From Bacteroidota bacterium (lineage in GTDB: Bacteria; Bacteroidota; Bacteroidia; JACCXN01), in assembly GCA_013696965.1 (NCBI GenBank), contig JACCXN010000010.1:1-64000 (forward strand): 64,000 bases of DNA, given 5' to 3'. Of this stretch, positions 1 to 64,000 are shown one piece after another. A program made the translations under genes and the position numbers. Under the pieces are notes generated by a model. The model saw only the letters and a list, made by a program, of their open reading frames with translations. It did no database searches and was not told the origin of the DNA. The stretch's first letter is position 1, and each line of letters opens with the position of its first letter.

Positions 1-467
1 CCCCTGTGAGCCCATAATGGAACCCCCTCTGGACTATATTTGGCAACAAATATGTCATTTTTTCCCCAGGCACTTAGTTTTATCTCGCTGCCATGAAAAA
101 TAACATTCGCCTCAATTTCACCTGTAATATAAGTATTTCCTTCCCCATCACTTGCTATGGCATGAGCATAATCACCATAAAGACCGCCAGCACTGTTTAC
201 CCAGATTACATTCCCTTGATGATCATATTTAACTATAAAAATATCATGATTTCCCTCACAGCCTATAGTTACATCATCAAACATGGCATCCATTTCATAT
301 TTTCCAGTTACATAAACATTTCCTAAATCATCTGAGCAAATTCCATATCCATAATCATAAGCCCATAATCCAGCTCTTTTGGCCCATTTAAATTCCTGAG
401 CTTCAAGGATGGAATTAAAAAATAGTATACAAAATGCAATTAAAAAGAGTTTAGTTTGTGTTTTCAT
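1..467 (-). CDS. SBBP-repeat beta-propeller secreted protein (partial, 5' part only)
   Basis: A minus-strand frame opens at an ATG (complement of 465-467) and stays open to the window edge, about 155 codons. It begins with a signal peptide (MKTQTKLFLIAFCILFF, cleavage near LEAQ-EF). After that come repeats of the type GNVYVTGKY / DIFIVKYDHQGNVIWV / GNTYITGEI / DIFVAKYSPEG, the pattern of SBBP (seven-bladed beta-propeller) repeats common in secreted Bacteroidota proteins. The C-terminus is outside the window; family members often end in a T9SS sorting domain, but that cannot be seen. Function unknown; probably a cell-surface or secreted propeller. Confidence 0.82.
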   Translation of the reverse strand, partial: MKTQTKLFLIAFCILFFNSILEAQEFKWAKRAGLWAYDYGYGICSDDLGNVYVTGKYEMDAMFDDVTIGCEGNHDIFIVKYDHQGNVIWVNSAGGLYGDYAHAIASDGEGNTYITGEIEANVIFHGSEIKLSAWGKNDIFVAKYSPEGVPLWAHR

Positions 468-922
468 TTTTAGTGTTTTTATTAATCTTAAAGAAAATTT
501 TATGCCTCTTTTTCTTTTGATTTTGAACCCTCAAAAAACATTCGTAGATATAAAAACAGTGGATCATTTTTCTCACCACCGGGAAATTTTAAATTGAAAA
601 TAAAATAAAAACGCTATTTCTTTATAAATTCCAAACCAATTAAAAACTTGCCTTTAAATAAGTATTTGTCAAGAAACAGTCCTTTTAATCATTATTTGCC
701 GTGATTCCCAAATGGCTTTTTTCAATGGTTTAACACACAACTTTATAAAATCACAAACGTTTTCCTTATAGTATTGTTCAAAATAGTGGATAATTAAACA
801 TGAATATTTTTTTTAAACCTACATTCTTTTGTCCCTTAGAATTATACTTTTATTTCCATTTTATTAAGCAAACACCGGATTTTCTGTCAAAAACAGTATA
901 TTCGCACCCCTAATTTTTTTTT
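468..922. other. AT-rich intergenic region between divergent genes
   Basis: This 455-base gap separates the minus-strand SBBP protein from the plus-strand ABC-F gene. No RNA gene or convincing ORF is visible. A TATATTCG box at 897-904 is one base off the Bacteroidota -7 consensus TAnnTTTG and lies about 18 bases before the ABC-F start, but no TTTG is found at the expected -33 spacing. No good promoter was found for the minus-strand gene. Confidence 0.5.
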
Positions 923-2566
923 ATGATTTCAGTTGACTCACTTTCTGTAGAATTTAATGGTTCGGCACTTTTCAGCAATGTAACTTTCAATATCAATGAT
1001 AATGACAGGATAGCTTTGATGGGTAAAAATGGTGCAGGAAAATCTACCCTGTTAAAAATTATTGCAGGTGCCAGCAAACCTACCCGGGGAAAAGTTTCTG
1101 TTCCTAAAGAGGCTATAGTTGCTTACCTGCCTCAGCATTTATTAACCGAGGATAGTTGTTCAGTTTTTGACGAAACATCAAAAGCATTCGCTAAAATTCT
1201 TGGGATGAAAACAAGAATTGCAGAATTAAACTTTCAACTGGAAACCAGGACCGATTACGAATCGGATGAATATATGAAAATAATTGAGGAAGTTTCTGAA
1301 TTAAGTGAACAGTTTTACTCCATTGAGGAAAGCAATTTTGATGCAGAGGTTGAACAAATGCTTTTGGGATTAGGTTTTTTACGAGAGGACTTTGCACGTC
1401 CTACTTCTGAATTTAGTGGTGGATGGCGAATGAGAATTGAGCTTGCTAAAATACTCCTTCAAAAGCCTGATTTAATTCTACTTGATGAACCTACAAACCA
1501 TATGGATATTGAATCTATACAATGGCTTGAGGAATTTCTGGTAAATAATGCAAAAGCGGTTATTGTTATTTCCCACGATAAAACTTTTGTAGATAACATT
1601 TCCAATAGAACCATTGAGGTTACAATGGGTCGCATTTATGATTACCGTGCACCTTATTCCCAATACCTACAATTACGCAAAGAGCGCAGAGAGCAACAAC
1701 AAAAACAATTCGATGATCAGGCAAAACAAATTGCAGATATACAGGAATTTATTGACAGGTTTAAAGGAATTTATTCTAAAACATTACAAGTTCAATCACG
1801 TGTAAAAACACTTGAAAAAATGGAAATTGTAGAAGTGGATGAAGTAGATACTTCTCATCTTAACATTAAATTTCCTCCTGCCCCACGTTCAGGAAATTAT
1901 CCGGTTACTGCTGATGGTTTAACAAAAAGATACGGTGATAATATTATTTTCAAAGATGCAACATTTGCTATTGAACGCGGTCAAAAGGTTGCTTTTGTTG
2001 GTAAAAATGGGGAAGGAAAGTCAACTCTTGTAAAAGCTATTATGGGTGAAATTGACTTTGAAGGAACACTGCAACTCGGACATAATTCAATGGTGGGTTA
2101 CTTTGCTCAAAACCAGGCTGCTTTATTAGATCCTGATTTAACTATTTTTCAAACTATTGACAATATTGCCGTTGGAGACATTCGTGCAAGAATAAAAGAT
2201 TTATTGGGTGCTTTTATGTTCGGAGGCGATACAATAGAAAAAAAAGTAAAAGTACTTTCAGGTGGAGAAAGAACCAGGCTGGCAATGGTAAAGCTCCTTT
2301 TACAACCTGTTAACTTATTAATCCTGGATGAGCCTACAAATCATTTGGATATAAAATCTAAAGATATTCTTAAAGAAGCACTAAAAGCATTTGACGGAAC
2401 CCTAATTCTTGTTTCTCACGATAGAGATTTTCTTGATGGTCTGGCTGGTAAAGTGTTTGAATTCGGAAATAAACGAATCAAAGAACACTTCGAAGACATA
2501 AACGATTTCTTGAAAAATAAAAAACTGGATAATTTAAGAGAAATAGAAAGAAAAACAGCGAAATAA
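923..2566 (+). CDS. ABC-F family ATP-binding protein
   Basis: A 547-aa soluble protein with two ABC ATPase domains and no membrane segments. Domain 1 has Walker A GKNGAGKST near residue 35, signature FSGGWRMR and Walker B LILLDEPTNHMD. Domain 2 has Walker A GKNGEGKST, signature LSGGERTR and Walker B LLILDEPTNHLD. Between them lies a charged helical linker (residues about 240-310, with the run ERREQQQKQ), as in ABC-F proteins. Family members act on the ribosome (EttA/Uup/YdiF-like translation factors or antibiotic protection), not in transport. It lacks an obvious long C-terminal extension. The exact subfamily cannot be fixed from sequence alone. Confidence 0.93.
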   Translation: MISVDSLSVEFNGSALFSNVTFNINDNDRIALMGKNGAGKSTLLKIIAGASKPTRGKVSVPKEAIVAYLPQHLLTEDSCSVFDETSKAFAKILGMKTRIAELNFQLETRTDYESDEYMKIIEEVSELSEQFYSIEESNFDAEVEQMLLGLGFLREDFARPTSEFSGGWRMRIELAKILLQKPDLILLDEPTNHMDIESIQWLEEFLVNNAKAVIVISHDKTFVDNISNRTIEVTMGRIYDYRAPYSQYLQLRKERREQQQKQFDDQAKQIADIQEFIDRFKGIYSKTLQVQSRVKTLEKMEIVEVDEVDTSHLNIKFPPAPRSGNYPVTADGLTKRYGDNIIFKDATFAIERGQKVAFVGKNGEGKSTLVKAIMGEIDFEGTLQLGHNSMVGYFAQNQAALLDPDLTIFQTIDNIAVGDIRARIKDLLGAFMFGGDTIEKKVKVLSGGERTRLAMVKLLLQPVNLLILDEPTNHLDIKSKDILKEALKAFDGTLILVSHDRDFLDGLAGKVFEFGNKRIKEHFEDINDFLKNKKLDNLREIERKTAK

Positions 2567-2968
2567 AATCCTATTTCAAGTTCGTTTTCCAAGGCTTATT
2601 AAATAAGCAATAACTTTCCTAATAATTAAACAGCGCCTTAGTAAGACTATCAAGCCACTTTTTTGGCTTATAAAAATTACAAATCCTATCGATTCATTTT
2701 TTCGTTTTTTTGAATTTTCAAAAGGAGATTTCTGTGTTTTAAATAGTTAAAAAAAATCCAATACCAATTCTTTCTAAAGCAATTGAACAAATTAAATTTT
2801 ATTTTAAACGATTTTAAAAAATCTTAAAATGGATATTAAAATTCATTTTATTAAATTAGATTTGTGATTACAAAAATCGTTTTAAATCTATAAAGCAATT
2901 CTCTCATCTAGTTTTATACTTAAATTGACATTTACAATTCTAAATTCATCTTACTCTCAATAAGATCA
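2567..2968. other. AT-rich intergenic region with small inverted repeats
   Basis: A 402-base gap. It contains a 7-bp-stem palindrome at 2594-2608 and a 6-bp-stem hairpin at 2652-2669 (AAGCCA / TGGCTT); neither is followed by a T-tract, so they are weak terminator candidates for the ABC-F gene. Farther down, 2803-2815 and 2874-2886 form an imperfect inverted pair around the bases ACGATTTT / AAAATCGT. No gene seen. Confidence 0.4.
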
Positions 2969-3587
2969 ATGAAATACTTTTTGCCCTTATTGGGGGTATC
3001 CCTGCTTCAATTCACTGTATTTGCACAGCAAAATAAAATTGATTCTTTATTGCAATTGGTTAATTCCCAAGAGGAAGACACTATCAAAATAAATTATTTA
3101 AACGAGCTTTATTGGGAATTTAAAAACATTGGTGAATACAACAAAGGTTTACATTACGGGAATACTTTATTAAAACTTGCCTCCACAATTGAAAGCCAAA
3201 CCGAAGTATTAATCCTCAAGAAAAACATCCAGAAACAAGTAACTGCCTGTTACAACTGTATTGGAAATATCTATAGTGACCAAAGCAGATTGAACAAGGC
3301 CACAAAAAAAGCAATCGGAGGTCTTACACCAGATGATCAACATTTCGAAACCCATCATATTACACTTTTCAAAGGAGACTCTTTTATATTTTCTCTGATG
3401 GATATGCTGACCAATTTGGTAGAAAAAAAGACAAAAAGTTTACATCAAAAAACTCAAACAAATACTGATAGAAATTCAGCATTTAACCATGAAAGAAAAA
3501 GAAAAGCATCTGTATAAAATTTTGGAAGAATGGCAAACTGGTACAGAGCAAATTGACGATGTATTAGTTATTGGGATTCGTTTATAA
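2969..3587 (+). pseudogene. Remnant of a TPR-SpoIIE (PP2C-type) phosphatase/sensor gene
   Basis: The open frame gives 182 aa, but its two halves belong to opposite ends of a much longer family. Residues 1-19 are a signal peptide and about 25-110 are TPR-like helices. At about position 3300 the sequence jumps to the C-terminal part of a SpoIIE/PP2C phosphatase domain (KKAIGGLTPDDQHFETHHI). Restoring one T in the T-run near 3380 gives IFSDGYADQFGRKKDKK, the conserved late phosphatase motif. Restoring one A in the A-run near 3450 restores KLKQILIEIQHLTMKEKEK and runs on to the typical terminal EQIDDVLVIGIRL, ending at the TAA at 3585-3587. So the gene has a large internal deletion plus two single-base homopolymer deletions. 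The frameshifts alone could be sequencing error; the deletion could not easily be. Confidence 0.82.
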
Positions 3588-3675
3588 ATACTTTTAACAA
3601 TACCATAATTTTAACTCACACGTTTTTTAGAAAGGTTATATAACACAATGTGAAGGATGATTAAACAGAAGCAAA

Positions 3676-4440
3676 ATGTTGGAAACAAATAGCGAACAAA
3701 AAAGGATTAATAAGTATATCAGTGAAACTGGAATATGTTCCAGGAGGGCTGCAGATAAATTAATTGAAGAAACTCGTGTTACAGTTAACGGAATCACGGC
3801 AGTAATGGGTACAAAGGTAACCACACAAGATCTTGTGGAAATTGACGGAATTCCGGTTAAACAAAAAAAAGAACCAATTTATATTGCTTTTAATAAACCC
3901 CCTGGCATCACCTCTACCACTGATTCAAAGGACAAGGACAACATCATTGATTACATTAATTTCCCCGAAAGAATCTTTCCTGTTGGGCGCCTTGATAAAC
4001 CTTCAGAAGGACTTATTTTCCTTACAAACGATGGCGATATTGTAAATAAAATATTAAGGGCAAAAAACAACCATGAAAAAGAATATGTAGTGACCGTGAA
4101 CAAATTAATTAACCATGATTTTATTAAAAAAATGGGAAATGGTTTACCTATACTTGACACTATTACTCAAAAATGCAAAGTTGTAAAAGAAGGGGAATAC
4201 TCATTCAGAATAATATTAACACAAGGCTTGAACAGGCAAATAAGGAGAATGTGCGATTTTTTAGGATATCAGGTAATTGAACTTGTACGCATTCGAATAA
4301 TGAATATAACCCTCTCTGGATTAAAACATGGAGAATGGCGTTACCTAACAAGTGAGGAAATAAAAGTAATAAATAAACTTGTTCAATATTCGGCTAAAAC
4401 TCAGGATGCTTCCTTCAATCTCAATACTGATTTTGAATGA
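3676..4440 (+). CDS. rluF: 23S rRNA pseudouridine synthase RluF-like
   Basis: 254 aa. N-terminal S4 RNA-binding domain (residues about 9-60, RINKYISETGICSRRAADKL) followed by an RsuA/RluB/E/F-type catalytic domain. The catalytic Asp is in GRLDKPSEGLIFLTNDGD, and a later motif GLNRQIRRMCDFLGYQV is typical of the RsuA family. The closest textbook match is RluF, which makes pseudouridine 2604 in 23S rRNA; the RluF versus RluB/E assignment is by overall resemblance. ATG at 3676 is 9 codons before the S4 domain. Followed by a hairpin terminator. Confidence 0.88.
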   Translation: MLETNSEQKRINKYISETGICSRRAADKLIEETRVTVNGITAVMGTKVTTQDLVEIDGIPVKQKKEPIYIAFNKPPGITSTTDSKDKDNIIDYINFPERIFPVGRLDKPSEGLIFLTNDGDIVNKILRAKNNHEKEYVVTVNKLINHDFIKKMGNGLPILDTITQKCKVVKEGEYSFRIILTQGLNRQIRRMCDFLGYQVIELVRIRIMNITLSGLKHGEWRYLTSEEIKVINKLVQYSAKTQDASFNLNTDFE

Positions 4441-4445
4441 GAAAG

Positions 4446-4474
4446 AACACAAACAATCCAATTTGTGTTTTAAT
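4446..4474 (+). terminator. Probable rho-independent terminator after rluF
   Basis: A perfect 8-bp stem (AACACAAA at 4446-4453 with TTTGTGTT at 4462-4469), an 8-base loop and a short T-rich tail, six bases after the rluF stop codon. Confidence 0.6.
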
Positions 4475-4529
4475 ATAATATTGGTTAAATTTATTTAAAG
4501 CCATTGCTTTTAAAATAAATTTACACAAA

Positions 4530-5240
4530 ATGAAATTTATTTCTCTCCCATTAATTACATTCCTTGCCGCTAGTTTTATCGGGCTAAATTCTTGCAGAAA
4601 CACAATTAAATTAACTCCAGGCTCCGAAGCAATTAAGCTTCCAGAAATCGGCAATGCCGCTGCTGCTTCCTTGGCTGGAGTAAGTCTTATTGTTCAGGCC
4701 CAGGCCTGGGAAGGAAACCCCATGATAGAGGAACATGTAACACCCTTGAGGGTGACAATAAAAAACAATAGCGGCAAAGCAATAAAACTTTGTTACAGCG
4801 ATATTGCATTAATTAGTAATTCAGGTAAAATATTTGCAGCACTCCCTCCCTATGCAGTTCAGGATACAATTCAAGAAACAGGCCCTTTGGCTTATCCTGA
4901 AATTGTTGACCCTACATTCTTTTACGATGGATTTTCAATTGCCCCTTACTATTCTCCCCGTTACAATGGATTAGAAACATTTGATGGCCTTTTCCCCTAT
5001 AACCAGCCTTATTATGATCAACATTATGAATATTGGGCTGAAACGCCGCTTCCTACCACCGATATGCTCCAAAAAGCATTGCCTGATGGTGTTATTTATA
5101 ATGATGGAAAAGTAATAGGCTTCCTTTATTTCGAAGCGGTACCCGCACAAATCCAAAAACTAATTTTTAGGATGAATGTTATTAATGCTGAAAATGGTGA
5201 AATACTCGGAATGATTTCAATTCCTTTTATCGCGCATTAA
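4530..5240 (+). CDS. Predicted lipoprotein of unknown function
   Basis: 236 aa. The N-terminus is a lipoprotein signal peptide: a hydrophobic stretch ending in GLNSC, so lipidation at Cys22 is predicted. The body includes a region (about residues 55-100) resembling the immunoglobulin-like fold of proteins that shield or bind other envelope components (VTIKNNSGKAIKLCYSDIAL), followed by a Tyr/Pro-rich part (PYYSPRYNGLETFDGLFPYN). No catalytic motif recognised. It converges with paaE, and the two stop codons overlap (5237-5240). Confidence 0.7.
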   Translation: MKFISLPLITFLAASFIGLNSCRNTIKLTPGSEAIKLPEIGNAAAASLAGVSLIVQAQAWEGNPMIEEHVTPLRVTIKNNSGKAIKLCYSDIALISNSGKIFAALPPYAVQDTIQETGPLAYPEIVDPTFFYDGFSIAPYYSPRYNGLETFDGLFPYNQPYYDQHYEYWAETPLPTTDMLQKALPDGVIYNDGKVIGFLYFEAVPAQIQKLIFRMNVINAENGEILGMISIPFIAH

Positions 5241-6331
5241 TTGCCTTTATCGTAATTTACTATAACTGTAGGCGTAACAGGCATGGACTGACAAGTTAAT
5301 ATGTATCCCTGAGCAACCTCATTGTCCAGCAAAGCGTAATTTACTTTCATTACAACCTTACCTTCTATTAATTTCGCTCTGCAAGTGCAGCATGATCCTC
5401 CCCTGCAAGCGTATGGAGCATCTACATTTGCATCAAGCGCAGCATCAAGAATAACATCATCTGCTCCTAAAGTTACTACTGTTTCCTCTCCATCACAAAT
5501 AATAGTTACACGGCTCTCAAATGTAGTATTCCCTGGAAGATTTATTTCATTCTTTTCAACAACTTCAGAAGTATCAACAGGAGATGCAAAATATTCAAGA
5601 TGAACCCTGGATTTATCCACTTTTAAAAAATTCAATGCTTCTACAATGCTACTCATCATTCCGGAAGGACCACATATTAAATATTCATTATCTTCATTTA
5701 AATTAATAAAGCGACCAATTAAAGCCTGGTTTTTTTCAGGCACCATAATTCCGGTAAATAATGGATCGATCTTATTTTGTTCATCTTTAGGGCTATTAAG
5801 GATATGATATATTTTCAATCTTTCCTTGTTTTTTTCCTCTAATTTGTCCAGTTGTTTTTTGAATATAATTGATACTTCATCCTGGTTACCATAAAATAGG
5901 GTAATCCTGCTTTTGGGTTCCACATCAAGTGTGGTCTTTAATATCGATAGCATGGGTGTAATTCCACTTCCTCCTGCAAATAAAACATAATGTTTTTTGT
6001 TGGAGGAATTAAGGGCAGTATAGAAATTCCCCATTGGTGGCATGGCTTGTATGGTTTCCCCTATCTTTAATTTTTCATTAAAATAGGTGGAAACTCTACC
6101 ATCTATGACCTTTTTTACAGCTATTCTTATTTCTTTTTCAAGCGGACTTGTGCAAATGGAATAAGATCTTCTTAATTCCTCTCCATCTATATTTACTTTA
6201 AAAGTTAAATATTGACCCTGAGTAAATTTAAAGGAATCAACAGCATCTTGTGGAATATTAAAAGCCACGGAAACGCTATCAGCAGTTTCTCTTGTTATAT
6301 CTGATACTTGTAAATTAAAAAATTTTGCCAT
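5237..6331 (-). CDS. paaE: 1,2-phenylacetyl-CoA epoxidase reductase subunit PaaE
   Basis: 364 aa from the chosen ATG at 6331, where the protein begins MAKFFNLQV as in other PaaE. An upstream in-frame ATG at 6361 is unlikely because a -7 promoter box overlaps it. The N-terminal two-thirds are a ferredoxin-NADP reductase module: FAD-binding RRSYSICTSP, NADP-site FAGGSGITPMLSILK and CGPSGMM. The C-terminal ~90 residues are a plant-type [2Fe-2S] ferredoxin with YACRGGSCCTCRAK and a downstream Cys in YILTCQSM. It passes electrons from NADPH to the PaaA di-iron centre. It lies divergent from paaABCD rather than at the end of that operon as in E. coli. Confidence 0.94.
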   Translation of the reverse strand: MAKFFNLQVSDITRETADSVSVAFNIPQDAVDSFKFTQGQYLTFKVNIDGEELRRSYSICTSPLEKEIRIAVKKVIDGRVSTYFNEKLKIGETIQAMPPMGNFYTALNSSNKKHYVLFAGGSGITPMLSILKTTLDVEPKSRITLFYGNQDEVSIIFKKQLDKLEEKNKERLKIYHILNSPKDEQNKIDPLFTGIMVPEKNQALIGRFINLNEDNEYLICGPSGMMSSIVEALNFLKVDKSRVHLEYFASPVDTSEVVEKNEINLPGNTTFESRVTIICDGEETVVTLGADDVILDAALDANVDAPYACRGGSCCTCRAKLIEGKVVMKVNYALLDNEVAQGYILTCQSMPVTPTVIVNYDKGN

Positions 6332-6358
6332 TTTTGTCATTGTAATATTTTGAATGTG

Positions 6359-6389
6359 CAAAAGTATAATTTCTTAAGCAAATTACAGA
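6359..6389 (-). promoter_or_regulatory. Probable paaE promoter
   Basis: On the minus strand, TACTTTTG (complement of 6359-6366) matches the Bacteroidota -7 box TAnnTTTG. TCTG, one base off TTTG, lies exactly 19 bases upstream (complement of 6386-6389). Transcription would start about 20 bases before the ATG at 6331. Confidence 0.5.
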
Positions 6390-6450
6390 AAGAAATCAAT
6401 CTGCCATTGCATTAATTTATAAAAGAAAGTTTTTTTGATATACTTTTTGA

Positions 6451-6481
6451 TTTGCCAAAAGCGTATATATTGTTAAATTTG
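6451..6481 (+). promoter_or_regulatory. Promoter of the paaABCDGHIJ operon
   Basis: TTTG at 6451-6454, a 19-base spacer, then TAAATTTG at 6474-6481: a full match to the Bacteroidota primary-sigma consensus TTTG-N19-21-TAnnTTTG. The predicted start of transcription is about 25 bases before the paaA ATG. No obvious operator palindrome was seen in the paaE-paaA gap. Confidence 0.75.
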
Positions 6482-6512
6482 CCATCAATCCCCCATATTA
6501 CAACATTAAACT

Positions 6513-7466
6513 ATGGAAGAAGCACAAAAACTTGAAAATTTCCAGGCTAGAATTGACAAAGGCCTTAAAATAGAACCAAAAGATTGGATGCCGGAAAAAT
6601 ACCGTAAACAATTAATACGCATGATTTCTCAACATGCGCATTCAGAAATTGTTGGCATGCTTCCTGAAGGAAACTGGATTACCAGGGCACCAAGCTTGCG
6701 AAGGAAAGCCATATTACTTGCAAAAGTTCAGGATGAGGCAGGCCATGGGCTTTATTTATATAGTGCTGCAGAAACACTAGGAATTGACAGAGGAGAATTA
6801 CTTGAACAATTGTATTCTGGAAAAGCAAAATATTCCAGTATTTTCAATTATCCTTCCCTTACCTGGGCAGATATAGGTGCTATAGGATGGCTGGTTGACG
6901 GGGCTGCAATTATGAATCAAACAATGCTTGCAAAGGGTTCTTATGGCCCTTATTCAAGAGCAATGGTCAGGATTTGTAAAGAAGAAAGCTTCCACAACAG
7001 ACAAGGTTATGAAATTATGCTAACCCTTGCAAATGGTACTACTGAACAAAAAGAAATGGCTCAAGATGCCTTTAACCGATGGTGGTGGCCTTCAGTTATG
7101 ATGCTCGGACCTTCTGACGCTGACTCTACAAACTCTGATGAACTTATGAGATGGAAAGTAAAATTGGAATCCAATGACTCTATAAGACAAAGATTTATTG
7201 ATCGAACTGTGCCTCAAGCTGATTTCCTAGGTCTTACTGTCCCTGATAAGGATTTGAAATTCAATGAAAAAACAGGCCATTACGAACATGGACCTATCAA
7301 CTGGGACGAGTTTTTTAATGTGATAAAGGGAAATGGCCCTTGCAACAAAGAAAGACTGGAGGCCAGAACTAAAGCAGATAGAAATGGTTTATGGGTAAGA
7401 GAAGCGGCTAATGCATATGCTGAGAAACAAAGAATAAAAACAAAAGCAGAAGAAAAGCAAGCTTAA
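6513..7466 (+). CDS. paaA: 1,2-phenylacetyl-CoA epoxidase catalytic subunit PaaA
   Basis: 317 aa, close to the usual ~310. This is the catalytic di-iron subunit that epoxidises the aromatic ring of phenylacetyl-CoA. The ferritin-like four-helix iron ligands are visible: [18 protein letters not shown] (first E..H pair) and [16 protein letters not shown] (second E..H pair). The sequence [21 protein letters not shown] near residue 30 is also characteristic. First gene of the plus-strand paa operon, 31 bases after its promoter; paaB follows 45 bases later. Confidence 0.96.
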
Positions 7467-7511
7467 AAAACAAGTGAAAAAACAAGTTTAAATATATAAA
7501 AAATTAACGAG

Positions 7512-7814
7512 ATGTCTGAGACAACAATTAACAATCCTCAAGGGAAATTATGGGAAGTTTTTGTACAAGCAAATCCTGGAATTCCTCACAAACATGCTGG
7601 AAGTCTTCATGCACCGGATGGTGAAACTGCACTTCAGAATGCTAGAGATGTATATACCCGCAGAAGTGAAGGAATAAGTATTTGGGTTGTCCCTTCTGAA
7701 GTAATCATTGCTTCTACTAGTGAGGATAGTGGATCATTTTTCGATCCGGCTGATGATAAGGCTTATCGTCATCCAACTTTTTATGCCATTCCAGATGGTG
7801 TGAAATATTTATAA
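7512..7814 (+). CDS. paaB: 1,2-phenylacetyl-CoA epoxidase subunit PaaB
   Basis: 100 aa, the usual length. Motifs typical of PaaB: WEVFVQANPGIPHKHAGSLH near the start, DGETALQNARDVYTRRSEG in the middle and SIWVVPSEVI after it. PaaB is a small structural subunit bridging PaaAC units and PaaE in the epoxidase; it has no cofactor. Sits between paaA and paaC with 21 bases to paaC. Confidence 0.95.
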   Translation: MSETTINNPQGKLWEVFVQANPGIPHKHAGSLHAPDGETALQNARDVYTRRSEGISIWVVPSEVIIASTSEDSGSFFDPADDKAYRHPTFYAIPDGVKYL

Positions 7815-7835
7815 ATTGGATAAATAATTAAAACA

Positions 7836-8597
7836 ATGACTGAATTAAATAAAGCAGTATTCGAGTTTTGCTTGCGTTTAGGAGATAGCTCTTTAATAAT
7901 AGGACATCGCCTATCAGAATGGTGTGGACATGGACCTGTTTTGGAAGAGGATATTGCATTGATTAATATTGCATTAGACCATATTGGAAGATCTAGAAAT
8001 TTATTGACTTATGCCGGTCAGGTTGAAGGAAAAAACAGGACTGAAGATGATTTAGCCTACCACAGAAACGAAAGGCAGTTCAGAAACCTTCTTTTAACTG
8101 AATTCCCCAATACTGATTTTGCATATACTATTGCCAGGCAGTTTTTCTTTGATACGTATTCTTTTTTTCTTTATCAGGATTTAAAAAACAGTAAGGATGA
8201 AACAATTGCTGCAATAGCTGAAAAGGCATTAAAAGAAATAACTTATCATTTAAGACACAGCAGCGAATGGATGTTACGCCTAGGTGACGGAACTAAGGAG
8301 AGTAAGGATAAAATTCAAAATGCAGTAAATGCACTTTGGAGATATACCGGAGAAATGTTTATGATGGACCAGGTAGATGAATTTTTGCTTAATGAAGGCA
8401 TTGCTTTGGACATGAATAAGGTGAAATTAAAATGGGAAGAAAAAGTTTCAGATGTTCTTAATCGCGCCACCCTTTACAAACCTGCTGATGTTTATATGCA
8501 GGAGGGAAGCAAAAAAGGATTGCATACTGAACATCTTGGTTTCCTGCTTGCTGAAATGCAATACCTGCCGCGCACTCATGCTGAAGCTAAATGGTAA
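7836..8597 (+). CDS. paaC: 1,2-phenylacetyl-CoA epoxidase structural subunit PaaC
   Basis: 253 aa, a ferritin-like four-helix protein that pairs with PaaA but is not itself catalytic. Recognisable segments are LRLGDSSLIIGHRLSEWCGH, DIALINIALDHIGRSRNLL, FAYTIARQFFFDTYSFFLY and ITYHLRHSSEWMLRLGDGT. Ends with the typical HTEHLGFLLAEMQYLPRTH. Followed by a 70-base gap to paaD, still without a visible terminator. Confidence 0.95.
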   Translation: MTELNKAVFEFCLRLGDSSLIIGHRLSEWCGHGPVLEEDIALINIALDHIGRSRNLLTYAGQVEGKNRTEDDLAYHRNERQFRNLLLTEFPNTDFAYTIARQFFFDTYSFFLYQDLKNSKDETIAAIAEKALKEITYHLRHSSEWMLRLGDGTKESKDKIQNAVNALWRYTGEMFMMDQVDEFLLNEGIALDMNKVKLKWEEKVSDVLNRATLYKPADVYMQEGSKKGLHTEHLGFLLAEMQYLPRTHAEAKW

Positions 8598-8667
8598 TTA
8601 ACCTGTTTACAATCTTTCATCACTCCCTTTAATTTCTCTCTTAAAGAGTTTTTGTAAAATCACATCA

Positions 8668-9156
8668 ATGGTAATTAATGAAGCATTAATATGGAATTTA
8701 TTAACTGAGGTCCCGGATCCTGAAGTTCCTGCTATTAATGTTGTTGAGCTTGGTGTTGTTAGGTCGGTTGAAATAAAGCAGGAAGCTGTTTGCATTACAA
8801 TCACCCCTACTTATACGGGATGCCCTGCTATGAAAACCATTGAACAAGACATCATACAAAGACTTAAAGAAGCCCAAATAATTGATATTGAAATTAAAAC
8901 TATTTTAACCCCTGCCTGGACAACTGATTGGATAAAGGAGGAGGCAAGAGAAAAACTAAGAGTATATGGAATTGCGCCTCCTGAACACTCTTCAGCTGAT
9001 AAAAATTCTATTTTGGGAAAAACAAAAACTATTAATTGTCCTTTATGCGGTTCGCGTGATACAATTATGCAAAGTCAATTCGGCTCCACCGCTTGTAAGG
9101 CTTTATATAAATGCAAAAGTTGCCTTGAACCTTTTGATTACTTTAAATGTATTTGA
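8668..9156 (+). CDS. paaD: PaaD, iron-sulfur assembly-like protein of the epoxidase
   Basis: 162 aa. The N-terminal ~90 residues are a MIP18/DUF59 domain (LLTEVPDPEVPAINVVELG, TPTYTGCPAM with the conserved Cys). The C-terminal part is a zinc ribbon with four Cys as CPLCGS and CKSCL, then a final Cys. PaaD is needed for epoxidase maturation, probably of the PaaE iron-sulfur centre; this role is known for the family and inferred here. paaG starts 12 bases later. Confidence 0.93.
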   Translation: MVINEALIWNLLTEVPDPEVPAINVVELGVVRSVEIKQEAVCITITPTYTGCPAMKTIEQDIIQRLKEAQIIDIEIKTILTPAWTTDWIKEEAREKLRVYGIAPPEHSSADKNSILGKTKTINCPLCGSRDTIMQSQFGSTACKALYKCKSCLEPFDYFKCI

Positions 9157-9168
9157 ATCTTTTACGTT

Positions 9169-9945
9169 ATGAATTTCATAAAATACCATATCGAAAATTC
9201 TGTAGGTTTTATAACCCTTAACAGACCAGATGTTCTCAATAGTTTCAACAGGGAAATGGCTCTTGAGTTGCAGGATGTGCTTGATAAGTGCCGTGATAAT
9301 AAAAATATTCGTTGTATTTATATTTCGGCAGAAGGAAGGGCTTTTTGTGCTGGTCAGGATTTAGCTGAAGTTGTTTCAAAAGAGGGACCTGAACTTCAAA
9401 ATATAGTAAAAGAACACTACAATCCAATTATTGAACGAATTCGCAACATTGAAAAACCAGTGGTTTGTGCCGTTAATGGTGTTGCTGCAGGAGCAGGTGC
9501 TAACATAGCTTTGGCTTGCGACATTGTTTTTGCAGCAGAATCCTCCTCATTTATTCAGGCTTTTAGTAAGATTGGACTAATTCCTGACAGCGGGGGAACT
9601 TTCTTTCTCCCCAGACTAATAGGTTTACAAAGAGCAACTGCTTTAATAATGCTTGGAGACAAAGTAAAGGCAACTGAAGCTCTTGCCTTTGGAATGATTT
9701 ACAAAGTATATGCAGATGATATTCTGCAAATTGAAGCAAAAAATGTTGCCCTAAAACTTGCATCAATGCCTACAGTAGGCTTGGGTTTAACAAAAAGAGC
9801 CTTAAACCAATCATTAACCAATGATTTAACCTCGCAATTAAAATTAGAAGAAGAATTACAAACACAGGCCGGAAAATCATACGACTACAATGAAGGTGTA
9901 AATGCTTTTCTTGAAAAACGTCAACCGGTATTTAAAGGAGAATAA
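9169..9945 (+). CDS. paaG: Ring-epoxide isomerase PaaG (enoyl-CoA hydratase family)
   Basis: 258 aa crotonase-fold enzyme. Oxyanion-hole motifs are AFCAGQDLAEV near residue 60 and AVNGVAAGAGANIALACD near residue 105, followed by FSKIGLIPDSGGTFFLPRLIG. The DSGG motif with an acidic catalytic residue fits PaaG, which converts the ring epoxide to the oxepin-CoA and also acts as a delta3,delta2-enoyl-CoA isomerase. A PaaF-type hydratase role cannot be wholly excluded, and no separate paaF is present here. Spaced 3 bases from paaH. Confidence 0.88.
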   Translation: MNFIKYHIENSVGFITLNRPDVLNSFNREMALELQDVLDKCRDNKNIRCIYISAEGRAFCAGQDLAEVVSKEGPELQNIVKEHYNPIIERIRNIEKPVVCAVNGVAAGAGANIALACDIVFAAESSSFIQAFSKIGLIPDSGGTFFLPRLIGLQRATALIMLGDKVKATEALAFGMIYKVYADDILQIEAKNVALKLASMPTVGLGLTKRALNQSLTNDLTSQLKLEEELQTQAGKSYDYNEGVNAFLEKRQPVFKGE

Positions 9946-9948
9946 AAA

Positions 9949-11124
9949 ATGGAGTTTACAAAAAGTACAGTAATAGGAGTAATTGGATCTGGAGCAATGG
10001 GTGCTGGTATCGCACAAGTTGCAGCAACTTCAGGTCATCGTGTTGTTTTATTTGACAGCAATAATAAGGCCTTGGAAAAATCCAAAAACAATCTATCAAT
10101 AACACTTGAAAAACTTATTGAAAAAGGAAAAATCGACCAGGAAACTGCTCAAAATATTTTTAAGCGTATTGTTTTCGCCCACGATATGGATTCTTTTAAA
10201 AATTGTGGAATTGTGATAGAAGCTATTGTTGAAAATCTTGATGTAAAACAAGCGGTGTTCCATCATGTAGAAACAATTGTAACAGAGGATTGCGTACTTG
10301 CTTCGAATACTTCATCCCTATCAATTGCTTCAATTGCATCTGCTTGCGAAAAACCTCAAAGAGTATTGGGAATTCATTTCTTTAATCCCGCTCCAGTTAT
10401 GCCGCTTGTCGAAATTATTCCCGCAATTTCTACCAATGAAGTCCTTTTAATTGAAACCAAAAAATTAATTGACTCCTGGGGAAAAACAACTGTTTTGGCA
10501 AAAGACACACCTGGCTTTATTGTTAATCGTATTGCCAGGCCATTCTACAGCGAAGCCATCCGTATTCACGAGGAAGGAATCGCTGATTTTGCAACAATTG
10601 ATTGGGCAATGAAAGAAATAGGCGGTTTCAGAATGGGGCCTTTCGAATTGATGGATTTTATTGGAAATGATATTAATTATAAAGTTACAGAAACCATTTG
10701 GGAGCAATTTTTCTATGATCCTCGCTATAAGCCATCATTAACTCAGAAAAGACTTTTTGAGGCAAAACATTTTGGAAAAAAAGCAGGTAAAGGTTATTAT
10801 GATTATTCTCCAAATGCAATTGTTCTTAATCCTGATAAAAATTTCGAAAAGGCTGAAGCAATTTTTTTACGCATTTTTGCAATGCTGGTAAACGAAGCAG
10901 CTGATGCCCTCTTTTGGCAGGTTGCATCAAAAGAAGATATAGATTTGGCAATGGTAAAAGGGGTAAATTATCCAAAGGGACTTTTAAGCTGGGCGGATGA
11001 AATTGGTTTGGATAAAGTTGTTAACCTTATGGAAAATTTAAGGAAAGAATACAATGAAGACCGCTACCGTACAAGCACATTACTTAAACAAATGCTGAAA
11101 AATGGAATTAATTTTTATTCTTAA
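9949..11124 (+). CDS. paaH: 3-hydroxyacyl-CoA dehydrogenase PaaH
   Basis: 391 aa. N-terminal Rossmann fold with IGVIGSGAMGAGIAQVAA (NAD binding), then SNTSSLSIASIA and LGIHFFNPAPVMPLVEII (catalytic His in the HFFNP motif), then DTPGFIVNRIARPFYSEA and a C-terminal helical domain with GPFELMDFIG. It oxidises 3-hydroxyadipyl-CoA in the lower phenylacetate pathway. Shorter than E. coli PaaH (about 475 aa), because only a shortened second C-terminal domain is present. Its stop codon is immediately followed by the paaI ATG, so translation is probably coupled. Confidence 0.92.
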   Translation: MEFTKSTVIGVIGSGAMGAGIAQVAATSGHRVVLFDSNNKALEKSKNNLSITLEKLIEKGKIDQETAQNIFKRIVFAHDMDSFKNCGIVIEAIVENLDVKQAVFHHVETIVTEDCVLASNTSSLSIASIASACEKPQRVLGIHFFNPAPVMPLVEIIPAISTNEVLLIETKKLIDSWGKTTVLAKDTPGFIVNRIARPFYSEAIRIHEEGIADFATIDWAMKEIGGFRMGPFELMDFIGNDINYKVTETIWEQFFYDPRYKPSLTQKRLFEAKHFGKKAGKGYYDYSPNAIVLNPDKNFEKAEAIFLRIFAMLVNEAADALFWQVASKEDIDLAMVKGVNYPKGLLSWADEIGLDKVVNLMENLRKEYNEDRYRTSTLLKQMLKNGINFYS

Positions 11125-11550
11125 ATGACCAAAAATAAACATCAGGAAAAAATCGTTGGCAATATGTATTCTGGAGATTTATTTAGTCAGTGGTTAGGAA
11201 TAGAGGTTTTAGAAGTATCTGAGGGTTATTGTAAGCTAAAATTAAAAGTACGCAAAGAAATGCTCAATGGATTTTCAATTTTGCATGGCGGTGTTACATT
11301 TTCACTAGCTGATACAGCCCTTGCATTCGCTTCTAATTCTAGGGGAAAGATAAGTGTTTCCACTGAGGCTTCGATTTCCTTTATTGATAAGGTGAACGAA
11401 AATGACTTTTTAACCGCAGTAGCTCAAGAAGCAAGTCTTTCAGAAAAAACAGGTGTTTATTTTATTACTGTAAGCAATCAAAACAATAAAAAAGTTGCCC
11501 TTTTTAAGGGAACTGTACATCGTACAGGAAAAGAATGGTTTTCGAAATAA
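11125..11550 (+). CDS. paaI: Hydroxyphenylacetyl-CoA thioesterase PaaI
   Basis: 141-aa hot-dog-fold thioesterase. The family motif LHGGVTFSLADTALAFASNS is clear, with the catalytic Asp in LADTA. PaaI removes CoA from dead-end ring-hydroxylated phenylacetyl-CoA products and so rescues free CoA. The ATG abuts the paaH stop with no gap. Eight bases separate its stop from the paaJ start. Confidence 0.9.
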   Translation: MTKNKHQEKIVGNMYSGDLFSQWLGIEVLEVSEGYCKLKLKVRKEMLNGFSILHGGVTFSLADTALAFASNSRGKISVSTEASISFIDKVNENDFLTAVAQEASLSEKTGVYFITVSNQNNKKVALFKGTVHRTGKEWFSK

Positions 11551-11558
11551 TTTATAAA

Positions 11559-12764
11559 ATGAAAGAAGCTTTTATTATAGATGCAATTAGAACTCCTGTT
11601 GGAAATTTCACTGGAAGTTTATCAGCAGTTAGAACAGATGATTTAGCAGCACTGGCAATTTCTGCATTAATGGAACGTAACAAGCAAATTGATCCGGCAG
11701 CCATAGAGGATGTTATTATGGGTTGCGCAAATCAAGCTGGTGAGGACAACCGTAATGTAGCAAGAATGGCTGTACTTTTAGCCGGACTTCCTCATACTGT
11801 CCCTGGAGAAACGGTTAACCGTTTATGTGCTTCCGGATTGTCAGCTACAATTAATGCATCCAGAGCTATAATGAGCGCTGAAGGTGATATATTCATTGCA
11901 GGAGGGGTAGAAGGAATGACTCGCGGGCCTTGGGTTATTTCCAAAACTGCATCCCCTTTTGGACGTGAAGCACAAATGTTTGATTCAAGTTTTGGATGGC
12001 GTTTTATTAATCCTAAAATGCAGGAAATATATGGCGTTGATGGAATGGGTGAAACTGCAGAAAATCTGGCTGAAATGTATTCAATTAATAGAGAAGATCA
12101 GGATCTATTTGCATACAATTCGCAATTAAAAGCTACCAGAGCCCAATTGGCTGGCAGATTCGAAAAAGAAATAATTGAAGTGAAAATCCCTCAAAAAAAA
12201 GGTGATCCAATTCTTTTTAATAAGGATGAATTTATTAAACCTAACACTTCATTAGAAATCCTGAGCAAATTAAAACCCGCTTTTAGGAAAAACGGTACGG
12301 TAACCGCTGGAAATGCTTCTGGTTTAAATGATGGAGCTGCTGCAATTTTGCTTGCATCTGAAAATGCAATAAAACAATTTGGAATTGTTCCTAAAGCAAG
12401 AATTGTTGCATCGGCCGTAGCAGGTGTTGAACCAAGAATAATGGGAATTGGGCCAGTACAGGCTGCCAACAAAGCATTAAAAAGGGCAGGATTAACCATG
12501 GCTGATATGGATATTATAGAATTAAATGAAGCCTTTGCCGCCCAGTCCCTGGCCTGTATCAGAGCATGGAAAATGGATGATAATGATCCGCGTATTAACC
12601 CTAACGGTGGAGCAATTGCTTTGGGTCATCCTCTTGGGATGTCCGGGGCTAGATTATTACAAACTGCTGCTATTGAACTTTGGGAACAAAATAAAAAATA
12701 TGCCCTTTGCACCATGTGTATCGGTGTGGGACAGGGTTATGCTGTTATAATTGAAAGGGTATAA
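11559..12764 (+). CDS. paaJ: 3-oxoadipyl-CoA/acetyl-CoA thiolase PaaJ
   Basis: 401 aa from the ATG at 11559 (MKEAFIIDAIRTPVG), the exact length of E. coli PaaJ. An upstream alternative at 11535 would overlap paaI and adds 8 non-conserved residues. Thiolase landmarks are the nucleophile Cys in NRLCASGLSA, NEAFAAQSLA, the catalytic His in NPNGGAIALGHPLGMSG and the C-terminal Cys in CTMCIGVGQGYA. It cleaves 3-oxoadipyl-CoA (and the preceding didehydro form) to succinyl-CoA and acetyl-CoA. Last recognisable paa gene; a glycosyltransferase follows after 3 bases. Confidence 0.92.
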   Translation: MKEAFIIDAIRTPVGNFTGSLSAVRTDDLAALAISALMERNKQIDPAAIEDVIMGCANQAGEDNRNVARMAVLLAGLPHTVPGETVNRLCASGLSATINASRAIMSAEGDIFIAGGVEGMTRGPWVISKTASPFGREAQMFDSSFGWRFINPKMQEIYGVDGMGETAENLAEMYSINREDQDLFAYNSQLKATRAQLAGRFEKEIIEVKIPQKKGDPILFNKDEFIKPNTSLEILSKLKPAFRKNGTVTAGNASGLNDGAAAILLASENAIKQFGIVPKARIVASAVAGVEPRIMGIGPVQAANKALKRAGLTMADMDIIELNEAFAAQSLACIRAWKMDDNDPRINPNGGAIALGHPLGMSGARLLQTAAIELWEQNKKYALCTMCIGVGQGYAVIIERV

Positions 12765-12767
12765 AAA

Positions 12768-13976
12768 ATGCCTAAAATCCTCCGTATTTTAAATCGCTTC
12801 AATTTAGGTGGTCCAACGTATAATGCTGCTTTGCTTAGTAAGCATATGGCTCCTGAATTTGAAACAATGCTTGTTGGGGGAGAAAAAGACGAAACAGAAG
12901 AAACTTCCCTTTTTATTGTAAAGAATCTTGGACTGGAACCAGTTATTTTATCTGATATGAAAAGATCAGTTAACCCTACCTCTGACTTAAAGGCGTATTA
13001 CAAACTTAAAAGCATAATAAAAGAGTTCAAACCCGATATAGTGCACACTCATGCTGCAAAAGCAGGGTTCATAGGACGACTGGCTGCACATCACTGCAAT
13101 GTCCCTGTTATTGTACATACCTTCCACGGGCATGTTTTTCATTCTTATTTTAATTCAGCCAAAACAGGGATATATAAAAATCTTGAACGTTATGCCGCTG
13201 GTATTTCAAGTGGAATTATTGCAATTAGTGATAAACAAAAACATGAAATTGCTACTATTCACAAAATTTGTGCTCCAGATAAAATAAAAGTTATTCCCCT
13301 GGGATTTGACCTGATGAAATTCCAGGAAAATTCTTCGGAAAAAAGAAGATCTTTTAGGGCAACTTATGGCATAGAAGACAATGAAATTGCAATAGGCATA
13401 ATAGGAAGGCTAGTTCCTATTAAAAACCACAGCTTGTTTTTAAACGCTTTGAAAATTGTGCTTGAAAAAACAACAAAAAATATTAGGGCTTTTATTATCG
13501 GTGATGGACAAGAAAGATCAAAATTGGAATTACTGGCAAATAATTTAAATATTGAGTTTACAAGCGGTGAAACAAAGGAAAAGTTGCCTCTTACATTTAC
13601 CTCCTGGATTAAGGATATCGATTGGGCCAATGCTGGAATGGATATTATTGCTCTTACTTCCCTTAATGAAGGAACACCCGTTAGTTTAATTGAAGCCCAG
13701 GCAGCAGCAAAGCCAATTGTTACAACAGCAGTTGGTGGAATTGAAGACGTGGTAATTCCCCAGAAAACAGCCTTGCTTTCACCATCAGGAGATTATGAAG
13801 GGTTCGCTGAAAACTTGTTAAATCTTATTGAAAATGATGATTTGAGAAAAAAAATGAACATCCTGGGACCTGATTTTGTAAACAAAAAATTCCAGTATCC
13901 CAGACTAATAAACGATATGAAATTGTATTACCATTCATTATTAAAGACAGTAAATTCAAAAGAAAGTTCGATGTAA
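12768..13976 (+). CDS. Glycosyltransferase family 4 protein
   Basis: 402 aa, GT-B fold. The N-terminal half has ILRILNRFNLGGPTYNAALL and the His-rich acceptor-side motif DIVHTHAAKAGFIGRLAA. The C-terminal half has the donor-binding motif EGTPVSLIEAQAAAKPIV with the E-x7-E glutamates typical of GT4, then GGIEDVV. Cytoplasmic; it probably adds a sugar to a lipid-linked polysaccharide precursor. It begins 3 bases after paaJ, so it may be transcribed from the paa promoter, although by function it belongs with the polysaccharide genes downstream. Confidence 0.88.
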   Translation: MPKILRILNRFNLGGPTYNAALLSKHMAPEFETMLVGGEKDETEETSLFIVKNLGLEPVILSDMKRSVNPTSDLKAYYKLKSIIKEFKPDIVHTHAAKAGFIGRLAAHHCNVPVIVHTFHGHVFHSYFNSAKTGIYKNLERYAAGISSGIIAISDKQKHEIATIHKICAPDKIKVIPLGFDLMKFQENSSEKRRSFRATYGIEDNEIAIGIIGRLVPIKNHSLFLNALKIVLEKTTKNIRAFIIGDGQERSKLELLANNLNIEFTSGETKEKLPLTFTSWIKDIDWANAGMDIIALTSLNEGTPVSLIEAQAAAKPIVTTAVGGIEDVVIPQKTALLSPSGDYEGFAENLLNLIENDDLRKKMNILGPDFVNKKFQYPRLINDMKLYYHSLLKTVNSKESSM

Positions 13977-13998
13977 ATAAATAAAAATGATACTTTTG
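13967..13998 (+). promoter_or_regulatory. Probable promoter of the polysaccharide-export genes
   Basis: TTCG at 13967-13970 (one base off TTTG), a 20-base spacer, then TACTTTTG at 13991-13998, a full match to TAnnTTTG. It overlaps the end of the GT4 gene and would start transcription about 27 bases before the Wza-like ATG, giving the export genes their own promoter. Confidence 0.6.
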
Positions 13999-14031
13999 CG
14001 TTTAGCTGTCACTGATTTTTTATTTTAAACT

Positions 14032-14802
14032 ATGCTCAAAACACTTTTAACTGCACTTGCTGGAATTGTGATTCTTTCTGGTTGCAATTTTAATTCTAGC
14101 ATTATGCTTAGAACAAAAAAAGATTTCAAATATTCTATTCCTACTGATTCAACACAATTAGCTGAGTATAAAATATCCTCCAATGACCTTATTGATTTTA
14201 GAATTTTTACCAATGATGGTTTTAAATTAATAGATTTAACCTCCTTGAGTGAATCAGGAAACGCAGCTTCAGTAACAAGAACAAGATTTTCTCAAGAATA
14301 CCTTGTGGAGCATGATGGAATGATGAAACTTCCTATTCTGGGTAGATTAGATGTAAAAGGAATGACAATAAGAGAAGCCGAAAAATTTCTGGAAGAAAAA
14401 TATTCGGAATTTTACATCAAACCATTCATCCTAATGAATGTAATAAACCGAAGAGTAATTGTTTTTCCCGGACAACATGGTGCTGCTCGGGTTATTCCTC
14501 TTAACAACAACAACACTACGCTTATTGAGGCTCTTGCTCTGGCTGGGGGTATCGCACAGATTGGAAAAGCAAAAAAAATTAAATTAATCCGCGGAAATTT
14601 GACTAACCCGGAAGTTTTCCTTATTGATCTTTCAACCATTAATGGAATGCAACAAGCTGATTTAGTATTGCAGGCTAATGATGTTATTTATGTTGAACCA
14701 AGATTGAGAATTACACAGGGGGCTGTTTCTGAAATTGCACCTTTAATCAGTTTGATTACCAGCGCAATACTGCTTTACACATTTTCAACAAGAATTTTCT
14801 GA
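14032..14802 (+). CDS. Wza-like polysaccharide export outer-membrane lipoprotein
   Basis: 256 aa. Lipoprotein signal peptide ending IVILSGC (lipidated Cys18). Residues about 43-140 form a polysaccharide-export (Poly_export) domain (YKISSNDLIDFRIFTNDGF, DGMMKLPILGRLDVKGMTI), followed by an SLBB-type beta-grasp region (LIEALALAGGIAQIGKAKKI, DVIYVEPRL). The last ~20 residues form one hydrophobic stretch. It forms the outer-membrane exit ring for capsule or exopolysaccharide, working with the Wzc-like protein 12 bases downstream. Confidence 0.9.
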   Translation: MLKTLLTALAGIVILSGCNFNSSIMLRTKKDFKYSIPTDSTQLAEYKISSNDLIDFRIFTNDGFKLIDLTSLSESGNAASVTRTRFSQEYLVEHDGMMKLPILGRLDVKGMTIREAEKFLEEKYSEFYIKPFILMNVINRRVIVFPGQHGAARVIPLNNNNTTLIEALALAGGIAQIGKAKKIKLIRGNLTNPEVFLIDLSTINGMQQADLVLQANDVIYVEPRLRITQGAVSEIAPLISLITSAILLYTFSTRIF

Positions 14803-14814
14803 ACCTAAAAGTTT

Positions 14815-17274
14815 ATGTATACAGGGAATTTACATGATGACGATAATCTTGGAAGGTATAAAGAACGCCTTTCTAATTTCAGTAAAGAATTTGAATTCGG
14901 ACTTTTTCTAATTATTATCAGAAAAAATTTAATCTGGCTTGCAACTTTTATTTTCCTGGCAGCTTTATGTGCTTTTATTTACTTGCGTTACACCCCTCCC
15001 ATTTATGAGGCAAGCTCCATAATTCAGGTTAATTATGAAAACAATGCGAGCAAGGTATTAGGAGTTGATAATTTACACGATCAGCAGGATATTTCAAGAG
15101 AAATAGAACTTTTAAGATCAAAACTGTTTTTAAAACAAGCCCTCACAAACCTCCCTCTTAATGTAGCTTATTTTAATCAAGGAACTGTTTTGGAATTTGA
15201 ACAATATACTAGTTCCCCATATACCATTGAAATAATTGAGCATAATCCTGCAATTGAAGATCTGCCAATTTTTATTGATTTTTATGAAAATGGAAAAACT
15301 GAAATTTCTTATCAATATGGTCAAAATGAAATTAAACTAACTGCTCCTGATAATAAAACATTTGAATTGCCACATTGTACAATTAGTGTTACTGTTAATA
15401 ATCCTGATGCCATTAAAGAACAAATTTTACAGAATAAAAAAGAACGCTTTTTCTTTAAAATCTCTAATATTGACAATATTACCCGGACTTATATGGGCAA
15501 ATTGGAGGTAAAATTGCTTAATTCTGCTGCCAAAACAATTCAAATTATTATTAAAGACAATAACCCTGAAAAATGTGCTGATATTGTGAACGCTATTACA
15601 GAAGAGTATTTGAAATATGAAGTAGAAAGGAAAAGCGAAAGCGCAATTAATGTATTAGCATTTATTGATACCCAAATTGAAGGTGTTTATGGACGGTTAA
15701 AAGAATCTGAAACTTCTATTCAAGTGTTCAAAACCGAAAACAAACTTGCCAATGACAAAGATTTCATTTCTCTTAACATTGAAAAATTTTCATCAATTGA
15801 ATCAGAAATATTAGAATTGGAACTGAATGAAAACATGCTTAAAACCATTGAAAAAAGAATCAGTGAATCCTCTAGTGAAATAGATATTTACAAACTGCTC
15901 CCACTTTTTGCCGGAACCCAGTATGAGGGAACTTCAATTAACAAATTAATATCAAGACTTCACGAATTGTTATTGAGCAAAGAATTAGCTCTTTTTGATG
16001 AAACCCCTAACAGTGGAAACATAAAAACAATTGATTATCAAATCAAGATTCAAAAGAAACTGCTCATAGAAAGTATACAATCATTAAGCAAAAAAACTAC
16101 CGAGAAAAAAAATAATTTAATTGCCAAAACCCTTGTTATTGAAGAATCGTTTTTAAAGGCACCTTTAAAAGAGGTTGAATTTGCCAGACTTCAAAGACAT
16201 TTCTCTATCAATGAGAAATTCTACAACCTTTTAATGGAAAAAAGAACAGAATATTCCATTTTAAAAGCAAGTTTTATCCCTCAAAATCTTATTCTGGATC
16301 GCGCCTATCCTCCATCTATGCCATTTTCCCCAAACAAATCTATTATTTTTACAGCTTGTTTGCTTGTTGGATTATTAATGGGAATTGCTCTGATTTTAAC
16401 TCGTTACCTGATTCATAATGATATTGACAGCCTGAATGAAATTGTTAGACATTCAAATGCATCAATAGGAATACTCGGAATTATTCCAAAATACAAGGAC
16501 GATATTCCTGTTTCACAACTTATTGTCAATAAAAATCCAAAATCATTAATTGCTGAAGCCTTTAGGTCTATAAGAACCAATCTTCAATTTATTTCAAATG
16601 AAACCGGGCCTAAAGTTATTGCTATAAGTTCTACAATTTCTGGTGAAGGGAAAACCTTTACAGCTCTTAATCTTGGGGGAATAATTGCTTTTTCTGAAAA
16701 AAAAGTTATTATTATTGATCTTGATATGCGCAAACCTAAAATTCATAAAGGATTTAATAGCCCCAATGAAATTGGAATGAGTACTATTCTAATTGGCAAA
16801 CATACTATTGAAGAATGCATTAGAAATAGCACAATGAAAAATTTGGATTTCATTACCGCTGGACCAATTCCTCCTAACCCCTCAGAGCTAATAATAAGCA
16901 ACAATATGGATCTTGTTATTGAAAAGCTTAAATCGCTTTATGATGTTGTAATTATCGACAATCCGCCTGTAGGGCTAGTTACTGACGGGATTTCCATTTT
17001 TCAAAAAGCAGATTATCCCATTTATGTTTTTAGATCTGAATATTCAAAGAAAAATTTTATTCACAATGCCGACCGTTTAGTGAATGAAAATAAAATTACA
17101 AAACTATCTGTTATTTTAAATGGGGTGGATATTGACAAGAGCACTGCCGGCTACGGTTATGGGTATGGGTACGGCTATGGTTCAAATTATGGTTATTATG
17201 ACGAAGAAAAGAAACCTTCAAAAAAAACAATTCTCCAACGTCTGTTTAACAAGCAAATCCAAAACATTTCATGA
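14815..17274 (+). CDS. Wzc-like chain-length regulator and bacterial tyrosine kinase
   Basis: 819 aa. Transmembrane segment near residues 40-58, a Wzz domain and long periplasmic helices (about 60-500) with the GNVR-like EVEFARLQRHFSINEKFYNLL, then a second membrane segment (IIFTACLLVGLLMGIALIL). The cytoplasmic BY-kinase follows: Walker A SGEGKT around residues 609-614, Walker A' VIIIDLDMRKPK, Walker B DVVIIDNPPVG. The C-terminal tail is rich in Tyr (eight within about 20 residues, GYGYGYGYGYG then NYGYY), the expected autophosphorylation cluster. It controls polymer length and export. Overlaps rfbC by 4 bases. Confidence 0.93.
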   Translation: MYTGNLHDDDNLGRYKERLSNFSKEFEFGLFLIIIRKNLIWLATFIFLAALCAFIYLRYTPPIYEASSIIQVNYENNASKVLGVDNLHDQQDISREIELLRSKLFLKQALTNLPLNVAYFNQGTVLEFEQYTSSPYTIEIIEHNPAIEDLPIFIDFYENGKTEISYQYGQNEIKLTAPDNKTFELPHCTISVTVNNPDAIKEQILQNKKERFFFKISNIDNITRTYMGKLEVKLLNSAAKTIQIIIKDNNPEKCADIVNAITEEYLKYEVERKSESAINVLAFIDTQIEGVYGRLKESETSIQVFKTENKLANDKDFISLNIEKFSSIESEILELELNENMLKTIEKRISESSSEIDIYKLLPLFAGTQYEGTSINKLISRLHELLLSKELALFDETPNSGNIKTIDYQIKIQKKLLIESIQSLSKKTTEKKNNLIAKTLVIEESFLKAPLKEVEFARLQRHFSINEKFYNLLMEKRTEYSILKASFIPQNLILDRAYPPSMPFSPNKSIIFTACLLVGLLMGIALILTRYLIHNDIDSLNEIVRHSNASIGILGIIPKYKDDIPVSQLIVNKNPKSLIAEAFRSIRTNLQFISNETGPKVIAISSTISGEGKTFTALNLGGIIAFSEKKVIIIDLDMRKPKIHKGFNSPNEIGMSTILIGKHTIEECIRNSTMKNLDFITAGPIPPNPSELIISNNMDLVIEKLKSLYDVVIIDNPPVGLVTDGISIFQKADYPIYVFRSEYSKKNFIHNADRLVNENKITKLSVILNGVDIDKSTAGYGYGYGYGYGSNYGYYDEEKKPSKKTILQRLFNKQIQNIS

Positions 17275-17813
17275 ACTTAACTGAAACACCTATTCAAGGT
17301 TTATTTATTATTGAGACTAAAGTTTTCAGCGATGAAAGGGGCTATTTCTTTGAATCCTATAACAAAGAAGCTTTTAAAAAAAACAACTTGGATTTTGAAT
17401 TTGTTCAGGATAATGTTTCCATGTCATACAAAAACACTTTAAGAGGGCTTCATTTTCAAAATCCTCCTCATGCCCAAGGAAAGCTTGTAAGTGTTATAAA
17501 AGGAGCTGTTCTTGATGTTGCTGTTGACATTCGTTTGGGTTCTCCTACATACGGAAAACATTTTTCCCTGGTACTAAGTTCCATTAATAATAAATCACTG
17601 TGGATTCCCAAAGGTTTTGCACATGGCTTTCTGGCCCTTGAAGATCAAACTTACTTTATGTATAAATGTACAAACTTTTACAATAAAGAATCTGAAGATA
17701 GTTTAGCCTGGAACGATCCGGATTTGAATATCGATTGGGGTACGCAAAGCCCTATAGTTTCTGACAAGGACTTAATGGCAAATGAATTTAAAAATTTCAA
17801 AAGTTTGTTTTAG
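17271..17813 (+). CDS. rfbC: dTDP-4-dehydrorhamnose 3,5-epimerase
   Basis: 180 aa, cupin fold, full length. Motifs are VFSDERGYFFESYN, QDNVSMSYKNTLRGLHFQ (catalytic His region), GKLVSVIKGAVLDVAVDIR and IPKGFAHGFLAL. It makes dTDP-4-keto-L-rhamnose for surface polysaccharide. The other dTDP-rhamnose genes (rfbA, rfbB, rfbD) are not in the window, so the sugar supply must come from elsewhere. The start ATG overlaps the stop of the kinase gene (ATGA), indicating translational coupling. Confidence 0.95.
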   Translation: MNLTETPIQGLFIIETKVFSDERGYFFESYNKEAFKKNNLDFEFVQDNVSMSYKNTLRGLHFQNPPHAQGKLVSVIKGAVLDVAVDIRLGSPTYGKHFSLVLSSINNKSLWIPKGFAHGFLALEDQTYFMYKCTNFYNKESEDSLAWNDPDLNIDWGTQSPIVSDKDLMANEFKNFKSLF

Positions 17814-17857
17814 AATTAATAATTTATTACTTTTCAATTGAACTTTCCCTACAGAGA

Positions 17858-18937
17858 ATGGATCTAACCAACTATATCTATTTAATATATTCAGTTTTCA
17901 TTATTGGAACTGGAGTGTTTTCTTTTTTAATAAATGGGCTTTTTTTAAAATTTGCGGGTAACCTTGGAATCCGAAATGACAAAGAAACCGTTATCAGATG
18001 GAGCGTTCAGTCAAAACCTTCCATTGGCGGAATCTCTTTTTTTATTGTTTTTCTACTTTCAATAGTTACACACTTTATTTTTTTTGAAACTGAAAAAGAA
18101 TTTTTAAACCTTCAATTTTTAGGAGTCTTATCAGCAGTTACCCTTGCCTTTCTTATCGGGTTAGCAGATGATGCTTATAATACCAATCCCTTTTGGAAAT
18201 TTACCGGGCAATTAACATGCGGACTAATCCTGGTTTTTACAGGCACTATCATCCATGTGTTTCAATCTGATTTTTTTAATATTCTGTTAACCGTATTCTG
18301 GATAATTGCAATTATGAATTCAATTAACATGCTTGATAACATGGATGGAATCACTACTATTGTTTCCATTTTCATTGTACTTGCTGCCTTGGTGATTGTA
18401 GCAATTCTTCAGGCATTTTCCAGTATTTATTTCACTGTTTTACTTGGCCTTTTTTCAGCCCTTGTTGGGTTTTTATTTTACAACTGGAACCCATCTAAAA
18501 TGTTTATGGGAGACACAGGAAGCCAGTTTTTAGGTTGTATCCTTGCTATTTTCGGAATTATTTTCTTCTGGAATTTTAATGGTTTAACGAATCAGACAAG
18601 TGAATCACGTCAAATAATAATTGTTTCACTGGCCTTTTTAATCCCAATTATTGATACAACTACTGTGGTAATAAACAGGCTATTAAAAAAACGTTCTCCT
18701 TTTATTGGTGGAAAAGACCACACCACACATCATATTTCCTATTTGGGTTTTTCTGATAAAAAAGTAGCAAGGATTTTCATTGCCCTTTCTTTAATTTCGC
18801 TGATTTTTGTTTTTGTAATTGTAAATTTCATTGAAGCATGGGATTATATTCATTTCACTCTGTTTTCAATATACATTTTTTTAATTTTCTCTGTTTTATA
18901 CATTATAACCAGGATCACAAAAAAAGAAGAAATTTAA
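17858..18937 (+). CDS. WecA/MraY-family undecaprenyl-phosphate sugar-1-phosphate transferase
   Basis: 359 aa with about ten hydrophobic membrane segments. Catalytic signatures are the Asp-Asp motif in LIGLADDAYNTNPFWKF, NMLDNMDGI and MFMGDTGSQFLGC. The cytoplasmic His motif GGKDHTTHHISYLGFS is typical of the WecA branch, not MraY. It starts assembly of a lipid-linked glycan by moving a sugar-1-phosphate to undecaprenyl phosphate. Which sugar is used cannot be told. Last gene of the polysaccharide set. Confidence 0.9.
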   Translation: MDLTNYIYLIYSVFIIGTGVFSFLINGLFLKFAGNLGIRNDKETVIRWSVQSKPSIGGISFFIVFLLSIVTHFIFFETEKEFLNLQFLGVLSAVTLAFLIGLADDAYNTNPFWKFTGQLTCGLILVFTGTIIHVFQSDFFNILLTVFWIIAIMNSINMLDNMDGITTIVSIFIVLAALVIVAILQAFSSIYFTVLLGLFSALVGFLFYNWNPSKMFMGDTGSQFLGCILAIFGIIFFWNFNGLTNQTSESRQIIIVSLAFLIPIIDTTTVVINRLLKKRSPFIGGKDHTTHHISYLGFSDKKVARIFIALSLISLIFVFVIVNFIEAWDYIHFTLFSIYIFLIFSVLYIITRITKKEEI

Positions 18938-18979
18938 ATTTCTTAAACAATATTTGAATAATTGTAGAGTAATAGAATA

Positions 18980-21853
18980 ATGAATATAAAAGAGATAAGT
19001 GAAGGGGAAAATGAATTACAAAACCAAATGGAAAATGGAATCGAAACCCTTGAAGTATCTGGGGCAAGAGTGCATAATCTTAAAAACATTGATGTTAGCA
19101 TACCCCGAAATAAATTAGTTGTTATTACAGGTTTAAGTGGCAGTGGCAAGTCTTCCCTTGCTTTTGATACAATATATGCAGAAGGACAAAGAAGATATAT
19201 AGAAACTTTTTCTGCCTATGCACGCAGCTTCCTTGGAAACCTTGAACGCCCTGATGTAGATAATATAACCGGATTAAGCCCGGTGATTTCTATTGAACAA
19301 AAAACGGTAAGCCGAAATCCCAGATCCACGGTTGGAACAATTACAGAAATTTACGATTTCCTTCGGCTTCTTTTCGCACGGGCTTCCGATGCATTTTCCT
19401 ATAAAACCGGAGAAAAAATGATTCGTTATAACGATCAGGAAATATTAAATATAATTCTTGATCAATACAATGAAAAACGAATTATTTTGCTTTCTCCCCT
19501 TGTTAAAGGAAGAAAAGGACATTACAGGGAACTATTCGAACAAATACTAAAACAGGGATTTATTAAAGTACGCGTGGATGGGGAAATAAAAGACATTATT
19601 CCAAGGCTTCAGGTGGATCGTTATAAAATCCATGATATTGAAATAGTGGTTGACCGTGTTATTGTAAGTGAGGAGTTAAGACAAAGAATATTGGAATCTT
19701 TGCTTATTGCCATGAAAAAAGGTAAGGGAACACTTATGATTATGGATGTTGACACGCAAGAAATAAGACATTTTAGCCGCCATTTAATGTGCCCTACAAC
19801 TGGCATCGCTTATGATGAACCTGCTCCTAATATATTTTCTTTTAACTCTCCCTATGGTGCCTGCGAAAAATGCAATGGTATGGGAGAAGTTTCACAAGTA
19901 GATATTAAAAAAATTATTCCTAACCCTAAATTAAGTATCAAAAAAGGTGGTATTGCTCCTATAGGAGAATACAAAAACAACTGGATATTCCACCAGGTAG
20001 AAGCAATCCTGGAGAAATACGGTTACACCCTAACTGATTCCATTGAAAGTATTGATGAACACACCATGAATACAATTCTCTTTGGAACGGATGAAGTAAT
20101 AAAAGTTAAAAGCCATTCTGGAATCAGTGGAAGTAGCTTCTCACTAACATTTGAAGGTATTATTAATTTCATTTCCCGTTTGAATCAAGAGAATGCAACT
20201 GCATCAATAAGCCGCTGGTCATCTGAATTTATGAATACTGTTGCTTGCCCGGAATGCCAGGGAAAAAGACTAAAAAAAGAATCTCTGTTTTTTAAAATTG
20301 GAGATAAAAACATTGCAGATCTTGCATCCATGGGCATTACTGAATTACAGCAATGGTTTACAGATATTGAAAGCCGCCTGGATGATAGAAAAAACATCAT
20401 CGCAAAAGAAGTATTAAAAGAGATTCGTTCAAGAATAAGTTTTTTACTGGATGTTGGTTTAACTTACTTAACACTCAACCGAAGTGCTAAAACATTATCA
20501 GGTGGGGAAGCTCAGCGAATAAGACTGGCAACTCAAATAGGGTCTCAATTGGTAAATGTTTTATATATCCTGGATGAACCAAGTATTGGGCTTCACCAAA
20601 GAGATAATATGCGTCTTATAAAAGCCCTTCAGAATTTAAGGGACATAGGCAATTCGGTAATTGTTGTAGAACACGATAAGGAAATGATCATGCATGCTGA
20701 TTATGTTCTTGATATAGGCCCTCTTGCAGGTATCAATGGAGGAAGGGTTGTTGCAAGCGGAAAACCAGAGGATCTCGCCAAATTCAACACAATTACAACA
20801 CAGTACCTGAATGGCACCAGGAACATTGAAATACCTGCTCAAAGGAGAACAGGATCTGGAAAATCATTAATCCTTAAAGGAGCCAAGGGACATAACCTTA
20901 AAAATGTAAATGTTGAATTTCCACTTGGAAAATTCATTTGTGTATCCGGAGTTTCAGGAAGTGGAAAATCAAGTTTAATTAATGGAACATTGTACCCTTT
21001 ATTAAATCAGTATTTCTACAGGTCACTTCAAAAACCTTTGGAGTATAGTTCAATAAAAGGTCTGGAAAATATTGACAAGGTAATTGAAATCGATCAATCT
21101 CCAATTGGAAGGACTCCAAGATCCAATCCTGCAACTTACACCGGTGTTTTTACTGAAATAAGAAATTTATTCACATCCTTGCCTGAGGCTAAAATAAGAG
21201 GTTATAAACCTGGCCGCTTTTCATTTAATGTTAAAGGAGGAAGGTGCGAAACATGTAAAGGAGCTGGTGTAAAAACAATTGAAATGAATTTTTTACCCGA
21301 TGTTTATGTTGTTTGTGAAACATGTCAGGGAAAAAGATACAACAGAGAAACCCTTGAAATCAGATACAGAGGCAAATCAATTAGTGATATTCTTGAAATG
21401 ACAATTAATCAGGCTGTTGATTTTTTTGAAAACATTCCATATATTTTGTCTAAAATAAAAGCAATTAAGGATGTTGGTTTAGGTTATGTTACACTTGGAC
21501 AACAATCTACAACCCTTTCTGGTGGAGAGGCACAAAGAGTAAAACTGGCTACCGAATTATCAAAAAGAGATACCGGGAATACCTTCTATATTTTAGATGA
21601 ACCAACAACTGGTCTTCATTTTGAAGATATAAAAGTACTTTTGGAGGTACTCAATAAACTGGCAGATAGTGGAAACACAATACTTGTTATTGAACACAAC
21701 CTGGATATAATTAAAGTGGCTGATCATGTAATTGATTTGGGCCCTGAAGGTGGAGATGCAGGCGGAAATATTGTCTGTTATGGAACTCCTGAGCAAATTG
21801 CACGTAATAATAGCAGTATTACCGGAGAATATTTAAAAAGAGAATTATCCTGA
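18980..21853 (+). CDS. uvrA: Excinuclease ABC subunit A
   Basis: 957 aa, full length. Two ABC ATPase modules: Walker [10 protein letters not shown] near residue 51 and GVSGSGKSS near 657; signatures [12 protein letters not shown] and [12 protein letters not shown]; and LDEPSIGLH and LDEPTTGLH. The C-terminal zinc site is intact ([17 protein letters not shown]). The N-terminal one has CEKC but only one Cys in its first half ([14 protein letters not shown]); this variant seems familiar from other Bacteroidota UvrA, though that is from memory. It recognises DNA damage with UvrB in nucleotide excision repair. Confidence 0.97.
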
Positions 21854-21872
21854 AACTTTAATCAGAAAAAAA

Positions 21873-22583
21873 ATGGGTCCACTAGATGACAAGATAAGGC
21901 AGGCTTTTGCAGAAAAAGATTGGAATGAAATTAAAGTAGCAGATTCATGGCAAATATTTAAAGTAATGGCTGAATTTGTTGATGGATTTGAAAAAATGGC
22001 AAAAATTGGCCCTTGCGTTACTGTTTTTGGTTCTGCACGCACAAAGCCTGATCATCCTTATTACAAATTAGCGGAAGATATTGCATTTAAACTTACCAAA
22101 GAAGGTTATGGTATTATTACCGGAGGGGGGCCTGGAATTATGGAGGCTGCAAATAAAGGAGCACAAGCAGGAGGTGGTAGATCAGTTGGACTAAATATAG
22201 ACCTGCCTTTTGAACAATTTTCTAATCCTTTTATTGATCAGGATAAATTAATCACCTTTGATTATTTCTTTGTTCGTAAGGTAATGTTCATTAAATATGC
22301 ACAGGGATTTATAGTTTTACCAGGAGGATTCGGAACCTTAGATGAACTTTTTGAAGCCCTTACACTAATTCAAACAAATAAAATAGGGAAATTTCCAATA
22401 ATTCTGGTTGGAAAAAAATATTGGTCAGGAATTGTAGATTGGATTAAAAACGTTTTAGTTGAAGAAGTTAATAACGTAAGTATAGAAGATCTTGACTTAA
22501 TTGTGGTTGTTGATACTGCCGAACAGGCAGTGAAAGAGATTGTGGATTTTTATTCCAAATATTTACTTAAGCCGAACTTTTAA
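21873..22583 (+). CDS. LOG-family protein (TIGR00730-like nucleotide phosphoribohydrolase)
   Basis: 236 aa. The LOG/lysine-decarboxylase-like Rossmann motifs are clear: VTVFGSARTKPDHPYY, GIITGGGPGIMEAANKGA and LPGGFGTLDELFEALTLIQ with the conserved PGGxGTxxE. Family members cleave the N-glycosidic bond of nucleoside monophosphates or activate cytokinins. It starts 19 bases after uvrA and is probably co-transcribed with it. The physiological substrate is unknown. Confidence 0.88.
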   Translation: MGPLDDKIRQAFAEKDWNEIKVADSWQIFKVMAEFVDGFEKMAKIGPCVTVFGSARTKPDHPYYKLAEDIAFKLTKEGYGIITGGGPGIMEAANKGAQAGGGRSVGLNIDLPFEQFSNPFIDQDKLITFDYFFVRKVMFIKYAQGFIVLPGGFGTLDELFEALTLIQTNKIGKFPIILVGKKYWSGIVDWIKNVLVEEVNNVSIEDLDLIVVVDTAEQAVKEIVDFYSKYLLKPNF

Positions 22584-22718
22584 TTACATTGTAAGTATAA
22601 AAGCAGGATTCCTAAAGCAAATTTTTAAACTTTTTTGATTGTATAAACGTTAAAAAACATTTTTTTGATACAAAAAATTGGTTTACTGTATATTTTATAA
22701 TACTTTTAGTGAGTTTTT

Positions 22719-22740
22719 AACTGTGAAAAACAGTTTTTTA
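22719..22740 (+). terminator. Possible terminator after the LOG gene
   Basis: Stem AACTGT (22719-22724) with ACAGTT (22730-22735), loop GAAAA, then a run of T. It lies 136 bases after the LOG stop and just before the next gene. Confidence 0.45.
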
Positions 22741-22777
22741 TCCTAGTTTATTTAAATAATTAAACTTAACACAATAG

Positions 22778-24052
22778 ATGATTCGAAATATTTCTCTGAT
22801 CTTTAGTATGCTTTTTTTACTGATATTCCAGAATATTCTCTCGGATGGATTATCTATAAAATCAAATATACCTAAAAATGCAGCCCCTGGCTCTGAATTT
22901 ATTGTTGAATTAACCATAAGCAAAGATGACATTAAGGGTTTTGCATTACTGACTCAAGAATTGCCTAGCGGTTTTACGGCTGAAGCAATAAATAATAATA
23001 ATGCCTCTTTTACTTTTATTGATCAAAAAGTAAAATTTATTTGGATCGAGTTGCCAACTCAAACGGAATTCAACATTTCCTACAAAGTTAAAGTCGACAA
23101 AACTGTTACAGGAAAAAATGAAATTACGGGTAGTTTTTCTTACCTTGTAAACAGTGATAAAAAAGTATATCCTATTTCTTCAGTTTCGATCGATGTCGCA
23201 GAAGAAGATTTAGCCTTAAATGATGAAATGGAGCAAGATGATGATGATGAGAAAGAACAAGAAAAAGAGGAAGTAATTGTTGATAAAAAAATAGAGGCAG
23301 AGGTAAAATGCAAAAGAAATATTAATTACAAGCTTAACTCTGAATTTGTGGTTGAAGTGATCATTAATAAAACTGAAATCGGAGATTTCGCAAAACTTCA
23401 GGAAACACTACCAGAAGGCTTTACCGCAACTTCTATTGAATCAAACAATGCTCAATTTTCATTCTCGAATCAAATAGTTAAGTTTGTTTGGATGACACTT
23501 CCAGAACAAAATGAATTTAGGGTTTCTTACCTGGTAAAAAAGGATCCACAAAGCAATGGAAACAATTTCTTAAATGGCGAGTTTTCTTATGTTGAAATTG
23601 ATGGAGAAACTAAAAAATGCATCGTTTCAAAAGAGTTAATTGATATGCCTGAAGAAGAACAACCTGTAGTTGCTAAAATAGTTGTTCAGGAAAAGAAAGA
23701 AGAAAAAAAGGAACCTGAAATTGTAAAAACAGCTATTACAGAAACATCTAATGCCAAACAAAAAGGAATAGTTTATAAAGTGCAAATCGCAGCAGGACAT
23801 ACACTTGTAAAGGAAGTTCATTTTGTGGAAAAATACAGCATTAAGGAACCAATTTATACAGAAATGCACGAGGGATGGAATAAATACACCATTGGCAGTT
23901 TTTCTGAGTATGATATAGCTAAGAAAAATTGCGAGGCTACAAAATCCAATGAAAAAATAGATACAGGCCCCTTTATCACTGCCTACAATCAAGGTAAACG
24001 GATTACTGTACAAGAAGCATTAATGATTAGCAATCAAAAATGGATAAAATAG
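22778..24052 (+). CDS. Secreted protein with two repeated domains and a C-terminal SPOR-like domain
   Basis: 424 aa. Signal peptide at residues 1-24. Two ~110-aa copies of one domain follow (about 28-140 and 172-290). They share the pattern F-x-V-E-(L/V)-x-I, an acidic turn, F-A-x-L, LP-x-GFTA, NA-x-F-x-F, (V)KF-(I/V)-W, LP-x-(Q)-x-EF; this resembles a beta-sandwich of the DUF11/BatD type. They are joined by an Asp/Glu/Lys-rich linker (about 150-170). The last ~90 residues start YKVQIAAGH and end ITVQEALMI, similar to the SPOR domains of the next gene. SPOR domains bind denuded septal peptidoglycan. Function unknown; probably periplasmic or surface. Confidence 0.75.
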   Translation: MIRNISLIFSMLFLLIFQNILSDGLSIKSNIPKNAAPGSEFIVELTISKDDIKGFALLTQELPSGFTAEAINNNNASFTFIDQKVKFIWIELPTQTEFNISYKVKVDKTVTGKNEITGSFSYLVNSDKKVYPISSVSIDVAEEDLALNDEMEQDDDDEKEQEKEEVIVDKKIEAEVKCKRNINYKLNSEFVVEVIINKTEIGDFAKLQETLPEGFTATSIESNNAQFSFSNQIVKFVWMTLPEQNEFRVSYLVKKDPQSNGNNFLNGEFSYVEIDGETKKCIVSKELIDMPEEEQPVVAKIVVQEKKEEKKEPEIVKTAITETSNAKQKGIVYKVQIAAGHTLVKEVHFVEKYSIKEPIYTEMHEGWNKYTIGSFSEYDIAKKNCEATKSNEKIDTGPFITAYNQGKRITVQEALMISNQKWIK

Positions 24053-24124
24053 ATAAATTTATTTTTTGCAACTTTAGTATATTCAATTAAATGGTTCCAT
24101 TTATAAATTTATCTGTTTGAGAGA

Positions 24125-26461
24125 ATGAAATTAAATAAGCTTTTTATTATTTTCTCACTTATACTATTAAATATAAGTATTGCATTTGCCCAAGAAAAGG
24201 AAAAAAAGGATAATGTTTATTCTCAAAATACAGAAGATGAGGTTACCATTTTTAAACCTACTGCAGGTTTAGGTATCGGAATACTTAGTTACTTTGGAGA
24301 TGTAGGTTCTGCATCCTTTAAAAACCCTATGACATCCAGATTAGGTTATCAATTTTTAGCTTCTACAAGGCTAAATTCATTTTTTGACATTAATTTACAT
24401 TTTCTTGTTGGCAAGGTTGAAGCAAATGAAAGATCATTTGAAAGGAATCTAAATTTTCAGGCAGAAATAAGGAGCAGCGGATTAAGTTTATCCTACAATT
24501 TTCACCAATTATTACCTAAAAACAGAAAACTTGATCCCTTTGTTTCTCTTGGGATTGAATCTGTTGAATTTTTATCTAAAACAGATATTTATGACAGTCA
24601 GGGAAACAGGTATAACTACTGGAGGGATGGCTCTTTAAGGAATTTACCCGAAGAACATCCAAATGCTGTTAATGCAATTCATATTCAAAGAGATTATATT
24701 TTTGAAACAGATATCAGGGAGTCCAATATTGATGGGTTTGGAAGGTATTCAGAACGAACTTTTGCAATTCCTGCAGGAATTGGGTTAAGAATGTATCTTT
24801 ATGATAACCTTGATTTTAAAATAGGTACAACATTCCATTATACTTTCTCCAATTTAATTGATGGAGTTACCGAAAACAGCAAAGGAACAAGAATTGGCAA
24901 CAGCAAGAACGACCACTTTCTTTACTCTTCGTTTTCATTAAATTACCGTTTTAATTTTAAGAAAAAATCAAAGAAAAAAGAAAACGAAAATACCTATTCT
25001 GACGTGGATTATACATCACTTGATGACGAGGACATTGATGCAGATGGTGTTAAAGATTTCAAGGATGATTGCCCTGGAACTCCTTCAGGGGTAAAAGTTA
25101 ATATAAATGGTTGTCCTCTGGATAATGACAATGATGGTGTTCCTGATTTTCTTGACCAGGAACCAAATACCCATGCAAATGCATTTGTAGATGTAAACGG
25201 GGTAACCCTGACTGATGAAGCAATACTTCTGCTCTATGAAACATATATGGATAGTACAGGTAAATTTGCAATAATTACCCGGACCGTATATGAGGCTGAA
25301 AAAAGAGCATCCAGTTCTGATCAATATAAAGTTCAATTAGGAATATACAATACAGGAATTCCTCCAGAACTAATAAATAAATTTCTTAGTTTAACAGATA
25401 TTACCTCAACTGAAAGCCCTTTAGGTACAATTTATTCAGTTGGAAATTATTCCAGTTATAATGATGCGGTGAAACGCAAGAATGAATTACTTAATTCAGG
25501 TTTGGAAGAAGCTACTGTTGCTTTAATACGTAATGGAAAATTTATTACTGAAGATGATCCTCGTTTTAATACAACTGTAAAACCCGATAAATCTTCTGTT
25601 GCATCTACAAATAACAAATCTGAAAATATTTCACAAAATTTAACAAATGAGACTAACAAAAGTTTAAGCAATAATGAAAATTCAAAATCTAAAACAGAAT
25701 CCATTTCAAATTCAACAACAAATACAAACGCTGTAAAAGAATCAACCATAAAAACAGATGCTGGTTCAAATACCAACGTTAAAACAACTAACAATACAAC
25801 CTCAACAAATACAAACAAAGTTTCAGCCAATGGTATAACAGAATTCAACGCCTCCTCCCTGTCTGAAAAGGATCCTGATAACCAAGTAGTTTTCAGGATT
25901 CAATTGGGGGCATACAGCCGCAAATTATCGAAAAATATTTTTGAAGGAGTTGACAATTTAATTATGGTTACTTCCGAAGATGGCCTGGTTAGGTACCTAT
26001 CAGGATCATTCACGGATTACAATGAAGCAGTTAAAGAAAAAATCAATGTCGTTTTAAAAGGTTACAACGGATCATTTATAGTTGCATACAAAAATGGCAA
26101 GAGAATTCCTTTAGCCTCGGTGGGAGCAACTAAAACTTCTGCAGAAAATTTGAATGATCCTATAAAGCCTCAAAGTGCTGTTTCAAAAGATTTAATTAAA
26201 TTTAAAGTGCAAATCGGTGCATTTAAAAATGAAGTTCCAGCAGATATTAGAATCAAGTATAATTCAATAAAAGGCTTGGAAACGCAACAAACTCCTACTG
26301 GATTAACCAGATATATTTCAGGCACTTTTTCTGACTACAACCAGGCTGTGAAATTAAAAAATGAGATGATTAATACTTATGGAATTTCCGATGCCTTTAT
26401 TGTAGCTTATTTTAAAGACCAAATGATTCCAGTACAAGAAGCACTTGAATTGATCAAGTAA
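24125..26461 (+). CDS. Outer-membrane beta-barrel protein with TSP3 calcium repeats and three SPOR-type domains
   Basis: 778 aa. Signal peptide 1-22 (ends AFAQ). Residues about 38-280 look like an outer-membrane barrel (alternating aromatic/polar strands, FSLNYRFNFKK at the end). Next come TSP3-type calcium loops (DADGVKDFKDDCPGTPSG, DNDNDGVPDFLDQEP). Three SPOR-like domains follow: YKVQLGIYNTGIP (about 400), FRIQLGAYSRKLS (about 590) and FKVQIGAFKNEVP (about 695). A ~90-residue Ser/Thr/Asn linker separates the first from the second. The layout inverts the OmpA plan by joining a barrel to several SPOR modules, suggesting anchorage to peptidoglycan. No catalytic motif. Confidence 0.8.
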   Translation: MKLNKLFIIFSLILLNISIAFAQEKEKKDNVYSQNTEDEVTIFKPTAGLGIGILSYFGDVGSASFKNPMTSRLGYQFLASTRLNSFFDINLHFLVGKVEANERSFERNLNFQAEIRSSGLSLSYNFHQLLPKNRKLDPFVSLGIESVEFLSKTDIYDSQGNRYNYWRDGSLRNLPEEHPNAVNAIHIQRDYIFETDIRESNIDGFGRYSERTFAIPAGIGLRMYLYDNLDFKIGTTFHYTFSNLIDGVTENSKGTRIGNSKNDHFLYSSFSLNYRFNFKKKSKKKENENTYSDVDYTSLDDEDIDADGVKDFKDDCPGTPSGVKVNINGCPLDNDNDGVPDFLDQEPNTHANAFVDVNGVTLTDEAILLLYETYMDSTGKFAIITRTVYEAEKRASSSDQYKVQLGIYNTGIPPELINKFLSLTDITSTESPLGTIYSVGNYSSYNDAVKRKNELLNSGLEEATVALIRNGKFITEDDPRFNTTVKPDKSSVASTNNKSENISQNLTNETNKSLSNNENSKSKTESISNSTTNTNAVKESTIKTDAGSNTNVKTTNNTTSTNTNKVSANGITEFNASSLSEKDPDNQVVFRIQLGAYSRKLSKNIFEGVDNLIMVTSEDGLVRYLSGSFTDYNEAVKEKINVVLKGYNGSFIVAYKNGKRIPLASVGATKTSAENLNDPIKPQSAVSKDLIKFKVQIGAFKNEVPADIRIKYNSIKGLETQQTPTGLTRYISGTFSDYNQAVKLKNEMINTYGISDAFIVAYFKDQMIPVQEALELIK

Positions 26462-26494
26462 TCTTGTTTTTTTTACATTTATAATTTACTCCTG

Positions 26495-27421
26495 GTGAAT
26501 ATCCAATTATCTTTATTAAAAAATACTGTTTTAGTTTTAATTCTTCTACTGCCCTTTAAACTCCTAGCCCAGGAAAACGATCAGGTTCCAGCTGCGGATA
26601 CAATTCCTATCTGGAGATTTTCAGGTATTTTTAATGCTAATTTCTCACAAGTTCATCTTTCCAATTGGGTTGGAGGAGGAGAAAACTCACAATCAGCTGC
26701 TGGTTTGCTTCAGTTAAGAAGCAATTACCTTAAAGAAAAAGCGCAATGGGATAATAGTCTTGAAGTTGGATATGGATTTTTACAAAGCCAAACAAAAGGT
26801 TTTTTAAAAACTGATGATAAAATTGACTTTGTATCTAACTATAGTTATAAAGCTTATAAAGACTTCAACTATTCAGCATTATTAAGCTTTAATACACAAT
26901 TTACCCCAGGATACAGTGATGCAGAGAAAAAGATTCTTATTTCAGATTTTTTGGCTCCTGCCTATTTAATAACATCATTAGGTTTGAATTACAAAAGGGG
27001 AGATTTAATAACTATAATGCTATCTCCATTAACTGGCAAATTTACAATTGTAAACCAGCCAGATTTGTCTGCAGCAGGTGCATTTGGAGTAACACCAGGA
27101 GAGATAGTAAGGGAAGAGTTTGGATCTTATTTCAAAGCTATGTTTCGCAAAGAAAACATTATTAATAACGTTTCCCTCCAGGTAAAACTTGACCTTTTTT
27201 CAAATTACCTTGAAAAACCCGAAAATATTGATGTGAATTGGGAGACTATGGTTATTTTAAAGGTGAACAAATATATAAATGCAAATATTTCTTCTCATCT
27301 TATATACGATCATGATATTGAAATTGGGGTGGATACTAATGGTGATGGATTAATAGATTCATCCGGACCACGAACTCAATTTAAGGAAGTTCTAAGCATC
27401 GGTTTAACCTTTAAATTTTGA
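26495..27421 (+). CDS. DUF3078 family protein, probable outer-membrane protein
   Basis: 308 aa. A GTG start at 26495 is used because the following residues form a signal peptide (MNIQLSLLKNTVLVLILLL, ending LLAQ) and no in-frame ATG is available near it. The body has the DUF3078 hallmark: WRFSGIFNANFSQVHLSNWV, GGGENSQSAAGLL and the alternating pattern of beta strands with a terminal SIGLTFKF typical of outer-membrane barrels. Function of the family is unknown. A weak hairpin with eight T (26454-26474) overlaps the end of the previous gene. Confidence 0.85.
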   Translation: MNIQLSLLKNTVLVLILLLPFKLLAQENDQVPAADTIPIWRFSGIFNANFSQVHLSNWVGGGENSQSAAGLLQLRSNYLKEKAQWDNSLEVGYGFLQSQTKGFLKTDDKIDFVSNYSYKAYKDFNYSALLSFNTQFTPGYSDAEKKILISDFLAPAYLITSLGLNYKRGDLITIMLSPLTGKFTIVNQPDLSAAGAFGVTPGEIVREEFGSYFKAMFRKENIINNVSLQVKLDLFSNYLEKPENIDVNWETMVILKVNKYINANISSHLIYDHDIEIGVDTNGDGLIDSSGPRTQFKEVLSIGLTFKF

Positions 27422-27482
27422 TTTTTAATAATTTTTATTTAAAATTTGATTTTCTATTTACCTTAAACTAAAAAATTTAATT

Positions 27483-27869
27483 ATGAAAGTAGTATTGTCA
27501 TCAATTACTCTATTCCTTGTTTTATTCTCCATAAGTGAAGTAAATGCACAAGAAAAGAGAACTGAAAAATCAGAAGTAAGAGAAGTGAAATCTGAACCTA
27601 AAGCAACAGAAACTACACCAGCAACTAGAGCCACTCCCGCAAAAGAAGCAACACCTGCAAAAGAAGCGACTCCTGCAACTAGAGCCACACCGGCAACAAA
27701 AACTGCCCCAGCAACTAGGGCTACTCCTGCTAATTCAGAAGAAAAAAAGGTTGCTCCTGCAGAAAAAAAAGCGGAAAAACCAGAAAGCGGAAAATCAAAG
27801 GGAGAACCAACCTCAATTTCTGTTTCTGATGATGGACTACCTTCAGACAATAAAAAGTCAGATAAATAA
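27483..27869 (+). CDS. Small secreted low-complexity protein rich in Thr, Pro, Ala and Lys
   Basis: 128 aa. Signal peptide 1-22 (MKVVLSSITLFLVLFSISEV, ending VNAQ). The mature part is low complexity, with eight or so consecutive units of the form (A/E)-T-P-A-(T/K)-(R/E/K)-A at residues about 45-85, then Lys/Glu-rich sequence. It should be unstructured and extended. It may be a periplasmic spacer or cell-wall binding tail; no known family recognised. The open frame on the opposite strand is an artefact of the repeats. It ends at a strong bidirectional terminator. Confidence 0.7.
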   Translation: MKVVLSSITLFLVLFSISEVNAQEKRTEKSEVREVKSEPKATETTPATRATPAKEATPAKEATPATRATPATKTAPATRATPANSEEKKVAPAEKKAEKPESGKSKGEPTSISVSDDGLPSDNKKSDK

Positions 27870-27881
27870 TTTATTCTTATT

Positions 27882-27926
27882 CAGCATAAAAAAAGGCCTC
27901 AAAAATTGAGGCCTTTTTTTATGCTG
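27882..27926. terminator. Long bidirectional terminator, perfect 21-bp stem
   Basis: Arms 27882-27902 and 27906-27926 are perfectly complementary with a 3-base loop. The core is GGCCTCAA / TTGAGGCC flanked by A7 and T7, so it ends transcription from both sides: the small secreted protein on plus and the CDGSH operon on minus. The right arm covers the last codons and stop of the CDGSH gene (which ends at 27919). Confidence 0.92.
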
Positions 27927-28149
27927 GTTTGTTCGGTGGAGGAAGTATTGTTGCGATTACCTCTGATTGAAATTCACAGCGCTTATGTTCTCCATCGCAA
28001 AAAGGTTTATTATTGCTCTTGCCACAACGGCATAAGGATATAACTTTTCGTCCGGATAAACCATAAGCGTTTCCATTAGGATCTAAAAGTTCAAAGTCTC
28101 CTTCAATTCTTAATGATCCGTTATTATTTACTGTAATTTTTGTTGACAT
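27919..28149 (-). CDS. CDGSH-type iron-sulfur protein
   Basis: 76 aa. The whole CDGSH signature is present: CRCGKSNNKPFCDGEH, i.e. C-x-C-x2-S-x3-P-x-C-D-G-x-H, which binds a [2Fe-2S] cluster with three Cys and one His. It is a small single-domain member resembling the MitoNEET-like bacterial proteins used in redox or iron-sulfur transfer. It begins only 11 bases after the PorP stop on the same strand, so it is likely the last gene of the adhesin operon; functional linkage is uncertain. Confidence 0.9.
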   Translation of the reverse strand: MSTKITVNNNGSLRIEGDFELLDPNGNAYGLSGRKVISLCRCGKSNNKPFCDGEHKRCEFQSEVIATILPPPNKPA

Positions 28150-28160
28150 TATTTTATTTT

Positions 28161-29174
28161 TTAAAATTTAGGGCAAGGTACAACTATCCTTTTTTTCTTT
28201 TTGTTTGCTTTACAAAAAATATAATTCAAAGTAATTTCATGCGCTCCTGCGGTTGAAGTCTTAAGCCGGGAAACAGTGATGTCATAACTATATCCTATTT
28301 GGAGTTTATCTACAACAAATCCTGCAAGAAGAGCTACTGCATCATGATTTGAATATCCAGGCTCATAGGCTTTAAAAAGAGGAATTCCACGATACCAGAT
28401 ACCTAAGGTCATAACTGAATAACCATAATAAAGGCCTAAGTCAAGTTGATCAAACTTTCCTTGTGACTTTAAATTAAAAGCAGGATAAATTGCATATTTT
28501 CCATCTTTTGAATTAGTTGGTTCATCAAGTTGAATCCTTGTACCTGCATGAAGCGAATATTTTACAGGAACAGTACTTTGATCATTTAAAAGGGATTGAT
28601 TGGGTCTGTTTAAATGATGGGCAGAAAGTCCAATCCAATAATTTTGTGAATAAACTACTGTGCCTGTAGATAAATCAGCATATAATGCCATTTCAGAGTT
28701 ATTTGCATGAATTGAAGTAGCTGCTCCCCCTCTTGCTATTTGATCTCCAAAAATAAGATCATTATAATTGATGTTTCTAGAATTAATTCCTCCTTGTAAA
28801 CCTGCTCTAACCATCCATGTTTTACTAATTGGAACTTCATAGGCATACAACAAATTAATTCCTGTAGATCTCAGCTTACCTGAACCTGCCTTGTCGTTAG
28901 TAAATAATACTCCTAAGGAACCATTAAGTGAAGGTAGGTTTTGATCATAGGAGAATGTATAGGATACAAAACTTCCTGGAATGGAAGGCCATTGGTCGCG
29001 AAAATTGGAAGACACCTTTGAACAACCATGTATTCCGGTGAAAGCCGGGTTTAAATATGTTTGAGCTGCATAAAACTGGGTGAATTGCATATCCTGCCCC
29101 ATGCTATCCTGGAAACAAACAATTAGCAGAATTACGCTAAATGCGGTTTTTATGTTTCTATACCTTTTCATCAT
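28161..29174 (-). CDS. PorP/SprF-family type IX secretion outer-membrane protein (copy 1)
   Basis: 337 aa. Signal peptide to about residue 26. Then the family opening MQFTQFYAAQTYLNPAFTGI, followed by RDQWPSIPGSFVSYTFSYD and a membrane-barrel body with GLSAHHLNRPNQSL and LQIGYSYDIT(V)SRL. PorP/SprF proteins hold or pass on type-B (CHU_C) substrates of the type IX system; SprF is required for the secretion of SprB. It follows the PD40 gene by 17 bases and the giant adhesin lies one gene further upstream, so it is the likely partner of that adhesin. Confidence 0.92.
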   Translation of the reverse strand: MMKRYRNIKTAFSVILLIVCFQDSMGQDMQFTQFYAAQTYLNPAFTGIHGCSKVSSNFRDQWPSIPGSFVSYTFSYDQNLPSLNGSLGVLFTNDKAGSGKLRSTGINLLYAYEVPISKTWMVRAGLQGGINSRNINYNDLIFGDQIARGGAATSIHANNSEMALYADLSTGTVVYSQNYWIGLSAHHLNRPNQSLLNDQSTVPVKYSLHAGTRIQLDEPTNSKDGKYAIYPAFNLKSQGKFDQLDLGLYYGYSVMTLGIWYRGIPLFKAYEPGYSNHDAVALLAGFVVDKLQIGYSYDITVSRLKTSTAGAHEITLNYIFCKANKKKKRIVVPCPKF

Positions 29175-29191
29175 TTTGCTCTTGTAAACTA

Positions 29192-30733
29192 TTATTTTGT
29201 TTCAATTAATTTTAAGGATATAATTGGTGTATGCGAACCAACAATATCAGAAAAGGAATTATAACCCGGGGATTCTACAATTAATCTATACGTTTTACCT
29301 GGCTTAATAATCATAATAAACTTTCCTGTAAGTCTATTTGAATTATACATTCCATGTATTGAATTATATTCTTCATCAATAAGTGTAATTGTTGCGGATA
29401 AAGGCAATTTATCCTTATTATGAACTGATCCTTTTAAAACAGCTAAATCAAAATTTTCATCTGGTAGAAAAACTTTATAAATATCAGATTTTCCAATTCC
29501 AGAAGCTTTTTTTGATGCATAATAACCCACATCTCCGTTAACTGTTAGTACAAAATAAATATCATCCTCCACTGAATTTATTGGATACCCTATATTTTCA
29601 GGAGTTGACCAACCATTTTCGTCTTTTATTGTTTTAAAAATATCATATCCACCCATAGTATTATGACCTTTGGAACTAAAATAAAGTGTTTTGCCATCGG
29701 GGTGAATAAATGGAGCATCATCATCAAAAGCAGTATTAATTGCAGAACCAAGATTAGAAGCTTTACTCCATAATCCATTAGGCAATTTAACAACTCTATA
29801 AATATCCTTACCCCCATAACCTCCAGGACGATTACTTGAAAAATAAAAAATTTCACTGTCCTGGCTAATGCTGGCACTTGATTCCCATCCGTCTACTGAA
29901 TTGATATCCGGCTCTAATTTTTCAGGTTTTGTCCAATCACTTCCATCATATTTCGATTCATAAATATCACCGCCAGTTAAACTTTGATTTGTACGGTATA
30001 TAAATAATTTTTCTCCATCAGCCGTTAAGGTTACACTTGCATCATGCCCGCTGGAATTAATGTTGTGGCTTATTCCTTTAGGCTCTGTCCATTCATTTTC
30101 AACTTTACGTGAAATATAAATGTCTTCAAAATATTCTTCATAAGGATCAAGTAAACCTCCAGTACTACTTTCCCTTCTTGATGTAAAAATCAATAAATTG
30201 CCATCGGCAGATATCAAAGGAGCATAATCATGGTGTAAGGAATTAATTACCGGTCCCATGTTTTCTATTTGCACATTTATCGGTTTCTTAATCCTTTCTT
30301 TTGCATTCCGTGTAATTGAAATTTGTCTTTCTATCTCATAATCAACAAAAGATTTCTCGCCTTTTTGATTTCGATATTGATTGTATGATGACAAGGCCTT
30401 TTCGAATTCGGCATTTAGGTGGTATAAACATCCTAAATAATAATAACTATCTATTTGATCGTGAAAAGCGGCTCTTTCAAAATAGGGAATAGCATCCTTC
30501 TTTTCATTTCCCAGATAATATATACAAACACCAACTTTGAAATTAATTTCACCATTTAATGAATCACTTTTATACAATACCTGATATATTTCCAATGCCT
30601 TTTTAAAGCTATTGTACTCAAACAACAAATCAGCTGATTTTTTCAGCCGTTCAGTTTCTTTTTTGTTTTGCTGTGAAAACAATACCTGGACTGAAAGAAA
30701 TAAAATACTAAGTAAAATAAATAATCTCTTCAT
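29192..30733 (-). CDS. TPR-PD40 protein resembling PorE without an OmpA domain
   Basis: 513 aa. Signal peptide 1-20. TPR helices at about 25-130 (FEYNSFKKALEIYQVLYKSD, YLGCLYHLNAEFEKALSSYN). PD40/WD40-like propeller repeats at about 155-420 (YAPLISADGNLLIFTSRRES, FYFSSNRPGGYGGKDIYRV, PDGKTLYFSSKGHNTMGGYD). A beta-sandwich regulatory-like domain at about 430-510 (LKGSVHNKDKLPLSATITL) ends the chain. PorE of the type IX system has this same order plus an OmpA peptidoglycan-binding domain, which is missing here. It lies 2 bases after the adhesin and 17 before PorP, so it is probably an accessory for adhesin export or display. Confidence 0.85.
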   Translation of the reverse strand: MKRLFILLSILFLSVQVLFSQQNKKETERLKKSADLLFEYNSFKKALEIYQVLYKSDSLNGEINFKVGVCIYYLGNEKKDAIPYFERAAFHDQIDSYYYLGCLYHLNAEFEKALSSYNQYRNQKGEKSFVDYEIERQISITRNAKERIKKPINVQIENMGPVINSLHHDYAPLISADGNLLIFTSRRESSTGGLLDPYEEYFEDIYISRKVENEWTEPKGISHNINSSGHDASVTLTADGEKLFIYRTNQSLTGGDIYESKYDGSDWTKPEKLEPDINSVDGWESSASISQDSEIFYFSSNRPGGYGGKDIYRVVKLPNGLWSKASNLGSAINTAFDDDAPFIHPDGKTLYFSSKGHNTMGGYDIFKTIKDENGWSTPENIGYPINSVEDDIYFVLTVNGDVGYYASKKASGIGKSDIYKVFLPDENFDLAVLKGSVHNKDKLPLSATITLIDEEYNSIHGMYNSNRLTGKFIMIIKPGKTYRLIVESPGYNSFSDIVGSHTPIISLKLIETK

Positions 30734-30735
30734 AA

Positions 30736-33700
30736 TTATCTTAATAATGTAACATCACCAGCTTTACTAAATACCCTGTTATCATTAAATCGGGCATCAA
30801 TTTTCCACACATAAACATCCTGCTTACACAATTGCCCACGATAATATCCATCCCAGCCAATTTTTAAATCGAATGTTTCAAAAATCAATTCTCCCCAGCG
30901 GTTAAAAATCATCATATGAAAATTTTCTATACCATCTGAGTAGGGAAAGAACACAGAATTATCAAGACTATTAGGATTGTAACTACCACCTGATTGACCA
31001 GATGAACTTGGTGTAAATGCATTTGGCACCAAAATATTACCGGTAGCAATAATTTCAAAAGAAGTAGTATCAATACAGCCGTGCTGACTTGTTGTTGTCA
31101 GGATAACGGTATAAATACCTGCTGAACTATAAGCATGTTTTGGAAACTCCTGATTAGAAGTAGAACCATCGCCAAAGTCCCAATGATAAGTAGATCCATT
31201 GATAGACTTATTATCAAAAATAACTTTTTCAGGAATAAACACTACCGGAGGATTTACTGCAAATGCTGCTTCGGGAATTCCATAAGCATTAACCTCATTT
31301 GAAGCCCCCGAAGATGTTGCACTACATCCTCCGGAAGTAGTAGCTACCAGAGTTACGGGGTAATTTCCAGGAACACTATATACATGGTAAGGGTTTTGAA
31401 GAGTGGATGTAGTTCCGTCTCCTAGATTCCATTCCCAGCTCGTAACAGGATCGATGGACGAAATTGAAACATCTGAAAATTGCACTGCATGATTAATACA
31501 ATCATTCCAACCATCTGTTGTTATCTTAACATCTGGAACAGGTTTAAAATCTATTGCAAATGATTCTGTAACCTGCACATTACATTTGCTATTCGTAACT
31601 GTAACCGTATACATGGTTGGAGCCATTGGTATTACTACAAATGAGCCAGAACCAACCCATGAAGCATTAGGTGACCATGAATAACTTAATAATGATTGAT
31701 CTGCGTTTGCAACAGTAGCATAAACTAAGCCCTCATACCCTGGACATAATAGCGGAGTTCCCTCTACAATAAGGTCATCTGGGCCAAGTGAAATTACTGT
31801 TACTGTTACTGATGTTGAATTACCAGGACAACCCGCATTATCATATGCCGTAACTGTATATGTAGTATTGGTTTGAGGATTTACAGTATGGCTTGAGGAA
31901 ATATTCAGTCCATGGCTCCATAAATAAAAATAACCCCCTGCTCCTCCCCCATTTGCTGAGGCCCAAATTGGAGCACTACTTCCTTTACAAATCGATGTAT
32001 CCGGTGAAACAATAGTAACGACTACACTAGGCTGGGTAATGGTAATTTGTTCAAGAGCAATACAACCTTTACTATCTGTTATGGTAACTGTATAAGTTCC
32101 TACAGTTAAATTGGTAGCAGTTTGTGTAATTTGAGTAGGACTGTTGTTCCAACTGTAATTATACGGAGGGGTTCCTCCTGTTCCTTGTCCACTTGCGCTT
32201 CCATTGCTTCCACCATTACAACTTACATTCGTTGCATTTACAACCGCTGCATTTAACTGGAAAGGTTGGGTAATTGTAGTATTTGCTGTTTTTGTACAGC
32301 CTTTATTATCCATTACAGTTACTTCATATGTTCCAGCTGGCAAATTGGTAGCAGATGCTGTAGTTTGAACAGGAAGGCTATTCCAGGAATAAGTGTATGA
32401 AGGAGTTCCGCCATTGGCTAAAACCGTTGCCATACCATTACTACCACCAAAACAATTCACTTGTGATGACCCTGTAATTGAAGCATTCAACGCTTGTGGC
32501 TGATTAATTACTACAGATGTCGTATTTTGGCAACCTTTTGAATCTGTTATAGTTACCGTATGAGTTCCTGCAGATAATCCTGTGGCTGTTATTCCAGTAT
32601 TACCACTGGGGGCCCAGGAATAAATATAGGGAGCAAAACCATTTTGAGGGTTTACAATAGCTGTTCCATCATTTCCTGCAAAACAAGAAACATCAGTTGA
32701 ATTACTTATTGCCGAGGTAAAGCCTGGTACATTAAGTATTGTTACCTGGGCATTTCTTTGACAACCATTTGCATCCGTAACTATAAATGTATAATTGTTT
32801 GGGGTTAGATTAAAGGCATTTATTCCATTTCCTCCGGATGGAGACCAATTATAAATATATGGACTTGTACCACCTGAAACAAATGCATAGGCTTTTCCAT
32901 CTCCAAGCTGGCAATAAGAATTTTCATAATTTGTTATGTTGGCTTCTAGTAATGTAGGTTGAGTGATAGTTACATTTGTGGCATATGTACAACTATTGGC
33001 ATCAGTAACAATAACACTATAATTTCCTGCAATTAACCCTGTTGCAGTTTGGTTAATACTATTATTAGACCATTGATAACTATAAGGAGAAGTTCCACCG
33101 GAAGGATTTACGGTTGCAGAACCATTGTTTCCATTAAAACATGAAACATTATTTTTAGTAATATTTGCCGCTAATGCTGAAACTGGTTGAATTACAGTTG
33201 CTGAATTAATTGTTTGGCAACCTTTACTATCGGTAATAGTTATCTGATATGTTCCTGCAATAAGTCCTGCTGATGTTTGGGTGGTTTGTCCTGAAGGATT
33301 CCAAAAGTAGTTATAACCTGCATTACCCCCAGATGCTACAACACTTACTGAACCATTTGCATTTCCATAGCAACCTACCGCCACTGAACTTGTGGTAGAA
33401 GTCAAGGTATTAGGTTGAGTTATGGTAACATTGGTCTGAACTGCACAACCATTGGCATCAGTAACAGTAATTAAATATGTTCCTGCTGCCAAATTAGTGG
33501 CAGTTGAACTTGATGCTCCTGATGACCAGGAATAACTATATGGTATTACTCCTCCTGAGGAGTATACAGTTGCAGTTCCATTGGCCTGACCATTGCAAAT
33601 TACATTTACATTGCTCGTTGCTATAATTAACTGTGTCGGCTGTGTTATTGTTACACTTCTTATTATTTGGCACCCATTTGCATCAGTAGCTGTTACCGAA

Positions 33701-36700
33701 TGAGTTCCAGCAGGCAAACCTGCAGCAGTTTGGCCTGTTTGTCCCCCAGCTGATGCCGACCATAAATAAGTATAGCCAGAAGCCCCACCCAAAACATTCA
33801 TTGTAGCTGCACCATTTGAACCATTATTACAGGAAACATTCTGTTGAGTGGTTGAAGCAGATAATGCGGATGGTTGGGTAACTGTGGTTGAACCGGATAT
33901 TTGACAATCATTTGCATCTTTCACAATAACTGTATATGTGCCTGAGGTTAAACCAGAAATACTGAAGTTTGAACCTCCTTGAGACCATGAATAAGTATAT
34001 CCTGGTGTTCCTCCGCTAGGTATGGCAGTTGCACTACCATTAATTCCTCCGTTACAACTTACATTGGTTGAAGTGAGTGAAGAAAAAACAAGACTTGTTG
34101 GCTGAGTAATAGATATATTTTGTATGGCCTGGCATCCATTATTATCTGTAACTGTTACTGTATAATTTCCGGCAGCAAGATTTGAGGCAGAATTCCCTGA
34201 AGATACAGATGGTGACCAAAAATAACTATAAGGGAAAGTACCTCCATTGGCAATAACAGATGCAGAACCTGTATTTCCCAACATACATGCTACGTTAGTT
34301 TGAGAACCAATAGAAACTGTTAGTCCTGAAGAAGGTTGAGTAATTACTGCGGTTGCTTGTTGAATACATCCATTAGCATCAGTAACTGTTACTGTATGGC
34401 TTCCTGCAGAAAGTCCAGACGCAAAAGATCCAACCGAGGGTGAAGTGTTCCAGGAATAACTATAAGTAGTAGTACCACCAGAAACTAAAACAGATGCAGT
34501 TCCATTGTTGCCTCCAAAACAACTTACGTTAGAAGTATTGCCAATTAAGGCATTTAGTTGAGTTGGCTGTGAAATATTTGCAATGTTATTAACAGTACAA
34601 CCATTTGCATCGGTTACTGTTACTGAATAAGAGTTAGCATTTAAGCCAGATACTGTTTGAGTTATAGCATTAGTTGACCATAAATAACTATATCCTGGTG
34701 TTCCTCCGCTAGGATTTATGGTAGCAGTGCCATTGAATCCTCCAGTACAGGAAACATTAGTTACTGATTGGGTAGCGGTTAATGGAGAAGCGGGCTGAGT
34801 AATTATTGCAGTTCCAGAACTAACCACACAGGATTTTGCATCCATAACAGTTGCAGTATATGTTCCTTCAGTTAAACCTGTTACTGAAGCTGAAGTATAC
34901 CCACCTGGACTCCATAAATAAGTGTAATTTGGTGTTCCTCCATCAGGCACTACAGTAACAGAACCACCATTTCCACCAAAGCATAAAACATGAGAAGTAA
35001 CAGATGAGGTTGCTGTCATTAAAGTAGGTTGGGTAATTAGTATTGTAACAGTTGTATCACAATTGTTGGAGTCTGCTATAGTTACTGTATATGTTCCTGC
35101 ACTTAAACCTGTTGCAATAGAATCTGTACCTCCAGAAGGCGACCACAAATAGGTATAGGGCGAACTTCCTAAAGCTGGAGAGCTACCTGAGGCTGTAACA
35201 GTAGCTGTTCCGTTGCTTCCTCCATTACACGAAACATTCGTTTTAGAAGTTACAATTTGATATTGAGCCGGTTGTGATATTTCCGGATTTGTTGTAGCAA
35301 GACCCTGACAACCATTAACATCTGTAACAGTAACGATATATACTCCAGCACTTAATCCATTAGCTATTGTATCAAATTGAGCAGGAGTAGTATTCCAGGA
35401 ATAAGTATATGGAGGAGTGCCTCCAATTTGCCCTACAATTGCATAACCATCAGTTCCTCCATAGCATGTAACATTTTTAGTTTCATAAATAATAGCTGAT
35501 GGTCCTGCAAAATTATTTAGAATGGCCGTACCTTGATTGGTACATCCTACTGCATCTGTTATTGTTACTGGATAGGCTCCTGCACCAATATTATTTATAG
35601 AAGAGGTTATCGCCCCAGAGGCTGTCCACAAATAAGTATATCCAGGTATACCCCCACTGGCTGAAACTGAAGCCTCTCCATTGTTTAAATTACAAGTAGC
35701 ATCTGTTACCGATATGGTTAAAACAATTTCAATTCCTTGCCCAACAACAATTTGGTTTGAAAAGGTACAATTATTTTCATCTGTTATATAAACTGTATAT
35801 GTTCCTGCAGTTAAATTTGAAATTGTTGGTGTAGTCCCACCTCCTGGAACCCATTGATAATTATAAGGAGCTGTACCACCTGAAGGTGCAACAGTTGCAC
35901 TTCCATTAGATCCATTAAAGCAGGTTGCAGGAGTTGAAGACATTCCCCCTGAAAGAGCTGCTGAAGGTTGGCCTATTATTATATTTACAACTACCCCACA
36001 ACTATTCGCGTCTGTAACGGTTGCTGTATAATTACCTGCCAAAAGATTATTTTCTACAGAAGCTGATCCTCCTGAAGACCAACCATAGGAATATGGAGAT
36101 GTTCCCCCCATAACCGAAACGGAGGCGAAACCATCATTAAAGCCGAAACAACTTACATCACTAATTGATCCAACAATAGCATCAAGAACTGGAGGTTCAG
36201 TGATTATTGCATTTTCAATAAATACGCAGCCATTTGCATCTGTTATAGTTACAGTATAAACACCTGCAGGAACTCCAGATATTCCTGCATTAGTTCCTGG
36301 AATATTCCAGGTGAAAGAATAGGGTGATGTGCCACCAGCTGGAGTAACAATTGCTGCTCCATTACTTCCTCCGTTACAGGAAACAGGTGTTACATTTATA
36401 GTTGCAGTTAAAGGCACAACAGGCTCGTTTATTACAACAGAAGAACTCGTTGTACAACCTTTGTAATCAGTAACCGTTACTGAATAAGTTCCCTGGCTTA
36501 ATCCTGTTACTGTTGGTGAAGTTGCCCCTCCTGGAGTCCATTCATATTCGTATAAACCGTTTCCTCCTATTGGAACAGCTGTTGCAGTTCCATCGGAACC
36601 ATTAAAGCAGTTCACATCTGTTGAATTAATGGAAACAACTAATAAATCGGGCTCTGGAACTATTACAGTTTCAAAAGCCATGCAATTGTTTTGATCTGCA

Positions 36701-39700
36701 ACTGTTATTGTATAAGTTCCTGAAGGGAGATTTGATTGAGTGGAAATTGTACTTCCACTTGACCATGAATAGGATACTGTTCCTGTTCCACCTGATACAA
36801 TAGCTTCAACAACACCATTACTTTCCCCAAAACAATTTACATCAGTTACAATTATAGATAAATCTAGTGTATCTGGTTCTGTAATGCTTACATTTAATAT
36901 AACCTCACAACCCAAATTATCTGTACCTGTTACAGAATAAGCTCCTGCAATTAAGCCTGTAGCTGTTTGTCCAACTTGAGCTCCAGGAGACCATAAATAG
37001 GAGTATGGCAATGTTCCACCTGTAAGATTTAATGTAGCATTTCCTGTATTTCCACCCTTACACAATACATTTGAACTTATTATTTCACCCTCAAGTATAA
37101 CAGGCTGTGTTATTTCAGCTATGGCTGTTTCCACACAACCATTATCATCTGTAACTGTTACTGTAAATGTCCCTTCATAAAGAACTGATGCAATATTTCC
37201 GGTACCACCATAAGGCAGCCAGGAATAGGAATACCCAGGTGTTCCACCGGTTGGACTAACTGAAGCAGAACCGTCATTTCCGGCATTACAACTTACATTG
37301 GTTTCAGTTATTGCTAATATAAGTTGTGTTGGCTCAATTATGGTAATTACAATTGTTTCTTCACAACCATTGTCGTCAGTTACACCCACAGTATATATAC
37401 CGGCAAGCAAAGAGGAAGCATTTTCTGATAAGGAAACACTTGGTGACCAGTTATATGTATAAGGTGAAGTGCCTCCTGAAGCAACTATTTGAGCTGTTCC
37501 ATTTGATCCTTCAAAACATGACACATTGGTTTGAGTGGATATAAGTGTTAATGGCCCTAATGGTTCTGCAACAACAGAAGTACTTTGATCAATACATCCA
37601 TTTAAATCTGTTACAGTAACAGTGTAGTTGCCAGCCTGTAAACCAGAAGCTATGTTTGAGTTTCCTCCTGAAGGTGCCCAGCTATAAGTATAACCAGGAG
37701 TACCACCACTTACCAGTACTGAAGCTGATCCGTCATTTCCCCCAAAACAACTTACATTATTAATAACTCCTTCAACTGCTATTAATTCGGTAGGTTCTGT
37801 AACTGTAGTGAACATTACAAAGGAACAACCCTTATTATCCAATACTGTTACAGAATAAGTTCCAGCTGTTAATCCAGTTATAGTTGAACCTGTTTGTCCA
37901 TTGGACCATTGATAGGAATAGGGTGAGGTTCCTCCTTGAACATTTACCAGAACACTTCCATTATTTCCGTTAAGACATGAAACATTTGTTACTGTGGTTA
38001 TGGCTGTTAAAGAATCTGTAGGTTGGGTAATGATTACATTGGCAATTCCCTGGCAACCATTATTATCAGTTACAGTAATAACATACGAACCTGCAACAAG
38101 CCCATTAGCTGTTGGAGCAGAACCACCATAAGGAGTCCAGACATAGGAATAAGGCAAGGTTCCTCCGGTAACTCCAACTGTTGCCCAACCATCTGCTCCA
38201 TTATAGCAACTTACATTATCTTTACTTGTAATTGTTGAAACTATAACTGGTGGTTGTGTTATGGTATATGAAGGAGATATTGTACAACCATTGGCATCAG
38301 TAATTGTAACGGAATAGGTTCCTATTGGAACATTACCCGAGGAGGACGAAGTAGAGTTGTTATGAGACCAGGAATAAGTCCAGGGTGGGGTTCCACCATA
38401 GGGGGTTACAGTAATGTTTCCATTACTCCCCAAAAAACAGGAAACATTTGTTATAACAGCTGTTTGAGTCAAGGTGTCAGGCTGGGTTATTAATGCGTTT
38501 TCTGTTTTAAAACAACCATTACCATCTGTAATAGTTACAGTATATGTTCCTGGAGCCAAACCTGTAGCAGTTTGATTATTTTGTACAGGTATTGTATTCC
38601 AGGAAAAAGAATATGGAATTGTTGTTCCTGTTATATTAGCCGTAGCGGTCCCGTTGTTTGCTCCGTTACAAGTTACATTTGATGCATTGATAACGGCACT
38701 GCCTTGAAAATTTACAAGGTTTATCACCATTTGATCTGATACAGCTGGACAAGTTCCATTACCAGTTGTTGTGAGTGTAAGGGTGATTGAACCATTGGCA
38801 ATTTCAGTGGCAGTGGGTGTATAGCTTGCATTTAACGTTGTATTACCAGGGTTAAAAACTCCCGCTCCACCACTCCATATTCCTCCGCTAGCAGCCTGAA
38901 CGCTTCCATTTAATGTTGCAACAGGATTTTGGGCGCAAACAATAATATCAGGCCCTGCATTACTTAATATTGTTGAATTAAATTGAGTAACAGTAATGGA
39001 TGCAGAAGTTGGAGGACAACCCGAAACATCTCCAACAATTACACTATAAGTGCCAGGGCCAACAAATATGGATTGAGAGGTTGCTCCTGTGTTCCAAATA
39101 TAATTGTATGGCGGACTTCCTCCTATTCCATTTGCTGTAATTGTTGTTCCCGCTTGACCAAAACAAACAGTTGGATTTTGCGGCTGAATATTTGCAAATA
39201 GGGTAGGATTAAATGTAACAGTAGAATTAAAACAAACAGGGGTTGTAATACAACCACCTAAAGGTAAACCACAAACCTGGTAAGTAATTGAAGGGGGATA
39301 ACCAGGCTGAGCAGTTACATTAGTAGTTAAACAGCCTAATGTGCAACTTAAGTAATTGTTATATGCACCCGACACTCCCGGAGAAACTGAGTTCCAGGTA
39401 ACTGTTGAGGCAATAAAACCAGCCGCTGATAAAGATCCATTACAACCATCATTAAGTATTATTGAAGATGGAGATGAGGGTGCAGGAAGGGCTGTAATAC
39501 CATAAGTATTCTGATTGTTACCCGGCTTACAAAATGTTAAACTATGTGGCCCTACCCCATTCAAGCAAATAGGGCTTCCAATTTGAGTAAGTGGACCGCA
39601 ATTAATTTGATAATAAAGTGCTCCAGGTGGCACAGCTCCGCTTAGAATTTGAAAATTAATTCCAACTGAACCTGGATCTAAAGTTATAATAAACCTAACA

Positions 39701-39891
39701 CACTTATCAGGATTAGTGGTTCCACAACAATTATCATTTCTGATTACAGGTGGACTAACCCATAAACTATCCACACTACCGGTTAGGTTAGCAATAAATG
39801 TTGGTACGTTAGGTCCGCACTGTGCTTTTACACTATTAACTTGTAATAGATATAAAACCGCAAACAAAAGTATAATGTAGAGTTGTTTCAT
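30736..39891 (-). CDS. Giant SprB-repeat surface adhesin with PKD and type-B (CHU_C) C-terminus
   Basis: 3051 aa from the ATG at 39891 (MKQLYIILLF; the longer frame needs a TTG). Signal peptide ends VKAQ. Residues 27-230 are a unique Cys-rich region (about 13 Cys). Next comes one divergent repeat, a GGIWSGGAG domain, then about 29 tandem SprB-type repeats averaging 76 aa. Each has NVSC..GG..G.A near its start, GG(T)xPYxYxW in the middle, GTYTVTVTDxNGC near the end and ITQP between units. An Ig-like stretch, two PKD domains (WNLGDGTTS, WDFGDGSTS) and a CHU_C domain (NAFTPSSSG, FNRWGELIFET, YVWKIDARF) follow. SprB-type adhesins move on the surface in gliding motility or act in attachment; type IX export is predicted from CHU_C. 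Confidence 0.93.
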   Translation of the reverse strand: MKQLYIILLFAVLYLLQVNSVKAQCGPNVPTFIANLTGSVDSLWVSPPVIRNDNCCGTTNPDKCVRFIITLDPGSVGINFQILSGAVPPGALYYQINCGPLTQIGSPICLNGVGPHSLTFCKPGNNQNTYGITALPAPSSPSSIILNDGCNGSLSAAGFIASTVTWNSVSPGVSGAYNNYLSCTLGCLTTNVTAQPGYPPSITYQVCGLPLGGCITTPVCFNSTVTFNPTLFANIQPQNPTVCFGQAGTTITANGIGGSPPYNYIWNTGATSQSIFVGPGTYSVIVGDVSGCPPTSASITVTQFNSTILSNAGPDIIVCAQNPVATLNGSVQAASGGIWSGGAGVFNPGNTTLNASYTPTATEIANGSITLTLTTTGNGTCPAVSDQMVINLVNFQGSAVINASNVTCNGANNGTATANITGTTIPYSFSWNTIPVQNNQTATGLAPGTYTVTITDGNGCFKTENALITQPDTLTQTAVITNVSCFLGSNGNITVTPYGGTPPWTYSWSHNNSTSSSSGNVPIGTYSVTITDANGCTISPSYTITQPPVIVSTITSKDNVSCYNGADGWATVGVTGGTLPYSYVWTPYGGSAPTANGLVAGSYVITVTDNNGCQGIANVIITQPTDSLTAITTVTNVSCLNGNNGSVLVNVQGGTSPYSYQWSNGQTGSTITGLTAGTYSVTVLDNKGCSFVMFTTVTEPTELIAVEGVINNVSCFGGNDGSASVLVSGGTPGYTYSWAPSGGNSNIASGLQAGNYTVTVTDLNGCIDQSTSVVAEPLGPLTLISTQTNVSCFEGSNGTAQIVASGGTSPYTYNWSPSVSLSENASSLLAGIYTVGVTDDNGCEETIVITIIEPTQLILAITETNVSCNAGNDGSASVSPTGGTPGYSYSWLPYGGTGNIASVLYEGTFTVTVTDDNGCVETAIAEITQPVILEGEIISSNVLCKGGNTGNATLNLTGGTLPYSYLWSPGAQVGQTATGLIAGAYSVTGTDNLGCEVILNVSITEPDTLDLSIIVTDVNCFGESNGVVEAIVSGGTGTVSYSWSSGSTISTQSNLPSGTYTITVADQNNCMAFETVIVPEPDLLVVSINSTDVNCFNGSDGTATAVPIGGNGLYEYEWTPGGATSPTVTGLSQGTYSVTVTDYKGCTTSSSVVINEPVVPLTATINVTPVSCNGGSNGAAIVTPAGGTSPYSFTWNIPGTNAGISGVPAGVYTVTITDANGCVFIENAIITEPPVLDAIVGSISDVSCFGFNDGFASVSVMGGTSPYSYGWSSGGSASVENNLLAGNYTATVTDANSCGVVVNIIIGQPSAALSGGMSSTPATCFNGSNGSATVAPSGGTAPYNYQWVPGGGTTPTISNLTAGTYTVYITDENNCTFSNQIVVGQGIEIVLTISVTDATCNLNNGEASVSASGGIPGYTYLWTASGAITSSINNIGAGAYPVTITDAVGCTNQGTAILNNFAGPSAIIYETKNVTCYGGTDGYAIVGQIGGTPPYTYSWNTTPAQFDTIANGLSAGVYIVTVTDVNGCQGLATTNPEISQPAQYQIVTSKTNVSCNGGSNGTATVTASGSSPALGSSPYTYLWSPSGGTDSIATGLSAGTYTVTIADSNNCDTTVTILITQPTLMTATSSVTSHVLCFGGNGGSVTVVPDGGTPNYTYLWSPGGYTSASVTGLTEGTYTATVMDAKSCVVSSGTAIITQPASPLTATQSVTNVSCTGGFNGTATINPSGGTPGYSYLWSTNAITQTVSGLNANSYSVTVTDANGCTVNNIANISQPTQLNALIGNTSNVSCFGGNNGTASVLVSGGTTTYSYSWNTSPSVGSFASGLSAGSHTVTVTDANGCIQQATAVITQPSSGLTVSIGSQTNVACMLGNTGSASVIANGGTFPYSYFWSPSVSSGNSASNLAAGNYTVTVTDNNGCQAIQNISITQPTSLVFSSLTSTNVSCNGGINGSATAIPSGGTPGYTYSWSQGGSNFSISGLTSGTYTVIVKDANDCQISGSTTVTQPSALSASTTQQNVSCNNGSNGAATMNVLGGASGYTYLWSASAGGQTGQTAAGLPAGTHSVTATDANGCQIIRSVTITQPTQLIIATSNVNVICNGQANGTATVYSSGGVIPYSYSWSSGASSSTATNLAAGTYLITVTDANGCAVQTNVTITQPNTLTSTTSSVAVGCYGNANGSVSVVASGGNAGYNYFWNPSGQTTQTSAGLIAGTYQITITDSKGCQTINSATVIQPVSALAANITKNNVSCFNGNNGSATVNPSGGTSPYSYQWSNNSINQTATGLIAGNYSVIVTDANSCTYATNVTITQPTLLEANITNYENSYCQLGDGKAYAFVSGGTSPYIYNWSPSGGNGINAFNLTPNNYTFIVTDANGCQRNAQVTILNVPGFTSAISNSTDVSCFAGNDGTAIVNPQNGFAPYIYSWAPSGNTGITATGLSAGTHTVTITDSKGCQNTTSVVINQPQALNASITGSSQVNCFGGSNGMATVLANGGTPSYTYSWNSLPVQTTASATNLPAGTYEVTVMDNKGCTKTANTTITQPFQLNAAVVNATNVSCNGGSNGSASGQGTGGTPPYNYSWNNSPTQITQTATNLTVGTYTVTITDSKGCIALEQITITQPSVVVTIVSPDTSICKGSSAPIWASANGGGAGGYFYLWSHGLNISSSHTVNPQTNTTYTVTAYDNAGCPGNSTSVTVTVISLGPDDLIVEGTPLLCPGYEGLVYATVANADQSLLSYSWSPNASWVGSGSFVVIPMAPTMYTVTVTNSKCNVQVTESFAIDFKPVPDVKITTDGWNDCINHAVQFSDVSISSIDPVTSWEWNLGDGTTSTLQNPYHVYSVPGNYPVTLVATTSGGCSATSSGASNEVNAYGIPEAAFAVNPPVVFIPEKVIFDNKSINGSTYHWDFGDGSTSNQEFPKHAYSSAGIYTVILTTTSQHGCIDTTSFEIIATGNILVPNAFTPSSSGQSGGSYNPNSLDNSVFFPYSDGIENFHMMIFNRWGELIFETFDLKIGWDGYYRGQLCKQDVYVWKIDARFNDNRVFSKAGDVTLLR
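32029..38700 (-). repeat. Array of about 29 SprB-type repeat units inside the giant adhesin
   Basis: Protein-level tandem repeat of about 228-231 bases per unit. Units are clearly related but diverged in DNA. Almost all contain two Cys at fixed places (NVSC and NGC/NSC), suggesting one disulfide per repeat. Unit boundaries are marked by the residues (T/S)QP or EP. Confidence 0.85.
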
Positions 39892-40053
39892 AATTGACAA
39901 GTTTAATATTGGTAATTGATACGTGCTGAAAAAAAATAGGTTTAGGAATTTAACCTTTGTTTTTTAACAATTTTATTCAAATCAATGATTTCAGAAGCTT
40001 TCAATACTAAAATCTAAATTTAAAAACAAAAGGGAAAGTTATTAAAAGCTAAT

Positions 40054-41196
40054 TCATTTCTTTTTTTTATCGCGCTCTTTTTCTTTTTTATTGATTTTTT
40101 CTTTTGTTTGTGCCCTGAAAATTTCAAGTTCCATGTTTATTTCTTCTATATCATCAATGTTTTGAATCCTGCCGGAAGGTCCTTTTGAATAAAACTGATC
40201 AATTAATTTAATAACATGCTCTTCCTGCTCTTTCAAGCTTCGCTTATATTGTTCAATTTCCTCAGTAATACGGTCCTCCTTTTTCATTTTTACTTTAGGA
40301 GTTGGAGGCTTCGTAGTAAAACGGTATCCCAATAAAAATTCATGACCTAAACCCACGAAATTACTTACAGGACCAGTATTAATATCAAAGGAATAACCAA
40401 CACTCAGTTTTTCCAAAATTCGTACTCCAACATTCACTCCTGCTCCATAACTGCTTCGGTAAGATACGCCAAACCAACCTGTGTTTTTCCAATCGGCTGT
40501 TAGATTTACATCATATTGAACAGGTGCTCCCGGTATTAGCTTTGCCAAAGCAAGTGGTGTGACCGAAATTTCTTTTTCAGAATTAACAACAAAGTTATAT
40601 CCGGCAGAGGCTAAATAATGTCGTTTATATTGATAAAAGGAAACTTCACTAAATTCGGCTTTTGATTCTAAAATTTGGGGAACAGCTATTCCTAACTGAA
40701 ACTTATTAAGCTTTAATGTTAATCCAGTTACAGCATCAAAAACGCCACTTTGAGCATTCATACCCAATATCATTGGGTCTTCTGAATGACTAACAATCAC
40801 CTCATTAAAAAGTAATCTTGTATTAATGTAAACACCTGAAAAACCAAAGCTTAAAAATGAAACATCAGAAAATTTAACCTTATATGAAAAAGTAGCATTT
40901 ACATCCGTTCGCTTTGTAATCCCTCTTTTGTCATCCGAAACTAAGAGCCCAAAGCCTGCTTTCTCATTCATTATTGGCCCATCCAATGTAAGCAGGTTTA
41001 ATTTTGGAGCTCCTGGAATAGATGTCCACTGCGATTTATGAATTGCAAAAAGGTTTAATCCATTAATCCCAGCAGTTGAAGGATTATATAAATAAGGATT
41101 TCTAAAATAATGATTATAATGAGGTAACTGCTGACACTCACCAATCAAAGGAATAAGCAGAAATAAAGATAACAGTATGTAAACTAACCTTTTCAT
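40054..41196 (-). CDS. PorP/SprF-family protein (copy 2) with charged helical C-terminal tail
   Basis: 380 aa. Signal peptide 1-21, then the family pattern YNHYFRNPYLYNPSTAGING and HKSQWTSIPGAPKLNLLTLD, and a barrel ending in GLGHEFLLGYRF near residue 295. The remaining ~85 residues are unlike typical PorP: a Pro/Lys linker (KPPTPKVKMKKED), then Glu/Lys-rich likely coiled-coil (IEQYKRSLKEQEEHVIKL, and FRAQTKEKINKKEKERD ending in KKKK). The tail should lie in the periplasm. Overlaps the upstream CHU_C protein gene by 4 bases, so they are translated together and are the likely secretion pair. Confidence 0.9.
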   Translation of the reverse strand: MKRLVYILLSLFLLIPLIGECQQLPHYNHYFRNPYLYNPSTAGINGLNLFAIHKSQWTSIPGAPKLNLLTLDGPIMNEKAGFGLLVSDDKRGITKRTDVNATFSYKVKFSDVSFLSFGFSGVYINTRLLFNEVIVSHSEDPMILGMNAQSGVFDAVTGLTLKLNKFQLGIAVPQILESKAEFSEVSFYQYKRHYLASAGYNFVVNSEKEISVTPLALAKLIPGAPVQYDVNLTADWKNTGWFGVSYRSSYGAGVNVGVRILEKLSVGYSFDINTGPVSNFVGLGHEFLLGYRFTTKPPTPKVKMKKEDRITEEIEQYKRSLKEQEEHVIKLIDQFYSKGPSGRIQNIDDIEEINMELEIFRAQTKEKINKKEKERDKKKK

Positions 41197-43655
41197 AGTT
41201 TTCCTCCTAACAAAGTTAATGCACCTTTATATACTTTACTTTCGAATTTTACAATGTAATAATATGTACCATCAGGAAGTGTGGAACCATTAAAGGAACC
41301 ATTCCATGAATTATCATATTTTGAAGAATTGAATATTTCCATTCCTGAGGAATTGAATACAAAAACATCTGGTTGTAACCCTGCAGGTTCAATAATCCAA
41401 CTATCATTATAGCCATCTCCATTGGGAGTAACAAGGTTTGCAATTTTTAATTCCCCCTCCTTAACCGTAAATACTAGCGAATCAGAATCAGTGCATCCGT
41501 TATAATCAATTGCTGTGACTATGTATATTGTTGTTGTAAATGGGGAGGCCACAGGATTTGGTATAGTATTATTATTTAAATTGACATTAGGATACCAAGT
41601 ATAACTTAACCCTCCTGTTGCACTTAAATTAACTGACTCACCACGTTGAATTGAAACATCAACTCCTGCATTAACAGTACGAGTATGGAGGTCAATTATA
41701 ACATTACCCGAAGTATCCGCTGCGCATACTCCATTTTGCACAAATGCCCGATAAGAAGTTTTAGTGGATAAATTAACATAGATAATTTTGGGGGCATTTA
41801 AATTTGCCGAATTCAACCAACTTGCTCCCTCATCTATTGAATATTGCCAGGTTATTTGCGTGGCAGAAAAATTATTCAATTCCACAAGACCGCTATTATC
41901 GTTGGAACAAACCACTGCACTTCCATTTATATTTCCAGCAACCGAGATATTGTCTATGGAAATAATAGCTGGTGGAGAAAAGGCAGAAGGACAAATACCA
42001 TTTTGAACTTCAGCTCTAAAATAAGTTGGGGTAATTAAATTCGTAAAACCATGGCTGGTTGAGGTATTTGCAATATTTATCCATGTATTTCCATTATCAA
42101 TAGAACTTTGCCATTGAATAACACTGCCAACAAAATTCTCTAATTCAATGGTTCCGTTATTTTCAGAAATACAAACAGATGAAATTGCACTAACAATCCC
42201 TGGGTTTGTTATGGAATCTACTGTAATTTGAGCTATTTGAGAATATTCAGCATTACAAGTTCCATTTTGAACTATAGCTCTGTAAAGGGTAGACTGATTA
42301 AGATTGGAGTACAAATAAAAGGCATCTGTATTTGGAATATTTGTCCAGGTTGTTCCATTATTAGTGGATTCTTCCCAATATAATACATTCCCTATATGCG
42401 CTGAAAGTACCAGAGTTCCACTGTTTAAATCAGCACAAACTATATTGCTGCCTGATATTACACCTCCTTCTGAAGGATTATCGGTATTAATTATGGAAAT
42501 GGAAGAATAGGCTGAGGGATTACAGCTTAAAACAGAAGCCCTGTACCAGGTTTCCATTATCAAGTTGTTAAAATTCATTGAGTTTGTTGTGTTTGCAACT
42601 ATAATCCAATTATTCCCTTGATCTTCTGAATATTCCCAGTGGGTAATATTACCAGTATAACCTGTTAATTGAATTGAACCATTATTTAATCCTCCGCAAA
42701 CTGCAAAATCTCCGCTGGTTGAACCTCCTGAAGAAGCTGGCAATACTGTAATGGTTGCATTTGAAGAGTATTCAAATAAACATACTCCACTTTTCACTAA
42801 AACCCTAAAAATGGTAGTCTGTGTTAGATTGTTATAAGCCAGTGTTGGACTATTATTAACAATTGGAAACCAATTCAATCCTGAATCTTCAGAATATTCC
42901 CATTGCTTTATTTCCCCTGTAAAACCGGATAAAACAAGATTTCCATTATTGCTTGTAATGCAAACTATGTCTGAACCAGAAACTGAACCTCCTACAGTTG
43001 GAGTATCAACATAAATTGAAAATTCATTGGAGAAAACATCCATACAGCTCGCATTCTTAACATGAACACGGTAAAGCCTGGTCGAAACAAGATTAGTGAA
43101 ATTTAAAACAGTAGTTGTATTGCTAATTGGTAACCAATTAGCCCCTAAATCATCGGAAAATTCCCAATTTAGCACATTACCTGTATGTCCTGATAAATTT
43201 AATGTTCCCCCATTATTATTTCCACAAACTGAATCAGGACCAATTATACTACCACCAACTGAAACAGCATCTGAATTTATAGTCTTACTAAAACTATCAT
43301 TTGAAGGATTTACATCACTTGTAAAGCTTGTAAAGGCTTGAATTAAATAACTACCACTTGCTGAAAGATCTGCTGTGGTAGAAAATGTATAACTATAAGT
43401 AGAGCCTGATGAAAAAATCCCCGGAGCTATTATTAATGTTTCAGTCACAACAACACCCCCGTTTATCCTGTAGGAAACATCAAAATTTGTATTTAGAGAA
43501 ATGCCGAAATTAAAAATCTGCACAGTAACGGATTGATTACTACTTAAAGCACAACCAGTTACAGGCGATGATATATTAATTACACCCACATCCTGGCCTA
43601 TCAATTTTAAAATTGAAAAAGCAAAAACGAATGTTATTGTGTAAAATATTTTCAA
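41193..43655 (-). CDS. Repeat-containing surface protein with CHU_C (type-B) C-terminus
   Basis: 820 aa. Signal peptide 1-20, then a CARDB-like domain (about 25-125, VGVINISSPVTGCALSSN, ISLNTNFDVSYRINGG). Six ~88-aa repeats follow (about 129-656). Each has I-x-G-S-x-x-V-C, G-x-(L/V)-L-x-x-(F/H)-x-G-x-(V/I), W-E-Y-S-(E)-D-x-G-x-N-W, (F/Y)-x-N-L-x-x-x-(T)-x-(Y/F)-R-(A/V) and a second Cys. A further Ig-like domain (about 660-735) and CHU_C finish it: NLVTPNGDGYND, FNSSGMEIFNS, LPDGTYYYIVKF. It is an export substrate of the type IX system, co-encoded with PorP copy 2. Confidence 0.9.
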   Translation of the reverse strand: MKIFYTITFVFAFSILKLIGQDVGVINISSPVTGCALSSNQSVTVQIFNFGISLNTNFDVSYRINGGVVVTETLIIAPGIFSSGSTYSYTFSTTADLSASGSYLIQAFTSFTSDVNPSNDSFSKTINSDAVSVGGSIIGPDSVCGNNNGGTLNLSGHTGNVLNWEFSDDLGANWLPISNTTTVLNFTNLVSTRLYRVHVKNASCMDVFSNEFSIYVDTPTVGGSVSGSDIVCITSNNGNLVLSGFTGEIKQWEYSEDSGLNWFPIVNNSPTLAYNNLTQTTIFRVLVKSGVCLFEYSSNATITVLPASSGGSTSGDFAVCGGLNNGSIQLTGYTGNITHWEYSEDQGNNWIIVANTTNSMNFNNLIMETWYRASVLSCNPSAYSSISIINTDNPSEGGVISGSNIVCADLNSGTLVLSAHIGNVLYWEESTNNGTTWTNIPNTDAFYLYSNLNQSTLYRAIVQNGTCNAEYSQIAQITVDSITNPGIVSAISSVCISENNGTIELENFVGSVIQWQSSIDNGNTWINIANTSTSHGFTNLITPTYFRAEVQNGICPSAFSPPAIISIDNISVAGNINGSAVVCSNDNSGLVELNNFSATQITWQYSIDEGASWLNSANLNAPKIIYVNLSTKTSYRAFVQNGVCAADTSGNVIIDLHTRTVNAGVDVSIQRGESVNLSATGGLSYTWYPNVNLNNNTIPNPVASPFTTTIYIVTAIDYNGCTDSDSLVFTVKEGELKIANLVTPNGDGYNDSWIIEPAGLQPDVFVFNSSGMEIFNSSKYDNSWNGSFNGSTLPDGTYYYIVKFESKVYKGALTLLGGKL
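41688..43271 (-). repeat. Six tandem ~88-residue Ig-like repeats
   Basis: Six units of about 264 bases within the 820-aa CHU_C protein. Each has a VC near the start and one Cys near the end, with a central W-(E/Q)-x-S motif. Units are diverged at the DNA level. Confidence 0.8.
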
Positions 43656-43768
43656 AATGGCAGATTTATAATTGCTAAAAATAACTATTCTTGCTTAAAT
43701 AAAGGTGATTTAAACAGTTTTTAATTATTTTTACGCATAATAATTATTAAAGTTAAGGTAATTGTAAA

Positions 43769-44191
43769 ATGGCTAGAATAAAAATTGAAATGCCCCAGTA
43801 TTTTTTGTTTTCAACAGAAATTAAAATAAGGATAAATGATATAAATTATGGAGGTCATTTAGGAAACGATGCCTTGCTTTCTATAATTCATGAGGCAAGA
43901 ATACAGTTTTTAAATAATTTCGGATATAGTGAAATTGAAATTGAAGGCGCCTCTTTAATCATGGCAGATTCTGCCATAATTTACAAATCTGAGGGCTTTT
44001 ACGGTGAAGTATTACTTATTCAAATACATGCAGCTGATTTTGGCACTTGCGGATTTGATTTTTACTACAACATAATAAACAAGGTGAGTGGAAAACAAGT
44101 AGCAACAGCCAAAACAGGCATGGTGTTTTTTGAGTATACTACAAGAAAAATAAAAGAAGTACCTGAAAAATTTAAAAACCTGTTCTCATGA
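43769..44191 (+). CDS. Acyl-CoA thioesterase, hot-dog fold (YbgC/FadM-like)
   Basis: 140 aa. The region IRINDINYGGHLGNDALLSIIHEARIQF holds the family pattern: an Asp and Gly-Gly-His-x-Gly/Asn-Asp arrangement where the 4-hydroxybenzoyl-CoA thioesterase family has D-x-x-G-H-x-N. Acts on acyl-CoAs in the cytoplasm; substrate unknown. It overlaps the DUF4440 gene by 4 bases. Confidence 0.82.
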   Translation: MARIKIEMPQYFLFSTEIKIRINDINYGGHLGNDALLSIIHEARIQFLNNFGYSEIEIEGASLIMADSAIIYKSEGFYGEVLLIQIHAADFGTCGFDFYYNIINKVSGKQVATAKTGMVFFEYTTRKIKEVPEKFKNLFS

Positions 44192-44607
44192 AAAAACTCA
44201 TCTTGCTTTTGCTTTTTGTAATCCCCTTAATTTGCTTTGGTCAAAAAAGTGATCAAATGGAAATTGAACTTTTACTTAACAAACAAAAAAATGACTGGAA
44301 TAAAGGAGACCTCGAAGATTACATGAAAGGTTATTGGAAATCAGATAGTTTAAAGTTTATCGGGAAAAATGGAATAACTTATGGATGGGAGGAAACGCTT
44401 AAAAGGTATCAAAAAAGCTATCCTAATAAATCAGCAATGGGTAATCTTGATTTTGACATCATTTCCATGAAACCCATGGAAGAATCTTATTTTCTTGTAA
44501 CTGGTAAATGGACTATTACCGGGAACTCAAGCGCATCAGGATATTTTTCTTTAGTATTAAAAAAGTTAAATAATCAGTGGATAATAATTTATGACCATTC
44601 GAGCTAA
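44188..44607 (+). CDS. DUF4440/SnoaL-like (NTF2-fold) secreted protein
   Basis: 139 aa. Signal peptide at residues 1-18 (MKKLILLLLFVIPLICFGQ). The mature part has the DUF4440 pattern: EIELLLNKQKNDWNKGDLED, SLKFIGKNGITYGWEETLK, YFLVTGKWTI, FSLVLKKLNNQWIIIYDHSS. NTF2-fold proteins bind small ligands or have hidden enzyme activity; no catalytic residues can be named. ATG overlaps the end of the thioesterase gene (ATGA), so the pair is translationally coupled. Confidence 0.85.
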   Translation: MKKLILLLLFVIPLICFGQKSDQMEIELLLNKQKNDWNKGDLEDYMKGYWKSDSLKFIGKNGITYGWEETLKRYQKSYPNKSAMGNLDFDIISMKPMEESYFLVTGKWTITGNSSASGYFSLVLKKLNNQWIIIYDHSS

Positions 44608-44749
44608 GATATTTGATTTTTCAATTTAAACCTATCAATCCATTTTAGAAAGCACAATAAATCATCTACACTATTTTTTTACAATTGTTTCTATTAAAGG
44701 ATTACAGTGGATTAAAATAAAATTTCATCAGGCATAAGAGCAAAAAAAC

Positions 44750-44781
44750 TTGCAATTGTAATTTGAATTTACTTACATTTG
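44750..44781 (+). promoter_or_regulatory. Strong-looking promoter of the PKD lipoprotein gene
   Basis: TTG at 44750-44752, a 21-base spacer, then TACATTTG at 44774-44781, a full match to the Bacteroidota -7 box TAnnTTTG. Predicted 5' leader about 20 bases. Confidence 0.7.
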
Positions 44782-44810
44782 CATACTAAACCTTAAAAAA
44801 AAATAAATTT

Positions 44811-45812
44811 ATGAAAACAAATTTTATGAAATCAGCCGCTCTTTTGGGATTTGGCGCATTATTGATTACATCTTCTTGTAAAAAAGAAGTAGCTCCAGGC
44901 TTTACTTCTAGTGCTTCTGAAGTTGCAATTGGTGAAGCAGTATCTTTTACTGATAATGAAGAAGAAAGAAAAAATTCTTCTTTCATGTGGGATTTTGGTG
45001 ATGGAAACCAATCGTGGGACAGAAATCCAAGTCATATTTATAGTAAAGCAGGTGCATATACTGTATCTCAGACTATTTCTTTAGATAAAAATGCTGAAAA
45101 AGGCAAGAGTTTAAAAGCAAGTTCAAGTACTGTAATTACAGTAACCGGGCCAACTGCTAATTTTTCAACTACAAAAACAAGTTTTGCAAAAGGTGAACCA
45201 ATTGTATTTACAAACACAACTACTTTTAGTGATAAAGGTTATGCTGTTTCATACAGCTGGAATTACACAAGTACTAGTGGAGCTTCAGGTTATTTAGGTT
45301 CTACAAAAACAATTGCAGAAACTTTTACTGATGCTGGTGTTTATACAGTAACTCTTAGAGCTACTCAAGGAAACACAGAAAGCTTCAAATCAGTTGATTT
45401 GGCTATAGGTGGTGGAACTCCAGAGGCTTCTACAAAAGCTTTATTAGTAGGTAAATGGAACTATACTTCTGATGTAGTTGTAACTTCTGGTTCTACAGGT
45501 GCTGGAGGATGTGCTGCAAACGGAACTTATACTAATGCTAATATCCCAACAACTGCTGAATTTAAATACAATGGAGATGTTGTTGAGTTTTTCCCTACAG
45601 GAAACCAAACTACAGGAAATACTTCATCTTGGATGTTATCTTCTGATGGTAAATTAATGACTTACAGTGGAACTGCTACAGGTGGATCTGGTTATTACAA
45701 TGTTAAAACTATATCTGCTACATCTTTAGTTTTAGAAAAAATCATTATTGATCCAGTAAGTGTTACTTGTGGAACTGTAAAAAGAGTTTATACAATTACT
45801 TTTACTAAATAA
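44811..45812 (+). CDS. PKD-domain lipoprotein with lipocalin-like C-terminus
   Basis: 333 aa. Lipoprotein signal ending in LLITSSC (Cys23), followed by KKE. PKD domain 1 at about 35-110 (SFMWDFGDGNQSWDRNPSHI), a second PKD-like domain at about 115-200 (SYSWNYTSTSG, AGVYTVTLRATQG), then a lipocalin-like C-terminus from about 210 (LLVGKWNYTSDVV ... LVLEKIII, KRVYTITFTK). It has its own promoter and a strong terminator, so it is a single-gene transcription unit. Probably outer-membrane anchored; ligand unknown. Confidence 0.85.
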   Translation: MKTNFMKSAALLGFGALLITSSCKKEVAPGFTSSASEVAIGEAVSFTDNEEERKNSSFMWDFGDGNQSWDRNPSHIYSKAGAYTVSQTISLDKNAEKGKSLKASSSTVITVTGPTANFSTTKTSFAKGEPIVFTNTTTFSDKGYAVSYSWNYTSTSGASGYLGSTKTIAETFTDAGVYTVTLRATQGNTESFKSVDLAIGGGTPEASTKALLVGKWNYTSDVVVTSGSTGAGGCAANGTYTNANIPTTAEFKYNGDVVEFFPTGNQTTGNTSSWMLSSDGKLMTYSGTATGGSGYYNVKTISATSLVLEKIIIDPVSVTCGTVKRVYTITFTK

Positions 45813-45828
45813 TTGATAAATTTAATTT

Positions 45829-45861
45829 AAAAAAGGCTGCCTTAAGGCGGCCTTTTTTTTT
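45829..45861. terminator. Bidirectional rho-independent terminator
   Basis: A6-GGCTGCC (45829-45841), loop TTAA, GGCGGCC-T9 (45846-45861). The stem has one G-U pair. It sits between the convergent PKD lipoprotein and acidic-protein genes and serves both. Confidence 0.9.
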
Positions 45862-45868
45862 GTGTTTT

Positions 45869-46294
45869 TTACTCTTCCTCTGAATAATCATTAGCTCCAT
45901 ATCCTAATCCTGCCTTATCCTCATTTGTTACCCGCATATTTTCAAGTAATTCATCATTATCCGGCTCCGAGGAGGATTCAGGAGGTGCGGATAAAGTAGG
46001 ATCATATCGGTTTTTCCTTAAAGTTTCTGGCAGGTCACCGGTATCCTCTGACTCATCACCTAAATCCCCATCCTTTGGTGAAAAAAAAGACCCATAAGTG
46101 ATTTTTTCACCCTCATCCTCTTCGACTTCTATAGCATCGAATTCTCCAAACAATTCATCTTCTAATTCTTCTTCAAATTCCTCAAGGTCTTTTTCTTCCC
46201 TTACTTGATCATCTTCCCTTGTTATTTCTGGCCTTTCGCGCTTTCGAACAGGCTTTATGGACTTTTTTGTGGCTATTTGCTTTTTTATTTTCAT
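45869..46294 (-). CDS. Small acidic hypothetical protein
   Basis: 141 aa with no signal peptide or membrane segment. Residues 1-28 are very basic (MKIKKQIATKKSIKPVRKRE); from about 29 on it is strongly acidic (EEKDLEEFEEELEDELFGEF), ending YSEEE. The charge split and low complexity suggest a disordered protein; no family recognised. Its start codon lies at the edge of a repeated element in the upstream intergenic DNA, and it ends at the bidirectional terminator. Reality is supported by the terminator and the length, not by homology. Confidence 0.6.
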   Translation of the reverse strand: MKIKKQIATKKSIKPVRKRERPEITREDDQVREEKDLEEFEEELEDELFGEFDAIEVEEDEGEKITYGSFFSPKDGDLGDESEDTGDLPETLRKNRYDPTLSAPPESSSEPDNDELLENMRVTNEDKAGLGYGANDYSEEE

Positions 46295-46331
46295 ATGTAT
46301 ATAATTTGTTTTTAACTGTCATATGGTATAA

Positions 46332-46383
46332 CCATGTTATATTCATTAGTGTTTGTGAACGGTTCGTGCATGGCTATTTCATA
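46332..46383. repeat. 52-base repeat element, copy 1
   Basis: 50 of 52 bases match copy 2 at 46479-46530 (differences at the T/C of TTAGTGTTT and the T/A after CATGGC). Ends are CCATG and CATGG in inverse orientation; the inside has GAACGGTTC, a short palindrome. It is preceded by a 5-bp hairpin ATGGT-ATA-ACCAT. TTTCATATGTATATAATTT follows it and also occurs at the start of the acidic gene (46289-46307), so the repeated unit is wider than 52 bases. Confidence 0.85.
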
Positions 46384-46458
46384 TGTATATAATTTATTTG
46401 TTTTTAATTTTTCCTTTAAGGAACTCAAGAATGCTAAAGCATTTGTTTTTTAAATGTC

Positions 46459-46476
46459 ATCCCGATTTATCGGGAT
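46459..46476. repeat. Perfect 8-bp-stem hairpin in front of repeat copy 2
   Basis: ATCCCGAT (46459-46466), loop TT, ATCGGGAT (46469-46476). Similar short palindromes with CCCGAT are often scattered in Bacteroidota genomes. No T-tract follows. Confidence 0.75.
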
Positions 46477-46478
46477 AG

Positions 46479-46530
46479 CCATGTTATATTCATTAGCGTT
46501 TGTGAACGGTTCGTGCATGGCAATTTCATA
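46479..46530. repeat. 52-base repeat element, copy 2
   Basis: Second copy, 147 bases after copy 1, with the same orientation and 50/52 identity. It is preceded by the CCCGAT hairpin in place of the ATGGT hairpin of copy 1. Confidence 0.85.
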
Positions 46531-46950
46531 GTACTATAATTATTTTTTTGTTTATTTTTATAGCTCAAAAAACCGACCAATTCCAATTCCCTTGGGTGTT
46601 GTATTCACTTTTTACATTAAATCCACTCACTTCTTTCCTCAATAAATTAGTATATCTTTTTAAATTATAGGGCTTTGAAAATTATGTGCCTGATTTTCAA
46701 TAGTTAATATAAGATAAAATGTTTCCTTTTAGAGTTGAATTAGGGCAAAGAAGTAGATTATACAGTATTTAATATAAATTGAATTAGTATACTAAAGTTT
46801 ATTCTTTCTATTTTTTTAAATAATTTCATTCAGCAGCCAATTGTATATATATTTGTTACAAAACAGGAAAACATTTCCCATATTAGTAACAAAATTGTCT
46901 GTTAAACATTATTTGTTTTTCTAATTTTGAATTTCCATATTTACACACCT

Positions 46951-47427
46951 ATGAAAAAAACAGCGGTATTTCCCGGCTCATTTGATCCAGTTACTATAGG
47001 ACATGAAGCTTTAATAAAAAGGGCACTCCCACTTTTTGATCAAATAATAATTGGCATCGGAGTTAATACCAAAAAAAAATATATGTTTTCATTGGATAGA
47101 AGAATAGAATGGCTCAATGAAATTTTTGGTGATGAACCACGTATAAAAATTGCTTCATATTCAGGTTTAACAACTGATTTTTGTCTGAAAAACAATGCCG
47201 GATATATTTTAAGAGGTCTTAGATCCTCTGCTGATTTTGAGTTCGAGAGGAATATTGCCCAAATGAATTATGCTATGCAAAACACTATTGAATCTGTTTT
47301 TTTAGTAACAACTCCTGAGTTGTCAGCAATAAATTCATCCATTGTGCGTGATATAATAAAAAACAAAGGTTCTGTTAGTGCTTTTATACCAAAACAAATA
47401 ACAATTAATGAAACAGATATTTTATAA
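46951..47427 (+). CDS. coaD: Phosphopantetheine adenylyltransferase
   Basis: 158 aa from the ATG at 46951 (MKKTAVFPGSFDP), one residue shorter than E. coli CoaD. The upstream in-frame ATG at 46927 adds eight non-conserved residues. Nucleotidyltransferase motifs are GSFDPVTIGHEALI (T/HxGH signature) and INSSIVRDI. It makes dephospho-CoA, the fourth step of CoA synthesis. The TlpA-like gene starts 20 bases before its stop codon. Confidence 0.96.
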   Translation: MKKTAVFPGSFDPVTIGHEALIKRALPLFDQIIIGIGVNTKKKYMFSLDRRIEWLNEIFGDEPRIKIASYSGLTTDFCLKNNAGYILRGLRSSADFEFERNIAQMNYAMQNTIESVFLVTTPELSAINSSIVRDIIKNKGSVSAFIPKQITINETDIL

Positions 47428-48823
47428 CTTTTGCCTGTTTTTAATTTCAACCTTGTTTCCACTTATTGGTACTGCTGCATATGTAGTTGTTAATGGTACG
47501 GCAGAAAGCTACAAAAATGAAAAAATAGGACTTTATATTTATGAAGATTATTTTTCTTTCAATGTAAAACTTCTTGCCACATCAACCATTGACAATAGCG
47601 GTAATTTTAAATTACCTTCTGATATTCCATTCACATGTAAGGCATTTTTAAGAATTGATAATGTTGCAGGCCATTTTTATATTGAACCGGGAAAAACATA
47701 TACTGTGAATTTCCCAGCAGTTGAAAAGGGAAAAGAGATTGCTGGCAACATTAACCATGTTGGAATTAATATAATTAACCAGGATAACAAGGAACTCAAT
47801 GCACTCATTGGAATATTTAATGAAAAGTACGATAAATTCATTGAAGATAATTATCCCCTGATTATTAGAAAAGCTGCTAAACCTAATATTGATGAATTTA
47901 TTCTGAAATTAAGGAAGGATTATATAAATGTAAAAAATCCATTTCTGAACAATTACATCAATTATAGTATAGCCTCTTTGGAACAGCTTTCTTTTGCCTC
48001 CAAAACAAAATTATACAAACAATACCTGCATGATAAACCGGTGTTGCATGAGAATCCTGAATACGTTCATTTTTTAAGCGAATTTTACATCAACTACCTG
48101 CATACGCTCTCCTTAAATAAAAAGGGGACTGAAATTGCTAATTTAATCAACACCCGCAAGGATTATCCCGGACTCATAAATATATTGAAAAAGGATAGTT
48201 TGTTGCAACACCCGGAGTTAAGAGAACTTGTTTTAATAAAAGGCTTACAGGAAATATACAACAAGGATGATTTTGATAAAAAAAGCATTAATTATTTACT
48301 AAAAGTAATTTCTGAAAAATCCGAATTTGCCCTAAACCGTAAAACGGCTACACAAATACTATATAGTTTAACCAGGTTTGATGCAGGAAAAACCGCCCCA
48401 GACTTTGAACTTGCAGATATAAATGGAAATAAAATTTCCCTTATGCAATTCAGGGGAAAGTATGTTTACTTAGGATTTTGGGCAACATGGTGTACCTCCT
48501 GTGTTCAGGAACTCAGACTAATGTCTGCACTACATGAAAAATACGGAAAAGACATTGTTTTTATAAGCGTTTCCTCTGATAAGAACAAAACAGATTTTTT
48601 AAATTTCGCGAAAAAATATAATTATCCCTGGATTAGTCTGCATTATAGTAACAGTCAAAAAATTATTGATGATTACAATGCCAGGGCTTTGCCTGCTTAT
48701 TTCCTTATTTCTCCTGAAGGTCAATTTATCGAAGCCCCTGCACCTTCTCCTGAAAACATTGAAAAAAGCTTACATCAGGCAACTTTTATTCCAACAAAAA
48801 AACATAAAGTAGGAGAAAAATAA
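47408..48823 (+). CDS. TlpA-like periplasmic thioredoxin with long N-terminal domain
   Basis: 471 aa. Signal peptide (MKQIFYNFCLFLISTLFPLI, ending GTAA). A DUF4369-like beta domain (about 25-125) is followed by a helical middle (130-320) and a TlpA/ResA thioredoxin domain from about 335. The redox centre is FWATWCTSC with Cys362 and Cys365, and there is a cis-Pro in ALPAYFLIS. Predicted to reduce disulfides in the periplasm, as in cytochrome c maturation; the partner is unknown. Overlaps coaD by 20 bases. Confidence 0.87.
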   Translation: MKQIFYNFCLFLISTLFPLIGTAAYVVVNGTAESYKNEKIGLYIYEDYFSFNVKLLATSTIDNSGNFKLPSDIPFTCKAFLRIDNVAGHFYIEPGKTYTVNFPAVEKGKEIAGNINHVGINIINQDNKELNALIGIFNEKYDKFIEDNYPLIIRKAAKPNIDEFILKLRKDYINVKNPFLNNYINYSIASLEQLSFASKTKLYKQYLHDKPVLHENPEYVHFLSEFYINYLHTLSLNKKGTEIANLINTRKDYPGLINILKKDSLLQHPELRELVLIKGLQEIYNKDDFDKKSINYLLKVISEKSEFALNRKTATQILYSLTRFDAGKTAPDFELADINGNKISLMQFRGKYVYLGFWATWCTSCVQELRLMSALHEKYGKDIVFISVSSDKNKTDFLNFAKKYNYPWISLHYSNSQKIIDDYNARALPAYFLISPEGQFIEAPAPSPENIEKSLHQATFIPTKKHKVGEK

Positions 48824-48892
48824 ACCAGAAGCAATTCAGAATTCTTATCCTATTTGCCTTATTTCCTCTTCCTTGATAACTAGTGTAAAAAA

Positions 48893-49510
48893 TCAATCCA
48901 GCCTTTTATTTTGAAATTCATTTAACACTTGTGCAATTGATCCATAGGTATTTGCATATACTTTATTTAGGTTTTCCGGTTTAAACCATTCTACCTTTGT
49001 TATATCTTCCTCGAGTTGTGGAACAAGGTCCTGTTTTTTTTCACAGAACATTTTAAACCAAAAAGTTTTCTTTAAAATCAATTTTCCTTTTAATTCATAA
49101 ATATGATAAGTAGGGCTTAAGGGTGAAACAATTGTTAGATTTTTAACCCCGCACTCCTCCTGCACCTCACGTATTGCACCCAATGCCTCATTTTCGTTTT
49201 TTTTGAGTTTCCCCTTAGGCAAGTCCCATTTCTGATGACGAAAAATAATTAATAATTCCCCCTGTTCATTCTCAACCAATCCTCCTGCAGCCAATATAAT
49301 TTTATATTTGGCAAGTAATTTTCCAAGTAAATAATCTGGGTCTAAATGTTCAATTCTTACACATAAAATATCTTTTCTATTTGAAAGGACTTGTACGGCA
49401 TATTCAAAGGTTCCATGATTTTCATATTCAATCCTCATTGTTCCTTCTTTCAAATCCGTATTGTTATCAGTAAGTTCAATACATTTATTGTTAATAAATA
49501 TTTTATACAT
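48893..49510 (-). CDS. NUDIX hydrolase
   Basis: 205 aa. An N-terminal ~65-residue extension (MYKIFINNKCIELTD) precedes the Nudix domain. The Nudix box is complete: GKLKKNENEALGAIREVQEE then CGV, matching G-x5-E-x7-REUxEExGU. Substrate (nucleoside diphosphate-X) unknown. It is divergent from pyrE with only 51 bases between start codons. Confidence 0.9.
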   Translation of the reverse strand: MYKIFINNKCIELTDNNTDLKEGTMRIEYENHGTFEYAVQVLSNRKDILCVRIEHLDPDYLLGKLLAKYKIILAAGGLVENEQGELLIIFRHQKWDLPKGKLKKNENEALGAIREVQEECGVKNLTIVSPLSPTYHIYELKGKLILKKTFWFKMFCEKKQDLVPQLEEDITKVEWFKPENLNKVYANTYGSIAQVLNEFQNKRLD

Positions 49511-49561
49511 AGCACTAGAAAATTAACACCTCAAATCATTAAATATAAATATATTTGCGGC

Positions 49562-50203
49562 ATGAGTTTATATGAAGATTCGGCAATAAAAATATCAGAA
49601 TTTTTATTGCAAATAAAAGCAATTAAATTGCAACCTTCTAATCCCTTTACCTGGGCATCAGGATGGAAGTCCCCTATTTATTGCGACAACAGGAAAACAC
49701 TTTCATATCCACAAATCCGCACTTATATAAGACAACAATTGGTAAATGCGATAATTGAAGAATTTGGAAAACCTGATGTTATAGCTGGTGTTGCCACTGC
49801 TGGAATTGCCCAAGGGGTTCTGGTGGCCCAAGAAATGGGATTGCCTTTTGTATATGTTCGATCCGAAGCAAAAAGCCACGGCATGACAAATCAAATTGAG
49901 GGGGTTATTGAGCCTGGGCAATCCGTTGTGGTAATTGAAGATTTAATTTCAACTGGAATGAGTAGTTTAAAAGCTGTGGAGGCTTTAAGAGCTAATGGTT
50001 GCGAAGTTAAAGGTCTTGCTGCCATTTTCTCATACGGATTTAATATTGCAGAGGAAAATTTCCTTGCTCATAAGTGTAAATATGTAGTTTTAAGCAATTA
50101 TGATTTTCTTATTGAACAAGCCAAAGAATTATCGCATATTAGCAAGGATGATTTAGTATCTTTGAAAGAGTGGAGAGAAAATCCTCAAAACTGGAAAAAA
50201 TAA
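49562..50203 (+). CDS. pyrE: Orotate phosphoribosyltransferase
   Basis: 213 aa from ATG 49562 (MSLYEDSAIKISEFLLQIKA), the same length as E. coli PyrE. The open frame extends 57 codons upstream into the NUDIX gene, but that part is not conserved. Motifs are PFTWASGWKSPIYCDNR, GVATAGIAQGVLVAQ and the PRPP-binding loop VVVIEDLISTGMSSLKAVEA. It makes OMP in pyrimidine synthesis. A TATATTTG box ends five bases before the ATG; if used, the transcript would be almost leaderless, but no -33 TTTG was found. Confidence 0.96.
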   Translation: MSLYEDSAIKISEFLLQIKAIKLQPSNPFTWASGWKSPIYCDNRKTLSYPQIRTYIRQQLVNAIIEEFGKPDVIAGVATAGIAQGVLVAQEMGLPFVYVRSEAKSHGMTNQIEGVIEPGQSVVVIEDLISTGMSSLKAVEALRANGCEVKGLAAIFSYGFNIAEENFLAHKCKYVVLSNYDFLIEQAKELSHISKDDLVSLKEWRENPQNWKK

Positions 50204-50209
50204 AATGCT

Positions 50210-50611
50210 ATGAAAATAGAAACTAAAAAAGCATCCCTTAATAAGTCGCAAAATGAAATTTTTGAATTTCTTTCTGATTTTAGAAACTTTGAAAAATTAA
50301 TGCCTAAAGATAAAATAGAAAAATGGACTGCCACAAGCGAAACATGTTCTTTTAATATCAGTGGAATGGCTGATATTGGAATGAAAATAGAAAAAACAGT
50401 TCCTCATTCTGAAATAAACATTATTTCTCATGGTAAAAATCCATTTGAATTTACCCTAAACGTTTATATAGAGCCTGAAGGCTTGGACAAATCAATAGCT
50501 TTCTTCATTTTCCGTGGAGATATAAATCCATTTCTTAAAATGATGGCAGAAAAACCATTAACTAATTTCTTTAATATGCTCGTGGCTAAAATGGAAGAAA
50601 TTTACGGGTAA
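50210..50611 (+). CDS. SRPBCC (START-like) family protein
   Basis: 133 aa, no signal peptide. The segment KSQNEIFEFLSDFRNFEKLMP and the alternating strand pattern to a C-terminal helix (LTNFFNMLVAKMEEIYG) fit the SRPBCC helix-grip fold, which binds hydrophobic ligands. No catalytic residue can be assigned. Six bases after pyrE, so co-transcribed; its end overlaps the end of birA by 10 bases (convergent). Confidence 0.78.
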   Translation: MKIETKKASLNKSQNEIFEFLSDFRNFEKLMPKDKIEKWTATSETCSFNISGMADIGMKIEKTVPHSEINIISHGKNPFEFTLNVYIEPEGLDKSIAFFIFRGDINPFLKMMAEKPLTNFFNMLVAKMEEIYG

Positions 50612-51348
50612 AATTTGATTTCCTTCAGATCATAATGCTTTATACAATTTTCTGAATGAGTAACAACTAACTTTCCCTGGGTTGTAATGCCTGTTATCTT
50701 TCCTTTTACAAATTGTTCATTAACCAGGAAGTCTGCCTGCTGATCAAATTTATATAAATTTTGCAAATATTCAGTATCTATAGTAAAGTTGCTGCGCAAT
50801 TGCAGATACCTTTTCTCAATATATTCACATAATTTTTCAATGCATTCATTCAGGTTATAATCTATTCCGGTAATATTTTTAAGTGAATTGGCATGGGGAA
50901 TATCCCAAGGAAACTTCTCTTGGTTTACATTAATTCCAATTCCTACAATAGAATAAGTTATAAAAGCGTTTTTTATTTGATTTTGAATTAAGATACCGGC
51001 TAGCTTTGCATCATTGATATAAATATCATTAGGCCATTTAACAGTGACATTATTTAAAGTATAATGTAAAAATAAATCCCTGACAGCAAGAGCAAGCGCT
51101 TTATTGAGTTGAAATTGATTAGTTACAGACAAAAAGGCAGGCTTAAGTACAACACTTAATATAATATTTTTGCCAGGTTCACTAATCCAGGATGTACCTC
51201 TTTGCCCCCTGCCTAAGGTTTGCTCCTTTGCAGTAATGAGAGTGCCTTCAGGAACAAATGAATTGGAAATTAATTCTGAGGCAAATATATTTGTTGACTC
51301 AACTTTATCAAGCTGTATAAGCCTTTGTCCTATAAATAATGTTTTCAT
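50602..51348 (-). CDS. birA: Biotin--[acetyl-CoA-carboxylase] ligase
   Basis: 248 aa, the catalytic and C-terminal domains only; the N-terminal DNA-binding helix-turn-helix of E. coli BirA is absent, so it is an enzyme and not a repressor. Motifs are GRGQRGTSWISEPGKNI (biotinyl-AMP binding), VKWPNDIYINDAKLAGIL and a central GIGINVNQEKFP. It attaches biotin to carboxylase carrier proteins. Divergent from rsfS. Confidence 0.95.
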   Translation of the reverse strand: MKTLFIGQRLIQLDKVESTNIFASELISNSFVPEGTLITAKEQTLGRGQRGTSWISEPGKNIILSVVLKPAFLSVTNQFQLNKALALAVRDLFLHYTLNNVTVKWPNDIYINDAKLAGILIQNQIKNAFITYSIVGIGINVNQEKFPWDIPHANSLKNITGIDYNLNECIEKLCEYIEKRYLQLRSNFTIDTEYLQNLYKFDQQADFLVNEQFVKGKITGITTQGKLVVTHSENCIKHYDLKEIKFYP

Positions 51349-51400
51349 AGAGGCTGTGGCATAAAGATTGACAATTCAAAAATCATTATTAAAATTAATC

Positions 51401-51427
51401 CTAGCAAAAATTTCATATTTTTGCTAG
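51401..51427. promoter_or_regulatory. Palindrome in the birA-rsfS divergent promoter region
   Basis: Perfect 11-bp arms (CTAGCAAAAAT at 51401-51411 and ATTTTTGCTAG at 51417-51427) with a 5-base loop. The right arm contains TATTTTTG (51416-51423), a full -7 match for rsfS; on the other strand AATTTTTG is one base off and would serve birA. It may be a regulator site or merely paired divergent -7 boxes. Confidence 0.55.
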
Positions 51428-51445
51428 CAAAATTAAATATTTGGA

Positions 51446-51817
51446 ATGAAGATAAATAAAAACAAAGAAGAAAGTGCAATACTTGCAGAAATTGTAATTA
51501 AAGGAATGCAGGAAAAAAAAGCAAAAGATATAGTTTGCTTGGATTTAAGAAATGTTCATAATGCTGTTAGCGATTTTTTTGTAGTTTGCCACGGTGACTC
51601 AAATACACAGGTTGATGCTATTGCCGGATCAGTGGAGCATGAAGTGAAAAAAGCCCTGGGCGAAGGACCTTGGCACAGGGAGGGTTTCGAAAATGCTGAA
51701 TGGATACTTTTAGATTATGTAAATGTTGTGGTGCATGTTTTTCAAAAGGAACACAGGGATTTTTACAGACTTGAGGCCCTTTGGGCTGATGCAGAAACAC
51801 AGGCAATTAGCTCCTGA
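51446..51817 (+). CDS. rsfS: Ribosomal silencing factor RsfS
   Basis: 123 aa. Typical RsfS/Iojap motifs: KAKDIVCLDLRNVHNAVSDF, VCHGDSNTQVDAIAGSVEHE, EGPWHREGFENAEWILLDYV and HVFQKEHRDFYRLEALWADA. It binds protein L14 on the 50S subunit and blocks subunit joining in starvation. It lies 68 bases before ftsH, in a gene order I recall as common in Bacteroidota. Confidence 0.95.
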   Translation: MKINKNKEESAILAEIVIKGMQEKKAKDIVCLDLRNVHNAVSDFFVVCHGDSNTQVDAIAGSVEHEVKKALGEGPWHREGFENAEWILLDYVNVVVHVFQKEHRDFYRLEALWADAETQAISS

Positions 51818-51885
51818 GTATTTCTGGAATAAATGGCGCTATTTTGCGTTAATAGATTAACTATAATGACTTATATACAATTTAA

Positions 51886-54000
51886 ATGACAGATAATAAC
51901 AACAAAAATAATAAACAAACGAATAAGAATCCTTTTGACAAAGTAAAAGACAAGTTTTCCAAAGGTGGTAAAAAACCAAAAGGGGGATTTAATTTTTATT
52001 GGATATATGGAATAATAGCAGTTGTGTTTATTGGACTTCAGCTTATTAACTTTGGTGGCAGTACAAAGGAAACCACAAGACAGGAATTCGAGCAAAAAAT
52101 GCTAAGATCCAGGGATGTGGAAAAAATTGTTATTGTTAACAATGAATTAATTGCGGAAATCTATATCAAGCCAGAAGTTCTTGAATCAAAAGAACAATAT
52201 AAAAATGTAAAAACTAAATCCTTAGGAAATTCTCCAAATAAAGGTCCTCATTATTATTTGCCTATCGGCTCTGTAGATTCATTCGAAAGCCAGGTAAAAG
52301 AGGCGCAATCGGATTACGCAGACAATGAAAAAGTAAGTGTAATTTATGATCACCGTAAGAGTTGGGGAGGAGAAGCATTAGGGTGGATTTTACCCATTGC
52401 ATTGATGATTGGTTTATGGATTTTTATAATGCGCAGAATGAGTGGTGGAGGTGGACCTGGTGGACAAATATTTAATTTCGGGAAATCAAAAGCTACTCTT
52501 TTTGATCAGGACACAAATATCAATATTACTTTTGAAGATGTGGCAGGACTCGAAGGAGCCAAAATTGAGATCAAAGAAATTGTTGAATTTTTAAAACATC
52601 CGAAAAAATTTACTACCCTGGGTGCAAAAATCCCTAAAGGGGCCTTATTGGTAGGACCTCCTGGAACTGGTAAAACCCTTCTTGCAAAAGCTGTTGCTGG
52701 CGAAGCTAAGGTTCCTTTTTTCTCCCTCTCTGGTTCAGATTTTGTAGAAATGTTCGTTGGAGTTGGTGCTTCAAGAGTTAGGGATTTATTTAAACAAGCC
52801 AAAGAAAAAGCTCCATGTATCATATTTATTGATGAAATTGATGCCATTGGAAGAGCAAGAGGAAAAAATCCCATGCAAGGCGCAAATGACGAACGTGAAA
52901 ACACACTCAACCAATTACTGACAGAAATGGACGGCTTTGGGACTAACAGTGGTATAATTGTACTTGCTGCTACCAACAGAGCTGATATTCTTGATGGGGC
53001 TTTAATGCGAGCTGGAAGATTTGACCGTCAAATTCATGTTGAAATGCCTGATGTGAACGAAAGAAAAGAAATATTTCAAGTACATTTGAAACCGCTTAAA
53101 CTGGACGATTCTGTTAATGTTGATTTTTTAGCAAAACAAACTCCTGGTTTTTCAGGTGCTGATATTGCTAATTTATGCAATGAATCTGCACTTATTGCAG
53201 CCAGAAAAGACAAAGAAGCAATTGGCAAACAGGATTTTCTTGATGCTGTTGATAGAATTGTTGGTGGCCTTGAAAAGAAAAATAAAATTATATCTCCCCT
53301 GGAGAAAAAAGTTATTGCATACCACGAAGCTGGCCATGCAACTATTAGCTGGCTGCTTGAACATGCTTCACCACTTGTTAAAGTTACTATTGTTCCTAGG
53401 GGCAAATCGCTTGGAGCTGCCTGGTATTTACCAGAAGAAAGGCAAATTACAACCACAGAACAATTATTTGACGAAATGTGTGCAGCTCTAGGGGGAAGAG
53501 CCGCAGAAGAAATAACTTTTGGGAAAATTTCAACAGGTGCACTTAGCGATCTGGAAAAAATAACCAAACAGGCCTATGCCATGACCGCTATTTATGGTTT
53601 AAATGACAAATTAGGAAACATAAGTTACTATGATTCTACTGGAAGTGAGTATTCTTTCACAAAACCATATAGTGAAAAAACTGCTCAACTTATTGATGAA
53701 GAGGTTTCAAAACTTATTGAAAGAGCTTATGATACAACCAAGAAAATTCTTCTTAATAATAAAGAAAAACTAAGTCTTTTGGCAAATGCCCTTCTTAGTA
53801 AAGAAGTGATTTTTAAAGAAGATCTTCAGGAAATATTCGGAAAACGTCCTTTTGATAAGGATGAAGATATAGTTATTTCTATACCAAGTAAGGTTGAAGA
53901 AAAGGCAGGGGAAAAAAATGAGGACGCAAAGAATGATGAACAAAACTCTGTGCCTATGGAAACCCCGCCATTAAGTGCAAGTGATAAAAAATTTAATTAA
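51886..54000 (+). CDS. ftsH: ATP-dependent zinc metalloprotease FtsH
   Basis: 704 aa, full length. N-terminal cytosolic basic segment, membrane segments at about 38-55 and 165-183 (LGWILPIALMIGLWIFIMRR), and a small periplasmic domain between. AAA+ module: Walker A GPPGTGKT at 257-264, Walker B IIFIDEIDAIG, second region of homology LDGALMRAGRFDRQI. Zinc site HEAGH at 480-484, with the third ligand Asp in the region of SDLEKIT. The C-terminal tail is charged and low in complexity. It degrades unassembled or misfolded membrane proteins. A strong terminator follows. Confidence 0.97.
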   Translation: MTDNNNKNNKQTNKNPFDKVKDKFSKGGKKPKGGFNFYWIYGIIAVVFIGLQLINFGGSTKETTRQEFEQKMLRSRDVEKIVIVNNELIAEIYIKPEVLESKEQYKNVKTKSLGNSPNKGPHYYLPIGSVDSFESQVKEAQSDYADNEKVSVIYDHRKSWGGEALGWILPIALMIGLWIFIMRRMSGGGGPGGQIFNFGKSKATLFDQDTNINITFEDVAGLEGAKIEIKEIVEFLKHPKKFTTLGAKIPKGALLVGPPGTGKTLLAKAVAGEAKVPFFSLSGSDFVEMFVGVGASRVRDLFKQAKEKAPCIIFIDEIDAIGRARGKNPMQGANDERENTLNQLLTEMDGFGTNSGIIVLAATNRADILDGALMRAGRFDRQIHVEMPDVNERKEIFQVHLKPLKLDDSVNVDFLAKQTPGFSGADIANLCNESALIAARKDKEAIGKQDFLDAVDRIVGGLEKKNKIISPLEKKVIAYHEAGHATISWLLEHASPLVKVTIVPRGKSLGAAWYLPEERQITTTEQLFDEMCAALGGRAAEEITFGKISTGALSDLEKITKQAYAMTAIYGLNDKLGNISYYDSTGSEYSFTKPYSEKTAQLIDEEVSKLIERAYDTTKKILLNNKEKLSLLANALLSKEVIFKEDLQEIFGKRPFDKDEDIVISIPSKVEEKAGEKNEDAKNDEQNSVPMETPPLSASDKKFN

Positions 54001-54012
54001 CTGAATTTATTT

Positions 54013-54049
54013 AGCAACAATTGCAATAGTGCAGTTGTTGCTTTTTTTA
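54013..54049 (+). terminator. Rho-independent terminator after ftsH
   Basis: AGCAACAATTGCA (54013-54025), loop ATAG, TGCAGTTGTTGCT (54030-54042), then T-tract. The stem of 13 pairs has one G-T wobble. Confidence 0.85.
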
Positions 54050-54080
54050 TCTAATTACTAACTCTCAAAATTTATTTTGA

Positions 54081-54734
54081 ATGAAAGATTCTACTTCAAG
54101 AGAAAAAATCCTTAAAAAAGTCAGAAATGCTTTAATTCATAAATCAGCAAAACTAGATGCTGAAAACATAGATTTTGATTCACCTATTTATAGTAAAATA
54201 GAAGAATCACCGGAAATCGTATTTGCTCAAAAGTTTACTGCCCTTAATGGCAAATTTGCTTTTTGTGAAAACACAAATGAATTTCAATTAATTTTCAAGG
54301 AATTTGTTCAGGAATCAGCACTTGGGGTAATATTTTGTGGACAAGACAGCATTAAAGAACTTTTTAATAATGCGGGAATAAAGTTTGATGACAATTTAAC
54401 AAGCATGACAAATTGTAAGGTTACTGTTACCACTTGCGAGTATCTTGTGGCTCGCACTGGAAGTATAATGGTTTCATCAAGGCAAAGTTCTGGAAGAAAA
54501 CTTCCTATTTTTCCCGATACCCACATTGTAATTGCCTATACTTCTCAACTTGTTGATGATATTAAAGATGCTTTAAAAGCTATCAAAATAAAATATGCAG
54601 AATCTACACCCTCTTTGATTTCTTTAATTTCTGGGCCCAGTAGAACTGCTGATATTGAAAAAACTTTAATATTAGGCGCTCATGGTCCAAAAGAAATTTA
54701 TTTGTTTTTAATTGATGATATTGCAGCATCCTGA
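54081..54734 (+). CDS. LUD-domain protein (LutC/YkgG family)
   Basis: 217 aa. N-terminal helix SREKILKKVRNALIHKS, then a Rossmann-like fold with CEYLVARTGSIMVSSRQSSG, FPDTHIVIAYTSQLVDDIKD and SLISGPSRTADIEKTLILGAHGPKE, the signature region of LutC-type LUD proteins. LutC belongs to the lactate oxidation complex LutABC, but in many Bacteroidota a single LUD gene sits next to ftsH without lutAB, as seen here. Its function in this setting is unknown. Confidence 0.85.
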   Translation: MKDSTSREKILKKVRNALIHKSAKLDAENIDFDSPIYSKIEESPEIVFAQKFTALNGKFAFCENTNEFQLIFKEFVQESALGVIFCGQDSIKELFNNAGIKFDDNLTSMTNCKVTVTTCEYLVARTGSIMVSSRQSSGRKLPIFPDTHIVIAYTSQLVDDIKDALKAIKIKYAESTPSLISLISGPSRTADIEKTLILGAHGPKEIYLFLIDDIAAS

Positions 54735-54963
54735 TTTTTTACTCCTCGCATTGCATATATAGAACTTCCTGCCTTTTGTAATTTATTCTGAGTTAATTAA
54801 CCTAGAAAAAAAGGCATGTTAAATATGTTTGTTTTTTGCTTAGTCTGTTTAATCCGATTTAACTCAAAGAACGCAGGCCTTTTTTAGCAAAGGGGGCCAA
54901 GATTGAAATGCCATTTGATAATTTCAACTATCAACCTAGGTAATTCCAACAGCCAGTTCAAAA

Positions 54964-57858
54964 CTAATTTACAAATAAACTCTTTTCTTTTATTTGAATT
55001 ACTTTACCAAATGACTGTAGTTTTACCATATCGAAGGTTTTTGAATTTCCAACAATTGTAATTATCATCTTTTGATTTTTTATATCACTTTCATATATCT
55101 TTTTGATATCTTCAAAAGTCAGTTGAGTATAAGCCTGAGCTTTCAGTTTGTTTGGGTCATCCCTGTACTCCTGATCTTTCCATGCCTGATAAGTATTAAT
55201 TAACTTCCTAAATTCAGGTCTGTTGGATTGTGAAGTCTGAATTAAAGAAGATTTAATCATTTCCTCCCTTTCTGTTTTTTCTGGCATGTTATTAATTAAA
55301 TTCACCATGGCTTCCATCGCATCCATAGTTTTATCACCCTGGCAACCAATAAATCCCCTGAAAAAATTATTCTTTCCTTTGATTTTTGCAGTTCTGTAAT
55401 TAGCGTGTGCAGAATATGCAAGAGAACGAAATTCCCTTATTTCCTGGAAAACAAGGCTTGACATGTTTGCCCCGAAATATTCATTAAAGGCATCAATTTG
55501 TGGCACTGTTTCCAAATCCAAGGATTTACCCTCGATATTAAAAAACAACTGGCTTTGCACAGCAGATTTTTTATTGCATAAATAAATTATAGTTTCATTA
55601 GGAATAGCCCTGTCCAATACTACTTTTGGCTTTTTAGGCTTTAAATTGGATTTAAAAATAAATGCTGATGAAAAAGCATCTACAATTTCTGAATGAGGTT
55701 TCCTGCCTGTATAATTAATGGTAATTTCATATTCACTTGCAATTTCAAAAGCCTTAATTAAATCCAGGGCCTTTAATTTGCTAATTTCAGAACTAGTTAA
55801 ATCCCTCAAAAAAATTGAGTTATTACCATACAATGAAAACTCCTGTAAAGCTTCTGCAATAAATGAAGGTTCGCGTTTCTGTATTTTATTGTTTGTTTTT
55901 ATATCAGACTGTACTTTTTTAACCTTTTTTTCATCCTCCTGAGGATTTAATACAAATTCATTAAGCACAGAAAGGGCATCATTAAGATTCTGTTCCATGC
56001 CTTCAACATGCAAAATGATTTCATCTTTGTTTGCAGTAAAATAATAAGAACATCCTAGTTTATACAGCTTGCCTCTTAAGTCGGACGCGGAATTTGATTT
56101 ACTTCCAACAAGGTTTAGGTATTCAGCTGTATATTTTAAAATGGGATATTCAAAAGTTCCAGTTCCATATTTAATTTCCATGGAAAAAAGAGCGTTAAAA
56201 GGGTTTTCAGCGGTAAATAAATGCACATTGTTTTTTATTTCAGATTTAATTATATCCTTATCAAAGTTTACATATTTAGCATTTATGGTTGATGTAGGAA
56301 TATCTTGCCATTTGCTGTAAAACTCAGATTTAACTTCATTTTTTGGAATAACTGGCTCAAATCCTGGCTTCTCGAGTTTTTCTTTTTTTGGAAAACCCAT
56401 TTTCGAAATAAACATCAAGTAATTATCACCATAGTATTGCAGGGCCACTCTCTTAACATCCTCAATAGTAACCTTAGCAATTTGCTCTTCAAGTTGAATG
56501 TATTCATTCCATTCTTTTCCTTGTGAAAAAGATTGGGCCATTTCCATAACCCTATCCTCGTTTTTTTCCCATTTAGCAAGAATTTGTTTGCGTTGATTTA
56601 ATTTCACAGCCTCTAATTTTTCCACAGGAAATTCTCCTTGCTGTACCAGTTTAAGCTTTTCCTTTACCATTGCTTCAGCATTTTCTACACTCTGTCCAAT
56701 AATTTTGGGGACAACCAAAACTATTGCACCCCCATGATCATTATAGGAAAGAGGATAAAGGCCTGCCATTGTTACATCTCCATCAAGAATGAGTTTATCC
56801 AGGAGTCCTGTTTGCTCCTCATTGGACAAAATTTTATTGCAAATCTCAAGTGCAGCAAGATCAGCATGTCCGTTTGGAACAGTTCTAAAGGCCATAACGG
56901 CAACTTTTACTGGAGTTAATTTAACTTCAATTTTTTCCCTTCCATTAAAAGGTTTTTCCTCAAATAAAGGAAAATCAGGGATAATACCTTTTCTCCAGGA
57001 AGAAAATTCAGCTTCTATTAGCGGCAAGACTTCCTCGGCTTTAAAATCCCCTGATAATATCAATGCCATATTATTAGCAACATAATAAGTATCAAAATAT
57101 TCATACATTTTTTTTAAGGGAGGATTTTTAAGGTGTTCTGTTGAACCAATAATGGATTGTTGACCATAAGGATGGTTTTTATAAAAACCGGCCAGGAGCT
57201 TTTCATAAACCTGGTTAAAACCATTATCATTTCCTCTGTTTTTTTCTTCGTAAACGGTTTCAAGTTCACTTTGAAATAATCTGAATACCGGATTTTGAAA
57301 TCTATGGCTATAAATTGACAACCACTTTTTCATCTGGTTGGAGGGAAAAGTATTGATATAAGCAGTAAATTCCTCAGTAGTAAATGCGTTTACACCTGTT
57401 GATCCAATTTCTGCAAGAATTTTATCCATTTCGTTTGCAATGGCAAATTCAGCAGCCCTTACTGATTGAGCATTTATTTCTTTTTGAATCCTCTTTCTAG
57501 CAGTATCTTCTTTGGTTTGACCTAATTCCTGGTAAAGATCATTGATTTTATCCAGATAGGGCTTTTCATTTTCATAGTCAATAGTACCCATGGTTGTTGT
57601 ACCTTTAAAAAGCATATGCTCTAAATAATGGGCAAGTCCTGTAGCATCAGCAGGATCATTCTTTCCTCCTGCTTTAACTACAACCATTCCATATACCTGA
57701 GGCAAATCATGGTTTTCACTCAGCATAACTGTTAGCCCATTAGATAATACATATTTTTTTACCTTAATTGGATCATCCTCATAAATGCTAAAAGATTGAG
57801 CATTTATAGAAGTAAAATTAATCAGTAAGAAAAGGAAGAAAAAAAATTGATTTTTCAT
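54964..57858 (-). CDS. M16 family zinc metalloprotease (insulinase-like)
   Basis: 964 aa. Signal peptide 1-20 (ends INAQ). Two M16 halves: the first holds the inverted zinc motif HYLEH at 77-81 with the later Glu ligand in ELETVYEEKNRG; the second half is the usual inactive partner. A helical insert (about 95-140) separates HxxEH from the rest. Predicted periplasmic or envelope peptidase. Transcribed alone on the minus strand. Confidence 0.93.
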   Translation of the reverse strand: MKNQFFFFLFLLINFTSINAQSFSIYEDDPIKVKKYVLSNGLTVMLSENHDLPQVYGMVVVKAGGKNDPADATGLAHYLEHMLFKGTTTMGTIDYENEKPYLDKINDLYQELGQTKEDTARKRIQKEINAQSVRAAEFAIANEMDKILAEIGSTGVNAFTTEEFTAYINTFPSNQMKKWLSIYSHRFQNPVFRLFQSELETVYEEKNRGNDNGFNQVYEKLLAGFYKNHPYGQQSIIGSTEHLKNPPLKKMYEYFDTYYVANNMALILSGDFKAEEVLPLIEAEFSSWRKGIIPDFPLFEEKPFNGREKIEVKLTPVKVAVMAFRTVPNGHADLAALEICNKILSNEEQTGLLDKLILDGDVTMAGLYPLSYNDHGGAIVLVVPKIIGQSVENAEAMVKEKLKLVQQGEFPVEKLEAVKLNQRKQILAKWEKNEDRVMEMAQSFSQGKEWNEYIQLEEQIAKVTIEDVKRVALQYYGDNYLMFISKMGFPKKEKLEKPGFEPVIPKNEVKSEFYSKWQDIPTSTINAKYVNFDKDIIKSEIKNNVHLFTAENPFNALFSMEIKYGTGTFEYPILKYTAEYLNLVGSKSNSASDLRGKLYKLGCSYYFTANKDEIILHVEGMEQNLNDALSVLNEFVLNPQEDEKKVKKVQSDIKTNNKIQKREPSFIAEALQEFSLYGNNSIFLRDLTSSEISKLKALDLIKAFEIASEYEITINYTGRKPHSEIVDAFSSAFIFKSNLKPKKPKVVLDRAIPNETIIYLCNKKSAVQSQLFFNIEGKSLDLETVPQIDAFNEYFGANMSSLVFQEIREFRSLAYSAHANYRTAKIKGKNNFFRGFIGCQGDKTMDAMEAMVNLINNMPEKTEREEMIKSSLIQTSQSNRPEFRKLINTYQAWKDQEYRDDPNKLKAQAYTQLTFEDIKKIYESDIKNQKMIITIVGNSKTFDMVKLQSFGKVIQIKEKSLFVN

Positions 57859-57964
57859 TTTAAATTTATTTATACAAAAAACTTCTAAGATTTAAATTTA
57901 ACTCACAATATACAATAAAATTACACTTTTTTTTAAATGGCAAATTCAAATGATCAACGGCATA

Positions 57965-59317
57965 TTATATAGCTTTACTTTTTGTGTTAAATCTTGAAAA
58001 AAGTAAAACGGCAGCAACTGATAAACCAATTAATAATCCCACCCAAATTCCTCGGGCGCCAAAGTTTAAAGTAAATCCTAAGAAGTAGGATAAAGGCAAG
58101 GCTAAGCCCCAATAAGCAATTACAGTGATAAAAGTTGGTACTTTAACATCAGACATTCCTCTTAATGCCCCTAGTCCCACAACCTGCACCCCATCAGAGA
58201 GCTGAAACAAGGCGGCAATGACAATAAGGGAAGAGGCTAACTGAATAACCTTTTCGTGTTGATTGAAAAGTGGAGGCAAATAATTACTAAAAACAATAAA
58301 TATACAAGCAGCGGTAAACATAAATGCAAAAGATAAAATAAAACCACTAAAACCAGCCATTCGGACTCCACTTAAACTACCTGCCCCAAATTGGTTTCCA
58401 ACCCTTACAGTAGTTGCTGCTGATATCCCACTTGCCAGCATATAAGTTACAGAGGCAAGGGTAATTGCAATTTGATGGGAAGCAAGTTGAATTGCACCAA
58501 TCCATCCAATCATTATGGCAGCAAAGGCAAATGCACCAACCTCAAAAGTAAACTGAAGTCCGATAGGAATTCCTAACCTTGTAATTTTTCTTATAATTTC
58601 AAATGAATAATTACTGATGCTAAAACCCTTTTTATAAGGAGAAAAAAGAGGGGATTTATAAATATAAACAAACATTGCTACTGCCATTAATACCCTGGAA
58701 ATAAATGTTGCCCAACCCGCTCCATTTAGCCCCATTTCAGGAAATCCCATTTTCCCGTAAATCAGTAAATAATTTAGAAAAACATTTAAAAGATTTGATA
58801 TTATACTAATATACATTGCCTGTCGAGTAAAGGATAAACCTTCGGCAAAATTTTTAAATGCCATAAAGACCATAAGTGGAAGCATGGAAAAACCAAGTAT
58901 ACTAAAATAGGGTATTGCAAGCTCCACCACAGCAGGAGTTTGCCCAAAATAATTTAAGGCAGGTGAGCCTAAAAAAAGAATAAGAAACAATAACAAACCT
59001 AAAATAGTGCAAATTAGGATGGAGTGCTTAAGCAATTCCATAATTTTACTTTTATTGTTTTCGCCATCGGCTGATGCAACAAGGGTAGAAATTGCAAAAG
59101 AAACACCGATTCCAAAAACAAGTACTACTGAAAAGATACCATTGGCAAGGGAAGCAGCAGCCAAAGATATAGCTCCGATTGGGCTTCCCTCACCTCCGTA
59201 ATTCCCAACCATAATACTATCAGCCACTCCAACCAATACATGCCCAAGGTGGCTAAGACATATTGGATATGCCAGCTTCCATGTTTTTTTAAATTGTATT
59301 AAATAATCTTCTCTCAT
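57965..59317 (-). CDS. MATE family efflux transporter
   Basis: 450 aa with about 12 membrane segments. Typical MATE features: AYPICLSHLGHVLVGVADSIMVG at the start, FKNFAEGLSFTRQAMYISIISN in the middle, GWIGAIQLASHQIAI and MLASGISAATTVRVGNQFG at the start of the second half. It uses a Na+ or H+ gradient to export cations or drugs. Substrate unknown. Confidence 0.92.
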   Translation of the reverse strand: MREDYLIQFKKTWKLAYPICLSHLGHVLVGVADSIMVGNYGGEGSPIGAISLAAASLANGIFSVVLVFGIGVSFAISTLVASADGENNKSKIMELLKHSILICTILGLLLFLILFLGSPALNYFGQTPAVVELAIPYFSILGFSMLPLMVFMAFKNFAEGLSFTRQAMYISIISNLLNVFLNYLLIYGKMGFPEMGLNGAGWATFISRVLMAVAMFVYIYKSPLFSPYKKGFSISNYSFEIIRKITRLGIPIGLQFTFEVGAFAFAAIMIGWIGAIQLASHQIAITLASVTYMLASGISAATTVRVGNQFGAGSLSGVRMAGFSGFILSFAFMFTAACIFIVFSNYLPPLFNQHEKVIQLASSLIVIAALFQLSDGVQVVGLGALRGMSDVKVPTFITVIAYWGLALPLSYFLGFTLNFGARGIWVGLLIGLSVAAVLLFSRFNTKSKAI

Positions 59318-59434
59318 AAAAGCGTGGCAAATTTAACAGAAAGAAACGAGCAACAATATCTTTTTATTCTTGTTGTTAAATTTTTACCGACATTTAAAAT
59401 TGCTTATTTTGCAGGTTTAAAATCCAATTTTCCC

Positions 59435-62311
59435 ATGGAACCATTTTTAGCTCAGACAGCCCGTTATCTTTTCGAAAAACATGGAAGTGATATTAGTGAA
59501 ATATGTATTGTACTGCCTAATAGAAGAGCTGGATTATTTTTAAAAACCCACCTTGCCGCTTTACATGATAAGCCTTTTTGGGCTCCTGAAATTTTTTCTG
59601 TTGAAGATTTTCTTTCCCAAATTACTGGTATTACAATTTGCGATAACATAAGTCTTACTTTTCGTTTTTATGCAATTTACAAAGAATTGGAGGGGGAAAA
59701 TGCACAAGCTTTTGATGAGTTTGTAAAATGGGCACAAGTGCTTTTGCATGATTTTAATGAAATTGATGGTTATTTGGCAGATACTGAAAAGTTGTTTAGC
59801 TATATTGATGAAACAAGGGCTATGGAGGTTTGGAATCCGGATGGCTCCTCCCCTACCGATTTTCAAAAAAATTACCTGAAGTTCTGGAAATCCTTAGGAA
59901 TTTATTACCAGAAATTAAAACAAGATTTAACAAGTAGAAATCAGGCATATCAAGGCCTTGTTTTTCGCATTGCTTCTGAAGACATAGTTAAACATCTTGA
60001 GAAACATGAAGAAACCAGGAAATATAAAAAAATAATTTTTGTAGGATTCAATGCATTAAACCAAGCGGAGGAAAAAATAATCAGAGCATTATTGGAAATA
60101 GGCAAAGCAGAAATCCTTTGGGATTCCGACAGCTATTATTTAAATGACAAAAATCAAGAAGCAGGAAAATTTTTAAGGAAATTTATTGGAAAAGAGGTTA
60201 TAAAGAATAACACAGCACTTTTTGCCAAAGAATCCAGCAACAATAAAATTTTATGGATTGAAAATTTAATTGAAAATCAAAAAAAAGAAATAAACATTAT
60301 TGGTGTGCCACAAAAAACTGGCCAGGCAAAAACAGCAGGACACATACTTTCTAAGCTTCACACTACAGATAATTATAAAGATACCGCCCTTGTTCTGGCT
60401 GATGAACAATTGCTACTGCCTGTTTTGAATTCATTACCTCAACAAGTTTCACAAGTAAATGTAACCATGGGCTATCCCCTGAGAAACACTCCTTTCTCAG
60501 GACTTATTGAAGCGATTTTTCAACTTCAGGAAAATTCATTGAGAATGAATAGTTCAATAAACAATTTAACATTTTACCATAAAGACATCCTTAAATTCCT
60601 TAACCACCCTTACCTGAATTATATAAAAAACATCTCTTTAAAACATAAGGAATTATTTGAAAAAATTATTTCTGAGATTAAAACTAAAAACAGTGTCTTT
60701 TTAAAGCCTTCTGAAATAAACACAATATCAAGCCACTTTGGTGAAACTTATGATTCTATTAAACCTTTCTTTATAAGCTGGAACAATAATCCTGGAGCAG
60801 CACTTGAGAATATTCTTGACTTAATTAATATACTTGCGGTAGAAATAGAAAAATTCAATAATTCCAATGAAAAATCTATTGAGGCTGAATATTTATACTA
60901 TTATGCAAGGATAGTAAGGCAGTTAAAAACCTTGCTTAAGGATTATGATGGAATATCTGATTTAAAAACACTTAAAGCAATTTTTATTCAGTTGGTTTCT
61001 GCTCAAACCCTTCCCTTTTATGGAGAGCCTCTAAAAGGACTGCAATTAATGGGTATGCTTGAAACACGTACACTGGATTTTGACACTATTATTTTGCTTT
61101 CTGCAAATGAAGGAATTCTTCCCTCTGGAAAAAGCCAAAATTCTTTTATACCCTATGAAATAAAAAAACTGTTTAAAATACCTACCCATACAGAGAAAGA
61201 CGCAATTTTCGCTTATCATTTTTATCGATTAATTCAAAGGGCAAAAAATATATTTGTTCTTTACAATACTGAAACTGATGAATTTGGAAGCGGGGAAAAA
61301 AGCAGATTTGTTACTCAACTCATTTACGAACTGCCTAAAATAAATGCAAATGTTAGTATTCGTGAACAGGTCCTTTCAATTCCAGTTGCTAATGAAATAC
61401 CTGTTACCACATCAATTATTAAGACAGATGATATAATTGAAAAAATTGAAAAGTTATGTGAAACAGGTTTTTCTCCTTCTGCAATTAACACTTTCACCAA
61501 TTGTCCTCTTGATTTTTATTATAAATACATTGTTGGTTTAAGAGAGGAAACAGAGGTAGAGGAAACAATTGAGGCAGCAAGCATTGGAACCTTTATTCAT
61601 GATGCCTTATTTGAACTTTTTAAACCTTTTATTGAAAAAAAGATAAGCAGCAAGGATATAGAAAGCATGAAAGATAAGGTTGGAAATGCAGTAACCAAAG
61701 CTTTTTCTGCGAAATATGCCCTCAATGAAATGAATCAAGGGAAAAATCTCTTAACCCTTAATGTGGCAAAAAACCTCATACTTAATTTCCTTAATAAAGA
61801 AAAAGAAAATATTAAAAACCTGGAAGCAAAAAACATTCCTATGATCATTAAATCACTGGAAGAGAAAACAGAAGCGCACATTATTGTTAAAGTAGGCCAA
61901 ACAGATAAAACAATAAAATTTAAAGGGGTTACAGACAGAGTAGACCAAATAGGAAATATTTCAAGAGTAATAGATTACAAAACAGGTTTTGTAGATGAAA
62001 AAGAATTAAAAATGGATGATTTAAGTGAAATTTCAAATAGGGAAAAATCAAAGAGCCTTCAACTTTTGCTATATTCTCTGTTATTTTTAAGCAAAAATCC
62101 TGATTCAAGTGTAAACTCCGGAATAATTAGTTTTAAAAAGCTAAGTGCAGGAGTAATGAATTTCTCCTTAGCCGGAGAAACTACTATCAATAAAGAATTA
62201 ATTGAAAATTTCGAAAGTGAATTATCGAAAATAATCAATTTTTTATTTGACAAAGAAATTGCTTTTGAACATCACCCCGATTCTTTATATTGTCCTTTTT
62301 GTGCTTGTTGA
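59435..62311 (+). CDS. AddB-like PD-(D/E)XK nuclease / inactive helicase
   Basis: 958 aa from the ATG at 59435 (MEPFLAQTARYLFEKHG); the longer frame needs a GTG at 59324 and adds 37 unlike residues. The N-terminal part has the conserved EICIVLPNRRAGLFLKTHL but no Walker A, so the helicase part is probably inactive. The middle has LMGMLETRTLDFDTIILLSA. The C-terminal nuclease has ASIGTFIHDALFEL, FKGVTDRVDQIG, then IDYKTGFVDEKELK with the D-x(n)-K-T catalytic arrangement. The Cys in FTNCPLDFYYKY plus the CPFCAC end suggest the AddB-type [4Fe-4S] nuclease. Acts in double-strand break repair; no AddA-like helicase lies beside it. Confidence 0.85.
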   Translation: MEPFLAQTARYLFEKHGSDISEICIVLPNRRAGLFLKTHLAALHDKPFWAPEIFSVEDFLSQITGITICDNISLTFRFYAIYKELEGENAQAFDEFVKWAQVLLHDFNEIDGYLADTEKLFSYIDETRAMEVWNPDGSSPTDFQKNYLKFWKSLGIYYQKLKQDLTSRNQAYQGLVFRIASEDIVKHLEKHEETRKYKKIIFVGFNALNQAEEKIIRALLEIGKAEILWDSDSYYLNDKNQEAGKFLRKFIGKEVIKNNTALFAKESSNNKILWIENLIENQKKEINIIGVPQKTGQAKTAGHILSKLHTTDNYKDTALVLADEQLLLPVLNSLPQQVSQVNVTMGYPLRNTPFSGLIEAIFQLQENSLRMNSSINNLTFYHKDILKFLNHPYLNYIKNISLKHKELFEKIISEIKTKNSVFLKPSEINTISSHFGETYDSIKPFFISWNNNPGAALENILDLINILAVEIEKFNNSNEKSIEAEYLYYYARIVRQLKTLLKDYDGISDLKTLKAIFIQLVSAQTLPFYGEPLKGLQLMGMLETRTLDFDTIILLSANEGILPSGKSQNSFIPYEIKKLFKIPTHTEKDAIFAYHFYRLIQRAKNIFVLYNTETDEFGSGEKSRFVTQLIYELPKINANVSIREQVLSIPVANEIPVTTSIIKTDDIIEKIEKLCETGFSPSAINTFTNCPLDFYYKYIVGLREETEVEETIEAASIGTFIHDALFELFKPFIEKKISSKDIESMKDKVGNAVTKAFSAKYALNEMNQGKNLLTLNVAKNLILNFLNKEKENIKNLEAKNIPMIIKSLEEKTEAHIIVKVGQTDKTIKFKGVTDRVDQIGNISRVIDYKTGFVDEKELKMDDLSEISNREKSKSLQLLLYSLLFLSKNPDSSVNSGIISFKKLSAGVMNFSLAGETTINKELIENFESELSKIINFLFDKEIAFEHHPDSLYCPFCAC

Positions 62312-62328
62312 ATTTGATTAAAAAAAGA

Positions 62329-63012
62329 TCAACTTGTAAACTTATACCCTACTCCTCTTATAGAGTGGAAGTATCTAGCTTTTTTAGTGTTTTCTTCAAA
62401 GTATTTTCTAAAAGCTAATATATAATTATCAATTGTCCTTGAGGATGGGTAAACATCATCTCCCCAAATTTCATCTAATATTTCGTTCCGTGAAACAACC
62501 ATATTGTTTCTTTCGATTAATAATTTGAGTAATTGGAGTTCTTTTTTGTTGATTGAAAAAATTTTTCCGTATTTATCCTTTACCTGATAGGTTTGAAAAT
62601 TAATGAAATTATCACCGAAATGAAACATTGTAAATTCCTTTTCTTTTGAAGCTCTTTTTAGCAAAATATTCACTCTTAATAAAAGCTCCTCTAAATTAAA
62701 TGGTTTTGTTAAATAATCATCCGCACCCAACTTAAGCCCCTTTACCCTGTCTTCACCTGAGCTTTTTGCTGTTAAAAACAAAACAGGTGTTGAAACATCT
62801 GTTTTTCTTATCTCTTCACAAATTTCAAAACCAGAAATTTCTGGAAGCATAACATCTAAAATCAAAAGATTATACTTGTTTTGGCAAAACAAAGACAATG
62901 CATCTTTCCCATTGGAGCAAACATCTACTTTATGTCCTTCCAATTGTAAATTCAATGCAATGATTTCACTTAAATTCTCTTCATCCTCAACCAACAATAT
63001 TTTATTTTCCAT
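62329..63012 (-). CDS. OmpR-family response regulator
   Basis: 227 aa from the ATG at 63012 (MENKILLVEDEE; the longer frame needs a TTG). Receiver domain: Asp acid pocket in LVEDEE, phospho-acceptor Asp53 in LLILDVMLPEISG, Thr in FLTAKS, Lys103 in YLTKPF. DNA-binding winged helix (about 135-227) with NKKELQLLKLLIERNNMVVS and SSRTIDNYILAFRKYF, ending HSIRGVGYKFTS. No sensor kinase is adjacent, so its partner lies elsewhere. Confidence 0.94.
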   Translation of the reverse strand: MENKILLVEDEENLSEIIALNLQLEGHKVDVCSNGKDALSLFCQNKYNLLILDVMLPEISGFEICEEIRKTDVSTPVLFLTAKSSGEDRVKGLKLGADDYLTKPFNLEELLLRVNILLKRASKEKEFTMFHFGDNFINFQTYQVKDKYGKIFSINKKELQLLKLLIERNNMVVSRNEILDEIWGDDVYPSSRTIDNYILAFRKYFEENTKKARYFHSIRGVGYKFTS

Positions 63013-63336
63013 TTTCAATGATTCGTATTTTTTTTGTAAAGGTAAATTTTAAAAAAAAGAAAACTATAATTGCAGGGATGAATTAGATTTTTTACCCTAA
63101 TAATCCAATTATTCGATGCTTTAAATTTTAAGATCCCAATTTTAATTAAAAAAAATTTTGTTTTTAAGGGATATAAAATGTAGGTTTGAAATTTATAAAA
63201 CAGAAATTAATTACCGTAAATTAAATCAAATTTCACCATTTTTAATTTAACTTTTGTTTTTATACTCAAGTACTAACGTATAATATTATTCCTTCATATT
63301 ATAACAAAAAATAAAATAACCTCTAATAGCAACAAC
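63013..63336. other. AT-rich intergenic region between divergent genes
   Basis: A 324-base gap between the response regulator (minus) and the M43 protease (plus). Very AT-rich with A and T runs; no RNA gene, hairpin or full promoter match was recognised. Confidence 0.45.
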
Positions 63337-64000
63337 ATGAAAAGAACCCTTACTCAATTTTCAACCTTGAAAAAATTATTTTTTCTATCAGCAATACTCT
63401 TTTTTTCCACTTCCTTCTCTTTCGGACAAAGAACCTGTGGTACTATGGAAAACCTTGAAATGCGAATGCAACAAGATCCTGGCCTGAAAATGAGAATGGA
63501 AGAAATGGAAAATGATATTAAGAATATTAAGGGCAACAATTCAGGATCAAGAGCTGTATTTACAATTCCTGTTGTATTTCATGTTGTTTACAGAACCGCT
63601 ACAGAGAATATTTCAGATGCAAGGTTAATTGAGCAATTAAATATATTAACAGAAGATTTCAGGAGATTAAACGCAGACAAGACAAACACTCCTGCAGGAT
63701 TTCTAGGAATTGCCGGAGATACAGAAATTGAATTTTGCCTTGCCCAACAAGACCCACTAGGAAACCCTTCAACAGGAATTACCAGAACACTTACCACTGT
63801 AACTGCATTCAACACTAATGATGCGGTAAAATTTAATGCACAAGGCGGAAAAGATGTTTGGGACAGAAATAAATATTTAAATATATGGGTTTGTAATTTA
63901 GGTAACAGTTTGTTAGGTTATGCCCAGTTTCCAGGTGGAGCTGCTGCAACTGATGGAGTTGTATGTCATTATAAATACACAGGAAAAACAGGCGCTACAG
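63337..64000 (+). CDS. M43 (cytophagalysin-type) secreted metalloprotease, partial
   Basis: A plus-strand frame open from ATG 63337 to the window end (221 codons). Signal peptide with a hydrophobic run KKLFFLSAILFFSTSFSFGQ, then a propeptide-like region with RTCGTMENLEMRMQQDPG (a possible Cys switch). The M43 N-terminal catalytic fold follows: FTIPVVFHVVYRTATENIS, LNILTEDFRRLNADKTNTPA and IEFCLAQQDPLGNPSTGITR, then LNIWVCNLG. The zinc motif HExxH lies beyond the window. Family members are secreted by the type IX system in Bacteroidota. Known from motif resemblance only. Confidence 0.88.
   Translation, partial: MKRTLTQFSTLKKLFFLSAILFFSTSFSFGQRTCGTMENLEMRMQQDPGLKMRMEEMENDIKNIKGNNSGSRAVFTIPVVFHVVYRTATENISDARLIEQLNILTEDFRRLNADKTNTPAGFLGIAGDTEIEFCLAQQDPLGNPSTGITRTLTTVTAFNTNDAVKFNAQGGKDVWDRNKYLNIWVCNLGNSLLGYAQFPGGAAATDGVVCHYKYTGKTGAT

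Follow-up and report, generated by a model that had tools for sequence, protein, structure and literature searches.

The repeat at 46289-46529 of the window (the whole stretch of DNA analysed, 64,000 nucleotides) is, on balance, probably a short array in which two units of a non-autonomous mobile element, distributed across Bacteroidota, lie in tandem. The element itself is mobile, non-local and widespread. It is a real entity and, as far as the open-access literature shows, an undescribed one.

The array in the window

An earlier note, made from the letters of the window alone, had drawn attention to two direct 52-base copies, and these are indeed present at 46332-46383 and 46479-46530, identical at 50 of 52 positions and offset by 147 bases. 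The inverted ends CCATG/CATGG and the inner GAACGGTTC that it reported are inverted repeats within the core, and the hairpin before each copy does differ between the two. A flank said to be common to both stands in part: TTTCATATGTATATAATTT lies to the left of each copy, while to the right of copy 2 TTTCATA alone is retained. The natural unit is not the 52-mer of the earlier note; it extends from TTTCAT to TTTCAT. A covariance model of this unit, R1, built without the window's genome, matches the first copy at 46289-46382 (E 5.7e-13, model positions 1-96) and the second, derived copy at 46425-46529 (E 0.0021). Further R1 matches in the window at 15353, 6055 and 49319 were at chance level (E 0.19-0.37), and a partial repeat match at 54695-54713 was short and, after reading, judged to be chance. 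The features of the array are as follows.

46289..46382, + strand: unit 1, canonical element, TTTCAT to TTTCAT, 94 nt (model R1)
46377..46529, + strand: unit 2, long derivative, 153 nt (other arrays in the genome are arranged alike)
46377..46382, + strand: TTTCAT common to units 1 and 2
46289..46294, + strand: left TTTCAT, the target hexamer; read on the opposite strand, the ATGAAA with which the acidic gene begins
46289-46307 and 46377-46395: TTTCATATGTATATAATTT, just these two occurrences, each left of one copy
46289..46297, + strand: TTTCATATG, 5' arm of the left helix conserved in the family (RNAalifold, 64 elements from other genomes; covariation)
46320..46328, + strand: CATATGGTA, 3' arm of that helix, guide-like (one mismatch against the consensus CANATGGAA)
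46323-46335: ATGGTATAACCAT, hairpin before copy 1
46332..46373, + strand: core, with outer arms CCATG/CATGG and inner GAACGGTTC as the right-hand hairpin (inverted repeats)
46357-46365 and 46504-46512: GAACGGTTC, inner palindrome
46396..46445, + strand, limits approximate: extra module of unit 2, containing AAGGAACTCAAGAATGCTAAAGCAT / AAGGAACTCAAGAATGCTAAAGCATT (long versus short units)
46459..46476, + strand: hairpin ATCCCGATTTATCGGGAT (before copy 2), where unit 1 has the guide-like ATGGT
46524..46529, + strand: right-end TTTCAT of the array, with unrelated sequence beyond
45869..46294, - strand: acidic gene (ORF, 141 aa) with the array at its start codon

The flank overlaps the start of the acidic gene, as the earlier note had seen: read on the opposite strand, positions 46289-46294 give the ATGAAA with which the reading frame 46294-45869 begins. 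What the note missed is that such an overlap is the rule for the family. The acidic gene is real: its protein has an orthologue in another genome of the same family (G001; 39%, E 3.2e-18) that likewise begins ATGAAA, and no element was found in the 400 bases read upstream of that orthologue. The protein is small and very acidic, is conserved in this one relative of the same family and matched no Pfam family. Between two convergent genes at 45829-45858 lies a strong inverted repeat flanked on either side by T/A tracts, which from its sequence is likely to be a two-way terminator.

Copies and arrays in the window's genome

The window's genome (G000) comprises 3.86 Mb in 106 contigs. The 257-base stretch that holds the repeat gave 73 matches at E<=1e-3 when compared with this, its own genome (40 of the 196 first-look candidates were scored), and the 18-mer at its right end occurs 118 times with at most two mismatches, against 0 occurrences of a backward-read control pattern. 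Recurrence on this scale goes far beyond chance. Within the window and 38 fetched stretches we counted 82 cores, which form 39 arrays, each with 1 to 6 units. The spacing of units is mostly 82-99 nt, rising to 138-151 nt where a further module is present. Adjacent units are often different alleles, as expected if units are added one after another, and most arrays begin with TTTCAT and end with TTTCATA, after which the sequence is unrelated.

The earlier note had allowed for a local duplication without meaning, a reading that two copies lying side by side would by themselves suggest. Since the right end occurs 118 times in the genome and other genera have elements of the same family, we rejected it and leave it next to no probability; there are many other copies in this genome and its relatives.

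The units are not uniform. In 40 of the 82, including the window's second unit at 46459-46476, the palindrome CCCGATTTATCGGG takes the place of the guide-like ATGG; these units are nevertheless dispersed. The long units (those with 138-151-nt spacing, among them the window's at 46396-46445) have a further module, containing AAGGAACTCAAGAATGCTAAAGCATT, within the left end; from their appearance, either short units arose by deletion between ATTT repeats or long units by insertion of the module. Six contigs (C5, C42, C59, C94, C98 and C99) end inside or beside arrays of the element, and both the length of arrays and the number of copies are therefore probably higher than counted.

Distribution across Bacteroidota

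Weak matches in other Bacteroidia share both ends of the element and differ in the interior. A search with the left-end pattern recovered at least 119 stretches in named genomes, and among the matches listed (80 titles) the host was a member of the Bacteroidota in every case: Sphingobacterium, Algoriphagus, Cyclobacterium, Bacteroidales, Dysgonamonadaceae, Prevotella, Chitinophaga, Flavobacteriales and others. From the 119 stretches and six further loci we extracted 122 elements. Each unit consists of TTTCAT, some 85-95 nt and a second TTTCAT, with a conserved left end and a varying interior. An alignment of 64 diverse elements (A1), with rows chosen for TTTCAT at both ends and none taken from the window's genome, gives the left end as TTTCATRTGTNNATAATTT...GTCAYATGGAA; R1 was built from these 64. 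Longer interiors with extra palindromes such as GGCTACGCCGATCTTCGATTC occur at L365-L367 (G065), L195 and L183, and the interior seems to tolerate inserts.

In a survey of 198 genomes sampled over the phylum, with up to 21 candidates scored per genome, the element was present in 16, several of which hold 13 or more copies; where it is dispersed, copy number reaches 100 or more. Carriage by phages or plasmids was considered and rejected: a search of viral contigs gave 0 matches, and a search of plasmids with two elements gave none. Comparison with Rfam returned 0 matches for the window at gathering scores, and for eight element loci at E<=1 none fell at the element.

Evidence for mobility

The dihydroorotase gene of one Algoriphagus species (L308) has a single element at its start, and 18 of 18 close orthologues (81-93% identity) are without it. 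Against these orthologues L308 has cleanly gained 87 nt and lost none, and ATGAAA stands on either side of the insertion. The comparison covered 30 genomes, 11 others of which gave more distant or partial matches only and were left out. A second case is found in the window's own genome, where a Y1_Tnp reading frame (L064:1680-1771) is split by one unit lying between ATGAAAT repeats; the related Y1_Tnp genes L063 and L068 of the same genome have no interruption at that point. The dispersed copies, the empty orthologous site and the target hexamer on both sides bear out the earlier note's suggestion of a small mobile or REP-like element, which was right in kind.

Direct repeats of TTTCAT / ATGAAA on both sides are also what a miniature inverted-repeat element moved by a DDE transposase would show, TTTCAT being its target duplication. 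We consider this highly improbable. The duplication is always the same hexamer, and the ends of the element (RTGT..ATAATTT at one, hairpin-TTTCAT at the other) differ and are not mutual inverted repeats, so that the terminal inverted repeats of such elements are lacking; moreover, the covarying guide described below would be left unexplained.

Insertion at gene starts

On the opposite strand the left TTTCAT reads ATGAAA, and this usually forms the first two codons of a gene. Once 9 of the 122 elements, those with another element before them, had been dropped, ATGAAA was found to open a frame of at least 60 codons (or one open to the contig end) in 95 of 113. With the flanks joined, a stop lies within 50 codons upstream in 73 of the 74 frames that could be judged. 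A stricter classing dropped 34 of the 122 (16 without a right TTTCAT and 18 beside another element) and placed 71 of the remaining 88 at starts, 15 in intergenic sequence and 2 inside genes. For comparison, 1282 control TTTCAT hexamers from these loci comprise 187 at starts, 148 intergenic and 947 inside genes; starts are thus favoured 3.7-fold over other intergenic sites (p 3e-6). This preference could reflect targeting, or selection against other insertions. It is weaker in the window's genome, where 28 of 56 arrays were dropped (16 partial, 12 at contig ends) and 14 of the 28 with both ends found sit at starts, or 14 of 21 when seven whose immediate left neighbour is a further unit are excluded.

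The genes at the left end are unrelated to one another. Their 92 proteins match 137 Pfam families, and the hosts are of all kinds, rho and dehydroquinase (by Pfam) included; judged by its sequence, one (L265) appears to encode ribosomal protein L34. Transposases are not enriched beside the elements, a single Y1 gene (L100) being present among the 92 proteins. That gene begins at an element and was considered as a partner, but it has other repeats on both sides and reads as another target.

Position at start codons and the presence of hairpins might suggest a conserved cis-regulatory leader RNA, and a regulatory RNA repeat was the other possibility offered in the earlier note. This we hold to be very improbable and discount: the genes are unrelated, presence and absence differ between close relatives, the copies form arrays, and some lie away from starts (the 15 intergenic and 2 intragenic of the 88 above).

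Within the leader, TTT is invariant at +11 to +13 of the element (AAA in the gene), and native sites are T-rich at +11 to +14. A-rich sequence supplied by the left end comes to lie at about -11 to -13 relative to the restored ATGAAA, and the host gene would therefore keep a normal-looking translation start, which would explain the survival of start-codon insertions, even in rho. To judge from these positions, the restored leader may well be suitable for the host gene.

Conserved helices

RNAalifold, applied to the 64 elements from other genomes, predicts one conserved helix, in which TTTCATRTG pairs with CAYATGGAA. Stated generally, TTTCATNTG pairs with an internal CANATGGAA. Covariation was assessed on 83 model matches, free of the search pattern and aligned to the model, of which 75 were distinct once 8 identical rows had been dropped. 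The N:N pair is GC, AU, CG or GU in 68 of 74: this variable pair (7/89) is GC in 27, AU in 25, CG in 14, GU in 2 and unpaired in 6, and its covariation score was reached by 0 of 500 shuffles. The C-G type lies outside the first search pattern and appeared unprompted in G253. The remainder of the left helix is mostly invariant and partly demanded by the search pattern, so that almost all of the covariation comes from a single pair. At the third pair, 65 of 75 rows have T.G and none has T.C; the helix is thus intact only on the TTTCAT strand, and on the gene strand it is disrupted. Its G may keep the element from being its own target.

A second structure is formed by the sequence after ATGGAA, which pairs with the sequence before the right TTTCAT. 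Among 39 distinct elements out of 106 (67 were dropped as too similar), cognate arms of this right hairpin gave -7.7 kcal/mol against -4.4 for exchanged arms, a difference reached in 0 of 5000 permutations. When folded as single strands, one element formed both helices side by side, and another formed the left helix and part of the right; for these two, 5 to 8 of 200 shuffles fold as well. The window copy alone folds no better than shuffles. We infer that left guide helix and right hairpin together make up the layout of a guide-directed single-strand element.

The mode of movement

The best explanation of these data, and one we think somewhat probable, is that the element is non-autonomous and moves in the single-stranded manner of the IS200/IS605 family, a reading that stems from the resemblance of its guide-target pairing to guide-directed transposition in that family. 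The element would move as a single strand, namely the TTTCAT strand. Its internal, guide-like CANATGGAA would pair with the target TTTCAT together with the first three bases of the element (NTG), the right-hand TTTCAT would be presented by the hairpin, and joining would take place 3' of TTTCAT, effected by an enzyme acting in trans. As the element has its own TTTCAT at the right end, each insertion would leave a fresh target at its tail and arrays would be built.

The earlier note had proposed looking for a matching transposase, and no transposase gene with the element's ends was found. This weighs against the single-strand reading, as do the element-bearing genomes without Y1_Tnp described below, the dispersed units with another hairpin in place of ATGG, the folding of the window copy no better than shuffles, and the confinement of nearly all covariation to one pair. 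R1 gave four matches at 49 Y1 loci, none of them framed by the element: at L064 it interrupts the gene, at L221 it stands at the start codon with other repeats around, at L237 it is about half a kilobase away and at L065 the match is weak. An autonomous long copy was sought in G065, where three partial model matches were read. Two proved to be elements whose interior is long, and the third (L366) a left end lacking a clear right-hand counterpart; none of them showed a transposase gene.

Movement of a REP-like element in trans by an ordinary resident RAYT (TnpA_REP, a Y1 HUH enzyme) is conceivable on these data but, we judge, unlikely. Y1_Tnp was found in 145 of the 198 genomes – in 15 of 16 that bear the element as compared with 130 of 182 others (Fisher p 0.074) – and the window's genome has 12 matches. 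Yet four element-bearing genomes (G060, G062, G065 and G253, with 15, 33, 28 and 13 copies) lack Y1_Tnp at E<=1e-3, none of the 49 Y1 loci is framed by the element, and the element has no GTAG-type foot and measures about 90 nt, not 20-40 nt. Several Y1_Tnp genes of the window's genome (L057, L058, L060, L063, L064 and L059/L061) sit among their own, differing palindromic repeats, and that genome seems, from these sequences, to hold several REP-like systems besides the TTTCAT element.

Some other enzyme – another HUH protein, a tyrosine recombinase with TTTCAT as its crossover core, or a reverse transcriptase acting by an RNA-copy route – is in our view similarly unlikely. Consistent with it are two copies identical over 96 nt in Sphingobacterium faecale (G062), a genome without a Y1_Tnp match, the preference for start codons noted above, and a covarying helix that would equally suit an RNA of the TTTCAT strand; to our knowledge, however, a target-pairing guide is not usual in recombinase sites. 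More tentatively, as a proposal that may well prove wrong, we suggest that the elements could constitute a separate, Bacteroidota-wide, start-codon-seeking class: about 90 nt long, with the hexamer at both ends and one covarying guide, moved by a non-Y1 enzyme or an RNA-copy route, and leaving the invaded gene with its start and a leader suited to translation in Bacteroidota.

Relation to known elements

Returning to IS200/IS605-style movement, the element shares with IS608 and ISDra2, as PMC6006769 describes their guides and targets, a fixed short left target, a right-end hairpin, a target-pairing guide and ends that are not inverted repeats. Insertion takes place 3' of TTTCAT without loss, as the 18 orthologues of L308 show, the guide TTTCATNTG / CANATGGAA covaries (with 40 of 82 units in the window's genome lacking ATGG), and the right-end hairpin is subterminal, with cognate arms better than exchanged ones. 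Unlike that family, the element has the target hexamer at both ends and apparently one guide for both, is about 90 nt long, and comes with no transposase gene having its ends, some of its genomes being without any Y1_Tnp match. For want of an autonomous copy or a Y1 partner with these ends among the 49 Y1 loci, we do not file it as a member of IS200/IS605; an IS200/IS605-type single-strand mode of action is nonetheless the most likely one. PMC6006769 also reports a lagging-strand preference for IS608. Among 20 listed copies in one complete genome (G170) no such preference was seen, strands being mixed by eye.

With REP/BIME sequences and RAYTs the element has in common many small, dispersed, palindromic copies, clusters and a possible trans-acting Y1 enzyme. 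It differs in being larger, in its start-codon site and in lacking both a GTAG/GGAG foot and a framed RAYT gene; alignment A1 has neither a GTAG-like foot nor a palindrome of 20-40 nt. PMC6006769 attributes 'atypical secondary structures' to REP subclass 2.6 of Bacteroidetes, and the element, compared with these by description only, may be identical to them. The Borrelia IS605 stem-loops of PMC2775950 are likewise gene-linked, dispersed transposon structures that lack a transposase gene; they are reported from the 3' ends of lipoprotein genes carried on Borrelia plasmids, and their source is a known IS605. Our search of the open-access PMC literature found no published description of an element such as ours, which as an absence is weak.

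Modularity is familiar from the BOX elements of Streptococcus pneumoniae, short repeats present in variable number. The TTTCAT element is likewise modular, but BOX elements differ in sequence and have no known target hexamer.

Implications

If our reading is right, Bacteroidota harbour an overlooked mobile element that enters the starts of genes, even of rho, and leaves them intact, and many genes would have had their leaders changed by its insertion. This raises the question of which enzyme moves a 90-nt element in genomes without the expected transposase, and the match between target and guide is simple enough for testing at the bench.
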